Shown in pieces: positions 1 through 54,040 of a stretch of DNA of 54,040 nucleotides. A program made the translations under genes and the position numbers. The DNA comes from Myxococcales bacterium (GTDB lineage: Bacteria > Myxococcota_A > Polyangia > Fen-1088). Within the stretch, counting starts at the first letter, position 1, and each line of letters starts with the position of its first letter. A model generated the notes under the pieces. That model searched no databases. It was given only the letters and a program-made list of their open reading frames with translations, and was not told the origin of the DNA. The stretch covers positions 1-54,040 of the forward strand of contig JANXXE010000119.1 in assembly GCA_025350815.1 (NCBI GenBank), given 5' to 3'.

Positions 1-332
1 TCGAACTGCCCGCTGCGCGTCTGGCCGCCGGACAGACCGCGGAGGCCTGGCGGGCATCCTGGACGGCGTTTCTGCGCCTTGATGATGTGTTGGTCCAGTG
101 GGGAACATTCTATGGCGGCGTCGCCGCGGCCGAGGGTTTGCAACTGCCCGCGACCGTCATTGATATGCGCGCAGGACTTTCGCAGATGCTGCGGCAGCGT
201 GTGGGCACCGTGGAGGACGCGGCCGCCAGGCTGGACTCGCCGGCTGCAGTCGCCGCACATGGCTTTGCTGGGCGTGGGGGCCGGCGTCTGACCGCGCTTG
301 GGCGCGTGCTGCGGGGCGTGTGCGGCCTGTGA
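1..332 (+). CDS. 3' end of an unidentified gene (partial)
   Basis: An open frame enters from the left edge (first full codon at position 3) and stops with TGA at 330-332, giving about 109 residues. The C-terminal part ends in a basic, Gly/Arg-rich tail (FAGRGGRRL). I see no motif that identifies a family and no signal peptide, because the N-terminus lies outside the window. The frame runs without a stop from the edge and ends 26 nt before the next plus-strand ATG, which fits a real gene end. Function unknown. Confidence 0.5.
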   Translation, partial: ELPAARLAAGQTAEAWRASWTAFLRLDDVLVQWGTFYGGVAAAEGLQLPATVIDMRAGLSQMLRQRVGTVEDAAARLDSPAAVAAHGFAGRGGRRLTALGRVLRGVCGL

Positions 333-358
333 TACCCGTGCTGCTGTAGACTTCAGCG

Positions 359-1126
359 ATGTTGTTGGTCGTGACCCGGGCACCCGATTCTCCCGACGCC
401 CTCGCTGCCGCTGCGCAGGCCACGGGTCTGGCGCTGGCGGAAGTTCGGATGCGCCTGGCCGGCACGTTGCCGCGCTCGTTGCTCAGCGACGCGGATCGCG
501 ACCGTGTTGCGGCCGCTGCCGCCGCGTTGGAACGTCTGGATTTCGGCGTGTTTTGCTGTGATCCGACTGCCGCCCCCACGGATGACAGCCGCGTCGTCGC
601 CCGGTCGTTGACCTTGGCTGCGGGCGAACTGACCGTCGTTGATGGTCTGGGAAACAGTCACGACTGTCCGGCGTCCGCAGTGGCCTTTTTCATCCGCGGC
701 ACCCGCATCGCGACGACAGCCAAGACCATCAAGACAACCGATCGAACACTGTCGCTGGGTCGGGCCGCCCTGACCGGTGGTTTGCTGTGGACCAAGAAGA
801 CCGAATCGACCGTCACCAAGACGTCCGAGGAACGTGAAGAGATGATCCTGTTGCACCGAAGGGACGACCAGCCGGACATCGTTCTTTACGAACGGCGCCT
901 CGATTATCGCTGTCTCGGCGGGCACGTCGCTCCGTCGAGTCGCGCCAACTTCGATGCGCTGCTGGGCCGGCTGCGGGCGATCGCCCCTCGCGCCCGTTTT
1001 GACGAACGCATCTTGCGGCCCGGGTTTGTCGCTGGCTTGCCCGCGACGTCGGTCAATTCGCTGGACCTGGCGCTGTTCCTGGTGACCATCAGTCTGACAA
1101 CACAGCGGCCGGCACCAGGGGGCTAG
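359..1126 (+). CDS. Conserved-looking hypothetical protein, 255 aa
   Basis: A 255-residue soluble protein with no signal peptide or membrane segment. The N-terminal third is Ala-rich and helical. The middle (about residues 85-185) alternates charged and beta-prone stretches and includes a Thr/Lys-rich loop with KTSEEREEM near residue 160. The pattern resembles uncharacterised myxobacterial proteins, which is recollection and not a search result. The ATG at 359 lies 26 nt after the upstream stop. Its 3' end overlaps the 3' end of the convergent helicase gene by 38 bp (1089-1126), so the last dozen codons are shared antisense. No function is assigned. Confidence 0.65.
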   Translation: MLLVVTRAPDSPDALAAAAQATGLALAEVRMRLAGTLPRSLLSDADRDRVAAAAAALERLDFGVFCCDPTAAPTDDSRVVARSLTLAAGELTVVDGLGNSHDCPASAVAFFIRGTRIATTAKTIKTTDRTLSLGRAALTGGLLWTKKTESTVTKTSEEREEMILLHRRDDQPDIVLYERRLDYRCLGGHVAPSSRANFDALLGRLRAIAPRARFDERILRPGFVAGLPATSVNSLDLALFLVTISLTTQRPAPGG

Positions 1127-3335
1127 GCGTGGCGGTCACGATCAGCCACAGTTGGTGGGCCGCGCGCGTGGCGCCGATGTGGAACAGGTGGCGGGATTCG
1201 TCGTCGCTGCCGAAGGTGGCGGCATTGGCGTCCAGGATCACGACATAGTCGAATTCAAGGCCCTTGACCTGCCGTATCTCGGTCACCTCGATGCCGGGGC
1301 GAAAGGAAAAATTTTGGGCGCGCACGCGGCTGAGGCCCGGCACCTCGGCGCGGCGCAGGCCTTCGTAGTAGCGGTCCGCCTGTTCGGGATGCCGCGCAAG
1401 CAGGGCGACGGTGGCGCGCGGCTCGCGGGCGAACAGCGGCCGCAGCGCCTCGGCAAGAAAAGCGACCGCCGCGCCCGTGCCGGGGAACCGATGCGCCTCG
1501 ACGGGGGCGCCGCTTCGCGGGGCGTGCACCGATTCGGTGTCGGCCAGATGTCCCATCGCGTGCCGGGCGACTTCCAGGATCTGTCGCGTCGACCGATAGG
1601 CAATCCTCAGCGGCTCGACCGCCACGTGCGACAGCGACAGTTGACCCAGAACCGTCCGCCAGTCGCCAAAGCCGTTGTCTAGGAACAGGCGCTGGGACGT
1701 GTCCCCCGCCAGGGTGACGGAACGGGCGGTCGTGGTCTGGTTGATGAGAACGGACAATTCCAGCGGCGACAGATCCTGCGCCTCGTCGACAAATAGATGC
1801 GCCAGCGGCCGCTTGACCCCGCGTAGCAGTTGATGGGCGTGCAACAGAATGGACACATCCTCGATGTCCAGCAGCGCCTGATCGTCGTCGGTGCGCTGCC
1901 CGTCGATCCCGACGTCGCCGCGGACGTCGTCGTCGTCGGTAGCGGCCTGCGGGCGTTCATCCTGGGGCGGGCGGTTGGCAGGATCGCGCTCGATCACGGC
2001 CGACACCCGATCCGCCATAAAACGATGGGCCTCGTCGATTTCGTCCGGCGACAACGCATTCGGCACGTCCCCACCGGCGACCGCGCCCAGGCGCCCGCGA
2101 TCCGTCAGCAGCTCCGCCCATAGATCGATCAGCGCCCTCGACGTCCGCCGGCCGACGTGCGCCGCCGCCCGTCGTTCCAGGTCGGCCAGCACGCCGGGGT
2201 GACTTTTCAGGCGTGTGACGACGGCGGGCGCGTCGTCCATCATCGCGGCCCGCAGCCACGGAATCGCCAGTCGCAATTCCTTTTCGGCCCATGCCCGAAA
2301 CGTCACCACGCCGACGCCGTGAACGCCCAGGGCCGGCAGCACCTGTCCGATGTACGCCGCCAGCGCCGAGCCATAGGTGACGACCAGAGTGCGTTTGGGG
2401 GGATAGTGATTGGGAAACGCGAAGGCCAGGTAGGCAATGCGGTGCAGGCCGATGGTCGTCTTGCCGCTGCCCGCGCCACCCTGGATCACGACCACGCCTG
2501 AACGCAGCGCCGTGATCAACTCGAACTGGCGGGGATCGATCAGTGCGGCGATTTCGGGCAGGTGGCGATCCAGTCGTTGGTGCCGGTTGACACCCGCACC
2601 CAGCACGCCACGTGTTTTTGCGCGATCCTGCAACGGCCCCGAAAACGTCGTCGTGCGCGCGGCGGTGCCCTCGCCGCCGGCCAGCGCCGATTCGGCGACG
2701 TCGTCGCGGCGCCAGCCACGTTGCGCCGATCCGTCCCTGGTCCACACGCCCTGCGGGCAGGCCACGCGTAGCAACGCGCCGCCGTCGACGGTGACCGTCC
2801 GCCGCGCCAGGATCTCCCCTTGCACCTCGCGCTCGCCAAAGCGCTCCTCGTAGTCGCTGCCCTCGGTGTAGCGGTAGTAAAGCTGACTGACCGGCGCGTG
2901 TCGCCAGTCGACGATGTTCACGCGGCTTGCAGGATCGATGAAGGTCGCGCGGCCGATCAGGACATCGCGTGCGACCACCGGCCGGCCTTCTACCTGTTCG
3001 CGCAGCCGCAGGTGGCCGAAGTACGGGGCCTGGGGATCGACCAGCACGGCTTGCGCCTCGGCCCGGCGTAGCGACACCCCCTGCAAGCGTTCCATCTGCG
3101 CCACCAGCGCGGCCACGTCCTCCAGGCGCGCCTCGCCGATCTCGTCGCGCAGGGCCACCAATTCCTGATCGTATTGCGCCGCCGTCCGCCCCCCGCGCGT
3201 GCCGGGATTTTCGGCCGCGCGTTCGGCCAGGGCGGCGCGGACACGGGCCAAAAGGCGTTCCTCCTCGACGGGAATGTCCACGTCGGGTGTCGAATCCTCC
3301 TGCGTGTGGCGCACGGTTGCGGTCAAGCTTGCCAC
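1089..3335 (-). CDS. HelD-like superfamily 1 helicase/ATPase
   Basis: A 748-residue SF1 (UvrD/Rep-type) ATPase of the HelD/helicase IV kind. Visible motifs: Walker A GGAGSGKT at about residues 286-293, motif II DEAQD at 517-521, motif III GDTSQ near 545, motif V KGLEFDYV near 691, and motif VI GATRA near 721. The N-terminus is a charged helical region (about 24-95) and is followed by an INIVDWRHAP-like segment (INIVDWR is VNIVDWR here) at about 139-148, which is typical of HelD and absent from UvrD. HelD proteins in Gram-positive bacteria use the coiled-coil arm to strip stalled RNA polymerase from DNA; that role is inference here. The start is a GTG at 3335 with no clear Shine-Dalgarno, so a start slightly downstream is possible. 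The gene is convergent with the hypothetical gene on its left. Confidence 0.85.
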   Translation of the reverse strand: MASLTATVRHTQEDSTPDVDIPVEEERLLARVRAALAERAAENPGTRGGRTAAQYDQELVALRDEIGEARLEDVAALVAQMERLQGVSLRRAEAQAVLVDPQAPYFGHLRLREQVEGRPVVARDVLIGRATFIDPASRVNIVDWRHAPVSQLYYRYTEGSDYEERFGEREVQGEILARRTVTVDGGALLRVACPQGVWTRDGSAQRGWRRDDVAESALAGGEGTAARTTTFSGPLQDRAKTRGVLGAGVNRHQRLDRHLPEIAALIDPRQFELITALRSGVVVIQGGAGSGKTTIGLHRIAYLAFAFPNHYPPKRTLVVTYGSALAAYIGQVLPALGVHGVGVVTFRAWAEKELRLAIPWLRAAMMDDAPAVVTRLKSHPGVLADLERRAAAHVGRRTSRALIDLWAELLTDRGRLGAVAGGDVPNALSPDEIDEAHRFMADRVSAVIERDPANRPPQDERPQAATDDDDVRGDVGIDGQRTDDDQALLDIEDVSILLHAHQLLRGVKRPLAHLFVDEAQDLSPLELSVLINQTTTARSVTLAGDTSQRLFLDNGFGDWRTVLGQLSLSHVAVEPLRIAYRSTRQILEVARHAMGHLADTESVHAPRSGAPVEAHRFPGTGAAVAFLAEALRPLFAREPRATVALLARHPEQADRYYEGLRRAEVPGLSRVRAQNFSFRPGIEVTEIRQVKGLEFDYVVILDANAATFGSDDESRHLFHIGATRAAHQLWLIVTATPSPLVPAAVLSD

Positions 3336-3383
3336 GGAACGCGTGTCAGCGTCGGCCGTCGAACTGATCTAATCTGCGCCATC

Positions 3384-4205
3384 ATGACCCACGCCCGTAC
3401 GCGCCTCGTCGCTGTCGAAATCGCCCGGGAAGCGGGTCGCCTGCTGATGGAAGGTTGGGGCTCGCGCCCCGCGACCAAGATGAAGACGGGCGCCAGTGAC
3501 GTCGTCACCGAGTACGATCAGCGTGCCGAGGCCCTGGTCGTATCGCGGCTGCGGGCCGCCTTTCCGGGGCACGCCATCGTTGGCGAGGAAGGGACCGAGC
3601 ACACGCCCGAGGGCGACGGCAGTGGCGCGCCGCCGATCTGGTACGTCGATCCGCTGGACGGTACGATGAACTTTGCCCACGGGCTGCCGTTCTTCACGGT
3701 GTCGCTGGGCCTGGTCGAAGGAAATGCGCCGGTGGTCGGCGTGGTACACGCGCCGGTGTTCGGCTGGACGTTCTCGGCCGCGGTCGGCGAGGGCGCCTTT
3801 CGCGACGGCGAACCCATCACGGTGTCGGCCACGCGCGAGCTTGGCCAGTCGTTGCTGGGCACGGGTTTCCCCTACGTCGCCGACAACCCCGATGCCAACC
3901 TGTCTGAATTCTCGGCGTTCCTGAAGCAGACGCACGGCGTGCGGCGGCTGGGCTCGGCGGCGCTGGATCTGGCGTTTGTGTCGTGTGGCTGGTTCGATGG
4001 TTACTGGGAAAGGCACATCAAGCCGTGGGATCTGGCGGGTGGGGCGGCACTGGTGCTGGCGGCCGGCGGCCAGGTGAGCGCCCCGGACGGCGGACCCTTT
4101 GACGCCCGCACCGGCGCCATCATTGCCAGCAACGGGCTGGTGCACGAGCCCATCAGGCGCCTGCTGGCGTCGAGTGCCGTTGAACCGCATGCGCCACCAG
4201 TGTGA
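3384..4205 (+). CDS. suhB: Inositol monophosphatase family protein
   Basis: A 273-residue Mg-dependent phosphatase of the inositol monophosphatase/SuhB family, which hydrolyses inositol-1-phosphate and related sugar phosphates in the cytoplasm. The metal-binding motifs are all present: GEEG at residues 67-70, DPLDGT at 89-94, and the late WDLAGG with Asp216. The length matches the family (260-275). I chose ATG 3384 because the family begins just before the first helix; the open frame runs further upstream to 3174 but only antisense to the helicase gene. The stop overlaps a possible GTG start of the next gene, so the two are probably co-transcribed. The exact physiological substrate cannot be told from sequence. 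Confidence 0.9.
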   Translation: MTHARTRLVAVEIAREAGRLLMEGWGSRPATKMKTGASDVVTEYDQRAEALVVSRLRAAFPGHAIVGEEGTEHTPEGDGSGAPPIWYVDPLDGTMNFAHGLPFFTVSLGLVEGNAPVVGVVHAPVFGWTFSAAVGEGAFRDGEPITVSATRELGQSLLGTGFPYVADNPDANLSEFSAFLKQTHGVRRLGSAALDLAFVSCGWFDGYWERHIKPWDLAGGAALVLAAGGQVSAPDGGPFDARTGAIIASNGLVHEPIRRLLASSAVEPHAPPV

Positions 4206-4216
4206 CACTGCGGGGC

Positions 4217-4528
4217 ATGCCACAGCCCTTCATCCGTCACACCGTGGTCTTCACGTTGAAACATTCCGCCGGCTCGCCCGCCGAGACGACCTTTCTGCGC
4301 GACGGCGAGCGCATCTTGACCGCCATTCCATCGGTGCACCGCTTCGAGTGTCTGCGCCAGATCAGCCCGAAGAATTCTTATCGTTTTGGCTTCTCGATGG
4401 AATTTCGCGATCAGGCCGCGTACGACGCCTACAGCGTGCATCCCGCGCACACGTCGTTTGTCGAGACCCGCTGGATCCCCGAGGTCAGCCAGTTTCTTGA
4501 AATCGACTACGTCCCGAACGGCGGGTGA
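4217..4528 (+). CDS. Dabb (stress-responsive A/B barrel) domain protein
   Basis: A 103-residue protein with the dimeric alpha/beta-barrel (Dabb) fold. It starts FIRHTVVFTLK, the typical first strand of the family, and ends with the HPAHTSFVE...IDYV strand-helix pattern seen in Dabb proteins. These act as small dimeric barrels; some are enzymes but most have no known reaction. An alternative GTG start at 4202 overlaps the suhB stop as GTGA and would add five residues. ATG 4217 places the first strand at the N-terminus as is usual. Either way the gene is almost certainly expressed with suhB. Confidence 0.8.
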   Translation: MPQPFIRHTVVFTLKHSAGSPAETTFLRDGERILTAIPSVHRFECLRQISPKNSYRFGFSMEFRDQAAYDAYSVHPAHTSFVETRWIPEVSQFLEIDYVPNGG

Positions 4529-4650
4529 GTTACGGCGCGGCGTCGGTGCACTGGGACGTGGCACCCTGGACGGTGCAACGAAGCGCTGCACGCGCCCAAC
4601 GTCGGTGCACTGATTGCCGGCACAGCAGGGGGGTGCATTCCCACGGTAGT
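4529..4650. other. Convergent intergenic region with short direct repeat and small hairpin
   Basis: This 122-bp gap separates two convergent gene ends. It carries a perfect 13-bp direct repeat, CGTCGGTGCACTG, at 4541-4553 and 4600-4612. A small hairpin, GCACC-CTGGAC-GGTGC, lies at 4561-4576. No U-tract follows, so it is at best a weak terminator. Confidence 0.35.
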
Positions 4651-6921
4651 CTAGTCGAAAAGGCCCATTGCCACTTGCCAATGACGGGCCACGGCAAAGT
4701 GTCTCATACGGTCCAATAGATTGGCTGGATTGCCACCGCAGGACATTCCGGCAGGCGACTGAGCCGCCTCGTCGAGGGTGTAGTCGGCCGCTGCGTCGTC
4801 GATCAGGGGAAGGACCTGCTGCGGCGACAGTACGGTTCGATCGAGCTCTATGAGCTTGGCAATGAATTCGGCGCGGTAGGCGCGCAAGAACGTGTCCTTC
4901 AGGAAGCTGAAGTAATCGCTCCGGTTGTTCCGGATGTTGACGGCGCCCACAAAGAACGACCCGTCCGGGGGGACGAAGCCGCCCATCAGCAAATCCATAT
5001 CCTGCGGCATGACCATCCATTTGCCGTCGGCGCGTTTGTATAAAAAGTGGTTTTGCCAGAAATCATCGAACGGCCCCATCCAGTTGATGACGGCCATGTA
5101 GGACAGCAGTAACGGCAAATCGAAATTGTCGGCAAAAAACTTTCGTTGTCGGTCCAGGCCGCCTGCGCGGGCTTCGTGCAGGCCGGTCACCAGATTCATG
5201 ACGTCGTCCGAGTCCGAACGCCAATCAGTCAACGACTGGCGCTTGTACGAATAGGCAAAGCGCTGGCTGGGGGTATAGCCGCAGTAGTCGGGCAAGGGCC
5301 GCTCGTCGGTAAAGCCGTAGGGACCTTCGTCCCAACGGGCGCCTTCAGCCTTCCACAGATCGCCGAGCACATGATCCTTGCCGAAGAAGCGCAGCAAGTG
5401 ATCTTCGTCGGGAACCTCGACCCGCTGCATGTAGTGGTAGTAGGCGCCATTGATGTAGACGCGCGCGTATTCGGTCTGCGGCCCCGGGATGCCCGCCTTT
5501 TCGAAAAGTTGGTAGCCGACGGTGGTGGCAAAACCCTGACAGGCCTGGGTTAGCTTGTTGAGGTTGATGGACTTCTTGTTCTCGAATCGCGACCAACGTG
5601 GAAAATTGATGTGCCAGGATAGAACACGAAACAACGCAGGGCGCGCGGGCACGGGCGTCTCGGCGGGCCACTTGGTCATGTCGATCGGTAACCCGCTGGC
5701 CCGGTTGGTCCGGCTGCCCTGGTAGCGCGCTTGTACGTCGTAGACGCGCCCGTCCGCCACGAACACCGCCGGCACGCGGGAAAACCAGTCGGCGTTGACG
5801 GCGCACAGCCCGGGCACGCTGCCTGACACGTTGCCCGGGACCCGCCCGGCCTCGATGTAGTCCCACAGGGTCTCCCAGTCCTGCTTCTTGATGAACAGCT
5901 GGAAGGGTCGGGTGACACCGGGCAGTTCGGGCGATACGAAATAGGCGTGCCAGGCGAAGGGATCAGATGGTCGGGGCGAGATGATTTCCTCGCCGTGACC
6001 GCGATTGGCGAGTAGTCGGTAGCGCACGATGCTGCCGTCTTTTTGGCGCGGCAGGCGCGCTTCGAAGCCATCGCCTGCCGCCTTGAGGATGGCGCGGGCG
6101 CGCGGCTCGTCGTCGCGTTCGAGGTCGTCGACAAAATATTCGATGGCGGGCGCCGTCGCGGGGCCGAGACGAGAGAAGCGCATGGACACCAGCGGCGCCT
6201 GGTTCGCCCGAATGAAGGCATCGGTCCGGCCGGTGGCATGAACCTCAAGGTGTGTGGCGATGGCGGCCGGGACGCCCGCCGAGGCGTTGGGCCGTCCCGG
6301 CGTGGCCCCATCCAGCGGCGACGGCGCCCAGTTGGCGGGATCCCCCGACGGCGCGCTGACGGCGATTCGTTCCAGCGAGCGACCGCGGAACTTATGCGCA
6401 TCGAGCGGCAGGTTCTCGGGGGGCAGCCAGGTCTCGCTGCCGCCCAGCGCATCGGCGCCGGCAGGCCAGGGAAACGAATCGCTATAGACCACCTCGTCGG
6501 CGCTTTTTCCCGCCGCATCCAGCAGACCCACGCGCTCGCCGCCGTTGCTCAATGACCCTTCGAAGTTCCCGACGACCCTCGCGGACGAAAGCTTGTAGCT
6601 TGTGACAGCCAGCAGGCTTTTCTTGTTCTTGGCGATCACCAGGTAGCTGCCGGGCGACAAGACAGTGCCGGCGGGAAAGGTGAACTTCACGCCGCGCAGG
6701 GTCCAGCCGGTCAGATCGGCATCCTCGCTTCCGGCGTTGGTGATCTCGATGAACTCGTGCTCCTCGTCGGGCGACGGCTCGGCGACGGGGTGGTACATGA
6801 TCTCGGTCAGCAGCACGCGCGCCCCTTCGTTGCCGCCCAACCTCGAACAACCGCTGCCGGTCAGCAGCAGCGACAGGAGGCCCGCGGCCAGTGGGGAGCA
6901 GGGCCAGCGCAAGGGCTGCAT
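4651..6921 (-). CDS. Exported CotH-like protein with N-terminal lamin-tail domain
   Basis: A 756-residue exported protein. Residues 1-25 form a signal peptide that ends near a cysteine (SGCSRL), probably a lipoprotein, although the lipobox is weak. Residues about 35-165 form a lamin-tail domain (LTEIMYHP, LTGWTLRG, SPGSYLVIA). From about 340 on it is a CotH-type protein: KKSINLNK near residue 452 and the metal-binding QDMDLLMGG near 640 match the K..N and D.D patterns of CotH kinases. CotH proteins phosphorylate spore-coat or extracellular proteins, and LTD-CotH fusions are common in secreted proteins of large-genome bacteria. Its target is unknown. A MITE-like element lies immediately upstream of its start codon (6927-7091), so its promoter must lie in or beyond that element. 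Confidence 0.8.
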   Translation of the reverse strand: MQPLRWPCSPLAAGLLSLLLTGSGCSRLGGNEGARVLLTEIMYHPVAEPSPDEEHEFIEITNAGSEDADLTGWTLRGVKFTFPAGTVLSPGSYLVIAKNKKSLLAVTSYKLSSARVVGNFEGSLSNGGERVGLLDAAGKSADEVVYSDSFPWPAGADALGGSETWLPPENLPLDAHKFRGRSLERIAVSAPSGDPANWAPSPLDGATPGRPNASAGVPAAIATHLEVHATGRTDAFIRANQAPLVSMRFSRLGPATAPAIEYFVDDLERDDEPRARAILKAAGDGFEARLPRQKDGSIVRYRLLANRGHGEEIISPRPSDPFAWHAYFVSPELPGVTRPFQLFIKKQDWETLWDYIEAGRVPGNVSGSVPGLCAVNADWFSRVPAVFVADGRVYDVQARYQGSRTNRASGLPIDMTKWPAETPVPARPALFRVLSWHINFPRWSRFENKKSINLNKLTQACQGFATTVGYQLFEKAGIPGPQTEYARVYINGAYYHYMQRVEVPDEDHLLRFFGKDHVLGDLWKAEGARWDEGPYGFTDERPLPDYCGYTPSQRFAYSYKRQSLTDWRSDSDDVMNLVTGLHEARAGGLDRQRKFFADNFDLPLLLSYMAVINWMGPFDDFWQNHFLYKRADGKWMVMPQDMDLLMGGFVPPDGSFFVGAVNIRNNRSDYFSFLKDTFLRAYRAEFIAKLIELDRTVLSPQQVLPLIDDAAADYTLDEAAQSPAGMSCGGNPANLLDRMRHFAVARHWQVAMGLFD

Positions 6922-6926
6922 CCGGC

Positions 6927-7091
6927 CTAGTGCCTCACGTCAGAAGTTCGGGCAGTGCTGGGACGTCGATCCGACGCTCCGGCTGCGTTGCTCCTCGTTA
7001 CCGTACCTACGGGTACGCCTCCTCGTCGCGCCTTGCCGGACCGCCGGCTTGGCTTCCGATCACTGCCCGATCTTCTGACGTAAGGCACTAG
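6927..7091. mobile_element. MITE-like element with 31-bp terminal inverted repeats
   Basis: A 165-bp non-coding segment is bounded by near-perfect 31-bp inverted repeats, 6927-6957 and 7061-7091, with only 2 mismatches. Each end begins CTAGTGCCT(C/T)ACGTCAGA when read inward. The ends contain the palindrome CTAG, so the target duplication could be CTAG or TA. There is no transposase inside, so any movement would need one in trans. The interior has a short stem CGTACC/GGTACG (7002-7007 with 7012-7017) closed by TACG. The right end runs into the neighbouring gene and supplies its stop codon. I noticed no second copy in this window. Confidence 0.75.
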
Positions 7092-8452
7092 CGCACCGCC
7101 GACGACGTGACCGTCACGTCGGTCAGGGTGGTTGTGCCGATGATCGTCCCGGCGCCCGTGGTCAGGCTGATGCCCACCAAGAAGGGTTCGGGCAGCGGCA
7201 TGGGTGTCTGCGCCACGGGCGTCCACTGAAGGCCGTCGCTGGATACCAGGCCCGTCACTGTGCTGGCAAAGGTGATCGGATCCACCGTGCGTTGCAGGCG
7301 CAGCCACACCGGGGCGGGGCGATCCTCGGCGGCCATCGTGACAACCGTATTCAGCGAAGGCGCGATGCGCGCCTGGAAAATGATTTTGCCAGCAGGGGTC
7401 ACGAAAATGCCCGCGTGCTGCGCGCCCCGGACCAGATTGCCGGGCTGTCCCAGTCGGAACATCAGGCCCACGCGCGCGTTCGGCGTCGTCGCCGGCACGG
7501 TCATCACCCGGGCTGTCAGGGTCAGATTGTCGGCGGCGGCAAAGAAGGCGAAGGCCCCCGCCTCGCCGGTGGAATTGAACCCGTCGCCGCTGCCTGACAG
7601 GGTGACGTTGCTGCCGGCCACCAACACCGTCGGGCCGGCGTGGCTCAGTTCTTCGACCGTCCAGCCGCGTGGTGCGGTGGGGGCATCCCAGACCGCCAGG
7701 CGCAGGATGTCGAAATCCGCGATGGTCTGCGCCATCGGGCTCTTTGACGTGGCGGCTATGCCGACCGCGATGTCGGTCGGTAGGTCGACATCGACGCTGC
7801 CGATCCTGAACCAGCCGAGCGCCCGGTCGACCGTTCGGTAGGCCGTGATGGTGCGGCCGACACGGGTCAGTCGCAACAATGTGCCGGCCCGGATGTTGGC
7901 GTCGGGCGGCAACGCGGTGGTCGGGCCCCCCGTTTGCGCCCGCACCTGCAGGCGCCCTCCCATCGCCGGATCACCGAGAACCGCCAGAAATACGTTGGCG
8001 GCGCCCGCCGAGACGTCGTCGGCCCGGATCATCAACCCCGCCTTGGCGGCGGGATCCGTCATTTGCAGGCTGCGCACACGGGCGACCACGTCGCAGTCAC
8101 CCTTGATCTTCTGGCGGGTGAAGTAGAACGAATCCGCCGCGCCATCGATGTCCGTCCCGCCCGCCCGCAACGAAAAGGCGTTGCCACCAAAGCCCAGTCG
8201 ACCCTTGACGGTACCCACGTCCCCGACGTCCTTGCCCGACCACGGACCGGGATTCGAGGCAGGCGGCAGGGGGGCGTCCAGCAGAACGTCCGTGCCCGTG
8301 CGGTCCGCCCTGCGATCGGCGACCGCCGCATCGACGATCCGATCGTCGGGTGTACCGACCGTCGAACTGTCGGCGCCGCGGCTGCACGACGTTGCCGTCA
8401 ACGTCGCCGTCAACAACGTCGCAATCGAGGACAAACGACCCACAGTGATCAT
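7088..8452 (-). CDS. Exported protein with two concanavalin-like domains
   Basis: About 454 residues. The N-terminus (MITVGRLSSIATLLTATL then TSCSRG) is a signal peptide, probably of a lipoprotein, followed by an Asp/Ala-rich linker. Two repeats of a jelly-roll domain follow, each with an AGLMIRAD or VGLMFRLG strand, an arrangement typical of DUF1349/LamG-like carbohydrate- or surface-binding domains (about residues 75-235 and 265-450). An ATG 15 codons upstream (8497) is possible, but the one at 8452 puts the signal peptide at the N-terminus. The TAG stop lies within the right terminal repeat of the adjacent MITE-like element, so the original C-terminus may have been altered. Role at the cell surface is inferred. 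Confidence 0.7.
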   Translation of the reverse strand: MITVGRLSSIATLLTATLTATSCSRGADSSTVGTPDDRIVDAAVADRRADRTGTDVLLDAPLPPASNPGPWSGKDVGDVGTVKGRLGFGGNAFSLRAGGTDIDGAADSFYFTRQKIKGDCDVVARVRSLQMTDPAAKAGLMIRADDVSAGAANVFLAVLGDPAMGGRLQVRAQTGGPTTALPPDANIRAGTLLRLTRVGRTITAYRTVDRALGWFRIGSVDVDLPTDIAVGIAATSKSPMAQTIADFDILRLAVWDAPTAPRGWTVEELSHAGPTVLVAGSNVTLSGSGDGFNSTGEAGAFAFFAAADNLTLTARVMTVPATTPNARVGLMFRLGQPGNLVRGAQHAGIFVTPAGKIIFQARIAPSLNTVVTMAAEDRPAPVWLRLQRTVDPITFASTVTGLVSSDGLQWTPVAQTPMPLPEPFLVGISLTTGAGTIIGTTTLTDVTVTSSAVR

Positions 8453-8514
8453 CACGTCTGGCCCTTGCGATGAGGATAGGTCCGCGTGGGGCGACATCCA
8501 AGGTGAATCTGACG

Positions 8515-8534
8515 GGGCTGATCTTCACCAGCCC
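8515..8534 (-). terminator. Hairpin just after the histidine kinase gene
   Basis: A perfect 6-bp stem, GGGCTG/CAGCCC (8515-8520 with 8529-8534), with an 8-nt loop begins in the stop codon of the kinase gene. It lies where a minus-strand terminator is expected. There is no T-run behind it, so it may be only a transcript-end stabiliser. Confidence 0.35.
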
Positions 8535-10702
8535 TACACAGGCGCCTCCAGAACCTCCCGCACCTTTTCGCAGATCTGTGCGGGGGTGAACGGCTTGCCG
8601 ATGAAGTGCGCGCCCGCGCGTCGCAAATCGTCCAGGGCCGGATTGTCCCCTGCGTGGCCCGACATGCTGAGCACGCGAATGGCGGGTCGTTCGGACTGGA
8701 TGGTCCTGGCCGCGGCCGGGCCGTTCATCTTGGGCATCACGGTGTCGGTCAGCAGCAGCGCTATCGCACCGTCGAATGCGCGCGCACAGGCGATGGCCTC
8801 CTCGCCGTTGTCGGCGACCAGGACGCGGTAACCGCTGTCGCGCAGGGCAGCGACCACCAGGCCGCGCACGGCATCGTCATCCTCGGCGACCAGGACGGTC
8901 TCGTGGCCCGGCGTCGGTGCGGGCGCCGCTGGGGCCGCGGGTATGTCCTGCGCCTGCCCTGTCGCCTCGGGCAGGCGGACACGGAAGGTCGTCCCCCGGC
9001 CGGGCGCGCTGTCCAGCAGGATGTGCCCGCCCGCCGCGCTGACGATGCCGTGGCAGGTCGCCAGGCCCAGGCCCGTGCCGCGACCGGGCGCCTTCGTGGT
9101 GAAGAAGGGATCGAAGACACGCGCCTGCGTCGATTCATCCATGCCCACGCCGGTATCGCGGATTGTCAACTGTACGAACGATCCTGCGGCGCTGCCCAGT
9201 CGGCGCGCCTGGTCGTCGTCCACGATGACGCTCGAAAGCCCGACGGTCACCGTGCCACCTGCCGGCAGGGCGTCCCGGGCGTTCACCACCAGATTGGCCA
9301 TGACTTGTTCGAACTGGCTGGGGTCGATGTCGACGAACATCGGTCCGCTTGTTGGTGTCAACTGCAGCGTGACGTCCTCGCCGACCAGGCGGCGCAGCAG
9401 GCGGACCATGCCTGCGACCAGATCGATTGCGTCCCGGACCTGGGGCGCGGTCGGCTGATTCTTGGCGAATGACAGCAACTGCCGGGTCAGGTCCGCGGCA
9501 CGCTCGCAAGTAGACGAGATCTCCGTCGTGCGCTCGATGCGCGGATCGCTCGCGGCAAACGATCGCTGCAGAACTTCGCTGTGCCCCATGATGACCGTCA
9601 GAAGATTGTTGAAGTCGTGCGCGATCCCGCCCGCCAATCGCCCCACCGCCTCCATTTTTTCCGCGCGCAGCAACGCGGCGTGACTGGCCTCCAGGGCCTG
9701 GGTTCGTTCGGCCACCCGACCCTCCAGCGTCACCGACAGTTGCTGGACCTCCCACAGGGTCACAAGCTGGCGCGCCATGAACAACAGGGCGATGACGATT
9801 TCCATCACCAGCAACGGCCCAGAAATCTGGCCGCGCAGGGCATCGCCGGCAAGTACGCCCAGGGCCGGAACGCAGGCCGCCAGCGCGCCGAACACAGCCG
9901 GCGTCTCGCGCGTCTTGTCGTGAACGCGCAACGGACCGCCCAGGCGCGCGCTGCCAATGACACCCGCCGCCAGGACGGTCATGCCGACGTCGACGGGGTG
10001 CCCGACGTAGTAGTCGCCCCGCAGACCCAGGATAACCCAGGCGTACTGGTAGGCGACGACGCCGCCCAACACCAGACCGAAGCAACCCAGCGTCCCGCGC
10101 AGCAACGCCGGGCGATCAGCGCCGACGTACAGGATCATTCCCAGCGCGCCCGTCATGGCCAGCAGCGGCCACACGAAGCACATCTTCTCGATCGACGACA
10201 GGTGCGACGCTGCCACGCTGTCGCCGATGCTGATCAGCCAGAAGATGCAGAAGCACGACAGCGAGAAAATCGCGGCGTCCAGCGCCGTGCGCACGCGCTG
10301 CCGAGCGGTGCGCGGCCCCTGCGACCAGGAGATCAATCCCGCCAGGATGAGAGGCATCATCAGCGCGACCAGCGCGTCGCTGAGATTGGGGCTGGCGGGT
10401 GGCGGCCGTCCGGTGGCGAACGCCAGCAGTGGCGGGACCTGGTAAAGACTTTGCAGTGCCGCGGCCACTGCCAGCAGCCGCCAGCCGCGTCCGGTGGCGG
10501 GTTCGCGTCGCGCCCGTCCGACGAAGACGACGCCCGCCAGCGCCCAGGCGACCACGTTGGCGGCGTTGACCAGTGCCGTGCGCACGGTCTCGCCCGTGGG
10601 CAGGTACAACGATCCCACCGCCGTCCCAACGGCCAGCACCAGCATCGCGACGACGGCGGCATCGCCCGGTCGTCGTGGTGTTGTCAGGCTGCGTCCCTGC
10701 AT
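8534..10702 (-). CDS. Membrane-bound hybrid sensor histidine kinase with receiver domain
   Basis: 722 residues. About eight hydrophobic segments occupy residues 15-310 and form a membrane sensor without a recognisable periplasmic domain. A short coiled coil (about 318-350) leads into the HisKA domain with the phospho-acceptor His362 in GGIAHDFNNLL. The ATPase domain has an N-box (LVVNARDAL near 472), a G1 box (DTGVGMD near 516) and a G2 box (GRGTGLGLA near 540). After a Pro/Ala linker the C-terminus is a receiver domain (about 602-720) with phospho-acceptor Asp653 in LLTDTVMPKMNG and the conserved Lys703. It is therefore a hybrid kinase that passes phosphate to its own receiver. No partner histidine phosphotransferase or output regulator is encoded next to it. 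The signal is unknown. Confidence 0.9.
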   Translation of the reverse strand: MQGRSLTTPRRPGDAAVVAMLVLAVGTAVGSLYLPTGETVRTALVNAANVVAWALAGVVFVGRARREPATGRGWRLLAVAAALQSLYQVPPLLAFATGRPPPASPNLSDALVALMMPLILAGLISWSQGPRTARQRVRTALDAAIFSLSCFCIFWLISIGDSVAASHLSSIEKMCFVWPLLAMTGALGMILYVGADRPALLRGTLGCFGLVLGGVVAYQYAWVILGLRGDYYVGHPVDVGMTVLAAGVIGSARLGGPLRVHDKTRETPAVFGALAACVPALGVLAGDALRGQISGPLLVMEIVIALLFMARQLVTLWEVQQLSVTLEGRVAERTQALEASHAALLRAEKMEAVGRLAGGIAHDFNNLLTVIMGHSEVLQRSFAASDPRIERTTEISSTCERAADLTRQLLSFAKNQPTAPQVRDAIDLVAGMVRLLRRLVGEDVTLQLTPTSGPMFVDIDPSQFEQVMANLVVNARDALPAGGTVTVGLSSVIVDDDQARRLGSAAGSFVQLTIRDTGVGMDESTQARVFDPFFTTKAPGRGTGLGLATCHGIVSAAGGHILLDSAPGRGTTFRVRLPEATGQAQDIPAAPAAPAPTPGHETVLVAEDDDAVRGLVVAALRDSGYRVLVADNGEEAIACARAFDGAIALLLTDTVMPKMNGPAAARTIQSERPAIRVLSMSGHAGDNPALDDLRRAGAHFIGKPFTPAQICEKVREVLEAPV

Positions 10703-10712
10703 TCGGCCCCCG

Positions 10713-10731
10713 GCCCGTTTTACTGCCGGGC
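10713..10731 (-). terminator. Small hairpin between the 76-aa gene and the kinase gene
   Basis: GCCCG/CGGGC (10713-10717 with 10727-10731) forms a 5-bp GC stem with a 9-nt loop. It sits between two minus-strand genes. It is weak, and could slow rather than stop transcription into the kinase gene. Confidence 0.25.
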
Positions 10732-10738
10732 GTTTGGT

Positions 10739-10969
10739 CTAGCGGTCTGCTTCCTTGCTGCCGACCACCGTCAGATTTAGACCTATCTGGATCGACAGCG
10801 GTTTGCCGTCGACCGTGATGGTGACCTTGCCGTTGTGGTACCAACCGAACGAGCCGGTGCTGAACTCGCGCTTGTCCGCGATCAGTTCCTGGCCGTTTAT
10901 CGTCAGTTTGACCGCCTCGGCCTTGTCGAGAAATTGCGTCTTGGAAATGGGACAGGGGGATTTCGCCAT
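10739..10969 (-). CDS. Small conserved-looking hypothetical protein, 76 aa
   Basis: A 76-residue protein with beta-strand character and no signal peptide, starting MAKSPCPISKTQFLDKA. It has a compact pattern of alternating strands (KLTINGQEL, KVTITVDGKPL, SIQIGLNLTVVGS) and a central FSTGSFGWYHNGK turn. The function is not known. A GTG start at 10999 overlaps the preceding stop as GTGA and would add ten residues, so translation may be coupled to the upstream lipoprotein gene; the ATG at 10969 gives the more natural N-terminus. No helix-turn-helix or catalytic motif is visible. Confidence 0.65.
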   Translation of the reverse strand: MAKSPCPISKTQFLDKAEAVKLTINGQELIADKREFSTGSFGWYHNGKVTITVDGKPLSIQIGLNLTVVGSKEADR

Positions 10970-10995
10970 CGCGGCAGCATAGTCCAATCGGCGGT

Positions 10996-11562
10996 TCACG
11001 GGGTGCCGGCCGACGCCAGGCGCAGCTTGGTCACCAGATCGTTGCCGACCAGGAAGACGGGCGACAGCGGGTGGCGTCCATCGTCCAGCCGATTCGCCTC
11101 GGCCTCGGCCACGCGAACACCGTCGTCGGTCAACAGAAAGATGCGCACCCAGCCTTCTTTGGGCCAGCGGAAATCATCCGTCGGGGTCGTCAGGCCCTTG
11201 GCCTTTGTGGCCAACTCACACAGGCGCGCGGCGCCGGCACGCACGCGCGCGTGTCCGCCATCAGCAATGACGCCCACGCCCCCAGGCAGCGCCAGACGGG
11301 CACTGCCGTCGACCAGGGCGACCAGCGTGGCCGGGCCCTCGGGGGCGCCCAGTTCCACCATGACGCCCCACATGCCCGACTGCGACGTCACATGAAACCG
11401 GGCGGCCGAGCCGCGCAGGATATCCTCCCGCAGTCCTTGCCGCACGCCCGCATCGGGATGGGTCGGCGCGCCGGAGGTGGTCTTGTGACAGCCCAAAAGG
11501 CCGATGATGAGGCAGACAGCTCTCGCGGCGGCGGCAGGGGCGCCACCGCCCGGGGCCTTCAC
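10996..11562 (-). CDS. Hypothetical lipoprotein, 188 aa
   Basis: 188 residues. A hydrophobic signal segment ends in LIIGLLGCHK with a good lipobox (LLGC), so it is a lipoprotein anchored after export. The mature part is alpha/beta with no motif I recognise. It contains a repeated Gly-Val-Ala pattern (LPGGVGVIADGGHARVRAG) around residues 95-110 and a FLLTDDGVRVAEAEA strand-helix near 145. It lies between the ZU5-like lipoprotein gene and the 76-aa gene, all on the minus strand, with an 8-nt or smaller gap on each side, so the three are likely co-transcribed. Function unknown. Confidence 0.65.
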   Translation of the reverse strand: MKAPGGGAPAAAARAVCLIIGLLGCHKTTSGAPTHPDAGVRQGLREDILRGSAARFHVTSQSGMWGVMVELGAPEGPATLVALVDGSARLALPGGVGVIADGGHARVRAGAARLCELATKAKGLTTPTDDFRWPKEGWVRIFLLTDDGVRVAEAEANRLDDGRHPLSPVFLVGNDLVTKLRLASAGTP

Positions 11563-11569
11563 ACCAACC

Positions 11570-12436
11570 TCAAAGGCCGGTGCATCGGTAGGCCAGTTTT
11601 CCGTTGGCCGTCACGGCGTACTCGTTGAGGCCGACCAGCGTTCCCACGGCCACCGACGGCGGATCGAAGCTGAAATTCATCAGCTGCTTGTCGTCCGCGG
11701 TCTTCAGATACAGCGCGTTTTCACTGACCAGCGCCGGCAGGTTGGTCTGGGTCGTGGCGTCCACCCAGGTGGCATCGGCGCCGTACATCGTCTTGCGCGT
11801 CACCTCGAACGACAGTTCGGGGCGCGTCCCGGCCGCGCAGTGCCACTTGCGGAACACCTGCGGCCACAAGGCGTTGGGTTTGATGCGCCTGGCGACAACG
11901 AAGAAACTGAGGTGGTTGACCGTCATTTGTATGCTGGTCAGTTGTGCCGCCGCCCCGGGCAGCGGGGTCCAGTCGCCTGTCGGCGATGACGTCAACAACG
12001 TGGTCGATTCGATGGTGCCCGCAGTGTGGGCGAAGGCCAACGTAACCGGCTTGACGAAAATTTGGCCGTGCGGCTCGACCGCGTAGACGGGCGAAACAGG
12101 GCCGTATTCGGCCGTCAGGGCCGGATAGCCCGTCGTGACGGTCTTGATCGAAAAGGTCACGTCCGCAGTCAGCGCGCCGGCCGGCACGGTCATCTGCACG
12201 CCCGCGGCCGTTAAGTCGCCACCCGCCGCGCCGATGGTCCCGGTACCGCCCGCTGGGGCAGTCTCGGCTACGCGATCCGCGGGGGCGCCGTCCTGGCCCT
12301 GGGCGCCGCCGCCGTCCGGCACGACCGCGACACCGTCCACGCCGCCGTCACTGTTGACCGTCGGTGCAGCGGACGATCCGCAGGCAGCCAAAACCAGGGC
12401 GAACAGCCTCAGATTGAACGACACCCGTTCCAGCAT
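11570..12436 (-). CDS. Lipoprotein with ZU5-like domain
   Basis: About 288 residues starting at ATG 12436. The signal peptide ends in LVLAACGSS, a clear lipobox, so the protein is lipid-anchored. A low-complexity Asp/Gly/Ala linker follows. Residues about 65-175 look like a ZU5 domain: GGDLTAAGVQMTVPAGAL followed by VTFSIKTV. These domains bind partners in extracellular or cytoskeletal proteins. The C-terminal 100 residues carry two cysteines (about 200 and the last Cys near the end) and resemble no family I know. The longer open frame to 12505 adds basic residues that are unlikely in a signal peptide. Confidence 0.65.
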   Translation of the reverse strand: MLERVSFNLRLFALVLAACGSSAAPTVNSDGGVDGVAVVPDGGGAQGQDGAPADRVAETAPAGGTGTIGAAGGDLTAAGVQMTVPAGALTADVTFSIKTVTTGYPALTAEYGPVSPVYAVEPHGQIFVKPVTLAFAHTAGTIESTTLLTSSPTGDWTPLPGAAAQLTSIQMTVNHLSFFVVARRIKPNALWPQVFRKWHCAAGTRPELSFEVTRKTMYGADATWVDATTQTNLPALVSENALYLKTADDKQLMNFSFDPPSVAVGTLVGLNEYAVTANGKLAYRCTGL

Positions 12437-12553
12437 GGCCTGGAATGTGGCACGACGCAGGGCGGCCGTCCATCGGTGCGGCGAACGCATGGCGCCCGGT
12501 GCCAACGCTGTTTTACCCGAAATGTTGTAGGCAGGTGTAACATCCGCGCCGCC

Positions 12554-14194
12554 ATGTCTCGCCCGCCGGAGGTCAGCGTTCGGGCTGCCGATTCCGCCGA
12601 AAGGCGACTACCGCTCAGGCCATGCACCACCATCGGCCGGGCGGAGGACAGCGACATCTATTTTCCCGACCAGCTGCTGTCGCGCCGGCACGCCGAGATT
12701 CAGGTGCGCGCGGCCGGCTCGTTCGTTATTGATCTGGGCAGCACGAACGGCACGTTCTTGAACGGGACGCGCGTCGTAAAAGAGGCATTGCTGCACGACA
12801 ACGACCTTGTGACCCTGGGTGAAAATCGCATCGTCTTTCACGAAAGGTCGCTGGCGACCGACGATTCCGGTCTGCGCCTGTCAGAGGTCCGACCGCTGGT
12901 TCTGAACGATCTGTCAGCCCGGTCGACGCGCAAGACCATTGCCGTCGCCGACATGGTCAACGAGAACCGGTCACTGGGGATCCTGGCGCAGGTCACGACG
13001 TCGCTGCTGGTTCAAAAGACCGTCCCTGATCTGCTGTCGAACATCCTTGAGCTGGTGTTCGAGAATCTGCCGGCCGAGCGCGGGGCGATCCTGTTGCTGG
13101 AGGGAGAGCCCGCGGTGCCCGTGATCAAGGCGGCCCGCACGCGCCCTGGATCCGAGCCCATCGCGCTGGTCAGCAGTTCCATCAGCCGGCGCGTGATCGA
13201 AAATCGGGTGGCCCTGCTGTTGCGGGATGTTCACGAGGACAAGCTGCTGCGCGGGCAGCCCAGCATCATTTCCGAGGCCATTCGTTCCGCGGCTTGCGCG
13301 CCGTTGTGGCTGTCGGCCGGCCCCGGCCAGCCCGACAAGGTGTTGGGCCTGGTCTACTTCGACAGCCGGTCCGAGGAACGTCCCTTCGACGAGACGGATC
13401 TGCAGATCCTGACCGTGGTGGCGAACATCGCCGCCACAAAACTGGAAAGCGCGCGCCTGCTGGAAGACAACCTCGACAAGCGTCTACTTGAAGAAGACAT
13501 GCGGGCGGCGGCCAAGATCCAGGCGCGCCTTTTGCCGCATATCGCCCCGCTGGTGCCCGGTTACGACGTCGCGGGAACGACGCGTTCCTGCCGCAGCGTG
13601 GGTGGCGATTACTATGACTTTGCCCTGGAGAATGATCGCCTACACCTGGCGCTGGGGGACGTTTCGGGTAAGGGTCTGGGCGCGGCGATGTTGATGGTTG
13701 CCTTGCGCGCCACTGTGCGCGCGCACTGGCGCACCGGGCGCCTGTCCGAGGCGACGGGTCACATGAACGCGACCTTCCACGAAAACGTGCCGGACGATCA
13801 GTACGCCACGCTGTTTTTGGCGCGGCTGGACCCGCGCGAGGGGCGTCTGACCTACGTCAACGCCGGGCACAACCGCCCGCTGCTGGTGCGCGGTGGCGAG
13901 ATTCACGAGGTGCTCAGTGACGCCGGAATGATCTTGGGTGCCTTCGAGCATGTCGCGTACGACGAAAGCGTCATCGGAATCGAGCCCGGTGACGTGCTGT
14001 TGATCTTTTCCGACGGGGTCAGCGAGACCTGGCCCGACCCCGACATCGCGGATCGCAAGCTTATCCAGATCGTGCGCGAGCACCGCCGCCATGGCGCGGA
14101 CGCCATTCAGGCGGCCATCTTCGAGGAATTGAATCGCCAGTCCGGTTCGCGGCCGGGCGATGATCGCACCATCGTGGTGGTGCGGCGGAAATAG
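12554..14194 (+). CDS. FHA-GAF-PP2C (SpoIIE/RsbU-type) phosphatase
   Basis: 546 residues. Domains in order: an FHA domain (about 20-95) with IGRAEDSD, SRRH and STNGTFLNG, which binds phosphothreonine; a GAF domain (about 145-310) with strand pattern RGAILLLEG and LGLVYFDS; a helical linker; and a PP2C-type serine phosphatase (about 335-545) with metal-binding GGDYYDF, GDVSGKG, NAGHNRP and FSDGVSE. This is the architecture of RsbU-like phosphatases controlled by phosphorylated partners and small molecules. The next gene is a Ser/Thr kinase starting 17 nt downstream, so the FHA domain may recognise a target of that kinase. ATG 12554 places FHA at the N-terminus; the open frame to 12476 is only antisense to the lipoprotein gene. 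Confidence 0.9.
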   Translation: MSRPPEVSVRAADSAERRLPLRPCTTIGRAEDSDIYFPDQLLSRRHAEIQVRAAGSFVIDLGSTNGTFLNGTRVVKEALLHDNDLVTLGENRIVFHERSLATDDSGLRLSEVRPLVLNDLSARSTRKTIAVADMVNENRSLGILAQVTTSLLVQKTVPDLLSNILELVFENLPAERGAILLLEGEPAVPVIKAARTRPGSEPIALVSSSISRRVIENRVALLLRDVHEDKLLRGQPSIISEAIRSAACAPLWLSAGPGQPDKVLGLVYFDSRSEERPFDETDLQILTVVANIAATKLESARLLEDNLDKRLLEEDMRAAAKIQARLLPHIAPLVPGYDVAGTTRSCRSVGGDYYDFALENDRLHLALGDVSGKGLGAAMLMVALRATVRAHWRTGRLSEATGHMNATFHENVPDDQYATLFLARLDPREGRLTYVNAGHNRPLLVRGGEIHEVLSDAGMILGAFEHVAYDESVIGIEPGDVLLIFSDGVSETWPDPDIADRKLIQIVREHRRHGADAIQAAIFEELNRQSGSRPGDDRTIVVVRRK

Positions 14195-14210
14195 CATCGA
14201 CGGGGTCAGG

Positions 14211-15677
14211 GTGTACGGCAGGACAATAGGGAACTACCAGGTCACTACGCTGCTGGGCGAAGGCGGCATGGGCAGCGTGTACCTGGCCCACCACCCGGCG
14301 ATCGAGCGCAAGTCCGCGATTAAAGTTCTGCACCCGAAGCACGCGCATGATCCGCAGGTGGTCAGGCGCTTTTTGGCCGAGGCGCGCGCCTCGAACGCCA
14401 TCCGCCATCCCAACATCGTGGACATCTATGACTGCGGCACGCTGCCCGACGGCGCGCCGTACATCATCATGGAGTACCTTGAGGGCGAGACCCTGGCCTC
14501 GCGCCTTCTGTGGACGCGGTTGACGATGTTGCAGGCGCTGGATTTTGGGATTCAGGCCGCATCGGCCCTGGCCGCCGCGCACGCCAAGGAAATCGTGCAC
14601 CGGGATCTGAAGCCAGAGAACATCTTCCTGATTTCCGATCCGCGCGTGCCCCGGCGGGAACAGGTCAAGGTGCTGGATTTTGGCATCGCCAAACTGCAAA
14701 GCAAGCTGCAGGAGCCGCCCCAGCGCACGCGCGACGGGGTGTTGCTGGGCACGCCGCTGTACATGTCGCCCGAGCAGTGCCTGGGCCAGTCCGACGTGGA
14801 CGCCCGCAGCGACGTCTACTCGCTGGGGGTGATCATCTACGAGATGCTGACGGGCCGGCCGCCCTTCATCGCCGAAACGGTGGGCGCCGCCATCAACATG
14901 CATATCAACGCCGCCCCCCAGCCCCTGCGCGCGCTGAACGCGCAGGTTTCGGCGCCGCTGGAGGCGGCTGTCTTGCGGGCGCTCGGCAAAGAGCCGGCCA
15001 CGCGCCATGCGACGATGGACGAATTCTTGGTCGATTTGGAGGCGGCGTTCTCGATGGCCAACACGGGCGCGTCCGCCGGTGATGGTGTTCCACCGGTTGG
15101 TGCCCCGCGCGGCACCGGTGAAAAGCTGCGGCGTCCGTTGTCAGCCCTCACGACTGTCGCCGGGGGCCAGGTGGGGAAGGCAACGCACCGGAAGGCGCCG
15201 ACGCGGCGGTGGGTGCTGGTGGTGGCCACGTGCGAATTGGCCGTGGCTGTGGTGATCCTGGTCTTGGCCCGCCACTGGCGCACCGAGCCCGCGTCGACAG
15301 TCCCCGTCCCGTCCCCCTACCCGCGGCAACCGGTCCCTGTGTTTTCGAGCCCGGCCCCGGCGCGGGGGCTGACGGTCGAGATGCAACTCGACAGCGAGCC
15401 GCCCGGGGCCACGGTGACGGTATCGGGGGCCCTCGCGGGTACCACACCGATGGTCCTGCGCGCCAAGGCCTCTGACGAGCCAATGGAACTGGTTTTCGCC
15501 CTCGACGGCCACCGGCGCGAGATCGTGAAGGTCATACCTGCGCCCGGCCTGAAGGTGCGCGCGAAGCTGCGAAAGCTGTCGCCGCGGCGTACCAGCGCGG
15601 AAACCGCCGGACCCGAGCCAGACCTGGCGCCCCAGTTGCCGGCCCCCGTAGTCGACGACATCAAGTCCGAGCGCTGA
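14211..15677 (+). CDS. Ser/Thr protein kinase with membrane segment and PEGA-like tail
   Basis: 488 residues from GTG 14211, preceded by GGGGTCAGG. The Hanks-type kinase domain spans about 9-280: G-loop GEGGMGSVYLA, catalytic Lys38 (SAIKVL), HRDLKPEN near 131, DFG at 157-159, and SPEQ near 186. A Pro/Ala-rich linker precedes one membrane segment at about 333-353. The extracytoplasmic part includes a PEGA-like domain (about 388-450; SEPPGATVTVSG, GTTPMVL), a fold that binds peptidoglycan or surface partners in kinases. All catalytic residues are present. It follows the phosphatase by 16 nt and is followed by the PEGA-bearing receptor, which supports a joint signalling role (inference). Confidence 0.88.
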   Translation: MYGRTIGNYQVTTLLGEGGMGSVYLAHHPAIERKSAIKVLHPKHAHDPQVVRRFLAEARASNAIRHPNIVDIYDCGTLPDGAPYIIMEYLEGETLASRLLWTRLTMLQALDFGIQAASALAAAHAKEIVHRDLKPENIFLISDPRVPRREQVKVLDFGIAKLQSKLQEPPQRTRDGVLLGTPLYMSPEQCLGQSDVDARSDVYSLGVIIYEMLTGRPPFIAETVGAAINMHINAAPQPLRALNAQVSAPLEAAVLRALGKEPATRHATMDEFLVDLEAAFSMANTGASAGDGVPPVGAPRGTGEKLRRPLSALTTVAGGQVGKATHRKAPTRRWVLVVATCELAVAVVILVLARHWRTEPASTVPVPSPYPRQPVPVFSSPAPARGLTVEMQLDSEPPGATVTVSGALAGTTPMVLRAKASDEPMELVFALDGHRREIVKVIPAPGLKVRAKLRKLSPRRTSAETAGPEPDLAPQLPAPVVDDIKSER

Positions 15678-15690
15678 TACTCTTCGCCGA

Positions 15691-18591
15691 ATGGCTCGGT
15701 TCGCCGCGCGGGTGTTTCAGGGGGCACTGTTCGTGGTGCTGGCCCTGGCCGTGGCCGGACCCGTGCGTGCCGCGCAGGACGCTGACGAGGCGCAGTTTCA
15801 CTTTGTCAGGGGCAATCAGTTCTACCGGCAGGGGCACCTCGAAGACGCGCTGGGCGAGTATTACGCCTCGGATCGGCTGGTCCCGAACCGCAACGTGGCC
15901 TTCAACATCGCGCGCTGCCTGGAGAAGCTGAAACGGTACGACGAAGCCTTTCGCGCGTGGTCCGCGGTCGGCGGCGACTACCTGCCGAAGGAAGAGGCCG
16001 CAGTCATTGGCGCGTCGATCGAGCGCTTGCGGCCACATGTTGCTTTTCTGCAAGTCAACACGCGCCCCAGCGGGGCCGACGTCTATCTCAATCGTCGCGA
16101 TCTGGGGTCGCTGGGCCACACACCCAAGCTGCTGGCATTGCCCGAAGGCAAGGGGATGTTGATTATCGAACTGCCGGGATACCGCCGCAAAGAGATCACG
16201 GTCGAACTGGTCAGGGGTAAGGAGACACGCGCGGACGCGACCCTGGATCCCATCTTGGGAACGGTCGCCCTGAGCCAGGTTCCCGACAACGCGGAAATCC
16301 GTCGCAACCGGGCGGACGCCGGCGTCTTGCGGCGTGGCCCGGGCGCTGTCCAGATCCCCCCCGGCCACACCATGCTGGTGGTGTCAGCGCCCGGCTACAG
16401 GACGGTCGAGGTCGAGGTCAACGTCGTGCCCGACGCCGTCACCCCCATCGCCGTCGGGCTTGATAGCCTGGTGTTGCGGGGCACGCTGGTGCTGCGGGCC
16501 AATGTCGACGGCGCCACGGTCCTGGTCGACGGCCGCGAACGGGGCCTGACACCGACGGTGATCGAAGATCTGGCCGCAGGCGAGCGACTGCTGGAAATCG
16601 TCAGCCCCGGTTACGAGAATTTCCAGTCGCGCGTGCAGATTCGCGCCGGCGAGTCGACCCATGCCGAGGCGCACCTGTTGCCGGCCGTCCCGCGGGTATC
16701 GGCTGCCAGCAAAAGCACCGTTCGCACGGATCAGGCGCCCGCGTCGGTCAGCGTGATCAGCGCGGAGGACATCGCCGCCTTCGGCTACGGCACGCTGGCC
16801 GAGGCGCTGGCCGCGGCGCGTGGAACGTTTTCATCCAACGATCGCAGCTACGAATCGATCGGCTTCCGCGGCTTCTCGCCGCCCGGGGACTACACCAGTC
16901 GCGTGCTGGTGCTGGTCGATGGGCATCCGACCAACGACGTTCTGACCGGCCAGGGTTACGTCGGACACGATTTCGACGTCGACCTGGCCGAGGTCGAGCG
17001 CATCGAAATCGTGCGCGGGCCGGGCTCGGTCCTGTACGGCAACGCGGCGCTGTTCGGTGTCATCAATGTCGTCACCCGACGTCCCGCACCGGGCGCGCAC
17101 GCGTCGGCGGGAACGCAGGTCGGCAGTCTGGGCCTGTCATCCGCGCGTGGGACCGCCAGCCAGCGCGGCCGGGCGTACGAGGTGGCGGCGACCGGCGCGA
17201 TCCTGGGCCAGGCGGGCGATCGCAGTTTTGCCTGGGCTGATGGCGCCGGCGGTTTGCCCGCGACGGTGGCCCGGTACGCCGACCACGAAAGCGCCGTACA
17301 CGCGCAGGTCCGCGTCGCGGTCGGCCCCGTCACGCTGCAGGCGGGCGTTAACCGGCGTGACAAAACGGTGCCCACGGGCGCCTTTCAAACCCGCGCAGAG
17401 CCCGGCACCACGGAACGTGACACACGCACATGGGTCGAACTGCGGTTCGAAAAGACTGTGGGCCCGCAAGACAGGGCAACGTTGTTCGCGCGGGCCGCCT
17501 ACGACGCCAGCGGCTTCGATGGCAACTACCGTCTTGCGCCCGATGCGGCCGGCAAGGCCCGCCGCGATTTGCAGGATGCCTTTGCCGCCCGTTGGTTCAC
17601 CGGCGAATTGCGCCTGGCCCTTGTAGCCCCCCGGGGCCATCACCTCACGCTGGGCGGCGAGGCCCAGGGGCACGTCTTGCTGGATCTGGGCGACCCGTCG
17701 TCCACGGCGCAGCAAGCGGCCAACGCCGGTAACGAGCTGATTCTGTCTGCCTACGTCACCGACGACTGGGCGCTGACGGAACATCTGCGTCTGAATGTCG
17801 GCCTGCGCGCCGATCACTATCAGGCGTACGGCAACAGCAACTTGAATCCCCGGGCGGCGCTGATTGGCCAGTTCTACGCCCGTGGAACCACGAAGGTCAT
17901 GGCTGGCCGCGCCTTTCGCGCGCCTTCGGTCTACGAACGTTTCTATGGCGATGGCGGCGTCACGCAGCGGCAAGCCGCCGACCTTGTTCCGGAAGCGATC
18001 GTCAGCGCCGAATTGGAACACACGCACGGCTTCAGCGACGAGGTGACCGCCGTCGGGGCGCTGTTCGCCAATCAGATCTCGGGCCTGATTGTTCTGGACA
18101 CCGAAGCCGCGTCCGGGCGGCCGTTACTGGTCTATCGCCAGCACGACGGACAGGTTCGCAGCGTCGGCGCCGAGGGCGAATTGCGCTGGGAGCCGGCGCC
18201 GGGAACCTTGTTGGGCGCCTCGTACTCGTGGCAAATCCTGCGTGACCACATCGGCGGAACGGCGGGACCCTTTCCCAACGCACCCGAGCATCTGGTGGCG
18301 TTGCGTTGGCGCCGCCCGATCCTACCCCGTCGTCTGTCACTGGGCAGCGAAGTCCTGTACGAGGTGGGGCGCCGCGACCGAAACGGCGACCGCGTCGACG
18401 ACGCCATGATGGCCAACGTCACCATCAGCGGCGACTATCAGGCGTGGCGCCTGCGCTACTTCGCCGGTGTGTTCAACCTGCTGGACGTGCGCGGCGCGGG
18501 CAGCGGCTTTCCGGCCGGCCAGGAGATCCCGGCGCTGACGGTGCCGCGCTACGGACGTTCGGCCCGCGTCGGCGTGTCGTGGTCGTTCTGA
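15691..18591 (+). CDS. TonB-dependent receptor with N-terminal TPR and three PEGA-like domains
   Basis: 966 residues. Signal peptide 1-28. Residues 33-95 look like TPR helices (QFYRQGHLEDALGEY, FNIARCLEKLKRYDEAF). Three PEGA-like repeats follow at about 116-186, 190-258 and 262-330 (for example GADVYLN...LPGYR; ATVLVDG...SPGYE). The plug domain (about 345-468) has VLVDGHPTND, VERIEIVRGPGSVLYG and INVVTRR, all typical of TonB receptors. The beta-barrel fills the rest and ends in a Phe (VGVSWSF), as outer-membrane barrels do. The barrel is a normal length, so the extra 330 residues are an added periplasmic module and not a substitution. No clear TonB box is visible. The gene starts 13 nt after the kinase stop. 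Confidence 0.88.
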   Translation: MARFAARVFQGALFVVLALAVAGPVRAAQDADEAQFHFVRGNQFYRQGHLEDALGEYYASDRLVPNRNVAFNIARCLEKLKRYDEAFRAWSAVGGDYLPKEEAAVIGASIERLRPHVAFLQVNTRPSGADVYLNRRDLGSLGHTPKLLALPEGKGMLIIELPGYRRKEITVELVRGKETRADATLDPILGTVALSQVPDNAEIRRNRADAGVLRRGPGAVQIPPGHTMLVVSAPGYRTVEVEVNVVPDAVTPIAVGLDSLVLRGTLVLRANVDGATVLVDGRERGLTPTVIEDLAAGERLLEIVSPGYENFQSRVQIRAGESTHAEAHLLPAVPRVSAASKSTVRTDQAPASVSVISAEDIAAFGYGTLAEALAAARGTFSSNDRSYESIGFRGFSPPGDYTSRVLVLVDGHPTNDVLTGQGYVGHDFDVDLAEVERIEIVRGPGSVLYGNAALFGVINVVTRRPAPGAHASAGTQVGSLGLSSARGTASQRGRAYEVAATGAILGQAGDRSFAWADGAGGLPATVARYADHESAVHAQVRVAVGPVTLQAGVNRRDKTVPTGAFQTRAEPGTTERDTRTWVELRFEKTVGPQDRATLFARAAYDASGFDGNYRLAPDAAGKARRDLQDAFAARWFTGELRLALVAPRGHHLTLGGEAQGHVLLDLGDPSSTAQQAANAGNELILSAYVTDDWALTEHLRLNVGLRADHYQAYGNSNLNPRAALIGQFYARGTTKVMAGRAFRAPSVYERFYGDGGVTQRQAADLVPEAIVSAELEHTHGFSDEVTAVGALFANQISGLIVLDTEAASGRPLLVYRQHDGQVRSVGAEGELRWEPAPGTLLGASYSWQILRDHIGGTAGPFPNAPEHLVALRWRRPILPRRLSLGSEVLYEVGRRDRNGDRVDDAMMANVTISGDYQAWRLRYFAGVFNLLDVRGAGSGFPAGQEIPALTVPRYGRSARVGVSWSF

Positions 18592-18782
18592 TCCGGCCGC
18601 GCACCCGCCAGCGTCCGGCACAGCTCCAGCAGGTCTGATGCCGCCTTCAGGCGCGCCGTCACCCCGGCGGCGGTCATGTCCAGTTTGGCGTCAAGGCGGG
18701 TCTCGGGCCGCAGCGCGCCCGCCAGGCGACTGGCCTCGCGCAGACGTTCGTCGATGGCCCGCGCCGACAGATTGACGATCAT
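18549..18782 (-). CDS. Small partner of nucleotidyltransferase, 77 aa
   Basis: 77 residues, mostly helical and charged. Its ATG overlaps the stop of the nucleotidyltransferase gene as ATGA, which implies translational coupling. Leu/Arg-rich helices (VTARLKAASDLLELCRTL) occupy the centre, and a hydrophilic, Asp/Pro-rich tail follows. I do not recognise a catalytic motif. Paired small helical proteins beside MNT-type nucleotidyltransferases are known in toxin-antitoxin modules, but this match is by arrangement only. Its 3' end overlaps the end of the TonB-receptor gene by 43 bp on the other strand. Confidence 0.6.
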   Translation of the reverse strand: MIVNLSARAIDERLREASRLAGALRPETRLDAKLDMTAAGVTARLKAASDLLELCRTLAGARPDQNDHDTPTRAERP

Positions 18783-19231
18783 CGATCCAGATCCTTCAGG
18801 TTCGCAATGTCGACCAGATCTTGCGGTCGCGCGGCGCTGGCCTTCATGGCTATAAGGGCCTCGCGCGAAATAACGGCAATGAAGTGGTCCAAAAGCGGCA
18901 GGCGGACGCGGGTCGCCCAGGCGCCCTCGGTGTTCTTGTCCACCAGCAGAAAGTCCACGGTCATCAAACTGCCGTCCGCTTCCACCCGGTTGATTCGCTG
19001 CATCTGCGTCCCGTCCTTGAACTCGAAGGGCAGGCCCTCCAGCACGAATCCACGCGTTCTCAGCGCCGCCAGCGCCCGTGGCAGCGCCTCGGGCCGAACC
19101 AGCAGGTCGATGTCCCTGGTCGCGCGTGGGGCGCCCCAGACGGCGACGGCCAGTCCCCCGACCAGCGCATACTCGACGCCCGCGTGGTCAAGGGCCCCCA
19201 GTACGCCCCGCAGTTCGTCGTACAACGTCAT
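18779..19231 (-). CDS. Nucleotidyltransferase-fold protein (AbiEii/MNT-like)
   Basis: 150 residues. The nucleotidyltransferase signature is clear: ALVGGLAVAVWGAPRAT (GG at 25-26) followed by RDIDLLV, where Asp40 and Asp42 are the metal ligands, and a third acidic strand VDFLLVDK near 95. This is the fold of AbiEii/MenT-type toxins and of aminoglycoside nucleotidyltransferase-like proteins. The start ATG 19231 is preceded by AGGA at a good distance. It is followed by a coupled 77-aa gene. Whether it modifies tRNA, a protein or a small molecule cannot be told. Confidence 0.75.
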   Translation of the reverse strand: MTLYDELRGVLGALDHAGVEYALVGGLAVAVWGAPRATRDIDLLVRPEALPRALAALRTRGFVLEGLPFEFKDGTQMQRINRVEADGSLMTVDFLLVDKNTEGAWATRVRLPLLDHFIAVISREALIAMKASAARPQDLVDIANLKDLDR

Positions 19232-19248
19232 TCGACAAATCCTAACAT

Positions 19249-19259
19249 CTGACGGTCAG
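19249..19259. repeat. 11-bp palindrome across a stop codon
   Basis: CTGACGGTCAG is a perfect palindrome around a central G. It covers the stop of the LEA-like gene and lies just upstream of the nucleotidyltransferase start (19231). It could be an autoregulatory operator of the nucleotidyltransferase pair, as in toxin-antitoxin loci, but this is a guess from position. Confidence 0.25.
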
Positions 19260-20098
19260 GGCAGAAGGGGACTGGGGGGCAAGACCCATTCACCCGAGAT
19301 GGGGCCGAATCCGGCGGCCACGCGGCCAAGCGAGCCCGCGTCCGCAAACACGGTTCCCTCGACCCGGTAAGGCATCGAGAACGTAATCGTTTGTCCCTCT
19401 TTCAATTGATTGGCCGACCGGCGGGCCAATTCTTCGAATAATGGCAACAATGATTCGGGCAAAAATGCAAAACGGGCAATGACTTCGGCCGAGGCACCCT
19501 CCAGCAATGGCGGCACCGTGAATTGCACCGGCTGGCCGGCGGCGCTGCGCAGGCCCTGCGAAATCAGCAGATTGGCAATGGCGCGGGGAAAATCCTGCAT
19601 GGTGCGCACGTCGCCCGGCTGATCGTCGCAGGCGTGCGGGTCGGCGCCGCCCGAACAAGCCGCGTTTTCCGGTGCGCACAGCCGCAGGCACAGGGTGCCC
19701 AGGCGTTGTTGATTGGTTTGCGGAAAGACGGTGACCGCGGTCAAGATCGACGACAGCGGCAGCGGCAGCTGGTTCGGGTTGGCGACCAGGAAGTGCAGGT
19801 CGAATGCCACCTGAACGTCCTGCGGGCGTGGGCTGGGTCCGAAGAACTGTGCGCACGCAAAATCCGCCGCCGCGCCGACCGGAAGCTTTTCGCGCATGAA
19901 ACGCGGGCAGTAGTACGCGGCCAGAGCGCGCTGTGCGGGCGCCTGTGCCAGGGTGGCGCCGCGAAAGGTGATCGTTGGTGGTCCGATCCCGCCGGGCTGG
20001 GCCAAGATCCGCTCGAACGCGGCACACGAGCCGCTGGCGACGGCAACCAGCAGGACGCCCGCAAGGGACAGGGAATGCGGCCGGGGGCGCGTCGACAT
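19256..20098 (-). CDS. LEA-14-like (water-stress domain) lipoprotein
   Basis: 280 residues from ATG 20098. A signal peptide ending near ASGSCAAF makes a lipoprotein likely. The region about 90-130 (VAFDLHFLVANPNQLPLPL) matches the NPN motif of LEA-14/WHy domains, which are found in bacterial envelope proteins. A Cys-rich insert (CLRLCAPENAAC) lies near 145. The second half (about 180-260) is a further beta domain with a FSMPYRVEGTV strand. The open frame runs further to 20632, but only antisense to the ABC-F gene. Role unknown; surface or periplasmic. Confidence 0.65.
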   Translation of the reverse strand: MSTRPRPHSLSLAGVLLVAVASGSCAAFERILAQPGGIGPPTITFRGATLAQAPAQRALAAYYCPRFMREKLPVGAAADFACAQFFGPSPRPQDVQVAFDLHFLVANPNQLPLPLSSILTAVTVFPQTNQQRLGTLCLRLCAPENAACSGGADPHACDDQPGDVRTMQDFPRAIANLLISQGLRSAAGQPVQFTVPPLLEGASAEVIARFAFLPESLLPLFEELARRSANQLKEGQTITFSMPYRVEGTVFADAGSLGRVAAGFGPISGEWVLPPSPLLP

Positions 20099-20175
20099 GG
20101 CCCGCAGGCTCGCCCGACGGCCGCGGCGGGTCAAGGCGTCTATCCGCAGGTGTCCTGGCTCAGCGACTATGTCCG

Positions 20176-22116
20176 TCACGCCCCGCCCGCCGATTCGGCG
20201 ATTTCCTTTTCGACTTCCTCCCATTCGGCCATCAATGCGTCGATGCGCGGACCCAGGGCCGCCTGTTCCACGCCCAGCGCGTCGATCTGTTCTTGCCGGG
20301 TCTTGGTGTAGAAATCGGGCTGGTAATAAAGATCCATGATCGCTTGCTTGCGCGCCTCGGCGGTGGCGATGTCGGCCAGCAGGCGATCGCGGCGCTTGGG
20401 TAGCTGCGCCAGGCGGTTGCGCCGGCGCTTCTGTTCTTCCCAGCTGCCGCCGCCTGGTTGACCGTCGTCGTTGCCGGCGGGGCGTAGGCGCTTGGCGCGC
20501 AGGACAATGGCGTCGGCGTCCAGATGGTCGTCGCCGCATTTGGCCAGGTATTCGGCGTAGGTGCCGGGGAAATCGCGGGGGCCTGTTGGCGTCAGCTCGA
20601 CAATGCGCGAGGCCAGTTCGGACACGAACCACCTGTCGTGCGACACGAAGATCACCGTTCCCTCGAATGTCTTCAGGGCTGTCACCAGGGCGGAAATCGC
20701 CTCGACGTCGAGATGGTTCGTGGGCTCGTCCAGCACCAGGACATTCGGCTTTTGCACCACCAGCAGCGCGAAGATCAGGCGCGCGGCCTCGCCGCCGGAC
20801 AGCGTGGCCACCTTCTTCTTCACGTCGTCGCCCGAAAACAACACCCGGCCCAGAGCCCCGCGCACATACGTCGGGCTCTCGGCGGGGCAGGCGGCGGTCA
20901 GAATGTCCAGCGGCGTCAGCTCGCCGTCCTCCAGCACCTCGCGGTGGTCCTGCGGGAAGTACCCGACGCGGACCTCATGGCCCCACCTCAGGCGCCCGCC
21001 GTCGGCCGCGAGGCGTTCGACCAGAATCTTCAGCAGCGTGGATTTGCCCAGGCCATTGGGGCCGATGATGCCGATGCGCTCGCCCCGGCGCGCGGTCAGC
21101 GACACATCCGTCAGCACGTGCTTGTCGCCGTAGGACTTGGACACGCCCGTCAGTTCCAGGACGTCCTTGCCACTTGGCCGCTCGGGCACGAAACGCAGCA
21201 TGGGCGTGCGGCGCGAACTTTCGACCAGCTCTTCGACCTCGATGCGCTCGATTTGTTTCAGCCGGCTTTGCGCCTGCGTGGCCTTGGTGTTCTTGGCGCC
21301 GAAACGCTCGACGAAGGCACGCTTGCGGGCGATTTCTTCCTCGGCGCGGTTGATGGTCGCTTCTTTGCGCTCGCGGATGGCGGCCTTGTCGACCACGAAC
21401 TTCGCGTAGCTGCCCGTGTACAGGGTGACCGTGCGGTAATCGACATCCAAAATGTGGCTGGTGACGTTCTCCAGGAAACGCTGATCGTGCGAAATGATCA
21501 GCGCGCAACCCGTATAGGCACCCAGGAATTTCTCAAGCCAGCGGATAGTCAGGATGTCCAGGTGGTTGGTCGGCTCGTCCAGCAGCAGCACGTCCGCACC
21601 GCCCACCAACACTTGGGCCAACAACACGCGCAGCTTGAATCCGCCCGACAGAGTCGACAGCGGCGCGTGGTGACTGGCCGTGGGGATGCCCAGGCCCTCC
21701 AGCACCTCGGCGGCGCGCGCCTCCAGGGTGTAGCCGTCGTTGTTGGCGATCAGATCTTCCAGGTCGGCAGCGCGGCCGGGATCCGGAATTGCGCCCGATT
21801 TGTCCTCGGCGATCTGACGCTGCTCGGTCATCGCGTTCCACACGGTGGCGTCCCCGCGCATGGCCAGATCGATGATGATGGCGTCGTCTTCCAGGAATCG
21901 ATCCTGCCGCAGTACCCCGATGCGGGCGCGCTTGGCCAGCTTCACCTGACCTGCGGACGCCGGCTCGTCCCCGGCGACAATGCGCAACAGCGTGGACTTG
22001 CCCGAGCCGTTGGCGCCGACCAGGCCGTACCGCGCGCCCGCGTTCAGTTGCAGGGTGACGTCCTCGAACAGAACGCGCGCGCCGTATTCCTTGGCAAGGT
22101 TGGTGGTGGCAATCAC
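20176..22116 (-). CDS. ABC-F family ATPase
   Basis: 646 residues with two ABC domains in one chain and no membrane segment, the ABC-F arrangement that acts on ribosomes. Walker A motifs are GANGSGKST (34-42) and GPNGLGKST (near 353). Signature motifs are LSGGF (near 155) and LSGGE (near 437), each followed by LDEPTNHLD. The linker between the domains is charged and helical (about 240-290). A C-terminal basic coiled-coil extension (about 545-645) resembles that of Uup-type members. ABC-F proteins rescue stalled ribosomes or give antibiotic protection; which applies here is not visible. Start is GTG 22116. It is divergent from yaeQ with a 31-bp gap. Confidence 0.88.
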   Translation of the reverse strand: MIATTNLAKEYGARVLFEDVTLQLNAGARYGLVGANGSGKSTLLRIVAGDEPASAGQVKLAKRARIGVLRQDRFLEDDAIIIDLAMRGDATVWNAMTEQRQIAEDKSGAIPDPGRAADLEDLIANNDGYTLEARAAEVLEGLGIPTASHHAPLSTLSGGFKLRVLLAQVLVGGADVLLLDEPTNHLDILTIRWLEKFLGAYTGCALIISHDQRFLENVTSHILDVDYRTVTLYTGSYAKFVVDKAAIRERKEATINRAEEEIARKRAFVERFGAKNTKATQAQSRLKQIERIEVEELVESSRRTPMLRFVPERPSGKDVLELTGVSKSYGDKHVLTDVSLTARRGERIGIIGPNGLGKSTLLKILVERLAADGGRLRWGHEVRVGYFPQDHREVLEDGELTPLDILTAACPAESPTYVRGALGRVLFSGDDVKKKVATLSGGEAARLIFALLVVQKPNVLVLDEPTNHLDVEAISALVTALKTFEGTVIFVSHDRWFVSELASRIVELTPTGPRDFPGTYAEYLAKCGDDHLDADAIVLRAKRLRPAGNDDGQPGGGSWEEQKRRRNRLAQLPKRRDRLLADIATAEARKQAIMDLYYQPDFYTKTRQEQIDALGVEQAALGPRIDALMAEWEEVEKEIAESAGGA

Positions 22117-22147
22117 GGGCGGGGGACATTAGCAGTAAGCTGCCGGC

Positions 22148-22699
22148 ATGGCGCAATCGGCGACGGTGTATCACCTTCAGATCGACCTGTCGGACGTGGA
22201 TCGCGGCGTCTACGAAACCCTGGATCTGCGCGTGGCGCGCCACCCGTCGGAATCCATGCGCTACCTTTTGACGCGGGTTTTGGCGTACTGCCTGTGCTTT
22301 GAAGAAGGCATCGCGTTTTCGAAGGGCCTGTCCACCACCGACGATCCCGCCCTGTGGGTGAAGGATCTGCAGGGCAACCTGCGGGCGTGGATCGAGGTCG
22401 GCACACCGTCGGCCGATCGCCTGCACAAGGCCAGCAAGGCCGCGCCCCGCCTGGTCGTGTTCACCCAGAACGATCCCGGGTTGCTGAAGAAGGCCGCCCG
22501 CGAAAGGGAGATTCACAAGGCCGACCGCATCGAGATCTATGCCCTTGATCCTGCGTTTCTGGATGCGCTGGATGCCGTGACTGACCGCAACACGAAATGG
22601 GTTCTGGTGCACACGGACGGGCAGCTTTACGTGACCGTGGGCGCCGATACGTTGTCCAGCGTTGTTGCCCGTCACAGCCTAGCGGACGAATCCCGGTAG
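22148..22699 (+). CDS. yaeQ: YaeQ family protein
   Basis: 183 residues, the normal length for YaeQ. Recognisable family stretches: YHLQIDLSDVDRGVYE, PSESMRYLLTRVLAYCL, and IEVGTPSADRLHKASKA, which belong to the restriction-endonuclease-like fold of YaeQ (PD-(D/E)XK relatives). The protein is soluble and its role is poorly understood; in E. coli it has been linked to suppression of rfaH defects. The gene starts 31 bp from the divergent ABC-F gene and ends 9 nt before the next plus-strand gene, so the two may be co-transcribed. Confidence 0.88.
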   Translation: MAQSATVYHLQIDLSDVDRGVYETLDLRVARHPSESMRYLLTRVLAYCLCFEEGIAFSKGLSTTDDPALWVKDLQGNLRAWIEVGTPSADRLHKASKAAPRLVVFTQNDPGLLKKAAREREIHKADRIEIYALDPAFLDALDAVTDRNTKWVLVHTDGQLYVTVGADTLSSVVARHSLADESR

Positions 22700-22708
22700 A
22701 CTGCGTGC

Positions 22709-24910
22709 GTGCGTAAGCTGTTGCTTGCCGCCTTCATTCTGGCTGGCCTTTGTGCCGGCTGGTTGTGGTCCCGGGTGCAGCGCGCCCAGCAGTCAGTGGC
22801 GCCGCCGTTTGCGCGCCTGGCCCAGGACCCATCGCTGTCGCCATCGCCGTCGCCAGGACCCGTCGATGCGGGCGCCCCCGTCCCGAGGCGTGCGGCGCGC
22901 CTGCACGTTCTGATGATCAACGGTGGCGCCACGCCGGCGCGTAATTACCGCTCGCACCTTTTGCACCTGGAAAGGCTGCTGGGCCTTCTGCACCAGGCGC
23001 GGCGTGTGGTGGATCAGGTGACTGTGCTCAGCGGCGACGGATCCGATCCGGCGCCCGATCTGGCCGTGCGCGAGGCGCGGCCCGATGGTCTATGGCTGGT
23101 CGAAGGCACCCGCCTTGATGCGGCGTTGCGCCCGCCCACCGTCCTCGAGAACTCGACGCTGGCGGGCGCGCAACTGTTTCCCGCGACACGTGGCGCTCTG
23201 ACCATCTGGTCGCTGACCGTCGGGCAGCGGCTGACCCGTGGGGACACGCTGTTGCTGTACGTTACCGATCACGGCGCGCGTGGCGAAACCGGCCGCGACG
23301 ATGGCCGGATAACCTTGTGGGGCGAAAATCAGTCGCTGTCCGTCGCGGAGTTGCGCGATCTGCTGGACACGCTGGATCCCGGCGTGCGCGTCGTCGCGCT
23401 GATGTCCCAGTGCTATTCGGGGGCGTTCGCCGGCCTTGCCGATCCTGATGGAAAGGGCGACGCCGGCAAGGCGCGGCCGGTCTGCGGGTATTTCTCGACG
23501 ACGGCGGATCGTCCGGCCTATGGCTGCTACCCCGAGAATCTGGGCCGCGACAACGTCGGCCATTCGTTCGCCTTCTTGCGCGCGCTGGGTTCATCTGGCC
23601 TGTTCGACGAGGCGCACGCGCGGACACTGGTACGGGACGGCACCCCGGATGTTCCGGTGCGCACGTCCGACATCTACCTGGCCGGGCGAATCAAGCGACT
23701 GGCGACGGCGCGCGGGCAAGAACAGACGGCGTTTATCGACAGCCTGCTGAACGAGGCTGCGGCGCATCCGGAATTCTGGGGCCGCGAGCGCCGACTGGTC
23801 GACGAGGTGGCTCACAGCTTTGGCCTGACCAATCCCCCGTCGCTGTCGGCGCTGGCCGATGACAAGGCCAAGGTCGTCGCCGCGGCGGCGCGCCTGCAAA
23901 CCGGCGCCGAGCGGGCCAAGGCGAATCTGGCCGACAAGGTCCGCTTGAATCTCGACCGCTTCGTCACCGACCACCCGGGCTGGGCCGCGGCCGTGAATGA
24001 CGCCGCCGCCCGGTCGCCGCCCCGCCAGGAGGCGCAGCGTCTGGCCGCGGATCTTCTGCCCATGCTGGCCGCATCGGCCGCAGGGGACAGTGGCCTGTCG
24101 TCAGCGCGAAAGCGCGCCGAGACCACCGCCGCCCTGGCGTACCGGATGGAGGTCCGCCTGGCTGCCTTCCTGCGCTTGGAGACGCTGCTGACAACCCTCG
24201 CCGCGCGCGTGCAACTGGCGATGCACGGTAGCGTCGCAGAAAAGCGCGCGTACGAGGGCCTCGCGGCCTGCGAGCGTCTGCGGCTGCCCATCCCGACGCC
24301 GGCAGGACCGCCCCCTGCCGAGCCGTTTCCTGCCTTCGACGAGGATCTGCTGCTGGCCAGCTCGATCCTTCCCGAAGCAGGGTCATTCGCCGTCGACGCC
24401 GGACCGGCACATCCTGCCGCAGATGCGGGCACGGACGCCACTCCGGACGCCGCAGTGCCGGTTTCCCCGCCGCCCGCCGTGGTCGCCTACCGGGGGCCCC
24501 CACCGCCCGCGTTTGGCCACGGACAGTCGTACTTGCTGTTCTTCTGGGCGACGTGGTGCCGGCCGTGCAAGACGGCATTGCCTGAACTACTGGCCTTCGA
24601 ACGCGACCACGGCACGCCGGTTCTCGCCGTGACAGACGAGCGCCCCGATGTCCTCGACGGTTTCTTTCGCGGCTTCGGTCGCGCCTTCCCCGAACGCGTC
24701 TTGCTGGACCAATCCCGCGAGCTGGCCGCCCGCTACGCCATCACCGGCTACCCGACTTTCGTGTTTGTTCCGGGCTCGGGCGCAGCGCCGACCCGCATCG
24801 TCGGATACAACCCCGCCCGCGGCCTGGGCATCGACGGTTGGTCCTGGATGCGAATCGTGCCCGTGTATCGGCCGGGCAATCGCCGCGTCGGTCGCGCGTT
24901 GTCGCGCTAG
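22709..24910 (+). CDS. C13-like (clan CD) cysteine peptidase fused to a thioredoxin-like domain
   Basis: 733 residues from GTG 22709. The N-terminus is a signal peptide or signal anchor. Residues about 65-290 carry a clan CD peptidase core: YVTDHGARG with His188 and LMSQCYSG with Cys235, the His-Gly and Cys pairs seen in legumain-type (C13) peptidases. A long helical region (about 330-510) follows, then a Pro/Ala/Asp linker. Residues about 590-710 are a TlpA-like thioredoxin domain with WCRPC at 616-620 and cis-Pro682 in GYPTF. Both catalytic centres are intact. The fusion suggests a periplasmic enzyme combining cleavage or ligation with disulfide exchange. The 3' end is convergent with the DUF1552 gene, 5 bp away. 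Confidence 0.78.
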   Translation: MRKLLLAAFILAGLCAGWLWSRVQRAQQSVAPPFARLAQDPSLSPSPSPGPVDAGAPVPRRAARLHVLMINGGATPARNYRSHLLHLERLLGLLHQARRVVDQVTVLSGDGSDPAPDLAVREARPDGLWLVEGTRLDAALRPPTVLENSTLAGAQLFPATRGALTIWSLTVGQRLTRGDTLLLYVTDHGARGETGRDDGRITLWGENQSLSVAELRDLLDTLDPGVRVVALMSQCYSGAFAGLADPDGKGDAGKARPVCGYFSTTADRPAYGCYPENLGRDNVGHSFAFLRALGSSGLFDEAHARTLVRDGTPDVPVRTSDIYLAGRIKRLATARGQEQTAFIDSLLNEAAAHPEFWGRERRLVDEVAHSFGLTNPPSLSALADDKAKVVAAAARLQTGAERAKANLADKVRLNLDRFVTDHPGWAAAVNDAAARSPPRQEAQRLAADLLPMLAASAAGDSGLSSARKRAETTAALAYRMEVRLAAFLRLETLLTTLAARVQLAMHGSVAEKRAYEGLAACERLRLPIPTPAGPPPAEPFPAFDEDLLLASSILPEAGSFAVDAGPAHPAADAGTDATPDAAVPVSPPPAVVAYRGPPPPAFGHGQSYLLFFWATWCRPCKTALPELLAFERDHGTPVLAVTDERPDVLDGFFRGFGRAFPERVLLDQSRELAARYAITGYPTFVFVPGSGAAPTRIVGYNPARGLGIDGWSWMRIVPVYRPGNRRVGRALSR

Positions 24911-24915
24911 TTCGG

Positions 24916-26343
24916 TTATGCCAGCAGGGACATCAGCGGTCCCTTGCAACCGGTGGCGCCGACGGTCATGACATCCGTCAGACCCATGTAGTGCATCATC
25001 GTCACCAGCAGGCTGCCCATGTCGCGGCCGGCCTGCGCGTAGCCACCGCCCGTACCCAGGTCCGGGGCGCCGCCTTTGATGTATCGACCCGTCTTGAACA
25101 TGCCCTGGCCCTTGCCCAGGATGACGATGGGCACGGCCGCGGGCGAATGCGGGTCCTCCATATTCGGGTGCCCGCCGTGTTCAGGGCACCAGACCACCAC
25201 CGTTGAATCAAACAGAGACGCGCCGGACGCGTCCTTGGTCGCCTTCAGCTTGTCGACCAGCAGCGCCACCTGGCTAGAGTAGTAGGTGGTGAAAAGCTGA
25301 AGCGCCTTCAGCGTATTGGCCGAAGATCCCTGGTGCGTCCAGCCGTGGTGATCAGGGCCCTGGTCACCGACCGAATCGTTGCGGGGCGCGCTGGGCACCC
25401 CGTACGAACTCGCAATTCGATTGCGCGAATGGCCCCCACCCAGCTGAAAGCCCACCACACGGGTCAGCTCGCAGGAAAGGGCGGCGCTGGTCAGGTTGAA
25501 GAAGGCTTCGCATTGGGCCGGATACGTATCGGGATTTGTCCCGCCGTCGGCGGCCGGCTGCGTCGGTTTGGCGCAACTGCTGGCCAGCGTTTTGACCAGA
25601 TTGCCCTCGATCGACCGCAGGGTCGTGCAGTGATCGTCCAGCAGTTTCGCCCCCTCGGTGCCAAGCGCACTTTTTAGGGCCACGCAATCCTTGTTCACGA
25701 AATCAAGGATGCTCTTGTTGCGGGTCAGCAGGGCCTCCGCCTTCAAGGTGTCGGCGCCGCCAGCGGCCGGTGCCGTGAATTTCGCAAACAGCTGCGCCCA
25801 CGCCTGTGCGGGGCTCACCTCCGGTGCGATGGACCGGCCCGCGCCCGAGGCGAAGCCGTCGGCGACACCGCGCGTGTTGCTGGCCTTGCTGCTGCCCCAC
25901 ACCACCGACCGGGCGACGCCGCCCTGTCCCATCATTTCGAGGCGCTTGCCGATGATCTGGTCGACGCTTTCACCCTTGGGCGCGTAGATATCGCCGCCCG
26001 AGCCGGCACCAAATCCGCTGAACATCTGGGCGCCCAGGCCCAGACCGTCGCCCGACACCGTACCGCCGCCCGTCTGGGCCATGTTTGAGATGAAGATGCC
26101 GTCCGCCTTGTGTCGGTCAAGCGGCATCCACCAGGGGTGCATGGTGAACGCCGTCTCAGTTCCGGTGGCGGGACCGACGACCCGCGTGGGGCCGTTGGGT
26201 GAGTACACAAAGATCACCCGCCGTGGCGAGGCAGCGGCCCAGGCATTCGAATGCCGTATGACCGGTGCCAGCACCGTCATCAGTGCCGTGTTCTTGAGGA
26301 GACCGCGTCGAGAAAGAGTCTTTTGCAGAATGCGATTAGACAT
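24916..26343 (-). CDS. DUF1552 family Tat-exported protein
   Basis: 475 residues. The N-terminus (LSRRGLLKNTALMTV, Arg12-Arg13) is a twin-arginine signal, so the protein is exported folded. Family-like stretches include RVIFVYSPNGP, MPLDRHKADGIFISN and the HGGHPNMEDPHS segment near residue 390. DUF1552 proteins are exported relatives of sulfatase/phosphatase folds, usually next to DUF1592-type proteins, as here. The Shine-Dalgarno (GAGGTAA) overlaps the stop of the DUF1592 gene, so the two are one operon. Function is not established. Confidence 0.85.
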   Translation of the reverse strand: MSNRILQKTLSRRGLLKNTALMTVLAPVIRHSNAWAAASPRRVIFVYSPNGPTRVVGPATGTETAFTMHPWWMPLDRHKADGIFISNMAQTGGGTVSGDGLGLGAQMFSGFGAGSGGDIYAPKGESVDQIIGKRLEMMGQGGVARSVVWGSSKASNTRGVADGFASGAGRSIAPEVSPAQAWAQLFAKFTAPAAGGADTLKAEALLTRNKSILDFVNKDCVALKSALGTEGAKLLDDHCTTLRSIEGNLVKTLASSCAKPTQPAADGGTNPDTYPAQCEAFFNLTSAALSCELTRVVGFQLGGGHSRNRIASSYGVPSAPRNDSVGDQGPDHHGWTHQGSSANTLKALQLFTTYYSSQVALLVDKLKATKDASGASLFDSTVVVWCPEHGGHPNMEDPHSPAAVPIVILGKGQGMFKTGRYIKGGAPDLGTGGGYAQAGRDMGSLLVTMMHYMGLTDVMTVGATGCKGPLMSLLA

Positions 26344-26348
26344 GCGAT

Positions 26349-28127
26349 TTACCTCGGTCCAACTGCGGTTACGAAGGATGTGTCTTCGACAATCGCCTGA
26401 AGAAGCTTCGGAACATTTCCGGAGGTCGACTTGGCGATGGCGTCAATGTGAAGCAACAGGGGCTCGTCTTCCTGGGTCAGCTTGCGGCCGCGGCTCCATT
26501 GCACCGCAATCTGGGCGAAGCAACCGAATACCTGCGGATCCCTCGCCAGGTTCCGGGTCAGCTCGCTGGGCGAATTGAAGTTCAGCGCATCGCCCCGGTA
26601 AAGGGCCGTTGTCCCGGCCAACGCCCATGGCTTGCCTGACGGGTCTTGCTTGATCCACCGGCCCACGGGATCGAAGGGCAAGAACGAATAGCCGATGGGC
26701 GCGAACTGGCTGTGGCAGCCAATGCACAGCGGGGCGGCGGAGGTCCGGTATTCCAGATCTTCGCGCAGCGAAAGGCCCGGGGGCGGATCGTTGCGGGTCA
26801 TGTTGGTCGCGCCGGGGGGCGGTGGGGCGATGGGCTGGCACAGGATGGCTTCGCGCACGAAGGCGCCGATGCCGAACGGCGACGATCCATTGTCCTTCGT
26901 GTGCGAGGCAAGCACCTGGGGGTGCATCAATAGACCAAGTCGCGGTTGGTCAGGCTGATCGCCGGTGACCACGCCGCCGCCCTTGCCGGCCTGGGTCAGT
27001 TGCGAGACCACGGGGTCATTGAGGTAGGCGTCGGTCGTCAACAGGTTCGTCAGCGTTGCGCCGTCACCGCTGGTCAGAATCTTACCGATGACCTGTTCGG
27101 CACTGGTTCGAAAGCCCGCCTCGGTTCCCGCGGTCAGGCCGTCGACGTACTTTTGCCCCTTGGTGCTGAACTTTGATTCGTTGGCGCCCATCCATTCAAG
27201 AATCAACACAGCCTGCGCGTGTGCCCCTGCGGGCGTGGCGGCGAGGCGCAGGAACTGGCGTCCGCGTTCGCCGCCGTCGTTCAGCTTGCCGGTGCGGGCC
27301 GCATCGGCAAGGTCGGTATCCGGCGGTCCCAGTGTCGCGAGGAAGCTGAGCTTCGCCGCCACCTCGTCGCTGGAAAGCGCGCGCAGGGTGGGCTTGCCGC
27401 TGATCGGCGTGCCGATTTCGGTGCGGTACATAAATGAGGGCGAGAAGAACAACGCCATCAAAGCGCTTTGCATCAGGTCGGCGTCGGCCGCCGCGACACC
27501 CGTCGCTGTGCTGAAGATTGTCTTCAGGGAATCGGTCTCGTTCATGCGCAACGGCCGGCGCAGGGCGCGTGGGCCGAAAGTGGCTGACCAGGTCGTCAGG
27601 CAGGTCTGCTGGGCCGCGCCTGTTTGATTGCAGCCGCTCTTCATCAACATCGAGGGCGCGACCGTCTTCGCGAAAGTCCCGAGGACGTCGTATAGCTTCT
27701 GGACTTCGACTGAAACGAACGACACGCCGCCTATCAGCAAGGGGCCGTGTCCGCTGCGCGGATCTTCCGGCAAATCCGTTCGCGCGGGTGCCGCGCCTGT
27801 CAGCTGTATGAGCGTGGTGACTAGCTCGTCGCGGGTCAGGCGTCTGAGCAGTGAGGGGTTACCACTGAACTCGGCGGCCGGTCCAATGGCATCCTTCACG
27901 CCCGACGTGCCCGAGGTACCACCGGACGCGCCGCCCGAGCCTGCCTTGCCGATACCGGTGCCGCCCGTCCCGGGGGTGTCGCCGCCGGCGCCGCCCGTAT
28001 CGCCGGTGCCACGGCGACCTCCGACTTCCCCGCCGCAGCCCGCAATCGATGCCACCACGGTGGCGATCCCGAGAAGGACCATCCGGCTTGTTCGCCATCT
28101 GCGCGGGCGCCTTGAAGTTGGGTTCAT
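26349..28127 (-). CDS. DUF1592/DUF1588/DUF1585 lipoprotein with CXXCH motif
   Basis: 592 residues from ATG 28127, which is preceded by GTGGAG at 7 nt; the nominal GTG at 28139 lies inside that ribosome site. Lipobox IAGC with Cys31. A Gly/Thr-rich linker (about 32-75) follows. Then come DUF1587/1595-like helices (about 90-190), DUF1592 (about 220-350), DUF1588 (about 395-495) with CIGCH at 468-472 and the FDPVGRW strand, and DUF1585 (about 510-590). CXXCH is the covalent haem-c motif, though in this family haem binding has not been shown to my knowledge. It is upstream of and coupled to DUF1552. Roles in exported oxidative breakdown of polymers have been proposed for such pairs; I treat this as unproven. 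Confidence 0.85.
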   Translation of the reverse strand: MNPTSRRPRRWRTSRMVLLGIATVVASIAGCGGEVGGRRGTGDTGGAGGDTPGTGGTGIGKAGSGGASGGTSGTSGVKDAIGPAAEFSGNPSLLRRLTRDELVTTLIQLTGAAPARTDLPEDPRSGHGPLLIGGVSFVSVEVQKLYDVLGTFAKTVAPSMLMKSGCNQTGAAQQTCLTTWSATFGPRALRRPLRMNETDSLKTIFSTATGVAAADADLMQSALMALFFSPSFMYRTEIGTPISGKPTLRALSSDEVAAKLSFLATLGPPDTDLADAARTGKLNDGGERGRQFLRLAATPAGAHAQAVLILEWMGANESKFSTKGQKYVDGLTAGTEAGFRTSAEQVIGKILTSGDGATLTNLLTTDAYLNDPVVSQLTQAGKGGGVVTGDQPDQPRLGLLMHPQVLASHTKDNGSSPFGIGAFVREAILCQPIAPPPPGATNMTRNDPPPGLSLREDLEYRTSAAPLCIGCHSQFAPIGYSFLPFDPVGRWIKQDPSGKPWALAGTTALYRGDALNFNSPSELTRNLARDPQVFGCFAQIAVQWSRGRKLTQEDEPLLLHIDAIAKSTSGNVPKLLQAIVEDTSFVTAVGPR

Positions 28128-28139
28128 TCTGAGCTCCAC

Positions 28140-28481
28140 GTGAATTGGTGATCTAGACGGGCGAGAACGCGGTCAAAATTTCGGCGAGACGATGTGCCAA
28201 TAGGCACACCTCCGGCCCACTGGGGAACTGAACAGCACGGACCGTGCCACGCGAAAATCGATGGCTGAAAGCGCATGCACAGTCTCGGTGCCAGACCGCG
28301 ATGTCTCCTGAAATCAGGCGCCCCCGGGTTTCGCGGACAACTGCGCAATATACGTACACATGTGCAAAATGCGGGCGACCAGTCGACCGCCGGTTCCCGC
28401 CCTGGCCAATTCGTCAGGGCGCAGAATTTTCTGAAGGTTCGCGGTCCCAGGCCCGTTCGGACGCGCGGTATAAGGCCCGTG
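28140..28481. other. Divergent intergenic region upstream of the DUF1592 operon
   Basis: A 342-bp gap with no convincing gene; open frames here lack any family resemblance. It contains a perfect inverted repeat, TGTGCC-AATA-GGCACA (28193-28208). On the minus strand a promoter-like TTGACC (28176-28171) is followed by TAGATC (28155-28150) with a 15-bp spacer, a bit short for sigma-70. An AT-richer patch with TACGTACACATGTG lies near 28350-28363. Regulation of the DUF1592 operon probably acts here. Confidence 0.4.
28193..28208. promoter_or_regulatory. 16-bp inverted repeat, candidate operator
   Basis: TGTGCCAATAGGCACA has a 6-bp perfect stem around AATA. It lies about 65 bp upstream of the DUF1592 start and just upstream of a weak -35-like TTGACC. 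A LacI-type protein lies next door, but that protein has lost its DNA-binding domain, so it is not the obvious ligand. Confidence 0.3.
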
Positions 28482-29291
28482 ATGCCGGGTCATCGTTCAG
28501 TGGTGCTGCTGGTTGACGATCTGCGGGATCCGTTCTGGGCTGGCATCGCCGCCGGCACCGAACGCGAAGCCGCCCGGCAGGGGTGCGCCCTGGTGGTGGC
28601 CAGCAACGGCGGTTCGGGCGAGGGTGAGCGGCGCGCGCTGTCGCTTTTGCGTGACGGGCGGGTCGAAGGTTTGCTGGTGCCGCCGTCGGCGCGCATCCGC
28701 GCGGAACTTACCGCCCTTCGGCGGGCGTGCGTGCCGGTGGTGCAGATCGATCGCGCCGCCAAAGGGGTCGGCGCCCCCTGCGTGCGAACCGACCACGCGC
28801 AGGGGTCGCGGCTGGCGGTCGACTATCTGGTCAAGCGCGGCCACTGCCGCATCGTCATGCTGACCGGGCCGGACGCAGAGCCGCCGTTTCGTCAGCGCGC
28901 GCAGGGTTTCCGCGCCGCCCTGGACGGTCATGGTATCGGGTCGTCCCGGATCATCCGGGTCGCGCACGCCGGCGAGTACGAGGGCCAGTCCGCCGTGCGT
29001 GCACTTTTGGCCAAGCCGTCGAAGGTGACCGCGCTTTACACCGCGAACGCCGCCCTGACCGTCGGGGCGCTTCGGGCACTACGCGACGAAGGCATGGAAG
29101 TTCCAGGCGACATCGACGTCGTCGGCTTCGACGACATCGCGATGGGCGATCTCCTGCGCTTTGCCGTCACGACCGTCGCGCAGGATGTCGAGGCCATCGG
29201 TCGCATCGCCTTCCAGACGCTGATGGATGTTCGCGCTGGACTCGATGTCCCGGCCGAAACGCTGGTGGCGCCTGGGCTGATCGTGCGCTGA
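28482..29291 (+). CDS. LacI-type sugar-binding protein lacking the HTH domain
   Basis: 269 residues from ATG 28482. The sequence aligns with the core (periplasmic-binding-like) domain of LacI/PurR regulators: VVLLVDDLRDPFW at the start, GLLVPPSA, VVQIDRAA, RTDHAQGSRLAVDYL, and the DIDVVGFDDIAMGD and VTTVAQDVEAIGRIA motifs late. There is no lac-type helix-turn-helix in front, and the 200 bp upstream do not encode one in any frame. There is also no signal peptide, so it is not a transporter binding protein. It could be a ligand-binding modulator or a remnant. The neighbouring genes are the DUF1592 operon on one side and a LamG lipoprotein on the other. Confidence 0.7.
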   Translation: MPGHRSVVLLVDDLRDPFWAGIAAGTEREAARQGCALVVASNGGSGEGERRALSLLRDGRVEGLLVPPSARIRAELTALRRACVPVVQIDRAAKGVGAPCVRTDHAQGSRLAVDYLVKRGHCRIVMLTGPDAEPPFRQRAQGFRAALDGHGIGSSRIIRVAHAGEYEGQSAVRALLAKPSKVTALYTANAALTVGALRALRDEGMEVPGDIDVVGFDDIAMGDLLRFAVTTVAQDVEAIGRIAFQTLMDVRAGLDVPAETLVAPGLIVR

Positions 29292-29294
29292 ACG

Positions 29295-30524
29295 CTAGCG
29301 CGTCGAAACGACGTAGTCGGCGATTTCCTGCGGGGTCAGGGCGCGCGAGTAAACGGCCATCTCGTCGATGGTTCCGTCCAGGTACAGGGGGGCATCGGGT
29401 CCGGGCGTCCCATTCGGGGCAACATGTCGACAGCCAATACCGAGGCCGGCGGGCGGTGGGGCCAGGATGCCCGACAGCGGGCGCTCGTCGCTTTGCCGTC
29501 CGTCCAGATACAGGCGCACGGTGAGACCGTCCCAGGTGAGGGCCAGGTGGTGCCAGGCACCCGAACTGATCGTCCCCGTGCCCATCCAGACCCAGGGACC
29601 CGTGTCGGTCTGGACGGCGGCCTGGACCACGCCCGAACCACACAGCACGGCCACCTCGAAAGCCTGTTCCTTGTTGAAAGCCATCACCCGGTCACCCACG
29701 CAGTTGACCCGTGGGTTGACCCAGGCCATGGCAGTCAGCGAGTTGTGCCCGGTCATCGCCAGCGAGTCCGAGTCGGGCACCCGGATGCAGCCCGTCCCAT
29801 CGAATCGATACCCCTGGCCAAGCTGGCCCGGAACCTGTGCACCACCCTGGAGGGTGCCGTTGTTCTGGTTGCCGCTGGCGTCCCGAATGGCCGGGGGTGG
29901 CTGGTCGAGATCATAAAACGCCACCAGGCCATTGTTGGACAGGCAGCGGCCGGCAACGCAGGCCAGCCCCTGCGCGCAAACAGAGGCGGCACCGCAGCGC
30001 GCGGCCGGCGGGTCGCAGGGCTTGCACGAGCCGCCGCAGTCGACGGCGGTTTCGTTGCCGTCGCGGACGCCGTTCGTGCACAGGCACTTGCCGCCGCCGC
30101 ACGCGCCGACGTCGCAGATATGGCCGCAGGCGCCGCAATTCATCTTGTCGGTTGAGGTGTCGACGCACTTGCCCGCCGACGATCCGCCGGTGCTGCCGCC
30201 GTCCGCTCGGGCAGCGTCGGCGGATCGGGCTGAGGCGCTGTCGGGTGCGCTGACGGCCAGCGCGTCCGGCGGTGTGGGCAGCGACGCCGTCCCGTCGGTG
30301 GACGGGGATGCGGCATCCCGCTTTTCCTGGCTGCCAACGGGGCTGCCCTGGCCGCCAGCGGGGCTAACCTGGCTGCGAGCGGGGCTGCCCTGGCCCTGTT
30401 CACTGGACGCCACGCCCGCGTCGTCGTTGCCTTCGCCCGACGGTGGCGGGGGAATATCCTTGAGACACGCCGGGGTTGAAACGACGGCCAAAACCAAGAG
30501 GAACTTCTCTACATGGGACCACAT
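29295..30524 (-). CDS. LamG-domain lipoprotein with Cys-rich region
   Basis: 409 residues. The signal peptide (FLLVLAVVSTPAC) ends in a cysteine, probably a lipoprotein. Residues about 35-115 are a Pro/Ser/Gly/Asp-rich linker, including a short tandem repeat. A Cys-rich segment (about 118-195; DKMNCGACGHICDVGACGGG, DCGGSCKPCD) is followed by a LamG/concanavalin domain (about 198-405) with GLVAFYDLDQ, WHHLALTWDG and LYLDGTIDEMAVYSRAL. These are typical of exported myxobacterial proteins that bind carbohydrate. Both segments are intact. Two nucleotides separate its 3' end from that of the LacI-like gene. Confidence 0.75.
   Translation of the reverse strand: MWSHVEKFLLVLAVVSTPACLKDIPPPPSGEGNDDAGVASSEQGQGSPARSQVSPAGGQGSPVGSQEKRDAASPSTDGTASLPTPPDALAVSAPDSASARSADAARADGGSTGGSSAGKCVDTSTDKMNCGACGHICDVGACGGGKCLCTNGVRDGNETAVDCGGSCKPCDPPAARCGAASVCAQGLACVAGRCLSNNGLVAFYDLDQPPPAIRDASGNQNNGTLQGGAQVPGQLGQGYRFDGTGCIRVPDSDSLAMTGHNSLTAMAWVNPRVNCVGDRVMAFNKEQAFEVAVLCGSGVVQAAVQTDTGPWVWMGTGTISSGAWHHLALTWDGLTVRLYLDGRQSDERPLSGILAPPPAGLGIGCRHVAPNGTPGPDAPLYLDGTIDEMAVYSRALTPQEIADYVVSTR
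30336..30398. repeat. Three tandem 21-bp repeats in the lipoprotein linker
   Basis: Three consecutive 21-bp units (30336-30356, 30357-30377, 30378-30398) differ by a few bases. They encode a heptad-like Gly/Ser/Pro/Gln repeat (GQGSPAR, SQVSPAG, GQGSPVG) in the linker of the LamG lipoprotein. Such in-frame units can expand or contract without a frameshift. Confidence 0.7.
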
Positions 30525-30665
30525 GGGGCCGCTAGTCTAGTGTGGACTTTACCTACATGCATGTGTTTTTTGTACTTTTGGGAACAGTGTTTCTATTGGT
30601 AAACATCTCGCGTGGTTGCGCGATGTGATGGCACATCGCAGTAGCTGTATGCGTCGTCCGGCGCG
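30525..30665. promoter_or_regulatory. AT-rich intergenic region before the LamG lipoprotein gene
   Basis: This 141-bp gap is much richer in A and T (especially 30541-30610) than the surrounding sequence. It includes a perfect 10-bp palindrome, ACATGCATGT, at 30555-30564. It probably holds the promoter of the minus-strand LamG gene, but I could not fix the -35 and -10 boxes. Confidence 0.35.
30620..30639 (-). terminator. Perfect 8-bp hairpin after the HAD gene
   Basis: GCGATGTG-ATGG-CACATCGC is a perfect 8-bp stem with a 4-nt loop, 26 bp past the stop of the HAD gene (minus strand). It has no T-run, so it is an imperfect intrinsic terminator, or else an operator for the gene beyond it. Confidence 0.4.
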
Positions 30666-31514
30666 CTAACCGAGGGCGGCAAGGGTGTGCGTGGGCGGGA
30701 ATTCGCAGGCGGCAATGTCCTCGATACGGCCCACTCCGGTCTGCACCAGGACCGCATCCAGGCCGAAACGCCGCGCGCCCAGAATGTCAGTTGCCAACTG
30801 ATCGCCCAGCATGACCATGCGCCTGCGATCGACGCCCGGAAACCGGCGCACCGCGGCCTCGAAGATGGGGCGGTTCGGTTTCCCCAGGGCCACGAAGTGG
30901 TGGACGCCGCCGGGATCGCCCAGGCGCAGAACCGATTCGACCAGCGCCGCGATGGCGCCGGCAGTGATACCGAAGCCCCCGGCGCCGGTCGGAAAGATCA
31001 GGTCCGGGTTGGGCAAAACCAGATGGACGGGCTGGTGATTCGCCAGCCGGCGCAGCAGGACGGTCAGCGCCGCATTCACTGTTTCCAAGAATGGGTAGCC
31101 GTCGTCGTCGCCCACCACCAGGACGCTGGCCTGGTCATCGTCGGGCGCGGTGACGATGCCGCCCGCGTCGCGCACGTAGTCGCACGAATCCTCGGTGCCA
31201 AGGACGATGCATCGGCTGCCGCGCAGGCCCGCCGCCGCGAAGTGGTCCGTCAGCAATAGTCCCGACGTCAGGATGCGGGCGGCATCAAGGTCAAGGCCAA
31301 AGCCCCGGTAGCGGGCCAGGCTGGTCGCGGGCGAGCGCGAGGCATCGTTCGAGACGACGAGGTATTCCTTCCCCGCGCGCGCAAGCCGCCTCAGGAATGC
31401 GGCCGCGCCGGGCAGGGCGCCGTCCCCGCTGACCAGCACGCCATAGGCGTCCAAAAAGAAGACGTCGTAGCGGGCCACCAGTTCGTCGGGGGCAAGGCAG
31501 GACACGGGCGCCAT
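30666..31514 (-). CDS. HAD superfamily class IIA phosphatase
   Basis: 282 residues from ATG 31514. Motif I is FFLDAYGVL with nucleophile Asp22. The second Asp of the usual DxD is replaced by Tyr24, a variant also seen in some IIA members with D-x-W/Y-G. Motif II is VVSNDASRS, motif III has the Lys of ALGKPNRP, and motif IV is MLGDQLATDILGA. The cap region between motifs II and III is class IIA-sized. Family members hydrolyse small phosphate esters such as p-nitrophenyl phosphate, AMP or sugar phosphates; the natural substrate is not visible. The 31571 start used by the longer frame would overlap the divergent gene. Confidence 0.8.
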   Translation of the reverse strand: MAPVSCLAPDELVARYDVFFLDAYGVLVSGDGALPGAAAFLRRLARAGKEYLVVSNDASRSPATSLARYRGFGLDLDAARILTSGLLLTDHFAAAGLRGSRCIVLGTEDSCDYVRDAGGIVTAPDDDQASVLVVGDDDGYPFLETVNAALTVLLRRLANHQPVHLVLPNPDLIFPTGAGGFGITAGAIAALVESVLRLGDPGGVHHFVALGKPNRPIFEAAVRRFPGVDRRRMVMLGDQLATDILGARRFGLDAVLVQTGVGRIEDIAACEFPPTHTLAALG

Positions 31515-31528
31515 GCTAGCGTCTGCGC

Positions 31529-33265
31529 GTGAATCAGCAACGGTTGTCGCGAATCGTGCAGGTGTCATCACTGGCCTTCTTGGTGGGGGCCTGCGCCCAT
31601 CCGGGAGGCGGCCGGGCGCGGCCGGGCGATCCGGGTTTCGCGCGTTTCGTCGACGATTACTTTGACGCCAAGTTTGCCTTCGAGCCGTCGAGCGGCACGG
31701 CGGCTGGCCTGCACCAGTACGACAGCCGCATCGAGGATCGCTCGCAGGCGCGCATCAGCGCCCGCGTGGTTGAACTGGAACAACAGCGCGCCCGACTAGA
31801 AGCGCTGCACCCCGGCCGATTGCCCTTCGACGACGCCATCGATGCCGAGGCGCTGATGGGCCAAATTCGCGCCGAGTTGCTGGACCTGCAGACCCTGCAG
31901 GTGTGGCGGCACAACCCCATGCTGTACGCGGGACTGGCCGGCGGGGCCATCGACGGCCTGATGAAGCGGAATTTTGCCCCGCCAGCCCAGCGTCTGCGCT
32001 CCGTGGTCGCCCGCCTGGCGGGAATTGTGGCCCTGTACGCGGCGGCGCGGGTGAACCTGGACAACCCGCCGAAGGAATTCACCGACCTGGCGCTGCGGAT
32101 GTCGAAGGGTTCCGAGGGTTTCTTCGCCGGTGGCGTCGCGGAATGGGCGCGGGGTGCGGCGGCGGGCGATGCGGCGCTACTGGCCGAATTCGAGCGGGCC
32201 AACGCGGCGGCCGTTGCGGCCATCGCCGATTTCACGAACTGGCTGAGGGCGGATCTATTGCCCCGGTCGCGCGGCACGTACGCCATCGGCGCCGACGCCT
32301 TTGCCGCCAAGCTGCGCTACGAGGATCTGGTCGATATGCCCCTCGGTGTATTGCTGGCCAAGGGCGAGGCGCAGCTGCGCCGCGATCACGACGCGTTCGT
32401 GCGGACCGCCGCCGCCATCGATCCGGGCAAGACGCCGCTGGCCGTGATGCAGTCGCTGTCCGCCGACCATCCGACCGCGGCGGATTTGATCCCGTCGGTC
32501 GCCCGGTCCGTCGAGGACGCACGGCGCTTTTTGGTCGCGCAGGATCTGGTGACGATTCCGTCCGAGGTGCGGCCGTCGATCGCCGAGACGCCGCCCTACG
32601 CGCGATCGGGATCCTTCGCGTCGATGGACACGCCAGGGCCGTACGAGTCGCGCGCAACAGAAGCGTTCTACTACGTCACGCCGGTCGAGAAGGACTGGGA
32701 CGCGCAACATCAAGAAGAGCACCTGCGGCTTTATAACCGCAACGTCGTCGCCGACATCAACATTCACGAGGCGTATCCAGGTCACTACCTGCAGTTCCTG
32801 TACGCGCCGCGATTTCCCACCAAGACGCGCAAGCTGATGCAGGCCAACACCAACGCCGAGGGCTGGGCCCACTACGCCGAGGCGATGATGATTGACGAAG
32901 GATTCGGCGGGCCCGACCCGCTGGCCGCCGCCAAAATGCGCCTGGCCCAGTTGCAAGAGGCCCTGCTGCGGGATTGTCGCTACGTCGTCGGCATCAAGCT
33001 GCACACGGCGGGAATGACTGTCGAGGACGGCGCGAAGGTGTTCGAGGAACAGGCTTACCAGGAGGCCGCCAACGCCTACGAGGAATCGCGGCGCGGGGCC
33101 TACAACCCGACGTATCTGTACTACACGCTGGGCAAGCTGCAGATTCAGGAATTGCGCGACGAATACCGCGCCAAGACCGGCGGCAGTTTGAAGGCGTTTC
33201 ACGACGCGTTCGTTGCCCAGGGCAGCCTGCCGTTGCCCCTGGTGCGCCGGATCCTGCTGCGCTGA
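31529..33265 (+). CDS. DUF885 family lipoprotein (putative metallopeptidase)
   Basis: 578 residues from GTG 31529. Lipobox LVGAC (Cys22) marks a lipoprotein. The DUF885 hallmark HEAYPGH (residues 413-419) followed by EGWAHYAE (444-451) carries the zinc-binding pattern of the family's peptidase fold (HExxx-H plus a downstream Glu). The protein is almost all helical, as in the family. DUF885 members are predicted metallo-carboxypeptidase-like enzymes with no agreed substrate. Length is normal (about 550-600). Divergent to the HAD gene with a 14-bp gap. Confidence 0.82.
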   Translation: MNQQRLSRIVQVSSLAFLVGACAHPGGGRARPGDPGFARFVDDYFDAKFAFEPSSGTAAGLHQYDSRIEDRSQARISARVVELEQQRARLEALHPGRLPFDDAIDAEALMGQIRAELLDLQTLQVWRHNPMLYAGLAGGAIDGLMKRNFAPPAQRLRSVVARLAGIVALYAAARVNLDNPPKEFTDLALRMSKGSEGFFAGGVAEWARGAAAGDAALLAEFERANAAAVAAIADFTNWLRADLLPRSRGTYAIGADAFAAKLRYEDLVDMPLGVLLAKGEAQLRRDHDAFVRTAAAIDPGKTPLAVMQSLSADHPTAADLIPSVARSVEDARRFLVAQDLVTIPSEVRPSIAETPPYARSGSFASMDTPGPYESRATEAFYYVTPVEKDWDAQHQEEHLRLYNRNVVADINIHEAYPGHYLQFLYAPRFPTKTRKLMQANTNAEGWAHYAEAMMIDEGFGGPDPLAAAKMRLAQLQEALLRDCRYVVGIKLHTAGMTVEDGAKVFEEQAYQEAANAYEESRRGAYNPTYLYYTLGKLQIQELRDEYRAKTGGSLKAFHDAFVAQGSLPLPLVRRILLR

Positions 33266-33267
33266 CG

Positions 33268-35142
33268 CTATTTCGCCGAGGCGTCGGGCCGTCGGTCCGT
33301 GTCGTGCAGCAGCGCCTCGACGCCGCGCCTGCGAACCCATCCGGGGGGCGCCAGGTCCAAGGCGCGGATCAGATCGCTGCGTCCGGCGCGATCGCCGTTG
33401 AACACGCGGGCGATCCCGCGCAAACCGTAAGCGTCCGCCGATTTCGGGGCCAGCGCGAGGGCGGCGGTGGCGTCGGCGATGGTGGCGGCATATTCGCGCC
33501 GGTCCATGTGCGCCGCCGCCCGGGCCTGCAGGGCGCCGACGTCGTTCGGTTCCAGTCGAAGGCCCGCCGTGGTGTCGGCGATGACGCCTTCAGGGTCGTT
33601 CTTCAGTGCGCGGATGAGGCTGCGGTTGAAGAAACCCTCGGCGTGGCTGCTGTCGAGCCGCAGCGCCTGATCGTAGTCGCGCAAGGCGCCGTCCAGATCG
33701 CCCAGACCCTTCCGCGCCACGCCGCGGCCGTTGTAGGACTCGGCCAGCGTCGGCGCAAGCGCGATGGCGGCGGTGAAATCCGCCACGGCGCCGTCGGCAT
33801 CACGGGCGTCGATGCGGGCGTGACCGCGGTTGTGCAGGGCCACGACCGCCGTCGGATCCAGCGCCAGGACGTGGTTCCACAGGGCCACCGAGTTTTTCCA
33901 GATGCCGGCTTGGCGAAACGTCAGGACCCCCAGGGTTAGTGCGACGGCGGCCAGCCACGCCGCGGGCCAACGCATGCCAGCGGGTCGGCCCGCCGGCACC
34001 AGACGCAACACGCCGGCTGATGCCAAAACCGCCCAGGGCAGGCACGCCAGATAGGTGTTGCGGTCGGCGGCGAAGTGCGAGCCAATCTGCACCAGACCCG
34101 CGAAGGGGCCGATGAGGACGCCGTAGGCCAACCAGGCCGCCAGCAGTCCGGGCCAGCGGCGCCGGCCGACGACCAGCAGCGCGGTGACGGCGACAAGTGC
34201 CAGGTTGCCGAGGACATACTTGGCCTCGAAAGGGTTTGTCATCGGGCGGTACAGGTAAAGCGGCGACAGGCGCACGGGCACGATCGTCTTGGCCAGGTGG
34301 AACAAGACGCGGTATCCCGGCTGCATCACGGCGTCGATCCAGGTATGCGAGGCCGCCGCGTGGAAGGCACCAGCCTGGCGCTCGGCCGACACGGCCAGGG
34401 CGGTGGCGGCGGCGGCCAGGGCGGCGTAGGGCAGTTTGTCGACCAGCGCCCGCCGCCATTCGTTGCGGGTCGCCAGACGGCCGAGTGGATAGCCGTCCAG
34501 CACCAGCAACGCCAGCGGCAAGGTCACGCCGATGGCCTTCGACAGCAGCGACGCCGCGAAAGCACCCAACGACAGTGCGTACCAGCGCCTTCGGCCGCGG
34601 CTGCCGACGTCTTCCTTCAGCATGTTCAGATAGGCCGCAACCGCCAGCAGGGCGAAAAGGCCCGCCAGAACATCGCGACGTTCGGTGATCCAGACGACGG
34701 ATTCGACCCGCAGCGGGTGGATGGCGAAAAACAGTCCGCCCGAGCCGGCGGCCAGCCCGCGCGCGTAAGGGCGGCCTGCAGGCAAGAGCGCCAGCAACAG
34801 CCGGTAGAAAAGCACCGCGTTCACCGCGTGCAGCGCCAGGCTGGTGACGTGGTAGCCGACGGGGTTCAGGCCCCACAACAGGTAGTCGACGCCGAAGGTG
34901 AGCCAGGTCAGCGGGATGTAGTGGCCCCAGTTGGCCGTGAACATCCACCGCAGGTTCGGAAGCGACAGCCCGCGATAGCCCAGGTTTCTGGTGAAATTGG
35001 TTTGATCGTCCCAGTTGACGAAATCACCCGTGAGACCGGGGGCGAAGGCGACGGCGACGGCGACGACCAGCAGGGCCGGAATGCCGATGCGCGCCCATGC
35101 CGGTGCGGTGGAGGGGCTTGTGGCGCTCGGTTTGGCGCTCAT
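33268..35142 (-). CDS. Multi-pass membrane protein with C-terminal TPR repeats (GT-C-like)
   Basis: 624 residues from ATG 35142. About ten hydrophobic segments span 20-420. The N-terminal loop has the Asp-rich NWDDQTNF motif followed by LRWMF, and HPLRVESVVWITERRD follows later; both are typical of GT-C/TMTC-type O-mannosyl transferases. The last 200 residues are TPR repeats (for example ALHNRGHARIDARDADGAV, AESYNGRGVARKGLGDLDGA). This TMTC-like arrangement suggests a membrane glycosyltransferase, with the TPR part on the periplasmic side. Donor and acceptor are unknown. The longer frame to 35187 adds a non-membrane N-terminus and is less likely. Confidence 0.75.
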   Translation of the reverse strand: MSAKPSATSPSTAPAWARIGIPALLVVAVAVAFAPGLTGDFVNWDDQTNFTRNLGYRGLSLPNLRWMFTANWGHYIPLTWLTFGVDYLLWGLNPVGYHVTSLALHAVNAVLFYRLLLALLPAGRPYARGLAAGSGGLFFAIHPLRVESVVWITERRDVLAGLFALLAVAAYLNMLKEDVGSRGRRRWYALSLGAFAASLLSKAIGVTLPLALLVLDGYPLGRLATRNEWRRALVDKLPYAALAAAATALAVSAERQAGAFHAAASHTWIDAVMQPGYRVLFHLAKTIVPVRLSPLYLYRPMTNPFEAKYVLGNLALVAVTALLVVGRRRWPGLLAAWLAYGVLIGPFAGLVQIGSHFAADRNTYLACLPWAVLASAGVLRLVPAGRPAGMRWPAAWLAAVALTLGVLTFRQAGIWKNSVALWNHVLALDPTAVVALHNRGHARIDARDADGAVADFTAAIALAPTLAESYNGRGVARKGLGDLDGALRDYDQALRLDSSHAEGFFNRSLIRALKNDPEGVIADTTAGLRLEPNDVGALQARAAAHMDRREYAATIADATAALALAPKSADAYGLRGIARVFNGDRAGRSDLIRALDLAPPGWVRRRGVEALLHDTDRRPDASAK

Positions 35143-35251
35143 GGAGTCAGCCACAGTCAGTGTCACGCCGCCGTGTGGGGAGCACAAGATTCAGGGGCCA
35201 TAAACGACAGGGGCGCGCGAATAGCTGAAGCGCGGGGTCAAGAAGCGCACC

Positions 35252-35671
35252 TTGTTCGCGGGACAGGCCTTCAGTTTGGCCGAGATCTTCAGGATGGCGA
35301 TTGGGTCCCAGCGCCTGGAAGGACCCGTGACCTACGTCCCCGAGCTGTCGGCACCAGAGGGCGAATCGACCGGCGGCGGCAAGCAGGCGCTGCAACATGT
35401 GAAGCTGGTCCCGGACGGCGGTGTGGGCACCACACTGGTGATGGGGACGGCGAACACCCTCGGCAAGGTGGCCGAACTGCGCAGCTTCGCCAGCCTGGCC
35501 GAGCAGCACCGACGACGGTTCAAGGGGGCGGCGCCGCCCGTGGAAAGGGCCCGCTACGACGAGCTGCTGTCGAAGGTGCAGGCGTTCTTCCATGAACGCG
35601 AATTCCATGTCGTCCTACTGGAGGCCGCCGCGATCGTCGCCGTGGTTGCGATCCTGGTCCTACGACGTTAG
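35252..35671 (+). CDS. Small tail-anchored protein
   Basis: 139 residues from TTG 35252; the frame has a stop at 35222-35224 and an ATG at 35294 is an alternative start. The body is hydrophilic. The C-terminal 22 residues (FHVVLLEAAAIVAVVAILVL then RR) form one membrane segment, so the protein is likely tail-anchored. No motif identifies the function. The region about 70-105 is helical and basic (ASLAEQHRRRFKGA). Its stop overlaps the stop of the MFS gene on the other strand by 4 bp. The unclear start lowers my confidence. Confidence 0.5.
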   Translation: MFAGQAFSLAEIFRMAIGSQRLEGPVTYVPELSAPEGESTGGGKQALQHVKLVPDGGVGTTLVMGTANTLGKVAELRSFASLAEQHRRRFKGAAPPVERARYDELLSKVQAFFHEREFHVVLLEAAAIVAVVAILVLRR

Positions 35672-36873
35672 ACCGCGCTCAGTTTGGCCCGGCGAACGTG
35701 GTGCACCAGGGCCACGGCCCCGACCAGCTGCAGGATGGCCACAGCACCGAAACCCAGGAAGGCGCGCGAGGTGCCGCCGGAAGCCATCAGCAGACCACCG
35801 ACGGTGGTGGCAAACGAGCCCACACCAAAGGTGGCCGCGAATTGGATGCCGTACAGCAGGCCGTGATCGCTGGTGTTGGCGTACGCGGCGGCCAATGCAT
35901 TGGCAACCGGCTGGGCCAGGTACCACAGGAAGCCAAAACACAGCGCCATCGCCATCAGGCCGACCCCTGAACTCAGACCAAGGAGCACCAGTACCGGCAC
36001 GAACAGGGCCACCTCTGCGAGGAACAGGCGCTCGCGCGGCAGACGATCGGCGAGCTCACCCCCGAAGCGCTGGGCGACGATGCCGGCTATCAGAACCAGC
36101 GACGTCAGATAGGAGGCGCCCAGATTGCTGCCGGTGCGTTGCGAGGTCAGATGCAGCGGCAGGAATGTGAGAACGCCCCGGTACACGAAGCCGCTGGCCA
36201 CCATCGCCAGCAACAGCCAGCGCAGCGGCGGGCTGCGCCAGAAAGTCCGCAGCGTGGCCGCGAAGGCGGACAGACTTCCGGCGAACGAAACGGGATGGTC
36301 GTGGGTGGCCGCCGTCCGGATCTCCTGCGGAAGTGTCGCCGCCAGCGCGACGCAGAGGAAGGCCAGCAGGGATGCCGCGGCGAATCCGTAGCGCCAACCG
36401 AAATGTGCCGCGAACAGGGCGGCCCAGGCCGGCGCCAGCGCCTCGCCAAAATTGCCGCCGACCCCGTGGATGCCGATGGCGCGTCCGCGCTCGCCCGAGG
36501 CCACGCCCCGCGACAGCAACGACAGGCCGCTTGGGTGGTAGACGCCCGCGGCTGCGCCCAGAAGCACCAGGCCGATGCTGAACAAGATGAATGTTGGCGC
36601 CACGCTCACCAGCAGCAGCGCGCAGCCGCAGCCGGCCGCAGCGATCGTCAGCATCCGGCGCGACCCGACCCGATCCGACAGGTAGCCAGCCGGGATAGCC
36701 GCCATGCCGAACGCCAGGTACATCAGGTTCGCCACCGCCAGGACCTCCAGCAGGGAGACGTGAAATGCCCGCTGCAGGTCGCCCAAAAGTGTGGGCAGCA
36801 GCAGCACCGACGCGTGCACCAGGCCGTGAATGACGGCGCTGGTCCAGGCGATGCGGCGGGACAGCTTCTCCAC
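35668..36873 (-). CDS. Major facilitator superfamily transporter
   Basis: 401 residues with about twelve hydrophobic segments. The loop between segments 2 and 3 carries the MFS signature GYLSDRVGSRR (near 63-73), and the equivalent GGELADRLPRER appears near 270. The pattern of the first helices and the short loops resembles Fsr-type drug exporters, but substrate cannot be predicted. Start is GTG 36873, with a GGGGA box upstream. It is the last gene of the HEAT-carB-greA operon, 15 nt after greA. Confidence 0.85.
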   Translation of the reverse strand: MEKLSRRIAWTSAVIHGLVHASVLLLPTLLGDLQRAFHVSLLEVLAVANLMYLAFGMAAIPAGYLSDRVGSRRMLTIAAAGCGCALLLVSVAPTFILFSIGLVLLGAAAGVYHPSGLSLLSRGVASGERGRAIGIHGVGGNFGEALAPAWAALFAAHFGWRYGFAAASLLAFLCVALAATLPQEIRTAATHDHPVSFAGSLSAFAATLRTFWRSPPLRWLLLAMVASGFVYRGVLTFLPLHLTSQRTGSNLGASYLTSLVLIAGIVAQRFGGELADRLPRERLFLAEVALFVPVLVLLGLSSGVGLMAMALCFGFLWYLAQPVANALAAAYANTSDHGLLYGIQFAATFGVGSFATTVGGLLMASGGTSRAFLGFGAVAILQLVGAVALVHHVRRAKLSAV

Positions 36874-36888
36874 CGGGTCCCCTAGTTC

Positions 36889-37366
36889 CTAGTTCTGCGG
36901 TTCGAAACGCACGGCCATGATCTGATATTCGCGCGTCCCCTTGGCATTGCGCAGGGTCACGGTGTCGCCTTGGTCCCGGCCGATCAGTGCCCGCGCCAGC
37001 GGCGCCGAGATGGCGATGCGCTGGAATTTGATGTCGGCCTCGTGGTCTCCGACGATGGTGTAGGTCGTTTCGTCGCCGCTTTCCACGTCGGTCAGTCGCA
37101 CCGTGGCGCCGAAGACCACACGGGTGCCCGTCATCTTGGCCGGGTCGATGACCTCTGACTGCGCCAGGATGCTGTCGATCTCGCGCGAGCGGCCCTCGAT
37201 GAAGGCCTGCCGTTCTTTGGCCGCCGCGAATTCCGCGTTCTCGCGCAGATCGCCGTGGGCGCGGGCCTCCTCGATGTCTTGCACGTTCTTGGGGCGTTCC
37301 ACCTCGCGCAGGCGCTTGAGTTCCTCGCGCAGCAGGCGCACGCCCCGCGGCGTCAGTGGGATGCGA

Positions 37367-37377
<11 letters not shown>
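36889..37377 (-). CDS. greA: Transcription elongation factor GreA
   Basis: 162 residues. GreA rescues backtracked RNA polymerase by stimulating transcript cleavage. The long N-terminal coiled coil (about 10-75) contains the conserved [20 protein letters not shown], including the acidic tip residues. The C-terminal FKBP-like domain follows (about 80-160; [21 protein letters not shown]). Start GTG 37377 has a good Shine-Dalgarno (GGAG at 7 nt) that lies inside the last codons of carB, and the two genes overlap by 11 bp. carB-greA adjacency is common in related bacteria. Confidence 0.95.
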
Positions 37378-40671
<3,294 letters not shown>

Positions 40672-40672
<1 letters not shown>

Positions 40673-41418
40673 CAGGGTGTCGTGTCCTTCTTCCTCTTGA
40701 TGTGGCCTTCGCGGTCAATCGTGAACGCGTCGGGCAGTTTCTTTTCCACGCTGCCCCGGTGGCCTTTGACCAGCCACCCCTGCTCGACGAAGCCCTCGGC
40801 GACGCGGATGCGGATGCGCAGGCTTTCCTCGCCGTCCGAGCTGAACAGGTCCAGCAGCGGCTCGCGCGCGACCGCCTCGTCCTTCTGCCGGACCAACGCC
40901 TCGACGGCGGCGAAACGGACGCCCTCGTCCATATCCTTCAGATAGGGCGCGATCAGGGCTGGCGCCTTTTCGTTCTTGAAGCGGCCAAGGTAGTTCAGAA
41001 CCTGGATCTTCTTGGTCGGGTCTCGCTCGTAGCCGGGCTCGTGGCGGGTCAGGATCTCTTCGATGGCCGCCAGTTCCTGTTCCGCACTGGCAATTCGGGG
41101 CAACAGGCGCAGGGGCCAGGAGATGGACTCGGCCGACAGCAGGTAGCGTTTGACCGCGTCCAGCGCCGCCTCGCCCTTGGACTCCAGCGTCTCGAAGACC
41201 CATTCCTTTTCCTGCTCGTCCTCGATGGTCTTGTCGTACATCACGGCAAAGCGCCGCAGAAGGCCGTACAAAGCCTCGGTCGAGCCGTCGGCGGCCAGCG
41301 CTTCGAGCGCCTTCATGCGGTCCACCGACTGTGCGTACTTGTTCAGACCGCGCGCGATGTTCTTGGTCCGGGCGCGTTCCTCCCGCTTGTCTTTGGCGAA
41401 CCTGTCCAGAAGGCCCAT
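40672..41418 (-). CDS. HEAT-repeat-like protein upstream of carB
   Basis: 248 residues, almost entirely helical, with HEAT-like helical pairs in the middle (for example [41 protein letters not shown]). The N-terminus has a basic start and the C-terminus is a Lys-rich tail ([11 protein letters not shown]). No signal peptide or membrane segment. It is the first gene of the carB-greA-MFS operon and shares 1 nt with carB (TGATG). A link to pyrimidine metabolism would be inferred from position only. It may bind a protein partner. Confidence 0.7.
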
Positions 41419-41433
41419 GGGAAGTTGGCGGAG

Positions 41434-41466
41434 TCTATATCATCAATCGGGGACCATTTGTCCCCG
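41434..41466 (-). promoter_or_regulatory. Candidate promoter and operator of the HEAT-carB-greA-MFS operon
   Basis: A perfect 7-bp inverted repeat, CGGGGAC-CATTT-GTCCCCG, lies at 41448-41466 in the divergent gap. On the minus strand a TATAGA box (41439-41434) is just downstream of it, and GGGACA-like bases inside the repeat could serve as -35 with a 19-bp spacer. The repeat therefore overlaps the -35 and spacer region, the usual place for a repressor site. Start is about 16-20 nt from the ATG. Confidence 0.4.
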
Positions 41467-41509
41467 TGCTTGCGGGCCGCGCATCCGTCGTAGTACAGCT
41501 TTACGCCTC

Positions 41510-42439
41510 ATGAAGACGGATGTCCCCACCGCTGCAGCGCTGTCCGCGTCGGTCCTGGCGGTTCCCCCGCTGGCCCGCAATGCTGATCTGACCCCCAACA
41601 GGGCGGCCAACATGGCGCTTATCCGGCATATCGAGGCCGGCGGGGTCACCACCCTTCTTTATGGGGGCAACGCCAACTTCTACAACGTCGGTCTGTATGA
41701 ATACGCGGGGTTGCTGGACATGTTGGCGGACACGGCCGCGCCGCGTACCTGGGTGATTCCGTCCGTGGGCCCTGATTTTGGCAAAATGATGGACCAGGCC
41801 ACGATCCTGCGGAAGACGTCCTTCCCGACGGCGATGGTTCTGCCGGCGACGAATGCCGCGACCGTGGCCGGCACCGAAGGCGGGTTGCGCCGCTTTGCGG
41901 ACGCGTTTGGCAAAGCCATTGTCGTGTATCTGAAGGCGCAGGAATTTCTCACCCCCGAGGCCATTGGACGTCTGTGCGCCGATGGTGTTGTGGCTGCGAT
42001 CAAATACGCGGTGGTCCGCGAGGATCCGACCCAGGATCCCTTTTTGCGCCGGGTGGTCGAGGCCGCCGGCCGCACGCCGATCGTCAGCGGCATTGGCGAG
42101 CGCCCCGCCATCGTTCACCTGCGCGACTTCGGCCTGGCCGGATTCACCTCGGGCTCGGTGTGCGTGGCCCCGCGCGGCTCGGCGCAATTGCTGGAGGCCA
42201 TCAAACGACAGGACTGGCCGGCGGCCGAGCGGCAGCGCGCGCTTTATATCCCCCTCGAAGATTGTCGCGATCGCCTGTCGCCCATTCGCGTTCTGCACGA
42301 GGCCGTCACCCTGGCCGGCATCGCCGACATGGGGCCGATCCTGCCGCTGCTGTCGAATCTCGAGTCGGAACATCACGGCCCGGTCAAGAAGGCCGCCTCC
42401 GAGTTGCTGGCCGGGGATCGCCCCGCCGGCGCCTCCTGA
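41510..42439 (+). CDS. Dihydrodipicolinate synthase (DapA)-family lyase
   Basis: 309 residues of TIM-barrel type. Schiff-base Lys165 (VVAAIKYAV) and Tyr140 (AIVVYLKAQ) are at the spacing typical of the DapA family. The family includes aldolases and dehydratases acting on 2-keto-3-deoxy sugar acids. Its substrate-binding loop differs from true DapA. The IlvD/Edd-family dehydratase about 900 bp downstream makes a sugar-acid role more likely than lysine synthesis. The open frame extends upstream to 41150, but the ATG 41510 fits the family start. The gene is divergent from the HEAT-carB operon. Confidence 0.8.
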   Translation: MKTDVPTAAALSASVLAVPPLARNADLTPNRAANMALIRHIEAGGVTTLLYGGNANFYNVGLYEYAGLLDMLADTAAPRTWVIPSVGPDFGKMMDQATILRKTSFPTAMVLPATNAATVAGTEGGLRRFADAFGKAIVVYLKAQEFLTPEAIGRLCADGVVAAIKYAVVREDPTQDPFLRRVVEAAGRTPIVSGIGERPAIVHLRDFGLAGFTSGSVCVAPRGSAQLLEAIKRQDWPAAERQRALYIPLEDCRDRLSPIRVLHEAVTLAGIADMGPILPLLSNLESEHHGPVKKAASELLAGDRPAGAS

Positions 42440-42469
42440 GGTCTGGCGTCTCCATAGCGCACCGCGCTC

Positions 42470-42503
42470 GCGCCCAGGCTGCTGGGAATTTCCTGCCTGG
42501 CGC
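42470..42503 (+). terminator. Hairpin after the DapA-like gene
   Basis: GCGCCCAGG pairs with CCTGGCGC (42470-42478 with 42496-42503), with one bulged C, about 30 nt past the stop. It lies between two plus-strand genes and lacks a T-run, so it may end or attenuate the transcript. Confidence 0.35.
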
Positions 42504-42558
42504 TAAAGAACGGCGTTCGATGTGCCGAGTTCCGGTACGTGCATCTGGGAGGCGCAGT

Positions 42559-43299
42559 ATGAAAGAAACGTTCGAGTCCTCGTCGAGTTCTTCGGAACTG
42601 CCGGTCACCGCGAAATGTCCTTTCTGCGCCCACAGTTTTGAAATTACTGCGCCAGAAGCGGCGGCGGTCTTGCGGCTGGAACCGCGCAAGGGGGAACCGC
42701 GCAAAATCGAGCCTCGCGAGGTGGGCCGCCAGGTGGTGCGAGCGCCGCGGCCCGTGCCGACCATGTTTCGGGGTTTCGTTTGGCTGTTCAGGAAGATTCT
42801 GACCCTCGGTCCGGGGCGCTGGTTTCATGATTTCGACGTCGAAGTGGTGCTGTCGGACACCCGTCTGTTGCTCGATGTCATGTCCGCGCCCCTGGCCTTC
42901 ATGTTCACGATCGTCGCGGCGATTAGCGCTGGGGCAATCGCGCTGGTGACTGGCAACATTCACGCGGCGACGGTGGTCATGATGGGGGGCGTGTTCTGTG
43001 CAGGCTTCCTCCAGCGTGAAAGCCCTTGGCGCTTCTGGGTGCTGGTGGCGGCGGCCATTCCCGCCGCCTACGGACTGTCAGAGGAATTCGGCATCTCGCT
43101 GGTCTCGATGGAGTGGCAGCCTAGGGACGTTGCCTTCTCGCTGATCTTGCCGCTGCCCAGCGTCTACGTCGGCGTGTTTGTTCGTTTCATTCTGGGCAAG
43201 CTTAGCCCGCCCAAGATTGATCTGCCGACTGTTCAAGTGACCGTTCCCGCCCGCCGGATGCCGCTGGCCGCGGGCGGACACTCGACGGCCTTGCGCTAG
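42559..43299 (+). CDS. Membrane protein with N-terminal CxxC zinc-ribbon-like motif
   Basis: 246 residues from ATG 42559, preceded by GGGAGG at 6 nt. The first 30 residues hold a CPFC pair (residues 20-23), a possible half zinc ribbon; only one CxxC pair is visible, so metal binding would need a partner. A charged linker with repeated basic and acidic residues leads to four or five membrane segments (about 100-220). A Pro-rich tail ends the protein. No transport motif is visible. It lies between two genes of a likely sugar-acid pathway, but its role there is unknown. Alternative start ATG 42520 is less well supported. Confidence 0.65.
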   Translation: MKETFESSSSSSELPVTAKCPFCAHSFEITAPEAAAVLRLEPRKGEPRKIEPREVGRQVVRAPRPVPTMFRGFVWLFRKILTLGPGRWFHDFDVEVVLSDTRLLLDVMSAPLAFMFTIVAAISAGAIALVTGNIHAATVVMMGGVFCAGFLQRESPWRFWVLVAAAIPAAYGLSEEFGISLVSMEWQPRDVAFSLILPLPSVYVGVFVRFILGKLSPPKIDLPTVQVTVPARRMPLAAGGHSTALR

Positions 43300-43305
43300 T
43301 TTTGC

Positions 43306-43319
43306 GCCGCCCAGGCGGC
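43306..43319 (+). terminator. GC-rich hairpin after the zinc-ribbon membrane gene
   Basis: GCCGC/GCGGC (43306-43310 with 43315-43319) with a 4-nt loop lies 6 nt past the stop. It has no T-run. It sits just before the dehydratase gene, so it may attenuate read-through. Confidence 0.3.
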
Positions 43320-43338
43320 TTGCCATCGGCGGACGGAT

Positions 43339-45087
43339 GTGCGAACACCCTCAGCGGTGTCGACGAAGCGAAAATCGCCGTCTGAGCTGCGCAGTCACCG
43401 CTGGTACGGCGTCACGGATCTGCGGTCCTTCGGCCACCGTTCGCGCACGGCGCAGATGGGGTACAGCCGCGGCGATTACGCCGGCAAGCCCGTCATCGCG
43501 ATAGTCAACACGTGGAGTGACATCAACCCCTGTCACAGCCACTTCCGCGAGCGCGCCGAGGACGTCAAGCGCGGTGTGTTGCAGGCCGGGGGCTTCCCCC
43601 TGGAATTGCCGGCCATGTCGCTGTCGGAGAACTTCCAGAAGCCGACAACGATGTTGTATCGCAACCTGCTGGCGCTCGAAACAGAGGAGTTGCTGCGGTC
43701 TTACCCCATCGACGGCTGCGTCCTGATGGGCGGCTGTGACAAGACCGTTCCCGGGTTGCTGATGGGCGCAGTCAGCATGAACCTGCCGACGATTTTCGTG
43801 CCGGCCGGCCCGATGTTGCGCGGCAACTGGCGGGGCAAGACGCTGGGCAGCGGCAGCGACATCTGGAAGTACTGGGACGAGCTGCGCGCCGGCAACATCG
43901 ACCAGGAAGCCTGGAACGAGATCGAGGACGGGATCGCGCGCTCGCCGGGGACGTGCATGACCATGGGTACGGCGTCCACGATGGCCGGTATCGTCGAGAC
44001 GATGGGGCTGACGCTGCCCGGCGCCGCGTCCATTCCCGCGGTGGATTCGAATCACCACAGGATGGCGTCGTTGTCCGGGCGACGGATCGTCGACATGGTG
44101 TGGGAGGATCTCAAGCCGTCGGACATCCTGACGCGCCGGTCGTTCGACAACGCGATTACGGTCCTGATGGCCTGCGGCGGCTCCACGAATGCGATCGTGC
44201 ACCTCATCGCGATGGCGGGGCGGTCCGGGATTCCCCTTGCCCTCGATGACTTCGACTCCATCTCGAAGCGCACGCCGTTCATTTGCAACCTGCGCCCGTC
44301 GGGCAAGTACCTGATGGAGGATTTTCATTATGCCGGGGGCATGCCCGCGTTGCAGGCCCAACTAGGGGATCTGCTGCACATGTCCGAACGCACCGTCTCG
44401 GGCGGCACGCTGGCGGATCAGACCGTCGGTGCCGAAACCTACAATACCGACGTCATTCGGTCGCGCGACCAGGCGTTGTCAGCCCAGGGGGGGCTGGCCG
44501 TGCTGCGCGGGAACCTGGCACCCGACGGCGCCGTGATCAAGACCAGCGCATCGGACCCCAGACTGTTGTCGCACGTCGGTCGGGCCGTGGTCTTCGACGA
44601 CTACAACGATCTGTCCGCGCGCATCGATGACGAGGCGCTAATCGTGGACGGGAACTCGGTGCTGGTGCTGCGCAACGCCGGGCCGATGGGGGGACCCGGA
44701 ATGCCCGAATGGGGCATGTTGCCGATTCCCAAGAAGCTTCTCAAGCAGGGCGTGCGCGACATGGTTCGCCTGTCGGACGCGCGCATGAGCGGTACCAGTT
44801 ACGGGACCTGCATCCTGCACGTGGCGCCGGAATCCTTCGTGGGCGGTCCGCTGGCCCTGGTCAAGGAGGGCGACGAGATCGAACTGGATGTCGCCGGCCG
44901 CCGGTTGAACCTGAAGGTTGACGACGCGGAGTTGGCGCGGCGGCGGGCCGCCTGGGTGCCGCCCAAGCCGAAGTACGCCCGCGGTTACGGCGTGATGTAC
45001 GGCCGGCACATTCGGCAGGCCGATAAGGGCTGCGACTTCGACTTTCTGGAAGGCACCGCCGCCACAGCCGAGCCCGAAATTCACTAG
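43339..45087 (+). CDS. IlvD/Edd family dehydratase (probable sugar-acid dehydratase)
   Basis: 582 residues from GTG 43339. The three cluster-binding cysteines are in place: [10 protein letters not shown] (Cys65), [10 protein letters not shown] (Cys133) and [12 protein letters not shown] (Cys206), so it carries an Fe-S cluster. The C-terminal [14 protein letters not shown] segment carries the catalytic serine region. The motif GYSRGDY and the [13 protein letters not shown] segment are closer to L-arabinonate-type dehydratases than to biosynthetic dihydroxy-acid dehydratase (inference). It dehydrates a sugar acid to a 2-keto-3-deoxy acid, which the nearby DapA-like enzyme could then act on. No sugar transporter is next to it. 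Confidence 0.85.
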
Positions 45088-45138
45088 ATCCCGGGTGCCG
45101 GACCATTGCCCGGCCTCGCGGGAATCGATGTATACACG

Positions 45139-46791
45139 GTGCGCGTCGCCTTGGCCTGGTCACGTCTTACATACTGGTTCGGCAAGGAACTAGACCCCGA
45201 ACGGCGGCTGTTCTGGATCGCCTACCTGGCGCTGTTGCCGTTCTATTTGGCGCCCCTGTTCGTGACCCCGTTCTTGCCCGGCCTGGACTTGCCCTTCCAC
45301 CTGTCCATGGCCGACATGCTGGCCAAGAACGGGCGGGAAGGTTCGCCCTATGGGCCGTTCTACGTCGGCACGCCGGGGCTGGCCCCCTACGCGGCCCACT
45401 ACCTGGCGCTGTGGTTGTTCTCGCGCGTGATGCCGCTGGTGGCCGCGCACAAGGTGGTCATCGCGCTGTACGTGGCGGGGATGCCGGCGGCGGCGGGATC
45501 GCTGCTGGGGGCGTGCCGTCGCAGCCGGATTCCGGCGTTGCTGGCGTTTCCGCTGGCCTACAACCTGACGCTGCACTATGGCTTTGTCAGCTTCGCGATT
45601 TCAATTCCGGTCCTGCTGTGGATGTTGGCCGCGCTGACCAAGATTCTGGTCTCCGACAGGCTTTCCGCCCGCGGCTGGCTGGTCACAGCGGCGGTCGCGG
45701 TGCTGTCGTTCTTGTGCCACCTGCAGAATTTCCTGTATTCCCTGTGCGCGGCGTTGGCGTTCGTGGCGTTTTCCGGCGTGTCCTGGAAGCGTCGCCTGCA
45801 GGCGCTGGCCGCGTTGTTGCCCGCGGTCGGTTCACTGACGTGGTGGCATCTTCACGCGCGCTTTGTCGGCGATCCCACCGGGCAGAAGAAGACGCTGGCG
45901 TTTGCGTGGAACGCCCTAAAGGCGGCGCGCCTGCAGGATATGGACTACGGCACGCGTCCCATTTTGAAGGACATCAAGTACCGTATCGACGATCTTCCCG
46001 CGCATGTTTTGCGAGGATTCACGGATCTTGTTGATGAGAAGGCCTGTCGCGCGCTGTTCGTTGTAATCGCGGCCTACATTCTTCTGGGGCTTCTGGGGCT
46101 TGTTGTGGCATTCGAACCGTCCGCTGGCCGTCCGCGGATGCGTGTCGCGGGCTGGGTCGCATTCGGCGGGGCGCTGCTGGCGTACTTCGGGTTGCCGCAT
46201 CACCTGCAGGCGTTCGAGCTAATGACCTTTTCACCGCGCTTTGCCGTGCTGGCGGCCGTGATGGTCTTGCTGGTGGTGCCGGGCAGTCTGATCAACTTCA
46301 CGGGTGCGGCGCGCGTCCTGCTGGTGCTGCCGGCTGTGGCACTGGGCGCGCTTTACGGCAAGGAACTGATTCACCACTACCGCCTGTACGGCCAGGAGGT
46401 GGCCGACTTCCAGGCGGTGCTGGAAAAGACGCCGCCCGGGGGCAAGGCGCTGGGTCTGGTCTACGACCGGCAGTCGCGGGTGATGCGGATCGAATCGGCG
46501 CTGCTGGGTTTGCCGAATCTATATCCGGCGGTCAAGTCCGCACCTGGCAGCATGATTCCCCTTTCGTATTGCGGTATGCGCCACATACCGTGCCGCCGGA
46601 AAGAGCCCCTCGTCGCGCTGCCCGATCCCGGCGCGTGGCAACCGAATCTGTTCCGGCCCGAGGACGCCTTGCGCTTCTTCGACTATTTCTTCGTGCGGTC
46701 ACCCCCGCCGCGGCCAATTTTCGGTGCCTTCACCAACCGTGTCGAGGTGCTGGCCCGGCAGGGCACCTGGATTGTGTACCGGAAGAAATAG
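45139..46791 (+). CDS. Multi-pass membrane protein, GT-C-like, unknown
   Basis: About 550 residues; GTG 45139 is one possible start and TTG 45106 another, neither with a good ribosome site. Ten or so hydrophobic segments fill the first 430 residues. The loop after the first membrane segments (GLDLPFHLSMADMLA) resembles the first loop of GT-C glycosyltransferases, but no DxD motif is clear. The last 130 residues are soluble and hydrophobic (VADFQAVLEKTPPGGKA). It likely acts in envelope glycan or lipid assembly. Neighbours do not reveal the pathway. Confidence 0.65.
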   Translation: MRVALAWSRLTYWFGKELDPERRLFWIAYLALLPFYLAPLFVTPFLPGLDLPFHLSMADMLAKNGREGSPYGPFYVGTPGLAPYAAHYLALWLFSRVMPLVAAHKVVIALYVAGMPAAAGSLLGACRRSRIPALLAFPLAYNLTLHYGFVSFAISIPVLLWMLAALTKILVSDRLSARGWLVTAAVAVLSFLCHLQNFLYSLCAALAFVAFSGVSWKRRLQALAALLPAVGSLTWWHLHARFVGDPTGQKKTLAFAWNALKAARLQDMDYGTRPILKDIKYRIDDLPAHVLRGFTDLVDEKACRALFVVIAAYILLGLLGLVVAFEPSAGRPRMRVAGWVAFGGALLAYFGLPHHLQAFELMTFSPRFAVLAAVMVLLVVPGSLINFTGAARVLLVLPAVALGALYGKELIHHYRLYGQEVADFQAVLEKTPPGGKALGLVYDRQSRVMRIESALLGLPNLYPAVKSAPGSMIPLSYCGMRHIPCRRKEPLVALPDPGAWQPNLFRPEDALRFFDYFFVRSPPPRPIFGAFTNRVEVLARQGTWIVYRKK

Positions 46792-46843
46792 CCGTTCGTC
46801 GAATATGTTTGCGTTAACGTTCGCGCCCCGGGGAGTACAGACC

Positions 46844-47860
46844 ATGAAGACCACGAGATCCCTTTCATCGATTGCGCTTGCCGCCAGCATGGCGGTCGGA
46901 CCCGCCGTGGCGTACGCCAAGGACCCGCCTGTCATGGTGGGGCAGGGCGCCCACACCTATGAATGGGTGAAGAACTGGCTGAAGGTGCCCCTGCCCGGGA
47001 TGTTCATCGGGCCGACCCACGGCGACGTGGTCATCGATTCGAAGGACCATATCTATTTCAGCACCGAGACGGCGAATTCGCTGTACACGGTGCAGACCGA
47101 CGGTCGAATCCTGCATGTCGGCGGCTGGCCCTTCAGTGCGGGCGCGCACGGACTGCGTCTGGTCAAGGACGGCGCGCGCGAGGTCATCTGGATGACCCAC
47201 ACCGGGCGGCATGAGGTGTTGAAGCTGTCGCTCGAAGGCGAGCTGCTGATGACACTGAAGTACCCCGACAAGGTCAGCGCCTACAAGGAAGCCAAGGAAT
47301 ACTTGCCCACCGCGGTCGACGTGGGCCCGAACGGCGATGTTTATGTCGTCGACGGCTATGGCAAGGGTTGGGCGCACCAATGGAACGCCAAGGGCGAGTA
47401 CGTCCGGTCCTGGGACGGTTCGGACGGCAAGGCGGGAAAATTCCATCAGCCGCACGGCATTGGCGTGGACCTACGCGGGGCCGAGCCGCGCCTGGTCATT
47501 GCGGACCGATTGAATCACCGTTTGCAGCTGTTTACGCTGGAGGGCAGGTACATCGACGAGGTTCACGAGGACCTGCGGAAACCGTCAAAGATCGTGACTC
47601 GCGGCGACGATCTGCTGATCGTCGATCTCGAGGGACGCATCACGATTTTCGACAAGGCGTACAAGGTCGTGGCCCAACTGGGTGACAATTCCAATCCCGA
47701 CTTCCGGGGCAAATTCGATGTCGGACCGGAAAGCTGGAAAGACGGTGAGTTCATCGCCCCCCACGGGGCGGCCTGGGATTCAAAGGGCAACTTGTACGTG
47801 ACGGAGTACAACAAAGCCGGCCGTATCAACAAGCTGCTGCGCGCGAAGACCAAGAAGTAG
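46844..47860 (+). CDS. Exported NHL-type beta-propeller protein
   Basis: 338 residues from ATG 46844 (GGGAG at 8 nt). Signal peptide cleaved after AVAYA. NHL-type blades repeat about every 45 residues: HGDVVIDSKDHIYFS, TAVDVGPNGDVYVVDGYG, QPHGIGVDLRG...LVIADRLNHRLQLF, IAPHGAAWDSKGNLYVTEY. It resembles peptidyl-alpha-hydroxyglycine lyase-type propellers and periplasmic six-bladed propellers. Whether it is a lyase or only a binding propeller is unclear. Its last codons lie in a 16-bp tandem duplication. Confidence 0.78.
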   Translation: MKTTRSLSSIALAASMAVGPAVAYAKDPPVMVGQGAHTYEWVKNWLKVPLPGMFIGPTHGDVVIDSKDHIYFSTETANSLYTVQTDGRILHVGGWPFSAGAHGLRLVKDGAREVIWMTHTGRHEVLKLSLEGELLMTLKYPDKVSAYKEAKEYLPTAVDVGPNGDVYVVDGYGKGWAHQWNAKGEYVRSWDGSDGKAGKFHQPHGIGVDLRGAEPRLVIADRLNHRLQLFTLEGRYIDEVHEDLRKPSKIVTRGDDLLIVDLEGRITIFDKAYKVVAQLGDNSNPDFRGKFDVGPESWKDGEFIAPHGAAWDSKGNLYVTEYNKAGRINKLLRAKTKK

Positions 47861-47882
47861 TCAGCGCAAGAAGTAGTCAGCG
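47851..47882 (+). repeat. 16-bp tandem duplication across a stop codon
   Basis: CAAGAAGTAGTCAGCG occurs twice in perfect tandem (47851-47866 and 47867-47882). The first copy holds the NHL gene's stop (TAG at 47858-47860), so the second copy repeats it behind the gene. It looks like a recent slippage or microhomology event. Confidence 0.85.
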
Positions 47883-47933
47883 ATTGAAAGGCCCGGGCGG
47901 CGCGGCTATCGTGCCACGCGCGAGGAGCAGCCC

Positions 47934-49589
47934 ATGACGTTCATTCGTTGGTTTCCGGCCCTGTGTGTCCTGTGTCTGTCGGCGCCCGCGGTCGGCGCCG
48001 ATGGGGGGCTCGATCTCGGCAAGGTTAGCGAGAAGCAGGTCATGATTCCCATGCGCGACGGCACGCGGCTATCGGCGTATTTGTACACGCCACAGGGGGA
48101 CGGACCCTGGCCGGTCATCTTCGAGCAGCGCTATTCCGACGTGACCAGCAATGGGACGCGCAGGGCGGCGGCGCGCATGGCGGCGGGTGGATTTGTCGTC
48201 GCCGAGGTGAATTTCCGTGGGACGCATCAGTCCGAGGGATCGTGGGTGGGCTACCGGGCGCTCGGCTGGGGCCAACTGAAGGACGGCTACGACACATGCG
48301 AGTGGTTGGCGACGCAGCCGTGGAGCACGGGCAAGGTCGGATCATTTGGGGGCTCGCAAGCGGGGTTCGCGCAGAACTTTGTTGCTGTCACGCGGCCGCC
48401 ACACCTGGTTGCGCAGTACATGACGGACACCGGCCTCAGTCTGTTTCATGAGGGTTATCGCATCGGCGGCACGACGCGGCCGACGCGTTTTCAAAGCCTG
48501 GCCAAGACCTGCCGCGAGCCCGACGACAACCGCAAGCTGATGGAGACCTGGTTCCGGCACCCAAACTACGACGAGTACTGGAAGGATGAAGATTGCTCGC
48601 GTCACATGGCGGACATGAATGTTCCGGCGGTCAGCATCGGCAGTTGGTACGACTTCATGAGCGTCGGATCACTGCAAAGCTTCGTCGGCCGGCAGCACCA
48701 CGGTGGGCCCAAGTCCCAGGGACAGCAGCAGTTGATCGTCGGCCCCTGGCTGCACGGCGATTATCCGAAGCCGAACCGCGTCGGCGAACTTGTCTACCCG
48801 GACAACGCCATCTTCGACGTGCAGGCGCACATGATCCGGTGGTTCGATCACCACCTCAAGGGCATCGAAAACGGCGTCGACCGCGAAGGCGTGGTTCGCT
48901 ACTACGTGATGGGCGCCGTTGGTGAGGTCAACGCGCCCGGCAATCAGTGGCGGACGGCGACGGACTGGCCGGTCCCGTCGACCAGTACGGCCTATTACCT
49001 GGGTCCGGCCGGCGCCCTTGGAACCGAGGCCCCGCAGGGGCAAAAATCGTCAACGACCTACACCAGCGATCCGGCGCATCCGGCACAGATCCCGACCATC
49101 GCGTTTCCGGGCGCGCGCAACGCCGGCCCCTTCGAGACACAGCCATCCGTCCGCACCTTCACGACTGAGCCGCTGATAGCCCCGGTCGAATGGACGGGCC
49201 TGGTGCGCGCCGAGCTATTTGTGTCGTCGACGGCGCGCGATACCGACTTCATCGTCCGTCTCAGCGATGTATATCCCGACGGGCGCTCAATCTTGATCAT
49301 GGACTACGCGCGGCGGGCGCGGTACCGGGACGGGTTCGCGAAAGAAGTCCTGCTGTCACCTGGCAAGGTCTACAAGGTCGCGTTCGACGTGGGCTCGCTC
49401 AGCCAGATCTTCAACAAAGGGCACCGCATCCGCGTGACGGTGGCCAGCACCGGCGCCCCGTTCTGGGAGCCCAATCCCCAGACCGGCGATCCGCTGACCA
49501 TCGAGTGGCCCGCCAAAACCGTCAGCGCCGAGAACAGCGTTTACCACGAGCGCGCGCACGCCTCGCGCATCCTGGCGCCGATTCGGTAG
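47934..49589 (+). CDS. CocE/NonD-type exported hydrolase (S15 family)
   Basis: 551 residues with a signal peptide cleaved near VGADG. The alpha/beta-hydrolase domain has the nucleophile Ser141 in GSFGGSQAG, Asp240 in SWYDFMS and His274 in PWLHGD, the S15/CocE triad. The second half is a jelly-roll beta domain (about 400-545) typical of the family. S15 members cleave X-Pro dipeptides, cocaine esters or acylated antibiotics. Export and the family's breadth leave the substrate open. The Shine-Dalgarno is GAGGAG at 7 nt. It ends near an inverted repeat shared with ridA. Confidence 0.85.
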   Translation: MTFIRWFPALCVLCLSAPAVGADGGLDLGKVSEKQVMIPMRDGTRLSAYLYTPQGDGPWPVIFEQRYSDVTSNGTRRAAARMAAGGFVVAEVNFRGTHQSEGSWVGYRALGWGQLKDGYDTCEWLATQPWSTGKVGSFGGSQAGFAQNFVAVTRPPHLVAQYMTDTGLSLFHEGYRIGGTTRPTRFQSLAKTCREPDDNRKLMETWFRHPNYDEYWKDEDCSRHMADMNVPAVSIGSWYDFMSVGSLQSFVGRQHHGGPKSQGQQQLIVGPWLHGDYPKPNRVGELVYPDNAIFDVQAHMIRWFDHHLKGIENGVDREGVVRYYVMGAVGEVNAPGNQWRTATDWPVPSTSTAYYLGPAGALGTEAPQGQKSSTTYTSDPAHPAQIPTIAFPGARNAGPFETQPSVRTFTTEPLIAPVEWTGLVRAELFVSSTARDTDFIVRLSDVYPDGRSILIMDYARRARYRDGFAKEVLLSPGKVYKVAFDVGSLSQIFNKGHRIRVTVASTGAPFWEPNPQTGDPLTIEWPAKTVSAENSVYHERAHASRILAPIR

Positions 49590-49634
49590 ATCTTCTTGGA
49601 CGCGAAGAGTGTCGCAGCAAGAGCCCGTGTAATC

Positions 49635-49665
49635 ACGCGGTTAAAATACCGCGTAATTTAACCGC
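49635..49665. terminator. Nested inverted repeat between convergent genes
   Basis: Two alternative stems share bases: ACGCGGT/ACCGCGT (49635-49641 with 49648-49654) and GCGGTTAAA/TTTAACCGC (49637-49645 with 49657-49665). They lie between the ends of the hydrolase gene (49589) and ridA (49669). AT stretches within the arms suit a bidirectional terminator. Confidence 0.45.
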
Positions 49666-49668
49666 ATC

Positions 49669-50022
49669 TCAATCTATGGCGGCTTCGACCATGATGCCGA
49701 GGGCGAGTCCAGGAAGCGCGATCTTCGACTCGATCGCCGAGCGCGTCGGGGCCTGACCGGGCACCACCCACGCATCCCAAACGGTGTTCATCTCGTGCCA
49801 GGTCTTGATGTCGGCCAGCCAGATGTTGGCCTTGAGAATTCGCGTTTTGTCGGTGCCAGCTTGTTCGAGCGTCGCATCGATCTGCGCAAGCACGTCCTCG
49901 GTTTGCTCTTTGACAGACTTGCCGACGGTCGTTTTGGCGACGAAGGCTGAAAGGTAGACGACGCCGCCGTGGATGATGGCGTCGCTCGATCGGTTTCCTG
50001 CACCTATGCGTTTGATGGTCAT
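49669..50022 (-). CDS. ridA: RidA family (YjgF/UK114) deaminase
   Basis: 117 residues from ATG 50022, near the family's usual length. RidA hydrolyses reactive imine intermediates from pyridoxal enzymes. The trimer core motifs are present: SDAIIHGGVVYLSAF, DVLAQIDATLEQAG, and APTRSAIESKIALPGLALGI with the carboxylate-binding Arg94. The C-terminal Glu is conserved (MVEAAID). The longer open frame to 50103 adds an unlikely N-terminus. It is convergent with the hydrolase gene. Confidence 0.85.
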   Translation of the reverse strand: MTIKRIGAGNRSSDAIIHGGVVYLSAFVAKTTVGKSVKEQTEDVLAQIDATLEQAGTDKTRILKANIWLADIKTWHEMNTVWDAWVVPGQAPTRSAIESKIALPGLALGIMVEAAID

Positions 50023-50115
50023 GAATGTCCTACGGCAAAGCGCCGGGCACCCGTGGGCGGCCCTCGCCATGTGAGGCACTTTGACACGAAAATGTGTCCA
50101 CATTAATTGCGAGCG

Positions 50116-52014
50116 TCAAGGCGTCGTCGAGCCCGCCCCGCCGATCAGCGAGCGCGCCTCGTCGTCGAAGGGATCCGCGTCGAGGGCGCGGCGTAAGTAA
50201 GCGCGTCCTGCCGCCTGCTGGTTGCGCCGAAACGAGATGCGCGCCAGCAAATCCAGGCTGTGCACGTCATCCGGATCCTGCGCCACCAGGGCCAGGGCGA
50301 TGTGCTCGGCCTCGTCCAACTCGCCCGCCAGGAAGTGGCAGCGGGCCCGCAGCGCGCGGGCGTCATGCGTATCGAGTCCAGCCAAGGCGCGCTGTCCTTC
50401 CCGGGTGTATCCCGCGACAAGCTCCAGCTTCGCCAGATTCAATCGCGCCGGCGCCAGAAGATCGGGCCGGGCCGCATAGCGCGTGGTCAGTGTTGCAAGG
50501 ATGGCGTCGGTGGTTGCGGCGTCCCCGAGATCAACACTGGCGCCGATGCCCCCCCGCGCGAACAGGCTTTCGGAGCCGTCGGTGAAGACCAGCGTCCAGT
50601 CACGACTTTTCAGCAGATGCCCAAGTAGGCCCAGATAGCGATCAGGAAACGCCGTCGGCAGCACCACCCAATCCAAGGTCTCGCGCGTCGCAAAGGCGTC
50701 GAACAACGGCGGGTCTGACAGCAGCGACAGGTATTCGCTGAACTCGGAACCCGTGTGCAGGATGAGGCGCGTGTCGATATAGGGTTTGTGGGCAGAGCCC
50801 AGGGTCCAGGTCAGGTAGCCGCCCTGGTGGTCAGGCGCAAAGATCGTGTCGGGTCCCGGGCGCGCCGCTATCAGGCGGACCGATTCGACGGGAAATCGGA
50901 AAGGCGTGGGCGTCGCGACCGTCGGCTCGCGCCGGAACGCGGTCGCCGCGAAGCCAAGCTCGACCAGCAAGGCGCCGACGCACGCGACGGCGAACGGGGT
51001 CGGCCAGCGTTTGGACACGCGACCCACAAGGGGCGCCAGATTCAGAACGGCGATCGGGATGCACAGCCAGTACAGCAGTAGAACGTTGCGGTTCGCAGCC
51101 AGCGCCAGCGGCACCAGCATGAGCGTGAGGAGAGCGCGCGCGCCCGATACTTCGCGGCGAGCGACGACAAAACTTGCGCTCAGGATGACCAGGAACCATT
51201 TGACGTGCCAGACCTCCGCCGGGCTGGTGCGTTCGAGGATGAAGGGCGGAATGTTCTCCGCCACCTGTCCGGCAAATACGTTCTCGGCTCCCGGGCTGAT
51301 TCGCAGCAGCAACTTCAGCGGCAGAAGCGTCCCGTCAATGCCGTAGGGGGTGGCGAACGACGCGACGACGCAGACAGCGAATACAAGGGCCAGCGGCCGC
51401 CACGGTCGGTGCGACAACCTTGCGGTCAACGCGTAGGCCGCCACCATCGCGGGTCCCAGCGCGGACAGGCCCTGACAGTTGACCCACAGCAGCTGCAGCA
51501 GCGCCAGCCACGCAAGTGCGCGCCCACGCGCCGTCTGGCGGTGCCTTTCCAGAATCGCGAAGAACAGCGCCAGGAACACCAGCGACACGATCACCGGCCG
51601 GACCAGCAACCAGTGGCGGCCAAAAAACACGCCGGCCAGCAGCATCACGGCCGCCGGAGCGGCGATGCCACCGTCGGGCTCGGCCGTGCGGACGACCGTT
51701 CTCCACAGAATCGCCGCGCCGACGGCCAGCAGAGCGGCCTTCACCAGCACCAGGCCCCGCAATCCCCCCAGCGACTCGACGGCGTACGCGCCCAGCTGAA
51801 ACAGCCAGTGGACATCGATCCACGGGCGCCCAAAGGCACTCGCGGTGAACGGATCCGATTTCAGCCAGTGGCCGGTGCGCACCATGTCGCGTCCGGCGGC
51901 CAGGTGCCAGAAGATGTCGCCGTCGGCGATGGGGGCCAGCGCGACCAGACAGACGCCGACCAGCAGGGCCGCCAGCGACGCCGTCGACAGGCGCGCGGCC
52001 CGTCCGGGGCTCAA
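50116..52014 (-). CDS. Multi-pass membrane protein with C-terminal TPR-like repeats
   Basis: 632 residues from TTG 52014, which overlaps the preceding stop as TTGA. About ten hydrophobic segments (about 15-345) are followed by a soluble alpha/beta part (about 370-500) and TPR-like helices (about 545-620; ALRARCHFLAGELDEAEHIA). The first periplasmic loop (GDIFWHLAAGRDMVR) resembles GT-C proteins. It is the last gene of a coupled minus-strand operon that also has an AlgX-like gene. It could transfer or assemble a glycan. Confidence 0.72.
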   Translation of the reverse strand: MSPGRAARLSTASLAALLVGVCLVALAPIADGDIFWHLAAGRDMVRTGHWLKSDPFTASAFGRPWIDVHWLFQLGAYAVESLGGLRGLVLVKAALLAVGAAILWRTVVRTAEPDGGIAAPAAVMLLAGVFFGRHWLLVRPVIVSLVFLALFFAILERHRQTARGRALAWLALLQLLWVNCQGLSALGPAMVAAYALTARLSHRPWRPLALVFAVCVVASFATPYGIDGTLLPLKLLLRISPGAENVFAGQVAENIPPFILERTSPAEVWHVKWFLVILSASFVVARREVSGARALLTLMLVPLALAANRNVLLLYWLCIPIAVLNLAPLVGRVSKRWPTPFAVACVGALLVELGFAATAFRREPTVATPTPFRFPVESVRLIAARPGPDTIFAPDHQGGYLTWTLGSAHKPYIDTRLILHTGSEFSEYLSLLSDPPLFDAFATRETLDWVVLPTAFPDRYLGLLGHLLKSRDWTLVFTDGSESLFARGGIGASVDLGDAATTDAILATLTTRYAARPDLLAPARLNLAKLELVAGYTREGQRALAGLDTHDARALRARCHFLAGELDEAEHIALALVAQDPDDVHSLDLLARISFRRNQQAAGRAYLRRALDADPFDDEARSLIGGAGSTTP

Positions 52015-52466
52015 GCCGGGTCGACCTCAAGGCACCAGTAGCGAACCGACTTCCTGTCCGTCGCCGCAAATTCGTCGACCAGCGCGCCCGTCCACAGTTT
52101 CTTCAGGTCGGGGCCGAGTTTCATCTTGTGAATATCGCCCTGGGTGAAGCTGCGCAGCTTGCCGCCGACCATGCCCTTCATCTTGTCCTTGATCTTGGCG
52201 CGGGCCTGGCGCGGCTTGTAGTGCGCGACCAACAACGTCTTCTTGTCGAGCGGCCCCCCTTGCACCTCGTATTTCATCACGTAGGCGTAATCGTACAGAT
52301 CGTCGGGCGGGAACTTGCCAGGGATCTCAACCAGTTTGGCGGTGACGGCCAGCGTCTCGTCGGCCTTGGCGGTGGGCATCGACACGATGGCGGCGGCTAC
52401 CAGCGCCAGGCTGGCCAGAAGGCCGGTGCGAATGTGAAAGGGGCTTGTCTGTTTCTTCATGGTCAT
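52011..52466 (-). CDS. Small exported protein, 151 aa
   Basis: 151 residues from ATG 52466, which overlaps the upstream stop as ATGA and has GGAGAG four nt before it. Signal peptide ends near PTAKADE. The mature part is small and basic (KDKMKGMVGGK) with beta strands (DYAYVMKYEVQG, KTLLVAHYKP) and a Trp/Cys C-terminal strand (RYWCLEV). No family recognised. Coupled genes on both sides make it part of the AlgX/SirB1 operon, perhaps as a periplasmic accessory protein. Confidence 0.65.
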   Translation of the reverse strand: MTMKKQTSPFHIRTGLLASLALVAAAIVSMPTAKADETLAVTAKLVEIPGKFPPDDLYDYAYVMKYEVQGGPLDKKTLLVAHYKPRQARAKIKDKMKGMVGGKLRSFTQGDIHKMKLGPDLKKLWTGALVDEFAATDRKSVRYWCLEVDPA

Positions 52467-53356
52467 GGGTCTCTCCGTGACAGGGGGTGCGGTGGTGCAG
52501 GGGCTGATGAATCGTTGGCGGTGGCGGCCTCGGCGCGCAGCAGGCCGATGTTCCGGTCAAGCCCTTCCAGCGTCGGATCGGCCGCGCGCGCCGCCGCATA
52601 GGACGCATCGGCCTCGGGCAGGCGTCCCAGCATATGCAGTACGGTGCCCAGGCTGGCCGAGGCCTCCGCCATTTGCGGAAAGGCGCGCGCGGCGCTGGCG
52701 AAGGCCGCCTGCGCATCGTTGAGGCGGCCGCGCTGTCGCAAATCGTTGCCCAGGTTGTAGGCCAGAACAGCCAGAATTTCCGGGCGTTCAAGCGCGCGCA
52801 TATACGCCGGCGCGCCAGAGGCCGGAACGTGGAACCGCGGTCGGTACCAGGTGTCGGGCATTTCCTCCCCGCGCCGTAAAAGTTCAACGTTGTGGGTTCC
52901 CGTGCGATCGCTGACGCGCACGAAGAAGTGTCCGGGCACAAGCACCCCGTTCACAATGAATCCCAACTCGGGACCGACGATCTCGCCCAGCGCCAGGAAA
53001 AGCGCCGCAAGCCCCACGCAGCTTCCCCGTTTCGAGGTCAGCACGTGGTCAAGCTGCATGAAACGCAGGGCCTTGTCGTCGATCTCTCGCTCGAAGCCCC
53101 TCTGCGCAAACACCACACGCGCCAACACCTGCGCAGCCGAATCTGCAAGCGCGGCGCGGCGTTCGCGCCGGACGTTTTCCGCGATCTCCTGCAGGGCGCG
53201 CAGGGTCGCCTCGACATTGGGCCGCTCGCCCGCTGGGCGTCCCGCCGTGATCAGGTCCCGTGTAAACGGCAGCGCATCCGGGGCCCCCCCGCGCCGGCAC
53301 CCGGCAGCCACGAAAGCCACCGCCATCAGACAGCCGCCGCGCGACCGCCTGGTCAC
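52463..53356 (-). CDS. SirB1-like (transglutaminase-type) lipoprotein with TPR repeats
   Basis: 297 residues from GTG 53356, overlapping the previous stop as GTGA. Lipobox VAAGC (Cys20). A transglutaminase-type core follows: KRGSCVGLAALFLALGE with Cys113, then VPGHFFVRV with His143 and THNVE near 154-158, the arrangement seen in SirB1-family proteins. TPR helices occupy about 190-265. The cysteine and histidine are intact, but whether the protein is an enzyme or a scaffold is uncertain. It lies between the AlgX-like gene and a small exported protein. Confidence 0.75.
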   Translation of the reverse strand: MTRRSRGGCLMAVAFVAAGCRRGGAPDALPFTRDLITAGRPAGERPNVEATLRALQEIAENVRRERRAALADSAAQVLARVVFAQRGFEREIDDKALRFMQLDHVLTSKRGSCVGLAALFLALGEIVGPELGFIVNGVLVPGHFFVRVSDRTGTHNVELLRRGEEMPDTWYRPRFHVPASGAPAYMRALERPEILAVLAYNLGNDLRQRGRLNDAQAAFASAARAFPQMAEASASLGTVLHMLGRLPEADASYAAARAADPTLEGLDRNIGLLRAEAATANDSSAPAPPHPLSRRDP

Positions 53357-54040
53357 GGTTGGCCCGGCTTCAATGGTTGCCAGTCCTCCCAGTAGTTGTG
53401 CAGATCCCGTGACGTCATCATCCAGATGACCAGGCGCTTGTGCGCCAGATCGGCCACGCCCCGGCGCATCAGCTTTTGTCGGACGTTTGGCCCGCCGCCG
53501 TAGCTCATGACGAGATCGACCGGGTAGCCTATCTCGCGCGCGATGTGGGCGGACACCCCCGCATGTTCGCAGTCGGTCAGTTCGTACACACCGGTGAAGC
53601 TGTCGCCCAGAACCACGATGGGGCTTTCGGCGTCGTCGTCATAGGGCGGACCCTCGGCCGTGATCACCTGTTTGCCGACGATGGCCTCGGGCTTGTAGCG
53701 GGCCTTCAGGACTTCAGGCAGGCGCGAATGCAGATCGCCGTAGCGGGTGAACGGGACGTCCTTGGTCTGGTAGGTCCGACGGTGGCGGGCGAGATCTGCG
53801 TACCAGGGATATTGTTTGATGCGTTCGGCGACGGCGTGCGCGGCGATTTCGAGACCGCGGTGGCTCCAGTGCGTGTCTTGCCGCTGGTACAACGCCTCGC
53901 CGGTGGCACTACCGTCGCCGGTGCGCGCCGCCAGCAGCGCCGGCCACAGATCCAGAAGCTCGACGCCACTGCCGCTCAGCGAGGCGGCGAACTTGCGTTC
54001 GAAGGGATTCACGACCTGGCCCACGAAGGCCTTCAAGCTG
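53353..54040 (-). CDS. AlgX/AlgJ-like SGNH-type acetyltransferase (partial)
   Basis: The 3' part of a gene that continues past the right edge; about 229 codons are visible. The DTHWSHRGLEIAAHAVAERI segment carries the D..H pair, and VVLGDSFTGVYEL carries the Ser of the SGNH-type GDS motif, both typical of AlgJ/AlgX proteins that O-acetylate exopolysaccharide. A TTG at 54036 is inside the frame but not a likely start because the frame stays open to the edge. The gene ends GTGA-coupled to the SirB1-like gene. An MBOAT partner would be expected beyond the edge. Confidence 0.78.
   Translation of the reverse strand, partial: SLKAFVGQVVNPFERKFAASLSGSGVELLDLWPALLAARTGDGSATGEALYQRQDTHWSHRGLEIAAHAVAERIKQYPWYADLARHRRTYQTKDVPFTRYGDLHSRLPEVLKARYKPEAIVGKQVITAEGPPYDDDAESPIVVLGDSFTGVYELTDCEHAGVSAHIAREIGYPVDLVMSYGGGPNVRQKLMRRGVADLAHKRLVIWMMTSRDLHNYWEDWQPLKPGQP

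Follow-up and report, generated by a model that had tools for sequence, protein, structure and literature searches.

A 165-bp element in the genome of a Myxococcales bacterium (GenBank assembly GCA_025350815.1, contig JANXXE010000119.1) is very probably a miniature inverted-repeat transposable element (MITE), mobilised into CTAG by an IS630-type transposase and belonging to a phylum-wide set of elements that combine a structured core of approximately 100 nt with differing ends. Judged from the sequences, this set carries at least two target duplications, TA and TTA/TAA, and our alignments show a similar core, with compensatory pairing, across end types. The element is apparently one of a large bacterial family for which we found no earlier description; the accessible portions of the open-licence literature on MITEs of myxobacteria and Sorangium, on conserved cores and on bacterial pairs resembling Stowaway and Tourist do not describe it. 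The window referred to below is the whole stretch of 54,040 nucleotides analysed, which is one contig (C41) of a host draft genome of 4.5 Mb in 226 contigs.

Architecture of the element

The first-pass annotation of the window had described a MITE-like element with 31-bp inverted ends and a non-coding interior. The ends, each of which includes CTAG (6927-6930 and 7088-7091), do match in 29 of 31 positions, and the left-end pattern, at up to three mismatches, matches only the two arms in the window (0.00 matches expected from 100 shuffles). The inverted repeat is longer than was stated, having arms of 57 nt (6927-6983 and 7035-7091) that are 82% complementary. The full 165 nt form a single hairpin (as RNA, -99.7 kcal/mol, z -10.6, equalled by 0/200 shuffles), and a DNA fold of the opposite strand gives z -10.3. 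Mechanical ORFs aside, the interior is non-coding, as had been claimed; hence the element is short, non-coding and bounded by terminal inverted repeats, as MITEs are. No Rfam family matched over the element, and two sub-threshold matches, short of the gathering score, both lay outside it. The element sits between two ORFs on the minus strand, one of which ends within its right terminus (Table 1).

Table 1. Features of the element and its surroundings in the window
Feature	Position	Strand	Basis
Whole MITE, 165 bp including CTAG at both ends	6927..7091	+	Inverted repeat, fold, identical boundaries of copies
Left terminal inverted repeat	6927..6957	+	End-pattern search
Right terminal inverted repeat, 29/31 against left	7061..7091	-	End-pattern search
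TA of left CTAG, putative copy of the TA target duplication	6928..6929	.	Empty sites of related copies
TA of right CTAG, putative other copy of the target duplication	7089..7090	.	Sequence, ORFs, empty sites of related copies, stop-codon analysis
Conserved structured core, common to elements with other ends	6960..7058	+	Alignment, covariation, core model
Covarying pair, 5' partner (C-G 18/31, G-C 13/31), between invariant pyrimidine mismatches	6994	+	Alignment
Covarying pair, 3' partner	7025	+	Alignment
Apical hairpin CGTACC-TACG-GGTACG, stem covarying between copies	7002..7017	+	Fold and covariation
ORF, 469 aa, TAG stop (7088-7090) made by right end of element; no Pfam match	7088..8497	-	
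Next ORF downstream, same strand, LTD and CotH domains; start codon about 5 bp from element	4651..6921	-	
Neighbouring gene, hybrid histidine kinase with receiver domain	8534..10702	-	

Copies in the host and its relatives

A search for further copies of the ends, proposed in the first-pass annotation as a check, was positive: the host draft genome contains five full copies (96-100%) with identical boundaries and four that are cut by contig ends, besides degenerate remnants. A second, sister subfamily with CTAGTGCACCGCC ends is represented in the host by five copies of 165 bp. BLAST matched 12 of 29 genomes in a set of relatives, the host counted, while a covariance model (R1) matched 13 of the 18 genomes of the taxonomic family, with 344 matches, 101 of them in one genome; these outnumber the copies because the palindrome can match on both strands. 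Among 28 palindromes located in loci, 24 measure exactly 165 bp, three measure 166 bp and one 96 bp. Plasmids, phages and viral contigs were searched and gave no matches. Together with a model of the core (R2, below), R1 flags a repeat that is abundant and that interrupts draft assemblies in this group: four of the nine host copies end a contig. The right flank of locus L049 (genome G013) holds a distinct repeat of some 80 bp (GGGGAGCCGGCGAGC..GGGAACCCT..AGGGTTCCCATCTC), which recurs in dozens of places in G006, G010, G013-G017, G009 and G012.

Insertion site and target duplication

Empty sites were sought by joining the flanks of copies from one related genus; 12 of 13 junctions were queried (L070 was excluded for N) against nine genomes, and the matches aligned. 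Clean contiguous empty orthologues were recovered at six of the 12, every one with a single TA against two in the occupied site; at the others (L050, L053, L058, L059, L081 and L092) no clean empty site was used. Empty sites, also among the proposed checks, are thus documented for related copies rather than for the window copy itself. The empty allele is CTAG at L048 (in G016), at L049 (G017 and G014) and at L063 (G015 and G013). At L047 it is CTAG in G014, G010 and G015, TTAG in G013 and TTAA in G017, the G006 junction not being alignable; at L054, TAG is retained in six genomes, five of which have GTAG; and at L062 G017 has TTA. We read these alignments as pointing to a duplication of TA with a preference for CTAG; a TA duplication is expected of an IS630-derived MITE.

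The suggestion that CTAG/TA is the target duplication therefore holds as TA within CTAG, the standing of the outer C and G being not fully settled. Two of the six sites, and two species at a third, have an empty allele other than CTAG (TTAA, TTAG, GTAG or TTA), and therefore the outer C and G could be part of the element. That the element carries them is suggested by the TTAA and GTAG empty sites, but this is weakened by the presence of CTAG in other species at the TTAA site. In-place inversion was considered for one CTAG at which G013 and G015 both have the element with opposite ends leading; the G015 copy is cut short, and therefore nothing is inferred about inversion there.

Placement at stop codons

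Copies lie preferentially at the ends of genes. In a first set of 28 copies (29 were listed, one with a duplicate flank), the TAG of the element was the exact end of the longest of six flanking open frames in 21, against an expectation of one third (p 8e-6), and in 28 other copies this was so in 19 (p 2e-4), both p-values assuming independent copies. The second set derives from 60 loci, of which 41 had a usable element (28 of CTAG and 13 of TTA/TAA type) and 19 were skipped by the rule of the script. Of 30 candidates, 14 combined matching ends with an exact TTA/TAA pair, and the longest open frame ended at that TAA in seven of these; in the second set an open frame ended at TAA in five of 13.

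These placements suggest how insertions might be tolerated. An IS630/Tc1-mariner-type transposase would recognise the ends in trans, excise the element and reinsert it at a TA within CTAG, duplicating the TA. As the element starts with G, TA plus G would retain a TAG stop and leave the protein unharmed, whereas insertions within genes would be removed by selection. Insertions into CTAG at stop codons would thus survive because the duplicated TA and the G of the element remake TAG.

Placement right at stop codons, together with the strong fold and the conserved pairing described below, could also indicate that the element is above all a functional RNA, or a structure of mRNA 3' ends, that transposition has spread but that is kept for its action in transcripts; in the accessible text of one source, ERIC and NEMIS RNAs affect mRNA stability (PMC2229807). 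We consider such a role quite unlikely as the main explanation. There is no clear transcript orientation bias, the ratio relative to the upstream gene being 15:6 in the first set (counted by hand on the 21 positive copies) and 9:10 in the second; Rfam is without a match over the element; and copies at a given site are not fixed between species.

A putative transposase partner

The first-pass annotation had found no transposase in the window and had supposed a partner with the same terminal repeats elsewhere in the genome. The IS630-type family PF13358, for which we searched, gave no match in the whole host assembly, the window included; the proposed check for a transposase was positive in a relative, which has a broken remnant with ends of the same kind. 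PF13358 was detected in three of 12 genomes, and the searches for this domain and for unpaired ends converge at one place, contig C16 of G012, where a DDE_3 gene, divided over two frames and lacking its start, has an end, CTAGTTCCGCCCGTCAGAAGAGCGGGCAGG, about 100 bp away. This end agrees with MITE ends at all of the first 19 bases and at up to 30 of 32 (29/32 for MITEs of the same genome), and with the ends of the window element itself at 16/19 and 24/32. Hence the MITEs of relatives have ends in common with an IS630 element, and the window copy resembles it less closely. Relatives of the G012 transposase occur in 26 of 192 genomes of the class; among IS630 elements of the class whose ends could be located by script, most start with CTAGT or CTAGTN, and the intact ones with CTAGT. 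No intact transposase with ends of this subfamily was found, the G012 partner being broken and the host assembly without PF13358; the partner in the host has presumably been lost or is unassembled. At L131 (G080), a 166-bp copy (783-948) adjoins an IS630-like element (945-2130) with one CTAG in common, as if one had inserted into the end of the other.

Copies, empty sites and this remnant all support the reading as a MITE. A hairpin placed at gene ends also calls to mind the palindromic repeats of the REP/RAYT (IS200/IS605) kind, but this origin is highly improbable: TA is duplicated, the element has terminal inverted repeats, and an end is held in common with a DDE transposase gene. To our knowledge, IS200/IS605 elements produce no target duplication.

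A shared core under different ends

Across the class, R1 (with up to 20 candidates scored per genome) recovered the element from 63 of 144 genomes, representing 39 of 85 genera, and inspection of the matches showed that ends are replaced completely while the interior is unchanged. In a second type, GGGCCC/GGCGCC-like ends lie between two matching triplets, either TTA or TAA. This 3-bp duplication, of the kind expected for IS5/PIF-Harbinger-type MITEs and not that of the window copy, is exact in 11 of 14 copies in G064; the remaining three are decayed, and in none is TTA opposite TAA. A third end type, CTAGAGCGCC, surrounds the same core; L240-L244 (G034) and L290 (G004) have a third-type end CTAGAGCGCCGAAC. 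Two or more end types occur within a single genome in G064, G043, G081, G034 and G003. We aligned 31 diverse elements and grouped them according to end type; between the CTAGT and TTA/TAA types, core identity is 0.69 and identity over the outer 60 columns 0.35, against 0.28 by chance after column shuffling. Within the phylum, the core model R2 matched 63 of 235 genomes and 51 of 163 genera; some of these genomes lie beyond the class and have additional end types, the weaker extra-class matches having been inspected in part.

For the TTA/TAA type no transposase was found, either by a PF13340 search or by inspecting lone ends. The former yielded one IS5-like element (L292:1403-2254, G062), whose ends, CTAGGGCCTGTCC..GGACAGGCCCTAG, differ and likewise lie in CTAG. 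Lone ends were truncated at contig boundaries (L332, L333, L336, L339 and L341), were longer or paired variants (L334, L337, L338, L340 and L342) or, at L335, belonged to a rearranged copy with an insert of about 35 bp; L343, L344 and L345 had no good partner end within 2 kb. Copies of the TTA/TAA type of about 197 bp (L327, L328, L329, L334 and L335; G081 and G064) contain, close to the CGTTGCTC segment of the core, some 35 additional bp (GGGGGCTTGCCCCC..TTCTGTAG..TTGAGGGG) that resemble a second small repeat inserted at this point. In G033 (C5:123461-123502) two ends of this type stand back to back with a triplet in common, forming tandem elements.

Structure and covariation of the core

Covariation was counted on related sequences, using a core structure of 26 pairs on the 31-element alignment, 23 from RNAalifold and three added from our own reading of the register. 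The structure is formed in 94.4% of cells and both sides have changed at 19 of the 26 pairs; none of 500 shuffles reaches the observed value for any of five measures, and slid versions of the structure reduce pairing to 32-49%. Column pair 71-103 (C6994-G7025 in the window) is C-G in 18 elements and G-C in 13, both forms occurring within single genomes (G064, G034 and G012), and is flanked by almost invariant pyrimidine mismatches (U.C and C.U, 28-29/31). Read from the other strand, the mismatches become tandem G.A, which is known for forming stable sheared pairs in both RNA and DNA.

Selection on the folded strand appears to keep the core, with the caveat that DNA-level repair between arms can keep inverted repeats without structural selection. 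The element might then be an ordinary IS630 MITE and nothing else, its interior unselected and either inherited from a common ancestor or passed between species, its pairing maintained by arm repair. Its identity as a MITE, the duplicated TA and the resemblance of its ends to IS630 all agree with this, and arm-to-arm repair is able to produce paired changes; yet the core is common to unrelated ends, and the same mismatches stay in 28-31 of 31 elements where such repair should erase them. We regard this simpler account as rather unlikely. Concerning what a selected core would do, a hairpin that helps the element to spread is the most likely function and a host RNA role the less likely; with low confidence, the want of clear orientation bias favours the former over a role in mRNA. 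Spread might be assisted by an extruded DNA hairpin.

Discussion

Elements of comparable form are known from other bacteria. RUP of Streptococcus pneumoniae (an IS630-Spn1 MITE) is described in the accessible text of PMC2229807 as a 107-bp intergenic repeat with IS630-like ends and TA insertion. The present element resembles it in all these respects, being a short intergenic repeat, but differs in its length of about 165 bp, its insertion into CTAG at stop codons and its structured core, which occurs across the class and phylum beneath other ends. The same text describes ERIC/IRU (127 bp) and Correia/NEMIS as hairpin MITEs with TA at their ends, many copies and stable RNA folds (PMC2229807), features shared here by description, whereas in the present family the ends vary and the core is constant. 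Among insertion sequences, ISY100, a bacterial IS630 element, duplicates TA, and a title referenced in the same source states that IS630 prefers TA in CTAG (PMC2170065, accessible text). IS630/Tc1-mariner elements share with ours the TA duplication and, through the PF13358 element, their ends, but the window element lacks a transposase gene.

The two duplication types have a parallel in two classes of eukaryotic MITE, Stowaway (TA), which is tied to Tc1-mariner, and Tourist (TTA/TAA), tied to PIF-Harbinger/IS5. We know of no case in which eukaryotic Stowaway and Tourist elements have the same core under both duplication types. Comparison of end types suggests that ends seem to have been swapped between transposition systems. 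We tentatively propose, as a possibility and not yet as the probable case, that the core, whose folded strand is conserved and has tandem mismatches to either side of the covarying pair, is an independent module indifferent to transposase, which has acquired ends from two or more transposase families and spreads with any transposase present. Its maintenance throughout the phylum would then be due to recognition of the extruded hairpin, whether by the transposition machinery or by a host factor for replication or repair.

The common view of bacterial MITEs is of junk between two transposon ends. In contrast, the middle is here better conserved than the ends, pairs in a compensatory manner and occurs with different target duplications. 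If the proposal is true, MITE interiors would be functional modules able to switch transposases, and the part played by the hairpin in MITE spread would become directly testable.

Follow-up and report, generated by a model that had tools for sequence, protein, structure and literature searches.

The question raised by this locus is why a TonB-dependent receptor should carry a large TPR and PEGA module in front of its plug, and with which protein that module might work. The gene lies in a stretch of 54,040 nucleotides of Myxococcales bacterium DNA, which is called the window here.

Domain organization of the receptor

The receptor and its parts were assigned to the following window positions:

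15691..18591, + strand: TonB-dependent receptor with a TPR-PEGA3 periplasmic module, 966 aa (Pfam, AlphaFold)
15691..15771, + strand: signal peptide, residues 1-27 (assigned by eye from a hydrophobic N-terminus followed by VRAAQDADEAQ; pLDDT low here in the model)
15781..16038, + strand: TPR helices, residues 31-116 (five helices in the model; profile against TPR structures)
16048..16251, + strand: PEGA domain 1 (PF08308, 47.3 bits)
16258..16455, + strand: PEGA domain 2 (PF08308, 21.5 bits, barely above the cut-off; strands in the model)
16480..16677, + strand: PEGA domain 3 (PF08308, 54.9 bits)
16687..16710, + strand: possible degenerate TonB box, residues 333-340, PRVSAASK (conserved segment immediately before the plug)
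16729..17061, + strand: plug domain, residues 347-457 (PF07715, E 2.7e-21)
17092..18588, + strand: beta-barrel, with strands beginning at residue 468 and continuing to the C-terminus (PF00593; AlphaFold model; fold matches)

When the protein was compared with Pfam, the barrel family PF00593 matched residues 569-930 (E 3.3e-26) and PF08308 matched three times (whole-protein E 8e-32), all three copies being above the curated cut-off of 20.8 bits used in the genome scan. By its plug and predicted 22-stranded-type barrel the protein is a TonB-dependent receptor, and by its three PF08308 copies above the curated score it is also a PEGA domain protein. TPR_2 scored 21.4 bits in the single receptor sequence, below the cut-off of 27, and a profile of 43 receptor homologues matched designed TPR proteins with an E value of 9.8e-36, HOP being among the matches. 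The AlphaFold model of the full receptor, built on 84 homologues, had a mean pLDDT of 90.5 and a pTM of 0.78 and placed five N-terminal helices, three beta-repeats, the plug and the barrel in that order; the N-terminal module of one orthologue was modeled with a pLDDT of about 98. In the fold search, the barrel was nearest to PfeA, CirA and BtuB, and parts of the N-terminal module matched TPR proteins and carboxypeptidase-D transthyretin-like domains. The N-terminal model also matched one chain of the RtkS-PpkA structure 9k1u (E 1.6e-3). The segment before the plug (PRVSAAS in the window, EVTAAS in the family consensus) is in the right place and has only a degenerate likeness to a TonB box, so TonB dependence of the receptor is putative.

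These findings agree with the earlier note, made from the letters of the DNA, which had described an ordinary plug and barrel preceded by about 330 extra residues (borne out by Pfam and AlphaFold) and had placed TPR helices and three PEGA repeats in that extension (Pfam, homologue profile and AlphaFold) after a signal peptide (recognized by eye). The case that it had named as its refutation, an ordinary CarboxypepD/STN extension without a PEGA fold, does not apply: CarboxypepD_reg reached 31.0 bits, slightly under its cut-off of 32.3, and no STN family was found among the Pfam matches of the receptor, in which TPR and PEGA occupy the place of STN. Elsewhere in the genome, PEGA matches were found six or seven in tandem in a 794-aa frame (G000:C124:10007-11314).

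Distribution of the receptor and its pairing with a Ser/Thr kinase

When receptor residues 25-350 were used as the homology query, full receptor homologues were found in 5 of 18 genomes from the bacterial family to which the window belongs. Matches with E<=1e-20 occurred in 82 of 379 genomes sampled across Myxococcota, some of them being barrel-less TPR-PEGA proteins. A scan of named genomes found the architecture in Myxococcus, Pyxidicoccus, Corallococcus, Archangium, Sorangium, Minicystis and others, and nearly all of the 80 loci listed in it bore myxobacterial or unclassified deltaproteobacterial names. Three records titled Comamonas or Klebsiella pneumoniae (L190, L236 and L242) hold this myxobacterial locus, and their titles look wrong. 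The TPR-PEGA3 receptor is thus a recurrent Myxococcota family and not a one-off. The search for the same architecture in other Myxococcota, which had been proposed as a check, found it across the phylum, including in Myxococcus xanthus, and the idea that the fusion and the number of three repeats are unusual must be given up. One stretch (L072, 3822-14806) held three divergent TPR-PEGA receptors without an adjoining kinase. Barrel-less TPR-PEGA proteins were seen as tandem pairs at L074, L137, L144 and L073, two of these pairs directly following a kinase.

No sigma/anti-sigma pair adjoined the receptor in the window. A Ser/Thr kinase gene and then an FHA-GAF-SpoIIE gene lay upstream, and an AbiEii-like nucleotidyltransferase gene (18779-19231, - strand) lay just 3' of the receptor. 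A further ORF at 22709-24910 (+ strand) combines a caspase-like protease part (DHG...QCYSG) with a thioredoxin-like C-terminus (WCRPC), as judged by eye. The upstream features were as follows:

12476..14194, + strand: FHA-GAF-SpoIIE phosphatase gene (Pfam; directly upstream of the kinase, overlapping its annotated start)
14160..15677, + strand: transmembrane Ser/Thr kinase (PF00069, E 7.7e-44; its stop codon 13 nt ahead of the receptor start)
15213..15269, + strand: kinase transmembrane segment, residues about 352-370 (hydropathy 2.87 over 19 residues)
15381..15461, + strand: PEGA-like stretch in the periplasmic arm of the kinase (PF08308, 16.1 bits, under the cut-off)
15654..15674, + strand: kinase C-terminal tag DDIKSER-COOH ([ILF]xxxR C-terminus in 64/64 linked kinases)

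Translation of the kinase may actually begin at a GTG near 14202. To determine how often the two genes occur together, about 100 regions around homologues were compared, and pairing was counted among barrel-bearing receptors for which the upstream sequence exceeded 1.6 kb. A co-directional Ser/Thr kinase gene was found immediately upstream in 67 of 82 such receptors and was absent in the remaining 15, and the adjacency occurred in 17 of 19 family-level groups. The distance from the kinase stop to the receptor start was mostly -4 to +29 nt. The window's 4.5-Mb genome contains 58 kinase matches, and, if approximately 4000 genes are assumed, chance adjacency is estimated at roughly 1-2%. Pkinase was present in 66 of 66 linked kinases, and PEGA at E<=0.05 in 37 of 66. 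In all 64 intact linked kinases, the kinase domain was followed by a transmembrane segment and a Pro-rich arm with a median length of 135 aa. By their sequence the linked proteins are Ser/Thr kinases with a kinase domain, a transmembrane segment and a predicted periplasmic arm. These findings indicate that the receptor and the kinase are very probably partners, and they fit the earlier suggestion that the PEGA repeats may meet another PEGA protein, the neighboring kinase, in a pairing that now proves to be phylum-wide.

Two further candidates were rejected. An apparent kinase-receptor fusion in one long frame (L059) is probably a frameshift because DDIRSER followed by a stop is read in another frame, immediately ahead of the start of the receptor. 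The FHA-SpoIIE phosphatase is not a conserved third gene, close homologues being found only at the window, L130 and L136; at the latter two loci, SpoIIE-type phosphatases lie directly upstream of receptors that have no kinase. In the window's genome, the phosphatase may be an output or an antagonist of the pair.

The C-terminal tag of the linked kinases

The feature that proved most informative, and that the earlier note did not contain, was a conserved tag at the end of the kinase. Beyond the arm, all 64 intact linked kinases ended in [I/L/F]-x-x-x-R-COOH, usually D-I-[RK]-x-x-R, with R at -1 in 64 of 64, I at -5 in 55 and D or E at -6 in 51. Information content was maximal at -1 and high at -5 and -6, compared to about 1 bit in the linker before the tag, which was not conserved. 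A ribosome-binding-site artefact was rejected as the source of the tag since the final Arg used all six codons and the tag stood at the stop whatever the gap to the receptor. Kinases cut by contig ends (L083, L089, L122 and L139) had a similar C-terminal end. At L091, the upstream ORF (553 aa) ended in GTINLER and had a transmembrane-like segment and a PEGA-like stretch with no kinase match at threshold; judged by eye, it is probably a degenerate kinase.

Control kinases were then compared. Among 29 other kinases from two genomes, 9 ended in Arg and 3 matched the tag under a relaxed definition that admits I, L, M, F or V at -5; I, L or F stood there in just one of the three. Kinases adjoining barrel-less TPR-PEGA proteins ended in L-x-P-R or I-R-x-x-L/F. 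Within the window's family, receptor-linked kinases carried the tag, and it was absent from the best-match kinases (one or two per genome) of 13 receptor-less genomes. Members of this family also had kinases with other conserved tails, namely EPAKL, GLATPSF-like and EWELH (L316, L317, L319, L320, L328, L329, L314; L326, L332, L337, L338; L324, L333), which hint that C-terminal tags may form a broader repertoire; no obvious linked partner was found within 1.5 kb of these genes.

In Myxococcaceae, the receptor occurred without an adjoining kinase. When three Myxococcaceae genomes were searched for the DNA pattern encoding [DE]-I-(basic or polar)-x-x-R-stop, eight matches were found in Archangium. 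One of them lies at the end of a kinase that has PEGA and is encoded about 80 kb away from the receptor gene. For this kinase, the best-scoring relatives carried the tag in 12 of 12 genomes searched, ending in IKRGR, IKTGR, IKKGR, IKTSR, IRTDR or IKGER, and other, weaker kinase matches in the same 12 genomes did not carry it. Because of its GIKTGR end, the M. xanthus kinase had escaped the first pattern. At L188, a kinase of the unlinked Archangium type lies directly upstream of the receptor.

A proposed trans-envelope pathway

TPR domains such as those of HOP often bind free C-terminal peptides. We consider it fairly probable that the receptor and the kinase form a trans-envelope signaling pair in which the TPR-PEGA module is the docking site of the tag. 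The receptor would be the outer-membrane half, with TPR-PEGA3 in the periplasm before the plug, where transducers have STN. The other half would be the inner-membrane Ser/Thr kinase, whose Pro-rich and often PEGA-bearing periplasmic arm would end in the free C-terminal tag. Binding of a ligand or TonB-driven movement of the plug would then alter docking and thereby change clustering and activity of the kinase. That the tag docks on the receptor we infer, together with the site, with reasonable though limited confidence, and outside-in signaling is the direction that we favor slightly. Residues H56, S60, N61, V69, R88 and Y90 are conserved in the receptors and not in barrel-less relatives with other tails, which makes them candidates for tag specificity; at three of these positions the window receptor has E56, D61 and W90. 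An AlphaFold model obtained by reading through the kinase stop at in-frame loci left the tag undocked (pLDDT about 50), with the C-terminus blocked and the parts tied together; because the linked sequence blocks the C-terminus, this is a weak test of docking.

Other readings of the same data have to be weighed. The tag might simply have been inherited within a single kinase subfamily and play no part in pairing. A tree of 158 kinase domains, made by a quick method with four long or odd rows left out, showed 11 changes of tag label compared to 53 in shuffles, so that tagged kinases do cluster beyond chance. The same tree nevertheless forced at least 5 label changes on well-supported branches and rejected a single clade of tagged kinases (p=8e-97). 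On these data, the tagged kinase domains are polyphyletic, and either a conserved arm would have acquired different kinase domains by exchange or the tag would have arisen repeatedly. With the linker just before the tag unconserved and the tag kept where the operon is lost, shared descent as the whole explanation is very improbable.

A reading of the receptor as an ordinary transporter for nutrients, its N-terminal part being a long spacer, and of the kinase as a regulator that merely shares its operon would account for the ordinary plug and barrel and their closeness to siderophore and B12 receptors. It would leave aside the conserved adjacency, the presence of the tag and its retention after the operon was broken, as well as an N-terminal module that is conserved about as well as the barrel, and we regard it as distinctly unlikely. 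Less remote, although still unlikely, is one pathway of receptor and kinase in which the tag has its binding site elsewhere in the envelope (on TonB, a protease or an assembly factor, for instance) and TPR-PEGA anchors to peptidoglycan or self-associates. The undocked tag in the read-through model and the conserved tails of kinases without a linked partner would both fit such an arrangement. Against it, the tag follows the receptor even when the genes are unlinked, is missing from the best-match kinases of receptor-less relatives, and is replaced by a different tail when the downstream protein has no barrel. Docking of the tag on the TPR-PEGA module is the reading that we hold to be the most probable.

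The pairing suggests an undescribed route by which a signal from outside could reach the cytoplasm. TonB-dependent receptors signal inward mainly via anti-sigma factors. A bolder reading, to which we give somewhat less than even weight, is that a TonB-type receptor directly controls an inner-membrane Ser/Thr kinase via a tag read by TPR-PEGA, forming a further class of Myxococcota surface signaling with exchangeable kinase domains, in which other tags may serve other partners. If the pair is real, surface sensing would be linked to the large and poorly understood set of Myxococcota Ser/Thr kinases, some of which would gain an input. Since the pair is present in the genetically tractable M. xanthus, the idea is directly testable. 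In the open-access literature, to which our search was confined, no paper combining "PEGA domain" and "TonB-dependent receptor" was found, nor anything relevant that connects TonB receptors to PEGA or to Ser/Thr kinases.

Comparison with known systems

In the TonB-dependent transducers FecA, FpvA and FoxA, an N-terminal STN domain signals to a FecR-type anti-sigma factor. The system described here resembles them in having a TonB-type receptor with a folded periplasmic domain before the plug and a gene that adjoins an inner-membrane regulator with a periplasmic part; it differs in having TPR-PEGA3 instead of STN and a Ser/Thr kinase instead of the anti-sigma factor. Its plug and barrel fold is shared with the transporters CirA, PfeA and BtuB, from which the receptor differs by its low identity (about 16-21%), its degenerate TonB box and its large periplasmic N-terminal module. 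Barrel-less Myxococcota TPR-PEGA proteins have a homologous module, and about half of them are encoded directly downstream of a kinase; in contrast to the receptor, they have no plug or barrel, usually have a hydrophobic segment near the C-terminus, and go with other kinase tails. Action of a periplasmic protein on that part of a transmembrane Ser/Thr kinase which faces the periplasm, as proposed here, is also found in RtkS-PpkA and TagQRST-PpkA of type VI secretion threonine phosphorylation. Periplasmic RtkS binds and stabilizes the Ser/Thr kinase PpkA (PMC6082577), a precedent which indicates that periplasmic input to a Ser/Thr kinase is workable. Unlike RtkS, the receptor has an outer-membrane barrel, and the likeness of its N-terminal model to a chain of the RtkS-PpkA structure is at the level of the fold.
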